42,744 bases of DNA from Acidithiobacillales bacterium SM1_46 (lineage in GTDB: Bacteria; Pseudomonadota; Gammaproteobacteria; Acidiferrobacterales; Sulfurifustaceae): positions 1-42,744 of the forward strand of contig LJVB01000024.1 in assembly GCA_001304215.1 (NCBI GenBank). The letters run 5' to 3'. The first letter of the stretch is position 1. Every line of letters starts with the position of its first letter. Positions 1 through 42,744 of this stretch are shown piece by piece. The notes under the pieces were generated by a model that did no database searches, was not told the DNA's origin, and saw only the letters and a program-made list of their open reading frames with translations. Made by a program: the position numbers and the translations under genes.

Positions 1-737
1 TGGCTATCGATGTGCCGTTCCTTGTCTCCGCCGCGTGGTTCGTCCGGGGGCACGTTCCCAAACACGCTGGCCGCGGGCTGCCGGTAACGGTCGGCGCTTT
101 CCCGGTGCAGCGTGGCCGCGATGTCGTATATGTAGTCACCCTTGTAGCCATTCACCGGAAAGGCGAATTTCTCGCCGCAGAGCTCCAGGTAACGCAGCCA
201 GACGCTGGTGGCAAGAATGTCCATCTGCCGACCGGCGTCATTGATGTAGTACTCGCGATGCACGTGAAAGCCCGCCGCCTCCAGCAGCCGGGCAAGGCTG
301 GCTCCGTAAGCCGCGCCGCGTCCATGACCGACGTGCAACGGGCCGGTCGGGTTCGCGGACACGAATTCCAGCTGGATGCGCTGACCGCCGCCAATCGTGC
401 CGCGACCGTAGGTAGAGCCCTGGGCCAAAATTTCCCGCACCACCGCGGTCTGCGCATCGGGGGACAGAAAGAAGTTAATGAAGCCCGGTCCGGCAATCTC
501 CACTCTTGCGATCTTGTCGGAGCTTGGCAGCGCTTTGACAAGTCGTTCCGCCACCTCGCGCGGCTTCATTCCGGCTGGTTTGGCGAGCAGCAATGCGAGG
601 GTGGTGGTGAAGTCACCATGTTCCTTGGTACGCGCATGCTCGACGCTGATTATTATTTCGTTTCCCGCCGGTAGCGCGCCGGTCGCCTGCAAACCGTGCA
701 GTGCATGGCGCAACAGTTCTTCAATCGCGTGCTTCAA
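1..737 (-). CDS. argS: Arginyl-tRNA synthetase, N-terminal part (runs off the left window edge)
   Basis: Reverse-strand translation gives ...[34 protein letters not shown]..., the class I ArgS HIGH-region signature. N-terminus reads (L/M)[19 protein letters not shown] start at 737 is a best guess. No stop inside the window, so it is missing from the ORF track. Confidence 0.93.
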
Positions 738-780
738 AGGGGGGTTCCACAGTTATGCCGGGATCGGGCGTGCTTCGATT

Positions 781-1026
781 CTACCGGGCGCGTCCGGAGC
801 CGAGAAGGCCGCTCGCACCTGTTGACCGGCGCGCCGGCGCGGGCAGCTGTCGTGGCGCAAATGCTACTGGCACAGCAGATCGCCCAAGGTGTGACAAAGA
901 TGCAAGAACGATTGTCGCTGCCTGTTCTGGTTCGCCGTCGTTGTTCAGCGCATAGACGCGCGCGAACTCCCCGAGCCAACCACGTGAGGGGCAAGAATCT
1001 TCGGGGATCAGTCCATACAGACGCAA
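781..1026 (-). CDS. Small hypothetical protein, doubtful
   Basis: 81-aa ORF in the ~480-bp gap between argS and the next gene; no family recognised. Confidence 0.2.
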   Translation of the reverse strand: MRLYGLIPEDSCPSRGWLGEFARVYALNNDGEPEQAATIVLASLSHLGRSAVPVAFAPRQLPAPARRSTGASGLLGSGRAR

Positions 1027-1219
1027 CGGGCCTTCGGGTGACCTGCCCTGCGCGCAAAGGCGACGGGCCGTCGCGCACCTGGCAGTTCCAAATCACGAAG
1101 CAAGCGGTTTCAGCATTTGGCCACAGTCGTACGCGAGGAGAGATGATAGCCGGGGCTTGTCCTGGCGCCGTCCGGTGGTTCCCCTTCGATACCAGACTAG
1201 TGAAGGGGATCGGCCGCGC

Positions 1220-1864
1220 CTAAGTGGCGGGGTTTGGTTCAGCGAGTAGCGATTCCACTTCCCGTTGATTGGCGCGCTGCATTGGCCGACCGTCCACCGG
1301 GCTAAGCGGGGTCTCGCGGGCAGCCGCGTGGGTCAGAACGCATACTTCGATTGGCACACCGTCCGCCACAAACCGGTAGGCCGGTACACGCAATTCGCGG
1401 TCGCCGCCAAATCGTAACCGGCGCTCGCCTTGATCCGCTGGTATGCGGTGTTCGGCAAACAGCAGGGCAATCTCTTCGGGCGTATCTGCACAGATATGCA
1501 GTTGCACCTCGCTGCTCGGCGTGACAATCCCGGTCAGCACCGGGCCGACCAGGCGCGGCTCGTGACGGGCAAGGAATCGCATCGCCTCGAGCGCAGCCGC
1601 CCGCAGCCGCCCGAGATCCGAGACAAGCCGCGCGCCGTGAAACAGCGCAAGATATTGTTGCAGCGCTTCCTCGACCTCATGGTTACTGGGAAGGTTTCTT
1701 CCTTCCGGAAGATTCAGGCGCTGGGTCGCGCGACGCTTGGCCAGCTGAAAGTCGTTCACACCCTCCTCCGCCATGATGCGCGCGGCTTCAGCGCAAACTC
1801 GTTGCCGGGCAGCACCCGATGTGGAGGGTCGACCTCGGGCCAAGTGTGCGTCGCGCGCGCGCAT
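1220..1864 (-). CDS. Conserved hypothetical protein, possibly nucleotidyltransferase-like
   Basis: 214-aa ORF. Its start overlaps the mrcA stop (ATGA), suggesting translational coupling. The fold suggestion is tentative. Confidence 0.75.
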   Translation of the reverse strand: MRARDAHLARGRPSTSGAARQRVCAEAARIMAEEGVNDFQLAKRRATQRLNLPEGRNLPSNHEVEEALQQYLALFHGARLVSDLGRLRAAALEAMRFLARHEPRLVGPVLTGIVTPSSEVQLHICADTPEEIALLFAEHRIPADQGERRLRFGGDRELRVPAYRFVADGVPIEVCVLTHAAARETPLSPVDGRPMQRANQREVESLLAEPNPAT

Positions 1865-4431
1865 CAGAAGAGTTGCTTGCGCACGTTGTCGGGAGGCGGT
1901 TGGGGAGGCGGTGTGGCGTCGGGCGACTCTTCGTTCGCCTTGTCCTTTGTTGACGACGCGCCCGGGCCTGTCGGCGTCTCGGCGACTTCGGCGAGCGGCC
2001 CCTGAGTCTGGGCTTCGGTACCCTTTACGAAGTACTCCTCCATGGAGTCAATATCGTTCTCATCCGACGGTAGTCCGGTCTCCCGATTTACGCGTGCGGT
2101 GACAACATCCTCTGGTGCCGTGAGTGGCTGCTCGGCGACGCCGTCCAGCGCAACATGCATGTAGTCGATCCACATGGGCAGTGCCGCCCGTCCGCCGGTT
2201 TCTCCGCGACCAAGCGAGGCCGGTTGATCGAAGCCAACCCATGCAGTCGTCACGAGGCTCGAGTTGAATCCCGAGAACCAGGCATCGCGATAGTCATTCG
2301 TCGTTCCGGTCTTGCCGGCAAGATCTTTGCGGCCGAGCACCATGGCTCCACGCCCGGTTCCCTCCCGCACCACATCCCGCATGATGCTTGTCATGATAAA
2401 GGCGAGATCCTGAGGAATGGCTACTGGTGCGGGCTGAGGACCCGCACCGGCTTCGACTGCAATCTCCGCCGCTACAGGTTTCGTGCTGCAGTCGCCACAG
2501 GCAACGAGCGGTTCGGCCTGCTCCAACACCTGATGGTTTGCGTCTTCGATCCGCTGTATGAAGTAGGGCTCGATCAGGTGGCCGCCGTTGGCAAACACAC
2601 TGTAGGCCCGAGCCATCTGCAAGGGCGTTGCCGAGGCGGTGCCAAGCGCCAGCGAGAGGTTGCGCGGGAGCTTGTCCGAATCGAACCCGAATCGCGTGAG
2701 GTACTCGGCGGTATACGTTGCGCCAATCGCTCGCAATAGACGGACCGACACAAGATTAAGCGACAACGTCAGGGCCTTGCGCAGGCGCGTGGGCCCGAAG
2801 AACTTGTGACTGTAATCCTCGGGCCGCCATTCATCCTCAAGTGTGGCGTCCTCAATCACTATGGGGGCGCCGCTCACGGTGCTGGCGGCGGTGTAGCCTT
2901 TGGCTAGCGCGGCGGTATAGACGAACGGCTTTAATCCCGAACCCGGCTGCCGTTCGGCCTGCACGGCGCGGTTGAAGCTCGAATGGTAGAAATCAAAACC
3001 GCCAGACAGCGCGACAATCGCACCATCCGAGGGGCGCAGCGATATCAGCGCGCCGGATACCTGCGGTACTTGCGCTAGTCGCCAGTAGGGTACGAACTCC
3101 TGATCCTTCTCCACTTCGTCGGCAATATCAGGATCGTCGACGTGCTCAAGATATACAATGTCCCCCCGCTGGAGGATGTCGGCTGCAGTCTTTGGCACCG
3201 GGCCCAGGGTGTTTTCGTCGACGTAATGACGCGCCCACATTAGTCCGGTCCATCCCAGGCTGACAGTGTCGCCATCCTGCGTGTAAACCGTTGCACTCTT
3301 CGTTTCCACCTTCAGCACAACGCTGGGGACCAGATCGCCGACGATTCGGTAGTCCTTTAGCGCATCGTCGAGCCGGTCGCGATCCGGCTCCGTCCGGATG
3401 GTCATATGACCCGCCGCGCCACGATAGCCATGGCGACGCTCATACTCGAGCAGGCGGCGGCGCAGGGCACGATTTGCCGCGCGCTGGTTGGCGGTGTGAA
3501 GGGTCGTGTGGACGTGAAACCCGTCGGCGTAGGTCTTCTCGTCGTAGCGCTCAATCATGTATTGACGCACCATCTCGGCAACATGTGGTGCGTCTGCCGC
3601 AAAGCGTAAATTATGCTTGCTGGCGGTCTCGGGCGCGGCTACCGCCGCCAGCAGCGTAGGTTCGTCGATATATCCGAGATTGTGCATGTGCCGTAGCACG
3701 TAGTTGCGTCGCTCCATCGCGCCTGGCGGATTGCTGATTGGATTGGTACGGGACGGGGCCTTGGGTAGACCCGCCAGCATTGCCATGGCCGGCAGCTCGA
3801 GCTCGGCGAGAGGCTTGCCGTAGTAGATTTGTGCCGCGGCAGCAAACCCGTAGGCACGGTGGCCTAGAAAGATCTTGTTGATATAGAGCTCGAGGATTTC
3901 CTTCTTCGAAAGCTCGCGCTCGAGTTTGTAGGCAAGCAGAATTTCCTTGAGCTTGCGGGTATAGGTTTTCTCGGGCGACAGGAAGTAGTTGCGCGCAACC
4001 TGCATGGTGATGGTGCTGGCACCCTGACTCGCACTCTTGGCGCGCAGGTTAGCAATGGCCGCACGCAATATGCCGAGGTAGTCCACCCCATGGTGATAGA
4101 AGAACGAGTGATCTTCAGCGGCAAGAATCGCTTTAATAAGAGTGTCAGGCACTTCGTCGATTCGCAGCGGGATACGCTTTTCTTCGCCGAACTCGGCAAT
4201 CAGATCCCCCTCCGCGGTGTAGACGCGCATCGGAACCTTGAGCTGCCGATCCGAAACCTGGTCTACGGCTGGAAGCGTGGGTGTCAGTATGGCGGCCACC
4301 AGTGCGAGCGCGACGACGCCTGCTGCAAAGACACCAAATACCGCCACGATGGCAAGTTGCCAAGGTGACTTCGGTAGATAGGCCGTCAGTCGCCGGAACG
4401 GCGACGGGCGCGGAACAACAGGCTCTTCCAT
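1864..4431 (-). CDS. mrcA: Penicillin-binding protein 1A (transglycosylase/transpeptidase)
   Basis: 855 aa; transglycosylase motifs (AILAAEDHSFFYHHGVDYLGILRA, GASTITMQVARN) and transpeptidase motifs (QPGSGLKPFVY, AGKTGTTNDYRDAWFSGF). Divergent from pilM, the usual arrangement. Confidence 0.97.
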   Translation of the reverse strand: MEEPVVPRPSPFRRLTAYLPKSPWQLAIVAVFGVFAAGVVALALVAAILTPTLPAVDQVSDRQLKVPMRVYTAEGDLIAEFGEEKRIPLRIDEVPDTLIKAILAAEDHSFFYHHGVDYLGILRAAIANLRAKSASQGASTITMQVARNYFLSPEKTYTRKLKEILLAYKLERELSKKEILELYINKIFLGHRAYGFAAAAQIYYGKPLAELELPAMAMLAGLPKAPSRTNPISNPPGAMERRNYVLRHMHNLGYIDEPTLLAAVAAPETASKHNLRFAADAPHVAEMVRQYMIERYDEKTYADGFHVHTTLHTANQRAANRALRRRLLEYERRHGYRGAAGHMTIRTEPDRDRLDDALKDYRIVGDLVPSVVLKVETKSATVYTQDGDTVSLGWTGLMWARHYVDENTLGPVPKTAADILQRGDIVYLEHVDDPDIADEVEKDQEFVPYWRLAQVPQVSGALISLRPSDGAIVALSGGFDFYHSSFNRAVQAERQPGSGLKPFVYTAALAKGYTAASTVSGAPIVIEDATLEDEWRPEDYSHKFFGPTRLRKALTLSLNLVSVRLLRAIGATYTAEYLTRFGFDSDKLPRNLSLALGTASATPLQMARAYSVFANGGHLIEPYFIQRIEDANHQVLEQAEPLVACGDCSTKPVAAEIAVEAGAGPQPAPVAIPQDLAFIMTSIMRDVVREGTGRGAMVLGRKDLAGKTGTTNDYRDAWFSGFNSSLVTTAWVGFDQPASLGRGETGGRAALPMWIDYMHVALDGVAEQPLTAPEDVVTARVNRETGLPSDENDIDSMEEYFVKGTEAQTQGPLAEVAETPTGPGASSTKDKANEESPDATPPPQPPPDNVRKQLF

Positions 4432-4796
4432 CGGGGAATGCAGGCGCTTTGGGGTGATCTATATTTCAGGGCGGGCTCGCCAAAGGCCTGATCGAGTATA
4501 AACCAGCTGGTATTTCTGGGCACGGCAAGCTCGACAAATCCGCTCAGGTCGCGCGGCACTTCCGCCAATCAGGGGATCAGTGGACCGGCTTCACTGCGAG
4601 CCTGGATTTTGGCTGAGTATCGCTCGGTTGAACGGAGTTGGACGCCGGAAATCCTTGAGTTGGTGAGGGTTGTCGGTCGGAAAGAATGTTCGCGGCCCAA
4701 TTTGTATATTGCGTTTGCCATGGACTATAGTTGGATGTAGCATTTCATCCTCATTATACTTTTCACACATAAGCATCTGAATATAAAGGATTATTT

Positions 4797-5873
4797 GTGC
4801 TCGGACTTGAGGGTTTATTCAGCAAGAAGAAGCCTGCGCTAATTGGCGTCGATATCAGTTCGTCGGCGGTCAAGGTTCTTGAGCTGAGTCGCCAGGGAGA
4901 GCAGTTCCGCGTAGAGCGCTACGCGGTAGAGCCACTTCCCCAAAATGCTGTGGTCGAGCACAAGATTACCGAAGTCGACCCGGTCGCGGCGGCCGTCGAG
5001 CGCGCCATCAAGCGCTCCGGTTCGCGATGCAAACATGTGGCCGTGGCGGTCCCAGGCGCGCACGTCATCACCAAGATTATTAAGATGCCCGGAAACATGA
5101 CCGACCAGGAGCGCCAGACGCAGGTCGAGATGGAAGCGGACCATTACATTCCCTATCCGCTTGATGAAGTGAACATGGACTTTCAGGTTATCGGTCCCTC
5201 GGAAGGCAGCCCTGATGAGGTCAACGTGGTGGTGGCTGCTTGCCGCAAGGAAATCGTGGACGACTACCTTGCCGTGATTCAGAACCCGGGACTCACACCG
5301 GCGGTAGTCGATATTGAGACATTTGCTGTTGAAAACTCCTATGGCCTGATCGCGAGTCACATGCCGGGCGGCGGTATGGAAAAGACCGTTGCAGTGCTTG
5401 ATGTGGGCGCCACAACTACCAACATCAATGTCATGCACAACGGCCGCTCCGTTTATACGCGCGATCACGCCTTCGGCGGAAAGCAGTTGACTGAAGAAAT
5501 CCAGCGCCGTTACGGGCTCTCCTATGAAGAGGCGGGGCTCGCCAAGAAGCAAGGCGGGCTGCCGGACAATTATCAGACGGATGTGCTGCGCCCGTTTATG
5601 GAGGCAATGTGCCAGGAAATCATGCGGGCCCTGCAGTTCTTCTACTCGTCCAGCCCGTTCAACAGCGTCGACAATATCCTGCTCGCCGGTGGCTGCGCCC
5701 AAATTGCCGGCGTCGATGAGTTGGTCGCTGCGCGCATTGGTGTGCCCACCATGGTCGCGAATCCGTTTGCCAGCATGTCGCTCAACTCACGCATCAAACC
5801 GCAGTTGCTGGCCAATGACGCGCCCTCGCTGCTGGTGACCTGCGGGCTTGCCATGCGGAACTTTGACGAATGA
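4797..5873 (+). CDS. pilM: Type IV pilus assembly protein PilM
   Basis: 358 aa; LFSKKKPALIGVDISSSAVKVLELS, actin-like ATPase fold; first gene of pilMNOPQ. GTG start with upstream AAAGGA. Confidence 0.97.
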   Translation: MLGLEGLFSKKKPALIGVDISSSAVKVLELSRQGEQFRVERYAVEPLPQNAVVEHKITEVDPVAAAVERAIKRSGSRCKHVAVAVPGAHVITKIIKMPGNMTDQERQTQVEMEADHYIPYPLDEVNMDFQVIGPSEGSPDEVNVVVAACRKEIVDDYLAVIQNPGLTPAVVDIETFAVENSYGLIASHMPGGGMEKTVAVLDVGATTTNINVMHNGRSVYTRDHAFGGKQLTEEIQRRYGLSYEEAGLAKKQGGLPDNYQTDVLRPFMEAMCQEIMRALQFFYSSSPFNSVDNILLAGGCAQIAGVDELVAARIGVPTMVANPFASMSLNSRIKPQLLANDAPSLLVTCGLAMRNFDE

Positions 5874-6445
5874 CCCGGCTAAATCTTCTGCCATGGCGCG
5901 AAATGCGCCGCAAACAGATGGATCGCCAATTGCTGGCGATTGGTGTGGGTGCGTGGGTCGCGTGCGCGCTCATCGTCTTCTATGTCTATCTACACATCAA
6001 CGGCCTGACGGAAACCCAAAATGGCCGCAATCAGTTTCTCGAAACGGAAATCGCCAAGGTCGAAAAAGACATTAAGCAGATCGCCGAACTGAAAAAGCAG
6101 CGCCAGGCACTGATAACTCGCATGAACGTGATCTATCAGTTGCAGGCCGATCGCGCGCGGCTTGTGCATGTCTTTGACGAACTAGCCCGACGATTGCCTG
6201 AGGGTGTTTATTTCACCTCCATCGCGCATTCCGGTGCCGGATCGAACCTGAAGGGAGTAGCGCAATCCAACGCGCGCGTTTCAGCATTGATGCGCAATCT
6301 CAGCACGTCAGACTACTTCGCCGATCCGGAGCTTGAAGTCATCAACGTCAAGGACAAGGGATCCGATCGCGTGAGCGAGTTCTCCTTGCGCGTGAAGCTG
6401 GTCAACAAGAAGGCCCAGAAATTGCCCGAGGAGCCGGCGTCATGA
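5870..6445 (+). CDS. pilN: Type IV pilus assembly protein PilN
   Basis: 191 aa; MTRLNLLPWREMRRKQMDRQL..., TM plus coiled coil; ATGA overlap with pilM. Confidence 0.96.
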   Translation: MTRLNLLPWREMRRKQMDRQLLAIGVGAWVACALIVFYVYLHINGLTETQNGRNQFLETEIAKVEKDIKQIAELKKQRQALITRMNVIYQLQADRARLVHVFDELARRLPEGVYFTSIAHSGAGSNLKGVAQSNARVSALMRNLSTSDYFADPELEVINVKDKGSDRVSEFSLRVKLVNKKAQKLPEEPAS

Positions 6446-7068
6446 CACTCGACGATCTGCGCAACATTAATTTCAACGATCTTTCCAGTTGGCCGGTTCC
6501 CATCAAGATCGCCGCGATCGGTATTCTCTCGGTTGTCATCGTTGCGGCAGGTTACTTCGCGTTCATTGAGGGTGCATGGGAGGACTATCAGCGCGCCCAG
6601 AGGAAAGAAGAGCAACTGCGCGAGACCTACCTGAACAAGAAAGCGCTCGCGATCAACCTAGAAGCCTACAAACAGCAAATGGAAGAAATGCAGCAGACAT
6701 TCGGGAGCTTGCTGCGCCAGCTTCCAAATTCGACAGAAGTCCCGGATCTCCTGGTTGATATCACCCAAGCCGGCCTCGGGCGCGGGCTGGAGTTTGTGCT
6801 GTTCAAACCTGAGAAGGAGCTACCCAAGGACTTTTACGCCGAACTGCCGATCAGCCTGCAAGTGCGCGGTAACTATCACGAGCTGGCGCAGTTCATAAGC
6901 GACGTCGCCGCGCTGCCGCGCATCGTGACCTTCGGGAATATCACTATCACGTCCCAAAGCAAGGGTCGGCTCGCCATGGCAGCAACGGCTCGAACCTATC
7001 GTTACCTGGAAGAGGGAGCTGCCAAACCTGCTGCCGGGGCCAAGAAACCAACCGGACGGAAGCGGTAA
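6442..7068 (+). CDS. pilO: Type IV pilus assembly protein PilO
   Basis: 208 aa; single TM then coiled coil, ATGA overlap with pilN, operon position. Confidence 0.95.
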   Translation: MTLDDLRNINFNDLSSWPVPIKIAAIGILSVVIVAAGYFAFIEGAWEDYQRAQRKEEQLRETYLNKKALAINLEAYKQQMEEMQQTFGSLLRQLPNSTEVPDLLVDITQAGLGRGLEFVLFKPEKELPKDFYAELPISLQVRGNYHELAQFISDVAALPRIVTFGNITITSQSKGRLAMAATARTYRYLEEGAAKPAAGAKKPTGRKR

Positions 7069-7074
7069 TCAAGC

Positions 7075-7596
7075 ATGAAGGTCATGCGCTGGATCGTGGT
7101 CGTCTCGATTGTTCCCTTGCTCACCGCATGTGCAGACGACGGGTTGCAGGACGTGCGCGAGTTCGTAAAGAACGCGCACGCAGACAAGAAACCCCGTGTC
7201 GAGCCACTGCCGGAACTCAAGGTCCAGGAGTCGTTCGCCTATAACCCGGCGAACCTTTCCGACCCATTTTCGATTGTGAACCTGCGTCCGAAGAGCGCGG
7301 GTGCGGGAAAGGGTGGTGGTCCACGTCCGGATCCGAATCGTCGAAAGGAGCCGCTGGAGGACTACCCGCTCGACTCTCTCAAGATGGTGGGGACAATCAT
7401 GAAGGGCAAACAGGCTTGGGTGATCGTTCAGGCGCCAGACGGCACGGTGCATCGCGCCAAGACCGGTGATCACGTCGGACAGAATTTTGGAATGATCACC
7501 AAAGTAACGGAAGAGAAAGTCGATGTGATCGAGCTAATTCAGGGGTCGCTCGGTGACTGGGTCGAGCGCGAGGCTGGCCTCGCGCTCTCCGACTAA
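7075..7596 (+). CDS. pilP: Type IV pilus lipoprotein PilP
   Basis: 173 aa; lipobox LLTAC, PilP-type C-terminal domain (LDSLKMVGTIMKGKQAWVIVQAPDGTVHRAKTGDHVGQNFGMI). Confidence 0.95.
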   Translation: MKVMRWIVVVSIVPLLTACADDGLQDVREFVKNAHADKKPRVEPLPELKVQESFAYNPANLSDPFSIVNLRPKSAGAGKGGGPRPDPNRRKEPLEDYPLDSLKMVGTIMKGKQAWVIVQAPDGTVHRAKTGDHVGQNFGMITKVTEEKVDVIELIQGSLGDWVEREAGLALSD

Positions 7597-7615
7597 TGCA
7601 AGTGGGACACAAATC

Positions 7616-10177
7616 ATGAAAACGAATTTGCGAGACTACGCGATGTCCGGTATCTCGGGTCTTTCCTTCGTGGCGCGCGTCACGTTGTTTGCCGTAGCGG
7701 TGAGTGCACAGGCGCTGGCGGCCGAAGTACAGTCGCTTGCCTGGGAAGGCCAGGGCGATGCAGCCGCGCTGCGGATAAAAATAGCGGGCGATGCTGCGGC
7801 TAGCACCGAGGTCCTCGACGGCGGCCAGCGTCTTCGCATTGTGCTCGGTGGTGCCACCATGGGCGCCGCGGTAAACGAGCTTGGAGGCCAGGGTCGGGTC
7901 AAGGGTGTCTATCCCTACCTTGCAGAAAGCGGTCAGGCGGTTCATGTGGATTTGTTGTTGAGCGAGCCCGGTGTTTTGGCGCTTGCTCCCTCACAGGACG
8001 GCTACCGCGCTGTCGTGAAGACCGATGTGGCCACGACTACTGCTGCGACCGCGACAGCGGCCGCCACCCCCAGTGCGGCTGCTGCGCCTGCGCCAAAGAA
8101 GGTTGTATTGCAGGATATTATCTACTCAAAACTCGCAGGCGACAGGATTCAAATCACGCTCAAAATGTCGGGTCCGGTGCCCGAGCCGCGGACGTTCAGC
8201 ATCACGAACCCGGCTCGCGTATCTCTGGATTTCAGTGATGTTCGGGTCGGCATGGACAAGAAGACGGTTACGATCAAGCAGGGCGCTGTTACCAGCGTGA
8301 CCGCGGTCGAAGCGGAAGGTCGCTCGCGCGTAGTACTGAGCCTGATCAAGTCTGTCCCCTACACGACCGGCACAAGCGGGAACAATTTTATCATCACTGT
8401 TGATACACCAACTTCTGCTATTGCCGCTGCCGAGCAGCCGAAGACCACGCACTTCGCCACCACCCAAAAGACTGGAAAATTCAGCCTCAAGAATATCGAC
8501 TTCCGACGTGGGGCGCAGGGTGACGGGAAAATCATTATTACCTTGTCTGATCCAGCAGTCGGAATCGATGTCCGCGAGCAGGCCGGCGAAATCATGCTCG
8601 ACTTCCTAAACACATCTGTGCCGGCGGAATTGCAGCGTCGTCTGGACGTGGTGGATTTTGCCACTCCAGTTCAGACGATCGACACTTCCGTGCGCGGAAA
8701 AAACACCCGCATGGTGATCGTGCCGAGAGGCAAGTACGAACATGTCGCCTATCAGGCGGGAAATGTTTTCACCGTCAGCATCAAGCCGATCATCGAGACG
8801 CCGGACGCCAAAAAGGTCGATGAGTTCGGCTACTCGGGCGAGAAGTTGTCGCTCAATTTCCAGAATATCGACGTGCGTGCGGCACTTCAGGTGCTGGCCG
8901 ATTTCACGGGCCTCAACTTCGTAGTGAGCGATACGGTCAAGGGAAGCCTGACGCTGCGCCTCAAAGACGTACCTTGGGATCAGGCCCTCGATATTATCGT
9001 TGACGCCAAGAATCTTGCCGTCCGCAAGAAGGGTAACGTCGTAGCAGTCGCCCCGGCAGCTGAAGTCGCCGCAAAGGAAAAAGCGGCACTCGAGGCGACG
9101 AAATCAGTCCTGGAACTCGAGCCGCTCACATCCGAGCTGATCCAGATCAACTACGCCAAGGCGTCGGAAATTGCCACGTTGCTCAAGTCGATCAAGCCCG
9201 TTGGTACTCTGGTGTCGGCTCAAGAGCACCCGGTTTTTGGTGCACAGGCGACTGGTCGACCGGACGCCCAGGCATCGGCAAGCAATTCCCTTCTTTCGCC
9301 GCGTGGTCAGGTTACCGTCGACACGCGCAGCAACTCAATCCTTGTCCAGGATACAGCGGCAAAAATTCGCGAAATTCGCAAGCTGATTGCCCAGCTCGAT
9401 CAGCCAGTGCGCCAGGTAATGATCGAGACGCGACTGGTAGAGGCACGAAGCGACTTCGCGCGCACTCTCGGCGTGCGTTTGGGTGGCTACGGTCAAAACA
9501 CCACGAGTAACGGAACAGGCGTGGTCCGAACCGGGCGAATGGAAGTGTTGGACCAGTTCTACAACAGCAATACTTTCGAGATTCTGCCCGGGGGGCTCAA
9601 TGTCAATCTTCCTTCCGGCGGCATCGGCGATTTCTCGCCAGCCGGTATCACACTTTCCTTCCTGACCGGTTCGAATATGCTTAATCTAGAGTTGACTGCG
9701 CTCGAGCAGGAAGGAACCGGCAAGATCATTGCCAGTCCGCGCCTGATTACCGCGAACCAGCAAAAAGCTACCATCGAGCAAGGCCAGGAACGCGTTTTCA
9801 CCACAAGCGTCCTCGGTGTCGGTCAGGTGATTACCAAGAAAGCGACCCTGAAGCTCGATGTAACGCCGCGGATCACGCCGGATGATCGCGTCAGCATGGA
9901 TGTCGATATCACCAAGGACGATTTCGCGGATGCAACGGCTGGCCTGTTGAACGTCAAGCAGATCAAGACACAGGTGCTCCTGGATAACGGCGAAACCGTG
10001 GCGATCGGGGGCATTTACACGCAGGACAAGCTCGATACGATTACCAAGGTGCCGTTCCTGGGCGATCTACCGTTGCTTGGCTGGCTGTTCAAGAACAAGG
10101 CGAATCAGGACACCAAGACCGAGTTGTTGATCTTCCTGACGCCGCGCATCCTCTCCGAGAAGATCGCCGTGCGCTGA
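7616..10177 (+). CDS. pilQ: Type IV pilus secretin PilQ
   Basis: AMIN regions, Ala/Thr/Pro linker, secretin core (VTPRITPDDRVSMDVDI, VPFLGDLPLLGWLFKNK, LLIFLTPRIL). Start moved from the ORF-track 7553 to ATG 7616 (MKTNLRDYAM) to avoid overlap with pilP. Confidence 0.96.
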   Translation: MKTNLRDYAMSGISGLSFVARVTLFAVAVSAQALAAEVQSLAWEGQGDAAALRIKIAGDAAASTEVLDGGQRLRIVLGGATMGAAVNELGGQGRVKGVYPYLAESGQAVHVDLLLSEPGVLALAPSQDGYRAVVKTDVATTTAATATAAATPSAAAAPAPKKVVLQDIIYSKLAGDRIQITLKMSGPVPEPRTFSITNPARVSLDFSDVRVGMDKKTVTIKQGAVTSVTAVEAEGRSRVVLSLIKSVPYTTGTSGNNFIITVDTPTSAIAAAEQPKTTHFATTQKTGKFSLKNIDFRRGAQGDGKIIITLSDPAVGIDVREQAGEIMLDFLNTSVPAELQRRLDVVDFATPVQTIDTSVRGKNTRMVIVPRGKYEHVAYQAGNVFTVSIKPIIETPDAKKVDEFGYSGEKLSLNFQNIDVRAALQVLADFTGLNFVVSDTVKGSLTLRLKDVPWDQALDIIVDAKNLAVRKKGNVVAVAPAAEVAAKEKAALEATKSVLELEPLTSELIQINYAKASEIATLLKSIKPVGTLVSAQEHPVFGAQATGRPDAQASASNSLLSPRGQVTVDTRSNSILVQDTAAKIREIRKLIAQLDQPVRQVMIETRLVEARSDFARTLGVRLGGYGQNTTSNGTGVVRTGRMEVLDQFYNSNTFEILPGGLNVNLPSGGIGDFSPAGITLSFLTGSNMLNLELTALEQEGTGKIIASPRLITANQQKATIEQGQERVFTTSVLGVGQVITKKATLKLDVTPRITPDDRVSMDVDITKDDFADATAGLLNVKQIKTQVLLDNGETVAIGGIYTQDKLDTITKVPFLGDLPLLGWLFKNKANQDTKTELLIFLTPRILSEKIAVR

Positions 10178-10206
10178 ACCTGGCTGTCCGGTACGCGGTT
10201 TCCCAA

Positions 10207-10230
10207 GCCCGGGCACCGACCCGGGCTTGC
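10207..10230 (+). terminator. Hairpin between pilQ and aroK, possible terminator or attenuator
   Basis: Perfect 9-bp inverted repeat AAGCCCGGG-CACCGA-CCCGGGCTT; only a weak T-rich tail (GCTTTGT). Confidence 0.5.
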
Positions 10231-10264
10231 TTTGTCTGGAGCCTGCTGGCATATCTGCCCCATC

Positions 10265-10807
10265 ATGACGCGGGTTGATAACGTATTTCTCGTTGGACCA
10301 ATGGGTGCTGGCAAGTCTACGATTGGACGCGCGCTGGCCACGCAGCTAGGCAAGCGTTTTGCCGACTGTGACCACGAAATCGAATTCCGCACGGGTGCCA
10401 GCATTCCGCTGATTTTTGAAATCGAGGGCGAAGAAGGCTTCCGTCGACGTGAGAGTTCGGTCTTGGATGAGCTCACGCGCGAAAACGGTTTGGTGCTCGC
10501 CACCGGCGGGGGCGTGGTGCTCGCCGAGGAGAATCGCCAGTTGCTCAAAGCCCGCGGTATTGTCATCTACCTGCAGGCGCCGATCGAGGTACTGGTGAAG
10601 CGCACCGCCCATGATCGGAACCGGCCACTCCTGGCCAACGTGGATCGTCGCAGCAAACTGATCGAGATCATGAAGGTGCGCGAACCGTTCTACCGCGAAG
10701 TGGCCGATATCGTCGTGAGCAGCGGCGGCCGACCGGCGTCCGCAGTCGTTCGTGACATTGTGAAACAGCTGAAGGATCTGTCAGGTGATGCAAGAACTGC
10801 AGGTTGA
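10265..10807 (+). CDS. aroK: Shikimate kinase
   Basis: P-loop [36 protein letters not shown]; followed by aroB. ATG at 10265 is in frame and preferred. Confidence 0.97.
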
Positions 10808-11873
10808 ACTCGGGGCGCGGAGCTATCCGATCTATGTGGGACCCGGCCTATTAGGCCAGGTCGATCTAGTGAACCGGCACGTGAGCGGCTCCCGTGTGGC
10901 GATCGTCACGAATGAAACCATCGCGCCGCTCTATCTCGCGCAGTTGAAGGCACAGCTGGCGCGGTTCCGGCCAATCGAAGTGGTCCTGCCGGATGGCGAA
11001 CAGTACAAGACCCTGAAAGTGCTGGATCACATATTCACGGCATTGCTAGAGGCACATTGCGACCGAAGGACTACGGTTATTGCGCTTGGTGGTGGTGTGG
11101 TAGGAGATATGGCGGGCTTCGCTGCCGCTGTCTACCAGCGCGGTATTTCTTTTATCCAGGTCCCTACTACCCTGCTTTCGCAGGTGGACTCCTCAGTTGG
11201 GGGCAAGACCGGCGTCAACCATCTACTCGGCAAGAACATGATTGGTGCCTTTCACCAACCGCGTGCAGTGGTGATCGACACCGACACCCTCGCCACGCTT
11301 CCCGATCGCGAACTCTCCGCCGGCCTAGCAGAAGTCATCAAGTATGGGTTGATACGCGATCCTGAATATCTGTTGTGGCTCGAGCGGAACACGGATCGAC
11401 TGCTGGCGCGCGATTCGGCCACGCTGACCGAGGCAATTATCCGCTCCTGCCGACATAAGGCCGAGGTAGTTGCCGCCGATGAAACCGAAACGGGCCAGCG
11501 CGCTCTGCTAAATCTTGGCCACACCTTCGGCCATGCGATCGAAACCGGAATGGGGTACGGCGCGTGGTTACATGGCGAGGCAGTCGCCGTCGGTATGGTC
11601 ATGGCTGCCGATCTCTCGCACCGTCTCGGATGGCTTTCCGGGCATGACGTCGCGCGGATAGAGGCGCTCGTTCGTTGTGCCCGGCTACCGGTGCGCGCCC
11701 CGTCGGCGATTTCGCCGGCACGCTTCCTTGAATTGATGAGCGTCGACAAGAAGGCAATCAACGGGCACATACGTCTGATATTGCTGAAGGCGATCGGCCA
11801 GGCCGTGATAGTGGATGACTGCCCGTCAGCAGCACTTGAGGCGACATTGACGGCGATGCGCGACCCAGTATGA
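10785..11873 (+). CDS. aroB: 3-dehydroquinate synthase
   Basis: 362 aa; [45 protein letters not shown]. Confidence 0.98.
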
Positions 11874-12981
11874 ACCTGGCGCCGTATGCGGTGTGCGCGG
11901 CCAACTCGCGCGGGCGTCGCTTGGCCGAGCAACCGCCTGCTTACCGATCCGAATTCCAGCGCGATCGTGATCGCATCATCCACAGCGCGGCGTTTCGCCG
12001 GCTCGAGTACAAGACCCAGGTCTTCATCAATCACGAGGGTGATCTGTTTCGAACGCGGCTCACCCACTCGATTGAGGTGGCGCAAATCGCACGCAGCATC
12101 GCGCGCGCGCGCTCGCGCACGATCTCGGGCACACACCGTTTGGACACTCCGGCCAGGAGGCGCTAAACGAGTGCATGCGCGAGCACGGCGGTTTCGAGCA
12201 CAATCTGCAGTCGCTACGTGTCGTGGATCTGTTGGAGGAGCGCTATGCGGAATTTCCCGGGCTCAATCTCACGTTCGAGACGCGCGAGGGTATTCTCAAG
12301 CACTGCTCGGCCAAGAATGCCCGTGCGCTCGGCGAACTCGGGCAGCGCTTTCTCGACCGAACCCAGCCGAGCCTCGAGGCACAGCTCGTCAACTTGGCCG
12401 ACGAGATTGCCTACAACCATCACGACGTCGACGACGGGTTGCGCGCTGGCCTCATAACCATCGAGGCGTTATGTGACACCGCGTTGTTCGGTGCCGAATA
12501 TCAAGCTGTGATACGCCAGTATCCGGCTCTCGCGCCGCGCCGAGTAGTTTACGAAACTCTGCGTCGAATGATTGGGCGGGTGGTGACCGATCTGATCGAA
12601 ACCAGCGGCCAGCAAGTCGCGGCGGCCGAAATAGCGGACATCGATGGTGTGCGAAGCTATCGCGAGCCACTAATCATCTATAGCGACGACGTGCGTGAGC
12701 AGACTTTGGAGCTGAAGCAGTTCCTGCGACAGCGGCTCTACGCACATCCTCAGGTTCGCGGAAAGATGTCCGAGGCGGTGAAGTTGATTCATGCGTTGTA
12801 TGACGCGTTTACGGGAGATACTCGCAACTTGCCACCGCAATATCAGGAGAAACTTGCTCAGCCGGCTTACGAGGGGCGAGCAGGGCAGGCACGACTCGTG
12901 GCCGACTACATCGCCGGGATGACAGACCGCTTCGCGGTGCGTGAGTACAATCGACTGTTCAGCGCCGCCGAGCTCGTCTGA
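11870..12981 (+). pseudogene. dgt: dGTPase-like HD-domain phosphohydrolase, frameshifted into two ORFs (11870-12166 and 12175-12981)
   Basis: 5' [53 protein letters not shown]. Same protein resumes two bases out of phase at 12112: [31 protein letters not shown]. Break lies in the GC tract 12101-12112. Confidence 0.85.
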
Positions 12982-13181
12982 TACCCGCATTAGTTCAGAT
13001 TGGGGCGCAGCACTGCTGCGTTGAACCCCTCCAGCCCCCTCGGTATACTCCTTCCCCCTTTGCGCGCTCGGTTCAAGCGTAAGTATCGGTTTCCCTAGGG
13101 ATTTCTTTCGTTCCCCGGGAGGTCCCGCGAAGGATCCGTCGGCCAGTTTGGCCGGGAACAGTCAGACGAAGGGCCAATACC

Positions 13182-17724
<4,543 letters not shown>

Positions 17725-17732
<8 letters not shown>

Positions 17733-19170
17733 GGCGACCGGCTTTATGGAATTCCACAGGGCAAAACAGCCTTATCGCCCGGTCACCGAGCGCCTGCACG
17801 ACTGGAAACAGGTCATGCGCTCGTACGACGACCCTGAGCTGAAGCACCAGGGCGCACGTTGCATGGACTGCGGGGTACCCTTTTGTCATCAGGGCTGTCC
17901 ACTTGGCAATCTTATCCCGGACTGGAACGATCTCGTCTTCCGTGGCCACTGGCGCGAGGCAATCGAGCGGTTGCACGCCACCAATAACTTTCCTGAGTTC
18001 ACCGGCACGCTCTGTCCGGCCCCCTGCGAGGGTGCCTGCGTGCTGGGCATCAACGATGATCCGGTCACAATCAAGGCGATTGAGCTTGCCATCATCGATC
18101 ACGCGTTCGAAGCAGGCTGGGTACGGGCGGAGCCGCCGCGCAGAGAGACAGGCAAGCGCGTGGCGGTCGTTGGGTCCGGTCCCGCGGGTCTCGCGGCGGC
18201 CCAGCAGCTGCGCCGCGTCGGACATGCCGTTACGGTGTTCGAGCGCGACGACCGGATTGGCGGCCTGATGCGCTACGGCATCCCGGAATTCAAGATGGAA
18301 AAGCGCGTACTCGATCGGCGCTTGGAGCAGATGCGCTCCGAGGGTGTGGTGTTCAAGCCCAATGCGCACGTAGGCGTCGATGTGGCGACGGAAGATCTGC
18401 GGCGCAGCTTTGATGCGGTGCTGCTCGCGGGCGGTGCCTGCGCCGCGCGCGACCTCCCAGTTCCCGGCCGCGAACTGAAGGGCATTCATCTCGCGATGGA
18501 ATATCTTGCTCAATCGAATCGCCGTTGCGAGGGCGACGCCGTCGCGCCGGAGCACGCCATCACCGCGAACGGCAAGCACGTCGTGATCATCGGCGGCGGT
18601 GACACCGGGGCGGATTGCCTTGGCACGGCGCATCGCCAAGGCGCGGCGTCGGTGCACCAGCTCGAGATCGGCGAACGACCGCCCGATACGCGTTCACCGC
18701 GAAATCCCTGGCCGCAATATCCGTTTGTCTATCGAGTAGCGTCCGCTCATGAAGAGGGCGGCGAGCGCCTGTTTGCCGTGTCCACGCGCCGGTTCCTCGG
18801 CGATGCCAATGGCCATGTCACCGGTCTGGAGCTCGTTCGGGTGAAGCAGGACTTCCAGCACGGGCGCCTCGTCTTCAACGAGCTGCCCGGCAGCGAATTC
18901 ACGCTGCCTTGCGATTTGGCATTGCTTGCCATTGGTTTCGCCGGTCCGCAGAAGCCTGGCATGCTGGAGCAACTCGGGGTCAAGTTCACAGATCGCGGAA
19001 ATGTCTGGCGCGATGAGAACTGGATGACCAGCGTGCCGGGCGTGTTCACGGCCGGCGATATGCAACGCGGCCAGTCCCTGATCGTCTGGGCGCTCGCCGA
19101 AGGTCGCTCCGCCGCCCGTGGCATCGACCGCTACCTCATGGGCGGCTCGGATCTTCCGGCTCCGCTCTAA
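17725..19170 (+). CDS. gltD: Glutamate synthase (NADPH) small subunit
   Basis: 481 aa; cysteine-rich N-terminus ([26 protein letters not shown]), two Rossmann motifs; overlaps the gltB end by 8 nt. Confidence 0.97.
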
Positions 19171-19177
19171 GGCTTGC

Positions 19178-19217
19178 GGCGCGCGTGAGTGTACACACCG
19201 GAGCGCGCGCCCTTTTT
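19178..19217 (+). terminator. Putative Rho-independent terminator after gltBD
   Basis: GGCGCGCG (19178-19185) pairs with CGCGCGCC (19204-19211), followed by CTTTTT; 18-nt loop containing GTGTACAC. Confidence 0.5.
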
Positions 19218-19245
19218 AACAACGGGTGTCCGGCCGGACCTTCGC

Positions 19246-20310
19246 ATGAGTGACCTCAAGAATGATCGTCTACTGCGTGCCCTGCGGCGCGAGCCGGTAG
19301 ACGTCACCCCGGTCTGGATCATGCGCCAAGCGGGGCGCTACCTGCCTGAGTACCGTGCCACGCGTGAGCGCGCCGGCGATTTCCTCACGCTCTGCCAGAC
19401 TCCCGAACTCGCCTGCGAGGTAACACTCCAGCCGCTTCGCCGTTTCCCCCTGGACGCAGCCATCTTGTTTTCGGACATTCTTACCATCCCGGACGCCATG
19501 GGGCTTGGACTGGAGTTTGCGGAGGGAGAGGGACCGCGCTTTCGCCATCCCGTCCGTAGCGCTGACGCCATTGCGCGGCTTGGTGTGCCCGATCCGGAAA
19601 CCGAGCTGCGCTACGTGATGGACGCAGTGCGGCTCATTCGCCGCGAACTGGCTGGCACCGTCCCGCTGATCGGCTTCGCCGGCAGCCCGTGGACACTCGC
19701 TACCTACATGGTCGAGGGGGGATCGAGTCGCGATTTCACCGAGATCAAGCGCATGTTGTTCGACGAGCCGACGCTCGTGCACCAGCTGCTTGACGTGGTG
19801 ACGCGGGCCATCGAGCTCTACCTGCGCGCCCAGATCGCGGCCGGTGCCCAGGCGGTGATGGTGTTTGATACCTGGGGCGGCGTGCTGACGCCGCGCGACT
19901 ACCGGGAATTCTCCCTGGCGTACATGCGCCGCATTGTCGCAGAACTCGCCAGCAAACCGGACCGCCCCAATGTCCCGATCATACTTTTTACCAAGAACGG
20001 TGGGGCATGGATTGAGGCAATGGCCGAGACCGGTTGTGACGCGCTGGGGCTCGACTGGACGATCGACATTGGTGAGGCACGCCGGCGGGTGGGCACGCAT
20101 GTGGCGCTGCAAGGCAACATGGATCCGTCGGTGCTTTACGCTTCGCCCGCCCGCATACGCACGGAGGTCGCCGCAGTACTGGCTGCTTACGGTGAGGGCA
20201 GTGGGCACGTCTTCAATCTTGGGCACGGCATACATCCCCAAATCGACCCGGAGCATGTGTCTGCTTGTGTCGACGCGGTGCACGAACTGTCAGTGCCCTA
20301 TCATCGGTAG
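19246..20310 (+). CDS. hemE: Uroporphyrinogen decarboxylase
   Basis: [65 protein letters not shown]. In-frame ATG at 19246 ([24 protein letters not shown]) preferred. Ends with TAG. Confidence 0.98.
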
Positions 20311-20325
20311 GTATTCTGGCGCCTG

Positions 20326-20745
20326 ATGAGCGATTTGCCGCGCTGCGCTTTTGAAAAGCCCATCCTGAGTGCGCAGTGCCGCTGCCCGCTTGCCGCGCGC
20401 TCGGCGATCGGCGAGACACTCCGCGTACGTTGCCAGTCCGAGGCTGCGTCCAGCAGGTGCTTCGTTCTGCGCAACCTGCTGCGCGACAAGGCGCGTTTTG
20501 CGCTCAAGGTTACCGATACCCGTGGCAAAATGCCGTTTGGCAAGGAGCTGCGCGTCATGCTGGGTGGCTTGGCCGGACTGGCCGAAGTGCTTGGGGTGCC
20601 GGGCGGCAACCGCGATATCGACGCGCTGGTGCGTATGGCGCAGCAGCAGTATGGAGACCTTGCGCACCTGCCATTCGAAAAGCTGGTGCGTCAAATCGCC
20701 GCCACCCAACCGCGCAGGCGCAGCGGACCGGGTAGCCCCCCTTAG
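20326..20745 (+). CDS. Hypothetical protein
   Basis: 139-aa ORF immediately after hemE on the same strand; no family recognised. Confidence 0.5.
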   Translation: MSDLPRCAFEKPILSAQCRCPLAARSAIGETLRVRCQSEAASSRCFVLRNLLRDKARFALKVTDTRGKMPFGKELRVMLGGLAGLAEVLGVPGGNRDIDALVRMAQQQYGDLAHLPFEKLVRQIAATQPRRRSGPGSPP

Positions 20746-20971
20746 TCCCGGCGCGGCAGCTAACAAACTCGCTGCAGTTTGTGCGATAACCCTTTGACCA
20801 GCCTTCGGTGCAACATCCGCCTTACACCCTCGGTTGTGCGCACCCTGCCCGAAGGTTAGATTGCATCCAAGGGATGGAGAGAAGAACAAGCGGCGTGGCG
20901 TGGAGCGCCCGTGGTCAGGCCCCGCACTCTCATACATTTATAAGCGTTGACGAACCACGCAATAGTACAAC

Positions 20972-22342
20972 GTGGCGCGCGCAGCCGTGCGCAGGGAGTT
21001 GATTGGGGTGGGGCAGGACGACGATCAAGAACTGCACGGAGGGCAAGTGCTGGGCCGTGTGCTCGCGCAGCTAGAAGACCTGAAGAGCTCGCCGACGGGC
21101 ACGGTCATCTTCGAGCAGCTCGACGAGCTGCTCGGTGATCACCGCGATATCGTCGCTCGCATCGACCAGACTTATGCCCTGCTTCTGCACCTATTGCTCG
21201 AGTCGTACGCCACGGATCCGCGCGCCGAGCACGTCATGAAAATCCATGCCGGGATGATCCGCTCACGGGAGACCCCGCCCGGCGCGGAACAGCCGACCGC
21301 GCAGCCCGCGACCGAGCCCGAGGCGCCAGCGATGACACCGGCAGATGCGCATCCTGTGTGGGGTCGTCCCGCTCCGCCGACTAGCGCCGCCACCCCCACA
21401 GCTCCCGCCACTGAGCCGGAAGAGCCGCCCACGGAGGGCACCGCAGCGGCGCTCGCAGCGAGTGCCGGAGAGCGGCGCGTGCATTCTGCCTACCGCCTGC
21501 ACCTCGATCGCAAGCGGGACGAAATCGAGAAGCTGCAGGAAACGCTGGCGAAGAGCGTTACCGAGGCGGTGCAGCAAAATCGTGAATTCGGGGCGTTGCT
21601 GCAGATCGAGCTACGTGCGCTCCAGCAGGCCGAGGGCGCAGCAGAGGTCGAGCAGCTGCGCCAGATCCTGATCGGGGGTATTGGCGAGCTCATCCAGGGA
21701 CAGCGCCAACTCGGGCAGAAGCTGCATCGCACCGGTGATTATCTGAAGCTGATCAAGTCGGATAGCCAGCGGTTGCGCGACGAGCTCAACAAAGTCCGGC
21801 TGTTATCCCTGACCGATGAGTTTACCGGACTGCCCAATCGCCGCGCCTTCATGCGTCGACTTCAGGATGAGATCTCGCGCGCTCAGCGCTATGGCATTCC
21901 GCTCGCCATGGCACTCCTCGATCTCGACGAATTCAAGGCGATCAACGATGCCTTTGGTCACGCGGGAGGCGATGAGGTTCTGCGGTGCTACGCCACTCAG
22001 GTTCTGACGGTGCTACGCCACCATGATCTGGTGGCCCGATACGGCGGGGAGGAATTCGCGGTGTTACTGCCCAATACCGCGCAAGAGGGTGCCGTGGCCG
22101 CCATGGCCAAGGTGCGCGAGCGTGCCCAGGCGACCAATTGCGTGGCCGATGGGCGGAAGGTTCCGATGCCGACTTTTTCGGCGGGCGTGACACTGTATGT
22201 GCCAGGTGAGGCGCCCAACGTATTGATCGAACGTGCCGACCGGGCCCTGTACCGGGCAAAGCGCAGCGGGCGTGACCGGGTCGAAATCGAGCTGGGCGCC
22301 CCGCCCGGCGACTCCGAGGACGATCAGACCTCCGGATTCTAG
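20972..22342 (+). CDS. Diguanylate cyclase with uncharacterised N-terminal helical domain, canonical active site
   Basis: GGDEF domain with LTDEFTGLPNRR, DLDEFKAINDAFGHAGGD, I-site RHHD and YGGEEF. Start uncertain (GTG at 20972 or slightly downstream). Confidence 0.9.
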   Translation: MARAAVRRELIGVGQDDDQELHGGQVLGRVLAQLEDLKSSPTGTVIFEQLDELLGDHRDIVARIDQTYALLLHLLLESYATDPRAEHVMKIHAGMIRSRETPPGAEQPTAQPATEPEAPAMTPADAHPVWGRPAPPTSAATPTAPATEPEEPPTEGTAAALAASAGERRVHSAYRLHLDRKRDEIEKLQETLAKSVTEAVQQNREFGALLQIELRALQQAEGAAEVEQLRQILIGGIGELIQGQRQLGQKLHRTGDYLKLIKSDSQRLRDELNKVRLLSLTDEFTGLPNRRAFMRRLQDEISRAQRYGIPLAMALLDLDEFKAINDAFGHAGGDEVLRCYATQVLTVLRHHDLVARYGGEEFAVLLPNTAQEGAVAAMAKVRERAQATNCVADGRKVPMPTFSAGVTLYVPGEAPNVLIERADRALYRAKRSGRDRVEIELGAPPGDSEDDQTSGF

Positions 22343-22445
22343 GCCCTATCGTCGTCCGCCAAGTTGTGCGCCGCCCGGGGGGCGACTACGCTTCCTGAGA
22401 GGTACTGCAATTCCCGCCGGGCCACCCGGCGACAGGAGCCCGTCT

Positions 22446-23918
22446 TTGTCTGCCGTTCCCGCGTCACCACTCGATGGACCGCTGGTCCAGGGTATTCGCC
22501 GTCATCTAGAAGGGCTGAAGAGCAGCCCGGATGGCGCCGCACTCTACATGATGATCGAGCGCGGTTTGCGCCGCTATGGCGGCGCAGGACAGATGGAGGA
22601 CGCGTTTATCGATTTCTTGCACGGCATGCTGGCACGCTACGCCAAGGACCCGAACACCGACCCCGCGACGCGCGTTAAAGCAAGATTGATACAGCAGCGC
22701 CTGACCCTGGCACTCCCCCAGGCACAGCGACCAGCTGTCGAGTCGACGAACACCGAGCAACGCCACGCGACACCTTCGCCAAATGGATTCGACCAAGGGC
22801 CGCAGGCCAGCGATAGTCGACCCGCGGTCTTGCCGACCGCGCCGATAGTGGCAGTCGGCACCACCTCCCTGCCGGCGGACCCGCCCTTCAATCGACCTTC
22901 CCCGCTACCCGAGCGCCGTCCACGTGCCCCGATGTCAGAGGGCACGACGGGGAGCGCGAACGCCGGGTCGTTGGCTGCCGTGCCGGCGATGCAGGAGCGG
23001 CCACAAGAACACGGGAATGCACCAATTTCCGAGACACTGCGCCCAACCACGTCGCAGTTCGAAGAGGTCATTGTTCGTCCTGCGTCGGCGCCTGCACCAG
23101 AAAACGCGCCGGCGGATCAATCGCACGGGAACCTTAATGCGCTCGCGGAAACACTGGCAGAAAAGGTGACGGAGAGCATTACGTCCAACAAGGATTTCGA
23201 CGAGATCGTCAAGACCGAGCAGTCCGCGCTGGAACGCGCCGATAAGGCAATTGGTGATTTCAATGACTTGAAGCAGCTCCTCGTTCGCGGGCTCGATGAT
23301 CTTGTCCGGGAGCGCGACGACCTCAAAGAGCGCCTCAGCACGGCGGCAGAGTTTCTCAAGGCGGTCGAATCTGATCGCCGCAAGCTCAAGGGAGAACTGG
23401 GGCGGCTTCGAAAGCAGGCCTTGGCGGATGAACTTACCGGGCTGCCCAAGCGCGAAGTATTCGTGAAGTCCCTGGAGGCCGAGATTTCGCGCGTGCGGCG
23501 TTATGGATTCGCGCTCGCGCTCGCGGTGCTCGACGTGGACGGACTCGAGCGCATCAATACGCAATACGGTCGCGAGGCGGGGGATGCCGTCCTGCGTTCC
23601 TACGCAAATGAAATCCTGGCAAATTTTCGTACCTACGATCTCGTTGCGCGCTATGGCGAGGACGAGTTCGCCGTGCTGTTTCCCAACACACAAAAGGAAG
23701 GCGCGTTGCGCGCGCTCGAAAAGGCCCAGAAGCGCGCCTCGGAAACCTACCTAAGCCATGACGGTCGCAGTTTTCCCGTTCCCACCTTTTCCAGCGTGCT
23801 GACGCTGTACACGCCGGGGGAAAAGCCCGAGCAGCTGCTGCGACGTGCCGAGGGTGCGCTCGATCACGCCAAATTGAAGGGTCATGCCCGCATGGTGGTG
23901 GCACTGCCCGGCGCCTGA
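22446..23918 (+). CDS. GGDEF-domain paralog with degenerate active site (GEDEF)
   Basis: Shares the N-terminal LxxLKSSPxG region with its upstream neighbour. GGDEF-like domain: GLPKRE, DVDGLERINTQYGREAGD, RTYD, YGEDEF. TTG 22446 preceded by AGGAG; the ORF-track start 22233 would overlap the upstream gene. Confidence 0.85.
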   Translation: MSAVPASPLDGPLVQGIRRHLEGLKSSPDGAALYMMIERGLRRYGGAGQMEDAFIDFLHGMLARYAKDPNTDPATRVKARLIQQRLTLALPQAQRPAVESTNTEQRHATPSPNGFDQGPQASDSRPAVLPTAPIVAVGTTSLPADPPFNRPSPLPERRPRAPMSEGTTGSANAGSLAAVPAMQERPQEHGNAPISETLRPTTSQFEEVIVRPASAPAPENAPADQSHGNLNALAETLAEKVTESITSNKDFDEIVKTEQSALERADKAIGDFNDLKQLLVRGLDDLVRERDDLKERLSTAAEFLKAVESDRRKLKGELGRLRKQALADELTGLPKREVFVKSLEAEISRVRRYGFALALAVLDVDGLERINTQYGREAGDAVLRSYANEILANFRTYDLVARYGEDEFAVLFPNTQKEGALRALEKAQKRASETYLSHDGRSFPVPTFSSVLTLYTPGEKPEQLLRRAEGALDHAKLKGHARMVVALPGA

Positions 23919-23985
23919 CGCTACCCCCTCGCGCATCGATTCGGTACCATGCGCGCGGAATCCATCAAACTCAGGAGTCATCGCC

Positions 23986-24540
23986 ATGCGATTGCGTTTC
24001 GCGCTCGCCTGTTTTCTCGTCGCGCTCAGCCTGCCGGCATCGGCGCACACCGTCGATATCAACGTCGGCAGTGACACGGTCGAGGCTTACTACAGCAATA
24101 TCCTCGGAACTTCCGCGGAATGGAGTGTCGGCGGGCTCTACAATCGTGATCTGCACGACGATCTCATTGCTGGTAGCCTGCTTGCCGTAGGAGAACTCGG
24201 CAGCGACAAGCTGCGATCGGAAATCGGGGTTGGCGGCAAGCTGTACTACGCCACGCTCGGCAATGATGATCTGGTCGGTGTTGGTTTGGGTGGCCAGTGG
24301 CGGGTCTATCCGGGCAAGGGGCCGCTGGGTTTCAGCGTATACGGCTTTTACGTTCCGGAAGTGCTGACGGCCAAAGATGGCAAGAATCTGTGGGAAGCCG
24401 GTGCCCGGGTCGAGTTTGAGATCATTGAGCGCACCGCCAATGTCTACCTCGGCTACCGTAAGGTTCGCGTCGAGATGGATTCCGGCCAACACGATGATCT
24501 TTCGAGCAGCGTCATGGTGGGCATGCGCTTCACGTTCTGA
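23986..24540 (+). CDS. YfaZ-like outer membrane protein
   Basis: Signal peptide MRLRFALACFLVALSLPASAH; beta-rich sequence ending GMRFTF, typical of a small outer-membrane barrel. ATG at 23986 is in frame. Confidence 0.75.
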   Translation: MRLRFALACFLVALSLPASAHTVDINVGSDTVEAYYSNILGTSAEWSVGGLYNRDLHDDLIAGSLLAVGELGSDKLRSEIGVGGKLYYATLGNDDLVGVGLGGQWRVYPGKGPLGFSVYGFYVPEVLTAKDGKNLWEAGARVEFEIIERTANVYLGYRKVRVEMDSGQHDDLSSSVMVGMRFTF

Positions 24541-24624
24541 GCACGGCCTATCTGCATCATGCGATACGGGCGGTGATTCCCATCCTCAAGCCGCCCGCCC
24601 GGGTCTCGGCAGGAAGAGCGCAGC

Positions 24625-26595
24625 ATGAAGAGTCTCTGGGAAGATGGCGAAGCGGCCCGCTTTTCCGGCCCACTTGGGCTGCGTGTGTACACATCCCGGC
24701 TGCTCGGACGCGAGCGCGCCTTGGTATTGCACGGCGGCGGCAACACCTCCATCAAACTGCGCGAGCGCAATGTTCTGGGCGAAGAGGAACAACTGCTTTA
24801 CGTAAAGGGAAGCGGCTCGGATCTCGTCGACATTGAGGCAGATGGATTCGCCCCGGTGCGCTTGGCGCGGCTGCTCGAGCTTGCACGTCTGCCGCGGCTA
24901 GGTGACACGGAGATGGTCAATGAGCTGCGCACGAGTCTCACCCGCGCCTCGGCACCCACGCCCTCGGTCGAGGCCATTTTGCACGCGGTATTGCCGCACG
25001 ACTACGTTGACCACACCCACGCCGACGCGTTGCTGAGCATTACCAATACCGGGGATGGCGAGGCGCGCGTCCGGGAAATCTACGGAAACGATGTGGTCGT
25101 TATCCCCTACGTGATGCCGGGCTTCGAGCTCGCGCGGTTCGTGGCCGGGCACTTTTCCATGAGCGCTCACGCCGCCGCCCTCGGCATGGTGCTGATGAAT
25201 CACGGCCTGTTCACCTTTGGCAAGAGCGCACGCGAGTCATACGAGCGGATGATCGCGTTGGTGACGCGCGCCGAGGATTACCTCAAGCACCACGGCGCGT
25301 GGGCACCTGTGAGCAGGACCGCACCGCCACTGACCATGGCGCCGGTGGAAATCGCAACCCTGCGGCGCGACATCAGCACCCAGGCCGGAAACCCGATGAT
25401 CGTCGGCGTACATGATGATCCACGCAGCAGCGCCTTTGCGCGACGGCCGGACATCGCGAAAATCTCCCAGCAAGGGCCGATCACTCCCGATCATGTCATC
25501 CGTACCAAGCGCGTGCCCATGCTCGGACGCGACTTGCTCAGTTACGCGAATGCCTATCGGCGCTACTTCGAAGCCCACGCGACCGGCGCGCGCGGTGCGA
25601 TAACCATGCTTGATGTAGCCCCGCGCGTGATGCTGGATCCGGATCTAGGCATGCTGACCGTGGGACGCACGGCTCGCGATGCCGAGATCGTTCGGGATCT
25701 CTATGCTCAGACGATGGACGTGATCGAGCGCGCCCAGCGCCTTGGCGGCTACCGCGCGTTGCCGGCGCAGGACATTTTCAATGTCGAGTACTGGGAACTC
25801 GAGCAGGCCAAGTTGAAGCGCAGTGCGAAACCTCCGGTGTTCGCGGGTGAGGTGGCATTGGTGACCGGTGCGGCGTCCGGCATCGGACGCGCCTGTGTCG
25901 ACTCGCTCCTCGCGCGCGGCGCGGCTGTGGCGGCGCTCGATGTCGATCCGGGGGTCACCACGCTTTCGGCGCGACCCGAAATGCGCGGCATCGTCTGTGA
26001 CGTGACCAATCTTGAGCAATTGCGCGCCGCACTGGTCGAGACCGTGCGCGCATTCGGTGGCCTCGATATGCTCATTCTGAATGCCGGAATCTTCCCGGCT
26101 GGCAAGCGTATCGCCGAGCTGGATGATGGCGAGTGGCAGCGGGTGATGGCCGTCAATCTTGATGCCAATCTCGCATTGATGCGCGAGGCGTATGCGCTGC
26201 TCAAGCTCGCGCCGCGGGGCGGGCGGGTAGTGGTCGTCGGTTCAAAGAACGTTCCTGCGCCCGGCCCCGGTGCCGCGGCCTACTCGGCGTCCAAGGCGGC
26301 ACTCAATCAACTCGCACGGGTCGCGGCGCTCGAATGGGGCGGTGATGGTATCCGAGTCAATTCAATCCATCCGAACGCCGTATTCGATACCGGCATCTGG
26401 ACCGACGAGGTACTGGCCGGGCGCGCCGCACATTATGGATTGAGCATCGACGACTACAAGCGTCGCAACGTTCTCGGCGTCGAGGTCAGGAGCCGAGACG
26501 TGGCCGAAATTGCCGCTGAGCTGTGTGGACCGCTGTTCGCCAAGACCACCGGTGCCCAGATCCCGGTCGATGGTGGCAACGAGCGCGTGATCTGA
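24625..26595 (+). CDS. Bifunctional class II aldolase / short-chain dehydrogenase
   Basis: 656 aa; N-terminal aldolase fold (LHGGGNTSIKLRE, DYVDHTHADALLSITN, LMNHGLFTFG) fused to C-terminal SDR (GEVALVTGAASGIGRA, LNAGIF, YSASKAALNQLAR). Confidence 0.93.
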   Translation: MKSLWEDGEAARFSGPLGLRVYTSRLLGRERALVLHGGGNTSIKLRERNVLGEEEQLLYVKGSGSDLVDIEADGFAPVRLARLLELARLPRLGDTEMVNELRTSLTRASAPTPSVEAILHAVLPHDYVDHTHADALLSITNTGDGEARVREIYGNDVVVIPYVMPGFELARFVAGHFSMSAHAAALGMVLMNHGLFTFGKSARESYERMIALVTRAEDYLKHHGAWAPVSRTAPPLTMAPVEIATLRRDISTQAGNPMIVGVHDDPRSSAFARRPDIAKISQQGPITPDHVIRTKRVPMLGRDLLSYANAYRRYFEAHATGARGAITMLDVAPRVMLDPDLGMLTVGRTARDAEIVRDLYAQTMDVIERAQRLGGYRALPAQDIFNVEYWELEQAKLKRSAKPPVFAGEVALVTGAASGIGRACVDSLLARGAAVAALDVDPGVTTLSARPEMRGIVCDVTNLEQLRAALVETVRAFGGLDMLILNAGIFPAGKRIAELDDGEWQRVMAVNLDANLALMREAYALLKLAPRGGRVVVVGSKNVPAPGPGAAAYSASKAALNQLARVAALEWGGDGIRVNSIHPNAVFDTGIWTDEVLAGRAAHYGLSIDDYKRRNVLGVEVRSRDVAEIAAELCGPLFAKTTGAQIPVDGGNERVI

Positions 26596-26601
26596 CCCCG
26601 C

Positions 26602-26629
26602 AAAAAAATGGGGCGGCTTGCGCCGCCCC
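26602..26629 (-). terminator. Rho-independent terminator for fccAB
   Basis: On the minus strand: GGGGCGGC-GCAA-GCCGCCCC stem-loop followed by ATTTTTTT; 30 bp past the fccB stop, between convergent genes. Confidence 0.8.
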
Positions 26630-26658
26630 GCGCGACAGGGATTTCGACGATTCGCGGA

Positions 26659-27942
26659 TCAGCCCCAGGTGTCTGCCGTGATGCTGGCATACCAGCCGAA
26701 GGCGTACTTGGCTTCGTCGGCGCGGAACCCCGCCGATGCATCTTTCGGACTCACGCCACCTTCGATCTGCACGATCCCCTTTTCCGTGACGCGGTAGACG
26801 CCCGCCACCGAGATACCATAGTTCGGCGATACCAGGCTGTAGCAGGTGTTCACGTAGGAAGCATCCGCAATTTCCTCGCCGCGCAAACTCGACACGATGG
26901 CCGCGGCACAGATCTTTCCCTCGCTGTTGGCGGCGAAGCCCGATTTCGGTAGTGCGCCGGCGATCGATGCGTCACCGATAACGTGAATGCCCGGAAGCTT
27001 GGTGGACTCGAACGTCTTCGGGTTCACCGGGCACCAGCCCTTTTCATCGGCGAGCCCGGTCTTGAGCGCGATCTGGCCCGCCGTTTGCGGCGGAATCACG
27101 TTCACGACACTTGCCTTGTATTTCTCCAGTTCGGCATCGACCGTCATGGTCTTGGCGTTGACCGACTTCACCTTGCCCCCCTTGGAGCCGGGCACCCATT
27201 CGATCATGTCGCCATACAGTTCCTTCCACCCGGCCATGAACAATCCTTGCTTGGAGAACTTGTCCTTCGGATCGAGGATAATCACTTTCGAGCGCGGCTT
27301 ATTTGCCTTGAGATAGTGCGCCACCATGCTGGCACGCTCGTACGGTCCAGGCGGGCAGCGGAACGGATTGGGCGGGGCGACCATCACGAACAGCCCGCCG
27401 TCCTTCATCTGTTCAAGCTGCTTGCGCAGCAAGAGCGTCTGCGGTCCCGCCTTCCAGGCATGTGGCATCACCTGCGAGGCCTGTTCGCTATAACCCTCGA
27501 TCGCCCCCCACTTGAAGTCGATGCCCGGCGACAGGACGAGGCGATCGTACTTGAAGTGCTTGCCGCTCTTCAGCATGAGCGTCTTCTTGGCCGGATCGAT
27601 CGACGTCACCGTGTCATGAACAACATTGACCCCATGATTCTTCTGCAGGGAGTCATAACTGTGGGTAATCGACTCGATCTTGCGGATGCCACCAATCACG
27701 TAATTGCTGAACGGGCACGTAACGAATTGACTGCTAGGCTCGATCAGGGTGACGGTTATTCCGGGATTGCCACTGCGCAGGTACTTGGCGCAGGTCGCGC
27801 CACCGAATCCGCCACCAACGACCACGACGTGCGGACCGCCGGGACCGATCTGTGCGCGGGCGATGCCCGCGAATCCCAACGTGCCGGCAGCCGCGCCCGC
27901 TCCGGAGAGCTTCAGGAAATCTCTGCGTGAAAGCTTGCTCAT
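26659..27942 (-). CDS. fccB: Flavocytochrome c sulfide dehydrogenase, flavoprotein subunit
   Basis: 427 aa; Tat signal MSKLSRRDFLKLSG; FAD-binding VVVGGGFGGATCAKYLRSG; conserved cysteine contexts FVTCPFSNYVIGG, NPFRCPPGPYERASMVAHYLK, GWCPVNPKTFES...GIHVIGDA. Confidence 0.93.
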   Translation of the reverse strand: MSKLSRRDFLKLSGAGAAAGTLGFAGIARAQIGPGGPHVVVVGGGFGGATCAKYLRSGNPGITVTLIEPSSQFVTCPFSNYVIGGIRKIESITHSYDSLQKNHGVNVVHDTVTSIDPAKKTLMLKSGKHFKYDRLVLSPGIDFKWGAIEGYSEQASQVMPHAWKAGPQTLLLRKQLEQMKDGGLFVMVAPPNPFRCPPGPYERASMVAHYLKANKPRSKVIILDPKDKFSKQGLFMAGWKELYGDMIEWVPGSKGGKVKSVNAKTMTVDAELEKYKASVVNVIPPQTAGQIALKTGLADEKGWCPVNPKTFESTKLPGIHVIGDASIAGALPKSGFAANSEGKICAAAIVSSLRGEEIADASYVNTCYSLVSPNYGISVAGVYRVTEKGIVQIEGGVSPKDASAGFRADEAKYAFGWYASITADTWG

Positions 27943-27953
27943 GGCGCCCCCCC

Positions 27954-28310
27954 TTACCTTTTGTTGAGGCTGGCGATGTACATGGCCAGCGCGTTGATTT
28001 CAGCGGCGGTGTAGCCTTTCGCATGACGACCCATGACCGTCCCGGGACGCTGCCCGGTCTTGAACTGTTCCATGTACTCGGCGATGTTCGCCGCGGTCAG
28101 GTTCTGCAGGCTCGGGATGCTGCCGGGACTCACGCCATTCGGGCCATGGCAGGCGAAGCAATTGTTAGCCATGTTGGCTGCGGCTCCCGCGGATATCGGT
28201 TTTGCGGGTGGCGCCGCCGGTTTTGTCGGTTCCGATGGGGTCGTGGCGCAGCCCCCTGCCACAACGCCGGCCGCAAGCGGCAGCCAGATGAATTTCGGCA
28301 TTAGTCGCAT
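27954..28310 (-). CDS. Monoheme c-type cytochrome, predicted lipoprotein; likely partner of FccB
   Basis: 118 aa; lipobox VAGGC; single heme motif CFACH; probable distal Met in GTVMGRHAKGYT; 11 bp upstream of fccB. Confidence 0.88.
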   Translation of the reverse strand: MRLMPKFIWLPLAAGVVAGGCATTPSEPTKPAAPPAKPISAGAAANMANNCFACHGPNGVSPGSIPSLQNLTAANIAEYMEQFKTGQRPGTVMGRHAKGYTAAEINALAMYIASLNKR

Positions 28311-28422
28311 GGTTCATCTCTCCTCAATCGTTATGGTGGAATGACTGCAAGCGTCCGGCCAAGCTGCCGGCGTGCCCGCAGGGTCAACCCTCTATTTCTA
28401 CGGTTCCCGCGTCGGAAAGGTA

Positions 28423-28436
28423 TTGATCCAGGTCAA
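28423..28436 (-). promoter_or_regulatory. Putative FNR/ANR-family binding site upstream of the fcc genes
   Basis: TTGATCCAGGTCAA (+) = TTGACCTGGATCAA (-); one mismatch to TTGAT-N4-ATCAA; 113 bp upstream of the cytochrome start. Candidate -10 TAGAAA (28395-28400, -) lies 32 bp centre to centre. Confidence 0.55.
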
Positions 28437-28509
28437 TTGTGCAACTGCCGCGCGGGACTGCCAAGCTTGGCATGCGCCGGCGCACGGCAAAATCCATGGA
28501 CGCAATGCG

Positions 28510-29397
28510 CTAGCCGATCTCCGCCAACAGACGATCGATCATGGTCTCGGCCTGGGAGGCATAGCCGCCCCCGAACAGGTTGAAGTGATTCAACACGTGA
28601 TAGAGGTTGTAAAGCACCTTTCGCGTGGCGTATCCCTCGTCGAGGGGCCACGCTTCCGCATAGGCGGCGTAGAAGCGCGGGCCGAAACCGCCGAACAATT
28701 GGGTCATCGCAATATCGGCTTCGCGGTCGCCGTAATAGACCGCGGGGTCAAAGATGACCGGCTCACCTTGCTCGGTCACGGCGAAGTTGCCACCCCACAG
28801 GTCGCCATGCAGTAGGGATGGCACGGGCCGATAGCTACCGAATAGCGCCGGGAAACTGTCCTGCAGCCGCTCGCCCTTGCCAATGAGCGTGCCGGGCGCG
28901 CCATTGCGCGCGGCAAGATCCAGCTGAAAGCCAAGGCGAGCCTCGCGCCAGAACTTGAACCAGTCGTGATGAAGCGGATTGGGTTGCGCGGTGGAGCCGA
29001 TTGTGTTGTCGCGCACCCACCCGAAGCTCGGGCGGGTGGCACGGTGCAAGGCGGCGAGTTCGCGGCCCAGGCGTTCAAGCGCCGCGACGCTGGCTGATCG
29101 CAACGACAGGTACTCGAGCACGAGGAAGGCCGAGCCATCCGCTTGGCCCGCGCACAGGGGCGCGGGTACACGCACCGCGCCGGCGCCCGCCAACTCGGCG
29201 AGACCCGCCGCTTCGGCCTGGAACATGTCCAGGCGCGCAGCGCTATTCAATTTGACGAAATAGCTTCCCTCCCGTCCCGCAATGACCAACGCCGAATTGA
29301 TGCAGCCGCCGCCGACATCCTCGATTCCCGTCGGGGCAAACGGGCGACCGGTGGCGCGGGCGATTTCCCGGCAAATCGTCTCGATTTTGCTGTCCAT
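28510..29397 (-). CDS. Fructosamine kinase family protein
   Basis: GGGCINSALVIAGREGSYFVKLNSA, LLHGDLWGGNFAV, PVIFDPAVYYGDREADIAMTQLFGGF, YNLYHVLNHFNLFGGGY. ATG 29397 (MDSKIETICREIA) preferred over 29484. Confidence 0.92.
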   Translation of the reverse strand: MDSKIETICREIARATGRPFAPTGIEDVGGGCINSALVIAGREGSYFVKLNSAARLDMFQAEAAGLAELAGAGAVRVPAPLCAGQADGSAFLVLEYLSLRSASVAALERLGRELAALHRATRPSFGWVRDNTIGSTAQPNPLHHDWFKFWREARLGFQLDLAARNGAPGTLIGKGERLQDSFPALFGSYRPVPSLLHGDLWGGNFAVTEQGEPVIFDPAVYYGDREADIAMTQLFGGFGPRFYAAYAEAWPLDEGYATRKVLYNLYHVLNHFNLFGGGYASQAETMIDRLLAEIG

Positions 29398-29578
29398 AAG
29401 GCTATTCCCGGCCACTTTAGTGTCTTTGGGACTAAATGGGGAGCGGCGCCGTCCACGGCACGCGCTCCTCATACACGCGGTCAACGCCCGGTACGTGGCA
29501 CCGGAATTGCAGAACTATAACCAAACGGCCTCTACCGCGGCGTTACCGGCGCGCCGGCAGGCCGACCCGTCCAACACC

Positions 29579-31948
29579 ATGACGCTTCTCAACCGCTTCT
29601 CGATGCGCGCAAGCCTGATCGCCACGATTGTGGTGATGGGCCTGCTGGGTCTCGCTCTGGCGCTGTTCACTGCCCGGCTCTACGAGTCCGTGGCCCGTGA
29701 GGCGCATCAGGCTGCGCTCGCCGAACTGCTTTTCCACCGGATCACCGATCTCAGCCGAGATATCGACGTCGAGGCGCAGTTGCGCATCGCCCCGCTGCTA
29801 AGTGACCAGGCGTTCATTGAGAGCCTGCGGGCCAACAAGGCCGATATTGCTCGCGAACGTCTTGTTCGCCTTTGGTCGGAGCCCGGCAAGATTCACGGCA
29901 TAAACAATATGGTCCAGCTCGCTGCATTGCGCTCCGACTTCACGCTGCTGGCATCTGCCGGCCCCGGGTTGGCCACACAACCGTCTTCACTACTCTGTCA
30001 GGGCATGCCGTCCATCGCCGCCGGCACCGAGCAATCCCCCGGCGTCGTGCTGAGCGGGGTCTGTGCCGACCGGCGTCGCCCGAACTACGCAACCGTGATC
30101 CGGCTTGATGGCCAACCGGCCGCTGGCTACCTGGTGGTCTTGACGGATTGGTGGCCGCGACTGCGTGCGCTGGAGTCGTCGTTTTCGGTGCAGCTTGCTC
30201 TCACTGGCGCCGGCGGCAGACTTCTCTATCAGTCGTCGCAGTGGCGCGCAGCGGGAACGGACCAGTTGGTGCGCGCCACGCAGGATGTCCCCCTGATCAG
30301 CGGTGAGCGCGCATCGCTCGCAGTGGCGCGCTCGCTCAAGGCATTTTCGGAGGAGTCGCTGCAGACGCGCATCATCATACTGTTGACCGCGCTCTTGACC
30401 ACGGTCGCAACAGCACTGATCGCGCTATTGGTCCTGCGCGGGACGACGATCAAGCCGCTGGCGCAGCTCGCAATTCAACTTCGGCGCGTCCGTCAGGACG
30501 AGGAGGCGCTCGGCGAACCGGTTGCCATCCAGGGCAGTTCGGAAGTGCGCGAGCTTGCGGCGGGTTTCAACGCCATGACCACGCGGCTCAAGGAGCTCTA
30601 TACGAGTCTCGAGCATATGGCCTATACCGATCCGCTTACGCAACTGCCGAATCGGGTGTTGCTCATGGACCGCCTGCAGCAGGCTATTCTGAATGCCCGC
30701 CGGGACAATCGTCCGTTCGCGCTGTTTCTGATGGATCTCGATCGCTTCAAGGACATCAACGATACCCTCGGCCACCAGGTGGGGGATCAGTTGCTCGAGC
30801 AGGTGGCGCGGCGCTTGCGCGCCAAACTGCGCCAGTCGGACACCGTGGCACGCCTTGGTGGCGACGAGTTCGCCGTATTGTTGCCCAATGTGACCGAGAA
30901 ATATGCCGGCATGGCTGCGCGCATGCTGTTGCAGGCGCTACGTGTGCCTTTCGAGGTGTCGGACCAGAGTCTCGATATTGGCGCAAGCATCGGCGTCGCG
31001 CTTTACCCGGAGCATGGCGTGGACGCCAACGTGCTGATCCAGCGCGCCGATGTGGCCATGTATTCGGCCAAACACACTCATGCCGGGCATGTGTTCTATG
31101 AAGCGCGCCTGGACGAACACAACCCGGGACGACTGATGCGCATGGGCGAGCTGCGCCGCGCCGTGGAACAGGAGCAGTTTGTCCTTCATTATCAGCCAAT
31201 GGTCAGTCTCACCACCGGTCGGGTGGTACGGATGGAGGCGCTGCTACGCTGGCAGCACCCCCGCGAGGGCCTGATGATGCCCGACGCATTTGTCCCGTTG
31301 CTGGAACAAAGCGGGCTCATTCGAGCGCTAACGCCCTGGCTGCTGAACGAGGCGCTTACCTTCGCGCATGAACTGCACCAACAGGACCTGCCGGTAGTGC
31401 TTGCCGTCAATCTCTCGGGGCGCGACCTGCAGGACTTCCTTCTTGCCGATACGCTTGCTGAGCAGCTTGCCGCGCGCCAGGTCGAGCCAGGTTGGATTGA
31501 GCTTGAGATCACCGAGAGCGCTGTTATGGAGGATCCCGCGCGCGCACACGATCTGCTGCAACGGCTCGCCGATATGGGGTTGCGCATTACCGTGGACGAC
31601 TTCGGCACCGGCTACTCATCGCTTGCCTACCTGAAGAAGCTGCCGGTGTCGGCCGTCAAGATCGACAAGTCATTTGTGGCGGGGATGGAGCGTAGCGAGA
31701 ACGATGCGATCATCGTTCGCACCAGTATCGACCTCGCGCACAATCTCGGCCTGTCCGTGGTCGCCGAGGGAGTCGAGAGTGACGATCTGTTGCGGCAGTT
31801 GGCGGAACTCGGCTGCGACGTTGCGCAAGGTTTCTATCTCAGTCGCCCGCTCGCCCCTGATGAGCTTATCACCTGGCTCAAGGAGTCGTTTTGGGGCCTG
31901 CACTCCCGCACGACCGGACTTGACGCAGGGCGATCCCTGCACCACTAA
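29579..31948 (+). CDS. Membrane GGDEF-EAL dual-domain c-di-GMP protein with periplasmic sensor and HAMP
   Basis: TM helix, extracytoplasmic region, second TM, HAMP, GGDEF (ARLGGDEFAVLLPN, I-site RQSD), EAL (RMEALLRWQHP, LEITESAVMED, DDFGTGYSSLAYLKKLPVSAVKIDKSFV). ATG at 29579 is in frame. Confidence 0.93.
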   Translation: MTLLNRFSMRASLIATIVVMGLLGLALALFTARLYESVAREAHQAALAELLFHRITDLSRDIDVEAQLRIAPLLSDQAFIESLRANKADIARERLVRLWSEPGKIHGINNMVQLAALRSDFTLLASAGPGLATQPSSLLCQGMPSIAAGTEQSPGVVLSGVCADRRRPNYATVIRLDGQPAAGYLVVLTDWWPRLRALESSFSVQLALTGAGGRLLYQSSQWRAAGTDQLVRATQDVPLISGERASLAVARSLKAFSEESLQTRIIILLTALLTTVATALIALLVLRGTTIKPLAQLAIQLRRVRQDEEALGEPVAIQGSSEVRELAAGFNAMTTRLKELYTSLEHMAYTDPLTQLPNRVLLMDRLQQAILNARRDNRPFALFLMDLDRFKDINDTLGHQVGDQLLEQVARRLRAKLRQSDTVARLGGDEFAVLLPNVTEKYAGMAARMLLQALRVPFEVSDQSLDIGASIGVALYPEHGVDANVLIQRADVAMYSAKHTHAGHVFYEARLDEHNPGRLMRMGELRRAVEQEQFVLHYQPMVSLTTGRVVRMEALLRWQHPREGLMMPDAFVPLLEQSGLIRALTPWLLNEALTFAHELHQQDLPVVLAVNLSGRDLQDFLLADTLAEQLAARQVEPGWIELEITESAVMEDPARAHDLLQRLADMGLRITVDDFGTGYSSLAYLKKLPVSAVKIDKSFVAGMERSENDAIIVRTSIDLAHNLGLSVVAEGVESDDLLRQLAELGCDVAQGFYLSRPLAPDELITWLKESFWGLHSRTTGLDAGRSLHH

Positions 31949-32069
31949 CCTCCCCGAAGTTTTATGCCGAAGCTGGCGCGCGAGGTGCCTTCGATCACGT
32001 ACTCGCCACCACGCGAGGGCCTTGAGTGGGGTAAGATGCCGAGCATCATGTCTTACGAATGGCAGGTGA

Positions 32070-32786
32070 ATGGCTATGGCGGCGGAGAATGGGCAGGTCG
32101 TGATCATTACGGGTGCGGTGGGCAACCTGGGAAACGCCGTCACCGAGGCTTTTAGCGGCGCGCGGCGCGTGCTCGTGGACCGATCGGCGCAGCGTCTGGC
32201 GCAGCGTTACCCGCCGCTGGTGAACGCAGCTGATACGCTGCTGATCGGGGACGTGAATCTCGCCGATGAGAAAGACGTGCGGCGCATCGCAGCGATGACG
32301 CTAGAGCGATTTGGACGGATCGACGCACTGCTGAATACCGTCGGCGGGTTTACCGGCGGCAAGCCTGTGCATGAGGAGGATCTTGCGGTCTGGGACCGCA
32401 TGTTCGAGATCAATGTGCGCACCGCGTTGCTGAGTTGTCGTGCCGTCATCCCGCAAATGATTCGCCAGGGAACGGGCGCCATCGTCAACGTCGCCGCTCG
32501 AGCGGCGCTGGCCGGGGTGGGCGGGCTCGGGGCCTATTGCGCGGCGAAGAGCGGGGTTATCCGTCTCACCGAGAGCATCGCGCAAGAACTGAAGCCGCAC
32601 GGCGTTCGGGCCAACTGCGTGCTGCCGGGCACCATCGATACCCCGCAAAATCGCAAGGACATGCCGGAAGCGGATTTCAGCAAGTGGGTGGCGCCCGCAG
32701 CTATTGCCCGCGTGATGGCATTCCTGGCCTCGGATGCGGCGGGTGCCATTACCGGTGCCGCAGTACCGGCCTACGGTCGTAGCTAG
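32070..32786 (+). CDS. Short-chain dehydrogenase/reductase
   Basis: 238 aa; IITGAVGNLGNAV, NTVGGF, YCAAKSGVIRLTESIAQEL, VLPGTIDTPQNR. Ends with TAG. Confidence 0.9.
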   Translation: MAMAAENGQVVIITGAVGNLGNAVTEAFSGARRVLVDRSAQRLAQRYPPLVNAADTLLIGDVNLADEKDVRRIAAMTLERFGRIDALLNTVGGFTGGKPVHEEDLAVWDRMFEINVRTALLSCRAVIPQMIRQGTGAIVNVAARAALAGVGGLGAYCAAKSGVIRLTESIAQELKPHGVRANCVLPGTIDTPQNRKDMPEADFSKWVAPAAIARVMAFLASDAAGAITGAAVPAYGRS

Positions 32787-32950
32787 GAGGCCAGCCGGCC
32801 TCTCTGCCAGCCTGCTCAGCTGCGGGCCTGCAGGGGACAAAATTCGGGAGTCGCAGCGCAACGATGTGTCAAGCCCAAAAGCGATCCGATTCGCCGTTTT
32901 GCTCGCGCAACATCTCCCAACATATTGAAAAAATTAGTAGAAATTCAGTA

Positions 32951-32965
32951 GATTAAATTTTAATC
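32951..32965. repeat. Inverted repeat in AT-rich intergenic region
   Basis: GATTAAA-T-TTTAATC, perfect 7-bp arms. Confidence 0.7.
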
Positions 32966-33028
32966 AATCTGACATTTCACGGCAGTTGCGCACGGCAGAG
33001 CATTTCGCGGAGCCCTTCACCCACATTG

Positions 33029-33037
33029 TTATCCACA
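33029..33037 (+). promoter_or_regulatory. Consensus DnaA box upstream of priA
   Basis: Exact TTATCCACA, 139 bp before the priA start, next to an AT-rich stretch (about 32919-32977). Confidence 0.45.
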
Positions 33038-33175
33038 GAAACTGTTAGTAACCAACGTTTGCTTTCGGGACAACGATTTAGGTGGAACTGGTGACCTGCA
33101 ACTCAACGTGGAGCGGAATGTTTCACGCGCCGGCGCCGCGTTGACCACGAACCGCAGCCCATTCAGAGTCGCGCG

Positions 33176-35368
33176 ATGACGCGAGCTCACCGCGTGCTTC
33201 AGGTCGCGGTCCCCGCGCCGCTCTTCAAGCACTTCGACTACGACGTTGGGGCTAATCCACCGGCGCGCGGCGTCCGCGTGTTGGTGCCCTTTGGCCGCGG
33301 AAAACGCGTCGGCATCGTATTGGGGGTCTCCACTGAGTCGACGCTTGCTCCAGAGCGCCTCAAGGGCGTCCTGGATGTGCTTGATGATGTGCCACTGTTT
33401 CCGGAGCGCCTCATTTCACTGCTGGAATGGGCCGCGACCTACTATCACCACCCGCTCGGCGAAGTATTGGCGGCGGCCCTACCGGCAATCCTGCGCTCGG
33501 GTCGGCCGGCTGAGGCGCTTGGCATCCGATTCTGGGTGCTGACGGAGACGGGGCGCGCGATGGATCTCGGCCTCCTGAGTCGCGCTCCCGCGCAGCGGCG
33601 CATCGTACAGGAGCTCGCCGCCGCGGCTGATGGTCTTGAGGCCGCTCAGCTCGCTGAACTGCTGCCCGCACACGCGAGCCCATTGCGTGCGCTGGTTGAG
33701 AAGGGCCTGGTGGCGGTTCATGAACGCGACTGCCTCGCTGGAGGGTCGCAGGCACTGACGCCCGGTCCGAGTCTCAATGCATCGCAGCAGAGTGCGGTAA
33801 CGGCGATCAGCGGCGCGCTTGATCGCTTCCAGTGCCATTTGCTGCACGGTGTTACCGGAAGTGGCAAGACGGAAGTCTATCTGCATTCTATCGAGCTGGT
33901 GCTCGCCCGGAACAAGCAGGCGCTCGTGCTGGTGCCGGAAATCGGTCTCACACCGCAACTTGTGAATCGCTTTCGCGCCCGCTTCTCGGTGCCAATCGCG
34001 ATGCTGCACTCCGGACTTTCCGATCAGGAACGATTGTGCGCGTGGCTCGCCGCCCAGGATGGGCGTGCGCCAATTGTGCTCGGTACTCGCTCGGCCGTGT
34101 TCGTGCCGCTAAAGTCTCCGGGCATCCTCATCGTGGACGAGGAGCACGACGGCTCCTATAAGCAGCAGGATGGTTTTCGCTACCACGCCCGCGACGTGGC
34201 GGTCATGCGCGCCGCGCGCGAAAAGATCCCGGTCGTGCTCGGGAGTGCTACGCCATCGCTCGAGAGCATGCAGAATGCGCGCGAGGGGAACTACCAGCTA
34301 ATCGAGCTTCCCGAGCGCACTGGCGCGGCCATCTTGCCCACCGTGCAATTGCTCGATATGCGGCGGCTGAAGGCCGCAGACGGGCTATCTGCGCCCCTGC
34401 GCGAGGCCATCGCCGTGCGCCTCGCGCACGGCGAGCAGAGTCTGCTGTTTCTTAATCGCCGCGGTTTCGCACCGGTATGGATGTGCCACGATTGCGGCTG
34501 GGTGGCCTTTTGCCGGAGATGCGATGCGCGCCTGTTCTACCACCAGGGTCATCACAGGCTCCGCTGCCATCACTGTGGGCACGAGGAGCCGCTCGCCGAA
34601 CACTGTCCCCAGTGCGCGACAGGCCAGCCTAAGCCTCTCGGCGAGGGGACCGAGCGCATCGAAGCAGCCATTGCGCGCTGTTTCCCCAGCGCGCGCATCG
34701 AGCGCATCGATCGGGACACGACACGTCGCAAGGGATCGCTCGCGGAAAAGCTCGCGCGCGTGCATGCCGGCGAGGCCGATATCTTGGTCGGCACGCAAAT
34801 GCTCTCCAAGGGTCATGACTTTCCGAACGTCACCCTGGTAGGGGTGCTGAATGCAGACCAGGGCCTTTATAGCGTGGACTTCCGGGCGCCGGAGCGGCTA
34901 TTCCAGCAGATCGCACAGGTAAGCGGTCGCGCCGGGCGTGCGGAAAAGCCCGGCGCGGTACTGATTCAGACCTGGCATCCGGACCATCCGTTGTTCGCCG
35001 CGCTGGCGCGGCACGATTTCCCCGCGTTCGTGGACTTCGCATTGAATGAACGGCGCGAGACGGGCTATCCGCCATTCAGCTTTCTTGCGCTACTGCGCGC
35101 CGAATCGCCAAAGCGCGATGCGACTTACCGGTTTCTGGAGAACGCCCGTGCATTGGCCGGAGCGCCGCCGGAGGTCTCACTCACCGACCCGATGCCGGCG
35201 CCCATGGAACGGCGCCAGGGTCGTTACCGCGCGCAGCTGCTCGTTCAGTCCCGGAATCGCAAGGCGCTGCACGCGTTTCTGCATACATGGGTTTCCGGGC
35301 TCGCGGAAAGCGCTGGTGGTCGAAAGGTGCGCTGGTCGCTCGACGTCGACCCACAAGACCTCTTCTGA
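33176..35368 (+). CDS. priA: Primosomal protein N' (replication restart helicase)
   Basis: 730 aa; HGVTGSGKTEVYLHSIELVL, DEEHDGSYKQQDGFRYHARDVAVMRA, zinc-binding CxxC clusters (CHDCGW...CRRCDARL...CHHCGH...CPQC), GTQMLSKGHDFPNVTLV. Confidence 0.98.
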   Translation: MTRAHRVLQVAVPAPLFKHFDYDVGANPPARGVRVLVPFGRGKRVGIVLGVSTESTLAPERLKGVLDVLDDVPLFPERLISLLEWAATYYHHPLGEVLAAALPAILRSGRPAEALGIRFWVLTETGRAMDLGLLSRAPAQRRIVQELAAAADGLEAAQLAELLPAHASPLRALVEKGLVAVHERDCLAGGSQALTPGPSLNASQQSAVTAISGALDRFQCHLLHGVTGSGKTEVYLHSIELVLARNKQALVLVPEIGLTPQLVNRFRARFSVPIAMLHSGLSDQERLCAWLAAQDGRAPIVLGTRSAVFVPLKSPGILIVDEEHDGSYKQQDGFRYHARDVAVMRAAREKIPVVLGSATPSLESMQNAREGNYQLIELPERTGAAILPTVQLLDMRRLKAADGLSAPLREAIAVRLAHGEQSLLFLNRRGFAPVWMCHDCGWVAFCRRCDARLFYHQGHHRLRCHHCGHEEPLAEHCPQCATGQPKPLGEGTERIEAAIARCFPSARIERIDRDTTRRKGSLAEKLARVHAGEADILVGTQMLSKGHDFPNVTLVGVLNADQGLYSVDFRAPERLFQQIAQVSGRAGRAEKPGAVLIQTWHPDHPLFAALARHDFPAFVDFALNERRETGYPPFSFLALLRAESPKRDATYRFLENARALAGAPPEVSLTDPMPAPMERRQGRYRAQLLVQSRNRKALHAFLHTWVSGLAESAGGRKVRWSLDVDPQDLF

Positions 35369-35381
35369 TCTCGGCGTGTGA

Positions 35382-35993
35382 TCAGATGCGCCGTCGGAAC
35401 CAGCCGGTGAGCGAGAGTCGTTCATGAGTGGTTGGCAGGACTTCGTGTGCTACAGAATTGCTGAGAAAGCACACAAGCGTGCCGCCCTGCGGCGCGACGT
35501 CGCGGTAAGGCGAATCAGCGCGTTCGCTCTCAAACAGGCGCAGGTTGCCGCCCCAGACGGATTCCCATGTCTCGTTGAGATAGAGCACGGCCGATACCGC
35601 ACGCCGGGGATCGCCCCGAAATCGATCCACATGCCGTTGGTAGAAGCCTCCTGGAGGATAAAGTGCAAAGTGGCACTCGTAGTCAAGTAACCCGAGGAAC
35701 AGCCTCTCGTTAAGGGCTAACCGAAGCGCCTCCATCTGCGCGAGGTAAGCGCGTCGCACATCACTGTCAGGCGTATCGAGCCACAAGATGTGATCGCCGC
35801 GAACGTCCGGTCGCAAGACGCGCGTCTCTCCCATGCCCACCCGGGCCGCATGGAAGCGTCCCGCCGAGAATGCGGTGCGCGATTCGCTTGCCAACTCCAG
35901 CACAAGATCAGGTGCGAGGAAACCCGCTCGAATGGCGACACCCGTGCGCGCCAGTGCATCAGCAATATCGGCGGCCGCGCTGGGGTCGATCAC
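35382..35993 (-). CDS. 2OG-Fe(II) oxygenase superfamily protein
   Basis: 203 aa; GFYQRHVDRFRGDPRRAVSAVLYLNETW...GGNLRLF, prolyl-4-hydroxylase-like fold with HxD and distal H (NSVAHEVLPT). Confidence 0.88.
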   Translation of the reverse strand: MIDPSAAADIADALARTGVAIRAGFLAPDLVLELASESRTAFSAGRFHAARVGMGETRVLRPDVRGDHILWLDTPDSDVRRAYLAQMEALRLALNERLFLGLLDYECHFALYPPGGFYQRHVDRFRGDPRRAVSAVLYLNETWESVWGGNLRLFESERADSPYRDVAPQGGTLVCFLSNSVAHEVLPTTHERLSLTGWFRRRI

Positions 35994-37072
35994 AGCGGGC
36001 GTACGATGGGTTCGGCGATTTCGCGTCCGCTACCGTCGTTCACGAGACGGTAAACGTCCCAGTGCCGGGTGCCGTCGATGCCGCACAGCCCATAGCGAAA
36101 TGGCATGTCGCGACCGACCAGCGCGAAGCGCAGATCGTTGAACCAAACGCATCGACGATCACCGGCCCGGTCAATGCGGTAGAGCGCGGGAAACAGTGCA
36201 AAGCGGCGAAACCGCGAAAAGCTCGCCGAGTGCCAGACTCGTTCAGCCAGTTGGGCCTCGATCGGTGCGTCGCCAAAACGCGCGATGCGCTGCCACTGCA
36301 ACTGATCTTCCGGACGATAGGAAGCAGCGACCCGGCGGAGCCAAGAGGCCTCAGGCGAAACCGGAGCCGGCGCCTCGCGCGTCAGGAGATCCACGTAGGC
36401 GAGGTGGTAGCTGTCCTTGCCCTCGAGCACCACCATCCAGTTGAACGGTGAGAACGGCTGGGGAAGCGCCGATACGGCGGTGCCTGTGAGATGTTGGTCG
36501 GCGACATAGCGCGTTCCGATGGCCACAGCGCGCTGATGCATAATTCCCTGAAGACCGATGTAGCCAGCCAGCACTGCGAGGGCGAACACCGCCGGCTGGC
36601 GCGTCGCGCGCCAGATTGACGAGGCCGCGAGGCCTGCGATCAAAATGGCCGTGAAGTACGGGTCGATAATAAACGTGGTCGGCAACTGCAGGCGCCAGTC
36701 CGTGAGCGGGGCAAGCACCATGGTGCCAAAGGCGGTAATGACATCACCGCCGATATGGATTGCGATACCGAGGGCGATGACCGGCGTAATGGCGCGCCAC
36801 GAATAGCGCCGGCGCAGCAGCAGCCAAACCGCCAGTCCAAGCACTGCCGTCCAGACGGGCAGCATGACGACCGAGTGGGTGATACCGCGATGGGTGGTGA
36901 GATAGGTGAGCGGGTCCAGCAGCAGGACAACAATGTCACTATCGGGAAAGGCAGCTGCCCAGAAGCCGAGCCACAGTCGCGTACGGCGCGGCAGCTCGCC
37001 GGCCCCCGGCGCCGCGGGTTCGGTCGCGCGCGCCAGGAGCGCGCCGGAAAGGGCGTGAGTAAGTGTGTCCAT
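35990..37072 (-). CDS. Membrane-bound metal-dependent hydrolase (YdjM/YbcI-type)
   Basis: 360 aa; MDTLTHALSGALLARA, FPDSDIVVLLLDPLTYLTTHRGITHSVVMLPVW, multiple TM helices; overlaps the next gene by 4 nt. Confidence 0.88.
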   Translation of the reverse strand: MDTLTHALSGALLARATEPAAPGAGELPRRTRLWLGFWAAAFPDSDIVVLLLDPLTYLTTHRGITHSVVMLPVWTAVLGLAVWLLLRRRYSWRAITPVIALGIAIHIGGDVITAFGTMVLAPLTDWRLQLPTTFIIDPYFTAILIAGLAASSIWRATRQPAVFALAVLAGYIGLQGIMHQRAVAIGTRYVADQHLTGTAVSALPQPFSPFNWMVVLEGKDSYHLAYVDLLTREAPAPVSPEASWLRRVAASYRPEDQLQWQRIARFGDAPIEAQLAERVWHSASFSRFRRFALFPALYRIDRAGDRRCVWFNDLRFALVGRDMPFRYGLCGIDGTRHWDVYRLVNDGSGREIAEPIVRPL

Positions 37073-37119
37073 GCGGCGCAGAGCCAGACCGAATCAGTCT
37101 AGCATCGCGCGCGGCACAT

Positions 37120-40100
37120 TTAACCCGCCGCGAGTTCGCGCCGCTCGTAGAGGAAGTAAACGAGCGGGATCACGAACAGCGTCAACACTGTCGAGGCGAA
37201 CGTGCCGTAGATGAGCGACACGGCGAGGCCACCAAACACCGGGTCGAAGGCCATGATTAGCGTACCAAGTATGATCGCCGCGGCGGTCAACATGATGGGA
37301 CGCAGGCGCGTGACACCCGCTTGCAGGACGGCCTCGTCGAGCGCATGACCTGCACGGCGGTACTCGAGAATAAAGTCAATCAGCAGCAGCGAATTCCGAA
37401 CCACGATGCCAGCCAACGCGATCACGCCGATCATCGAAGTGGCGGTGAAATACTGGCCCATGATGGCATGTCCGGGCAGCACGCCGACCACCGTAAGCGG
37501 GATTGCCCCCATGACGATCAACGGAACGGCAAACGACCGGTAATAGCCGACCAGTACGAGATAGATCAGGATGATCGCGACGCCGAAGGCGGCGCCGAGG
37601 TCGCGGAACACATCGAGCGTGAGACGCATTTCGCCGTCCCAGCGCACGCTATACCCGGTTGTATCCGGGTCAGCCATGAAATACTGCGTGAGCTTCACAT
37701 CGTCCGGCAACTGGTTGGCGCCCAGCCAGCGCCACATTTTGAGCACTGCATACACCTGGCTGGTCGTGGCGAGCTCGCCGGTAACGTACACCACCGGATA
37801 CTGGTCCTTGTGCAGGATCGGTTTCGGCGCGGTAACGCGCTTGATCCGGGCAATGCTGGAGAGCGCCACCTGGCGGCCCTGCGGTGTCGTGAAGAACACC
37901 CTGTCGAGATCAGCGGGGCTGCGGCGACCGGAGGTCGGGATCCGAAAGCGAATTGGCACCGGCTCCTTTTCAAGCTCGAGGTGCACCGTGGTGACATCCA
38001 TGCCGGCGAGGAAAGCGTGCAGCGTCTCCGCGACCTGCGCCGGCGCGATTCCGGCCAGCATGGCTCTTTCGCGATTGATCACTATGTCGTATTCAACGTG
38101 GTCGTCAGTGACCGAGTCGTCGATATCGACAACGTCGGGAGTTTTCGCGAAGACCTCGCGCCGCAACTTGCCTGCGATCTCTCGCAGCCGTTGGTAGTCT
38201 GGACCATACAGCTCTGCAAGGATGGTGGCACGTACCGGCGGGCCGGGCGGATCCTCGACGACCTTGATATTGGCCCCGGTCTCGGTTGCAAGCCGCGCGA
38301 GCGGCGCACGCAGCGCGAGCGCAATGTCGATAGAGGAGGTCCAGCGATCATGCTTGTTGCGCAGATTGACGCGCACGTCCGCCACGTTCGGTCCCCGGCG
38401 CAGCCCTGCGCCGCGCAGCAGACCATTGAAGTCCACCACTCCTGACTCACCGACCGTGCTCTCGTAGGTCTGGACATGCGGATTGGCACGCACCACATCT
38501 CCCACCAGGCGGGCCACGCGATCGGTTTCCTCCAGTGGCGTTCCCTCGGGCATGTCGATCGTGACATTGAAGGTGTTGGTGTTGTTCTTGGGCAGCATTT
38601 TGAACTGCACCAGATTGAACGCCGGTAGCAGCATGACGGCGAGCATCAATGCCCCAATACCCCAGAAGAAGCGCACCCGTGCACCGCGCTGCGAGAGCAA
38701 CCGGCGCAGGAGCGGCTCGTAGCGCATCTCGAGCCAGCCGCGGCCATGGTGCTCCACCCCCTCATGTTCGTGGCCGCGTACCTTGAGAAAACGATACGCC
38801 GCCCAGGGCGCGACGGTATAGGCGATGGCAAGCGAGGTAAGCATCGCAATCGGAACGTTGAATGGAATCGGGGCCATGTACGGCCCCATCATCCCTGTGA
38901 CCCACAACATCGGCAGGAACGCCAGGATCACGGTAAAGGTGGCGAGATTGGTTGGTTTGCCGATCTCGTTGACCGCCAGCACGGCGTGTTTCAGGCGATC
39001 GATCCCGTTGCGTGCGTAGTGGCGGAAGATGTTCTCGATAACGACAATCGAATCATCCACCAGCAACCCCAGTGACAGGATGAGTGCGAACAGTGTGATT
39101 CGATTGATGCTCTGGCCAGCGATCAGGCCGACCGAGAGAGTGATGAAGAGGATAAGAGGGATGGTGACGGTCACGATCGACGCCGCGCGCCAGCCAAGAA
39201 AAAGCACGAGCAGTGCGACCACTGTGGCAATGGCGATCGCGAGATGTTCCATCAGTGTGTTGACGGCATCGTTCGCCTTGGCGCCATCGTTGCGCGTGAC
39301 GTTGACGTCAATACCAGCCGGGATAACGCTTGCTCGCACGCTCTTCAGCTCGGCAAGCACGTTGTCGGCAACGGTCACCGCGTTGCTGCCGGCCCGCTTG
39401 GCGATCGCAATCGTCACGGCCGGCACTTCGAAGTCCGGCGGCCGCTTTCCATCGAACGCCGGCCCATAGCCGATGCGGTGAACTCGCTCGGGTTCGCCGT
39501 AGCCGTCGATGACGCGGGCTACATCCTTCAGGTATACCGGACGGTGCGCGGCCAGCGCTACGACGAGACTTGCGACGTCCCCAGCCGTTTTGAGCGCGCC
39601 GCCGGCCTGGACGGTGGCCATGCGGTTGTCGGAAATGAAGCCACCCGAGGGGATGTCCACGTTGGTCGCCTCGACCACACGGCGGATATCGGCGAGCGTG
39701 ACGTTATAGCGGTGCATGCGCTCGAGATCGAGATAAACGTTGATGCGCCGTGGTTCACCACCGTGCAGGAACGTGAACGACGTATCCTCGACCCGCCGCA
39801 AATGCTCGAGCACGTCGCTAGCAATGCGCCGGAGCGTGCAGGGATCGCGTTCGCGGCAGGAAAGCGAAATCGTCAGGATCGGTACATCATCTACATCGAC
39901 CGGCTTGACCAGCGGTTGTTGGGTGCCCGCCGGCATGCGGTCGATGTTGCTCATGATCTGGTTGTAGAGCTTGACGAGCGAGTCCTCCTTGTCCTGCCCG
40001 ACCTTGAACTGCACCGTGACGACGCCAAGTGAATCCATGGCGATGCCGTAGGTGTGGTCGATGCCCGCCATTCCCTGCAAGATGGCTTCGAGCGGCTTGA

Positions 40101-40335
40101 CGATGAGCTGCTCGATCTCCGTAGGCGAAGCGCCCGGCTTGCTGATCATCACGTTGGCCGCTGGCACCACGATCTTGGGGTTCTCCTCGCGCGGCGTGAC
40201 GAGGAACGCGAACAAGCCGGCGAGGAAAGCAAACAACATGATCAGCACCGTGAGCTTGCTGTCGACGAAATATGCCGCGACCCGCCCGGCGAGATTGAGC
40301 GGGCTGTCAGGGGATGTGCGCTGCTTGCTAGCCAT
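37120..40335 (-). CDS. RND-family efflux transporter permease (AcrB/CusA-like)
   Basis: 1071 aa; PGASPTEIEQLIVKPLE, TM4 relay GLLVDDSIVVIENIFRH, repeated RND topology. Confidence 0.95.
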   Translation of the reverse strand: MASKQRTSPDSPLNLAGRVAAYFVDSKLTVLIMLFAFLAGLFAFLVTPREENPKIVVPAANVMISKPGASPTEIEQLIVKPLEAILQGMAGIDHTYGIAMDSLGVVTVQFKVGQDKEDSLVKLYNQIMSNIDRMPAGTQQPLVKPVDVDDVPILTISLSCRERDPCTLRRIASDVLEHLRRVEDTSFTFLHGGEPRRINVYLDLERMHRYNVTLADIRRVVEATNVDIPSGGFISDNRMATVQAGGALKTAGDVASLVVALAAHRPVYLKDVARVIDGYGEPERVHRIGYGPAFDGKRPPDFEVPAVTIAIAKRAGSNAVTVADNVLAELKSVRASVIPAGIDVNVTRNDGAKANDAVNTLMEHLAIAIATVVALLVLFLGWRAASIVTVTIPLILFITLSVGLIAGQSINRITLFALILSLGLLVDDSIVVIENIFRHYARNGIDRLKHAVLAVNEIGKPTNLATFTVILAFLPMLWVTGMMGPYMAPIPFNVPIAMLTSLAIAYTVAPWAAYRFLKVRGHEHEGVEHHGRGWLEMRYEPLLRRLLSQRGARVRFFWGIGALMLAVMLLPAFNLVQFKMLPKNNTNTFNVTIDMPEGTPLEETDRVARLVGDVVRANPHVQTYESTVGESGVVDFNGLLRGAGLRRGPNVADVRVNLRNKHDRWTSSIDIALALRAPLARLATETGANIKVVEDPPGPPVRATILAELYGPDYQRLREIAGKLRREVFAKTPDVVDIDDSVTDDHVEYDIVINRERAMLAGIAPAQVAETLHAFLAGMDVTTVHLELEKEPVPIRFRIPTSGRRSPADLDRVFFTTPQGRQVALSSIARIKRVTAPKPILHKDQYPVVYVTGELATTSQVYAVLKMWRWLGANQLPDDVKLTQYFMADPDTTGYSVRWDGEMRLTLDVFRDLGAAFGVAIILIYLVLVGYYRSFAVPLIVMGAIPLTVVGVLPGHAIMGQYFTATSMIGVIALAGIVVRNSLLLIDFILEYRRAGHALDEAVLQAGVTRLRPIMLTAAAIILGTLIMAFDPVFGGLAVSLIYGTFASTVLTLFVIPLVYFLYERRELAAG

Positions 40336-40382
40336 GGCTTGTCGCGGAATGCTGTTCGGAGCCTCGGATTGCCGCGGTGCGG

Positions 40383-40736
40383 CTACTGTTTGCGAATCGG
40401 CCGACCGTCATACAGGCTGATGAGTTCGCCCAGCACAATGGTTTCGTTACCGGTGAGGCCGCTAAGGATTTCAACTTCGTTTGCGCCAAGGGTTCCGCCC
40501 GGCTTGATCATTCGAAACCGCGCGAGCCCGCCATCCAGCACATAGACGCCGGTGATGCCGGCGCGCTCAACAAGCGCGGCACGCGGCACGCGCGTCGGGA
40601 GCTCACCCCGCAGCGTAATCACCGGACGTTCGACGGGCTGTGCTTGCTCGATGGGGCGCGGCACCGGGTCGCTACACGCCGCGAGCGCCGCCGCACCAAC
40701 CAGCACGAGAACGCGCGAAATGCGTCTGGCGATCAT
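40383..40736 (-). CDS. Truncated RND membrane-fusion (adaptor) lipoprotein lacking hairpin/lipoyl/barrel domains
   Basis: 117 aa; lipobox LAAC then ERPVITLRGE, running straight into a C-terminal adaptor-like domain (VPRAALVERAGITGVYVLDGGLARFRMIKPGG...EVEILSGLTGNETIVL). Lies between TolC and RND genes. Confidence 0.75.
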   Translation of the reverse strand: MIARRISRVLVLVGAAALAACSDPVPRPIEQAQPVERPVITLRGELPTRVPRAALVERAGITGVYVLDGGLARFRMIKPGGTLGANEVEILSGLTGNETIVLGELISLYDGRPIRKQ

Positions 40737-42115
40737 GGCTGTGGCTCTCCGGGTGGTGTGAAGGCTCCCTGTGCCAGCGCAAGTGCCGCCTGGCTGACTT
40801 CGAGGCTCAGACGCGCACCGAGCTCTTCGTTGCGCGCCTCCACCAGCGCGCGTTCGGCCTGTAACAGATCGATCAGGATGGTGCGACCCTGCCCATAGCG
40901 TAGCTGCACCTGGCGGACTGTTTCCCGGGCGCGTTCGACGTTACCGGTCGCAATTTCGTGCCGCTCGCGCGCCTCGCGCAGCGCCTGGTAGGCATCGCCC
41001 ACCTCCTGGCGCACGCTCTGAGTACGCGCCTGCACCTGCCACTCCGCCCGTTTGGCCTCCGCCGCGGCGGCAGAAACGCCCGCGCTCGCCTGGCCGCCGG
41101 AGTAGAGATCAAGTGCCACCACGCCCATGACGCTGTTCGAGCTATCGTTGGCATCGCCGTTGTCGAAACGATTGTGCGTCGCGACCAGGTCGACTTGCGG
41201 GAGGTGCGCGGCACGCGCCGCATCGACCTGCGAGCGGGCCGCGAGCTGCACGGCCTGCGCAGCGGCGAGGTCCTTGCGCCGGGCCAGCGCCGTTTGTTCG
41301 AGCGTTGCCGGCTCGGCAGGCTGCGGCGGCATCGAAACGCTACTGCCCGGGTAGGGCGTCACCGACGGCTCGACCAACGGCGGCAGGCCCATCACGCGAG
41401 CCAGCTGATGACGCGCCCGTTCCAGACGTGTGCGCGCCTGCGCGCGAGCTGATTGCATGGCTGCGAGATTGACCTCTGCGGTGAGCTTGTCCGAGGAGAC
41501 GATGCGTCCTTCGCGCGCAAGGCGCGCGGTAGTGTCTGCATGCTGAGTCGCCGAGCCAACCGCATCCTCGGCAATGATGAGTCCCTGCTCGGCGAGTTGC
41601 ACATTCAGATACGCTTGCAGGCAGTAAAACGCCGTGAGCTCGCGCGCCCGTTCAAACTCAAGTTGGGCAGCCTTGGCCATCTCGGCTGCGCCCTCTGCCT
41701 GTGCACTCACGCGCCCGCCGGTATAGAGCGACCAGCGCAACCCCAACTGCCCCAGGTAGAGCTCCCGATACCCGGGATTGTTTAGCCGCGCGGGATCGAA
41801 GTCCTGCGCCGTGACGCTGCGGGTATTGAGTCGGCCGGCGAAGGCATCGAGCGCATTGTTGCTGCTGCTCGCGCTCAGGTTCAATCCAAGTTGCGGCAAT
41901 TGCGCGCCACGCGCGGCATCGCGCCGGCTGCCGGCGGCGGCGGCTTGCTCGCGCATGCCAAGCAGATCAGGGTTGTGCTCAAGAGCGTAGTGAATTGCCT
42001 GTTCGCGGGCGAAGACCTCGGCGTGCGCAGGTGCCGCAAGCAGACTCAGGCCGGCTGCGATCACCAGACCGCGCAGCAGCAAAGAACGTTCCCGTCTCGG
42101 TATCGATTCTCGCAT
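40733..42115 (-). CDS. TolC family outer membrane efflux protein
   Basis: Signal peptide LLLRGLVIAAGLSLLAAPAHAE; two TolC repeats (AIHYALEHNPDLLGMREQ; QVQLRYGQGRTILIDLLQAERALVEARNEE). ATG 42115 (MRESIPRRERS) preferred over 42187. Confidence 0.93.
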   Translation of the reverse strand: MRESIPRRERSLLLRGLVIAAGLSLLAAPAHAEVFAREQAIHYALEHNPDLLGMREQAAAAGSRRDAARGAQLPQLGLNLSASSSNNALDAFAGRLNTRSVTAQDFDPARLNNPGYRELYLGQLGLRWSLYTGGRVSAQAEGAAEMAKAAQLEFERARELTAFYCLQAYLNVQLAEQGLIIAEDAVGSATQHADTTARLAREGRIVSSDKLTAEVNLAAMQSARAQARTRLERARHQLARVMGLPPLVEPSVTPYPGSSVSMPPQPAEPATLEQTALARRKDLAAAQAVQLAARSQVDAARAAHLPQVDLVATHNRFDNGDANDSSNSVMGVVALDLYSGGQASAGVSAAAAEAKRAEWQVQARTQSVRQEVGDAYQALREARERHEIATGNVERARETVRQVQLRYGQGRTILIDLLQAERALVEARNEELGARLSLEVSQAALALAQGAFTPPGEPQP

Positions 42116-42189
42116 GGCCCGCTTTCCGCTAGGGTTCACAGCGCCTAGATACTGGCGCGGGGACAAAAAATCAATGATGTCGGTCAAGC

Positions 42190-42639
42190 TCAGACCGGTC
42201 GCGCCACCACCAGGATCACGGCGCCGACCAGAACGAGCACGGGCAGTTCATTGAACCAGCGATAGTAGACATGGCCATGGCGGTTGCGGTCACCGCGAAA
42301 GTCGCGCAGCAGTTTTGCGCAATACGCGTGGGCGCAATACGCGTGGCATGCGATCAGTAGCGCCACCAGCGCAACCTTCCACTACAACCATGCGCCATCG
42401 ACACCGTAATAGAGCCACAACTACAGCCCAAACGCGATCGTCGGCACGCCGCCCGGCGTCATGATGTCAAAGAAGAGCTTGCGCTCCATTACCTTGAATC
42501 GCTCGTTGCCGGCGCGATCCGCAACGTCGCCGCCGGGCGGACAGATGAGCGCGTGGTACACGAACAGTCGCGGCAGGTAGAAAAGTTCCGCGAACCAGGT
42601 GACCATGAAAATGACATGCAGCGCCTTGATCCAGAGCAT
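42190..42639 (-). pseudogene. hemJ: Protoporphyrinogen oxidase HemJ family gene interrupted by two in-frame TAG codons
   Basis: N-terminus MLWIKALHVIFMVTWFAELFYLPRLFVYHA...NERFKVMERKLFFDIMTPGG..., TAG (42421-42423), LWLYYGVDGAWL, TAG (42382-42384), WKVALVALLIACHAYCAHAYCAKLLRDFRGDRNRHGHVYYRWFNELPVLVLVGAVILVVARPV, TGA. All in one frame. Confidence 0.88.
42317..42346. repeat. Perfect tandem 15-bp duplication inside hemJ
   Basis: GCGCAATACGCGTGG (42317-42331) repeated at 42332-42346; duplicates HAYCA in frame. Confidence 0.95.
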
Positions 42640-42653
42640 GGCGACGACGCGTG

Positions 42654-42744
42654 TCAGGAGCGAGCCAGTTCGAGTTCGATCGCCTGGCGCAGGCGCGCCG
42701 CATCGAGCAGGCCGGCGTGTGAATACACAATGCGTCCGCTCCGG
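42654..42744 (-). CDS. C-terminal fragment of a protein running off the right edge, possibly TlpA/thioredoxin-like
   Basis: Minus-strand frame ...SGRIVYSHAGLLDAARLRQAIELELARS* resembles a redoxin C-terminus; too short for a firm call. Confidence 0.4.
   Translation of the reverse strand, partial: RSGRIVYSHAGLLDAARLRQAIELELARS

Follow-up and report, generated by a model that had tools for sequence, protein, structure and literature searches.

A conserved adaptor of tolC–RND operons, apparently reduced to its membrane-proximal domain

The small adaptor gene and its domain content

The stretch of DNA analysed here (the window; 42,744 bp) is a complete contig (C59) of a 2.6-Mb draft genome that is 91% complete. 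Three consecutive genes lie on its minus strand, in the order tolC (40733–42115), a small adaptor gene (40383–40736) and an RND transporter gene (37120–40335). The tolC/OMF gene, the start of which was taken as the ATG at 42115, matches PF02321 (E = 1e-49). The 1071-aa transporter, described as apparently intact in a first-pass annotation made from the letters alone, is indeed complete (PF00873, ACR_tran; E = 1.4e-165) and retains the proton relay residues (D427, D428, R980, R1010/R1012 and T1017), which, together with the PF00873 match, assigns it to the AcrB-type (HAE-type) family; the relay residues are conserved across the RNDs that accompany homologues of the small adaptor. The adaptor gene itself is, as that annotation had it, a clean ORF encoding only 117 aa, with an ATG start, which overlaps the stop codon of tolC in the tetranucleotide ATGA at 40733–40736 and is separated from the RND start by 47 bp.

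The product of this gene, hereafter the mini-adaptor, begins with a lipoprotein signal peptide (residues 1–21; 40674–40736, minus strand) ending in the lipobox ALAA/C, the cysteine of which (Cys21) occupies an invariant column of the homologue alignment A1. Residues 22–46 (40599–40673, minus strand) comprise a linker and, by comparison with full-length adaptors, a putative N-terminal strand of the membrane-proximal domain (MPD; VERPVITL); P33 and R37 of this segment are nearly invariant among homologues, and the segment ends at a junction where ∼230 residues of the full-length adaptors are missing. Residues 47–117 (40386–40598, minus strand) correspond to the C-terminal part of the MPD. Sixteen columns are invariant among 23 homologues, far beyond what is expected by chance.

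From about residue 49 onward, the only portion of adaptor profiles that the mini-adaptor matches is the membrane-proximal one at their C-terminal end. The TIGR01730 (RND_mfp) model is matched at positions 254–320 of 322 (E = 5e-6), with 25.7 bits against a cut-off of 94.9, and no Pfam model is matched above its cut-off; falling below both the Pfam and the NCBIfam cut-offs, such proteins are probably annotated as hypothetical lipoproteins. When a profile of 23 mini-adaptors was searched against the PDB, the best match was the MPD of the TriA–TriB fusion adaptor (E = 1.6e-9), followed by MexC-like, MexJ, ZneB, SilB, AcrA, MacA and MexA adaptors, each near the C-terminal end, with the matches ranked below ZneB being weak. 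Profile–profile alignment (hhalign) against 14 full-length adaptors established the same identity, pairing mini-adaptor columns 43–122 with adaptor columns 282–361 (probability 99.6, E = 1.6e-23). The beta-barrel, lipoyl and alpha-hairpin domains precede column 282 of the full-length profile and hence lie outside the alignment; moreover, the lipoyl, HlyD_3 and HlyD_D23 models, for which a full-length sister adaptor scores, gave no match to the mini-adaptor. The first-pass view of a lipoprotein signal running into the MPD, with the three other domains absent, is thus well founded.

Upstream of the junction, the homologues share a conserved LPxLxRPVxxL stretch. The MPD is assembled from elements of both chain ends, N- and C-terminal (PMC8277102, PMC4446572), and since the stretch is correctly positioned to provide the N-terminal strand, we infer that it does so. 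An AlphaFold2 model, built from a six-row alignment of the mini-adaptor with the C-terminal stretches of L036–L040, reached a pLDDT of only 48 and was discarded, so that the fold assignment rests on sequence profiles. On that basis, the mini-adaptor almost certainly represents a conserved class of adaptors predicted to consist of the MPD alone.

Distribution, selection and descent

Taken alone, the window could be accommodated by a recent in-frame deletion, a decaying gene or an assembly error, for which the short length of the frame is the only argument. The first-pass annotation had left the choice between an internal deletion and a genuine miniature adaptor class undecided, suggesting a search for miniature homologues beside RND genes and holding that its reading would fall if close relatives had a full-length adaptor here. 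Such homologues turned up in 45 genomes, spread over eight families of the class, always in the arrangement tolC–mini-adaptor–RND, with tolC directly upstream on the same strand at 45 of 45 loci; the single-contig assemblies G002, G003, G004 and G036 are among them. No full-length adaptor occupies the locus in relatives: in a search for the RND among 60 related genomes, with the upstream regions read, every ortholog of at least 59% identity with upstream sequence available was preceded by a mini-adaptor, whereas RNDs with no more than 53% identity adjoin adaptor frames of 348–420 aa.

An order-wide profile search (57 genomes) recovered the mini-adaptor in 39 of the 40 genomes that have the RND ortholog and in no others, the sole exception being G019, in which the contig starts inside the RND gene. 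Bit scores separated mini-adaptors (115–164) cleanly from full-length adaptors (<40); the mini-adaptor of G012 appeared as a split match due to an insertion, which adds ∼20 residues within the MPD (L017). A class-wide search (369 genomes) yielded six additional mini-adaptors in other orders (G281, G353, G249, G144, G292 and G178), each after a tolC and beside an RND of 65–71% identity, and a phylum-wide sample of 399 genomes contained no further ones. In plasmid records, only RNDs of <60% identity were detected, and matches to the mini-adaptor covered the C-terminal part alone, three of the four lying under annotated adaptor genes. Several other candidates were rejected, namely, L036–L038 (Acidobacteriota), which are ∼510-aa adaptors in ABC (MacB-type) operons; L039 and L040, which are four-domain adaptors with a same-locus RND of only 40%–42% identity; and L124, a short adaptor frame cut off by the contig end.

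In a maximum-likelihood tree of 55 RNDs, the 36 rows served by mini-adaptors fall on one side of a single branch (SH-aLRT 100), a grouping not equalled in any of 500 shuffles, and this clade adjoins RNDs served by four-domain adaptors with frames of 348–420 aa. Pairwise dN/dS amounts to 0.10–0.36 for the mini-adaptor and 0.06–0.18 for the RND; the former thus evolves faster, yet remains under purifying selection. Confinement to one ancient clade, purifying selection and presence in 45 genomes, single-contig assemblies included, refute the possibility of a local deletion, decay or assembly error. Of the two original options, the miniature class accordingly stands, and the deletion survives only in the sense of one ancestral event. 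Given that the mini-adaptor-served RNDs form one clade next to those with four-domain adaptors, the simplest reading is that the three inner domains were lost once, in an ancestor, and that vertical descent and, perhaps, transfer followed. The domains of adaptors are nested, with the MPD outermost, followed by the barrel, the lipoyl domain and the hairpin; consequently, removal of a single internal block is enough to yield a self-contained MPD with its lipid anchor.

Mini-adaptors range in length from 114 to 149 aa, compared with ∼350–400 aa for canonical RND adaptors. Some variation around this pattern was observed. The frame in G017 (L042) is only 88 aa long and lacks a signal, possibly owing to a frameshift in the draft genome. 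The lipobox cysteine has been lost in L121–L123, so that not every member depends on a lipid anchor; in L122 and L123 the signals resemble the ordinary cleavable type. In G031 (L022), the ∼640 bp between the mini-adaptor and RND genes contain an inserted ORF, which we take to resemble a DUF559-type nuclease.

Other adaptors, the RND partner and possible function

An unlinked full-length adaptor, for which the first-pass annotation had also proposed to look, could in principle serve the mini-adaptor pump. A full-length adaptor profile run on 16 mini-adaptor genomes revealed no dedicated partner of this kind in the genomes checked. The window genome encodes MacA-type adaptors on contigs C155 and C165, an ABC-linked one on C58 and another on C101, and no AcrA-type four-domain adaptor was found in it with this profile. 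The five other adaptors of the single-contig G004 are all beside their own transporters, and the two detected in G281 both belong to metal-type RND operons.

The window genome (G000) also contains further unusual loci. Contig C14 (L055:1376–3525) carries tolC and a 252-aa MPD-less adaptor, with lipoyl, hairpin and barrel, which ends after the beta-barrel and has no adjoining transporter gene. The adaptor has seven orthologs in the order, and its family is present in six mini-adaptor genomes (that of the window and five others) as well as in G028 and G023, both without a mini-adaptor; the other mini-adaptor genomes of the order have no close match. A second reduced adaptor, on contig C75 (L057:1743–2429), is a lipoprotein of 229 aa that has the beta-barrel and MPD but neither a lipoyl nor a hairpin domain; it lies beside its own RND, and a further 11 genomes of the order contain orthologs at 50%–62% identity. 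Finally, contig C98 (L058:1639–6218) encodes a tolC–RND pair without an adjoining adaptor gene, which is kept in the single-contig genomes G002, G003 and G004 (L172, L173 and L174), with the RND ∼78% identical.

These observations bear on what we regard as the main rival explanation, a split adaptor, in which the MPD comes from the mini-adaptor, and the barrel, lipoyl and hairpin domains are contributed in trans by an adaptor from another locus, either full-length or MPD-less. The C14 adaptor with its TolC and without a transporter, conserved in five other mini-adaptor genomes, would be a candidate, other adaptors available in the mini-adaptor genomes could likewise help in trans, and exchange between pumps is possible, as in the case of AcrA and AcrE (PMC8934357). 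However, the C14 family is missing from most mini-adaptor genomes and present in two that lack the mini-adaptor, and a co-occurrence test gave no support to the pairing; furthermore, the other adaptors of G281 and G004 sit in operons or beside transporters of their own. A split adaptor thus appears rather unlikely, although sharing of the adaptor of another pump with the mini-adaptor-served RND cannot be excluded.

Alternatively, the mini-adaptor might no longer be an adaptor of any sort, having been re-used as a small periplasmic lipoprotein that delivers substrates, acts as a sensor or helps to assemble the pump. The lack of all TolC-contacting parts and the loss of the lipid anchor in L121–L123 would be compatible with such a change, but the MPD sequence is strongly kept, as judged from the hhalign match above, and the gene is always found between tolC and RND, as expected of an RND-binding subunit. 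We therefore consider re-use of this kind improbable and favour, with moderate confidence, a conserved MPD-only adaptor inherited together with one RND clade and its TolC and acting as an RND-bound subunit.

Lacking the barrel, lipoyl and hairpin domains, the mini-adaptor cannot form a hexameric tube, from which a role as an RND-bound activator or gate is inferred. It would occupy the site that AcrA and CusB engage through their MPD, on the porter domain of the RND next to the membrane, and would activate the transporter or control which substrates enter, without building a tube to TolC; TolC might then dock directly on the RND funnel or, alternatively, the pump might act mainly within the periplasm. 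Known properties of the MPD provide the background to this proposal: it touches PC1/PC2 of AcrB and has an influence on channel 1/2 substrates and on substrate access (PMC8934357), and it is required for pump function (PMC8277102). The alpha-hairpin is the part that contacts TolC (PMC3807786). The largest surface buried between AcrA and AcrB is contributed by the beta-barrel, on the funnel hairpins (PMC6975555), and for this reason an isolated MPD may bind weakly.

With regard to the RND itself, an insertion replacing the adaptor was not supported, the mini-adaptor-clade RNDs being slightly shorter in residues than those of the sister group. Nor was relaxed constraint on the docking region observed: DN stands at 0.88 of its own mean in the mini-adaptor clade and at 0.75 in the sister group, with approximate docking-domain boundaries. 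Relative to the remainder of the protein, this region is thus no less conserved than in the sister group, which fits continued docking of something on the RND, and this, together with the lack of an insertion, is only weak and indirect support for a mechanism that remains unproven. In the absence of experiments, both binding and a role in efflux are inferred, and the odds that the mini-adaptor binds the RND as an activator or a gate for substrates, TolC being placed on the RND, seem evenly balanced. That this RND–TolC clade works without any adaptor tube, the MPD alone being kept as activator or substrate gate, is a tentative suggestion to which we give somewhat less credence.

Relation to known adaptors

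In reviews, the adaptor tube is credited with sealing and bridging tripartite pumps, and it is left undecided whether the MPD serves as a spacer or participates in cargo selection and presentation (PMC4446572). An MPD kept alone by evolution cannot be the spacer for an absent tube. Retention of the MPD without a tube therefore makes the mini-adaptor clade a system in which the role of this domain can be tested apart from the other domains, and if the pump indeed operates without a tube, the essential role of the MPD would lie in the transport cycle rather than in spacing.

Within the open-access literature (subscription papers were outside the scope), no account of an adaptor made of the MPD alone came to light; the nearest case is BesA. 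With the canonical RND adaptors (AcrA, MexA, TriA/TriB, CusB; TIGR01730), the mini-adaptor shares the MPD sequence, the lipoprotein export signal and an operon with RND and OMF genes, but it lacks the beta-barrel, lipoyl and hairpin domains and scores far below the family cut-off (25.7 versus 94.9 bits). BesA of Borrelia burgdorferi is likewise a reduced adaptor, the RND pump of which has been reported to be functional, challenging the hairpin-tube model; direct docking of TolC on the RND has been discussed for BesABC (PMC3807786), and the same arrangement is inferred for the mini-adaptor pump. The mini-adaptor would extend this challenge to models that require adaptor hairpins to join pump and TolC. 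However, BesA lacks the hairpin only and keeps the lipoyl, barrel and membrane-proximal domains (PMC3807786), whereas the mini-adaptor keeps the MPD only. Because the lipoyl and barrel domains are absent as well, the mini-adaptor falls outside the definition of BesA too and, as far as its predicted domain content goes, should be called an MPD-only variant derived from RND adaptors. As in adaptors of the EmrA and DevB type, the subset of domains is matched to the type of transporter, but in those adaptors the MPD is missing and the other domains are kept, which is the reverse of the mini-adaptor (PMC4158417, PMC8277102).
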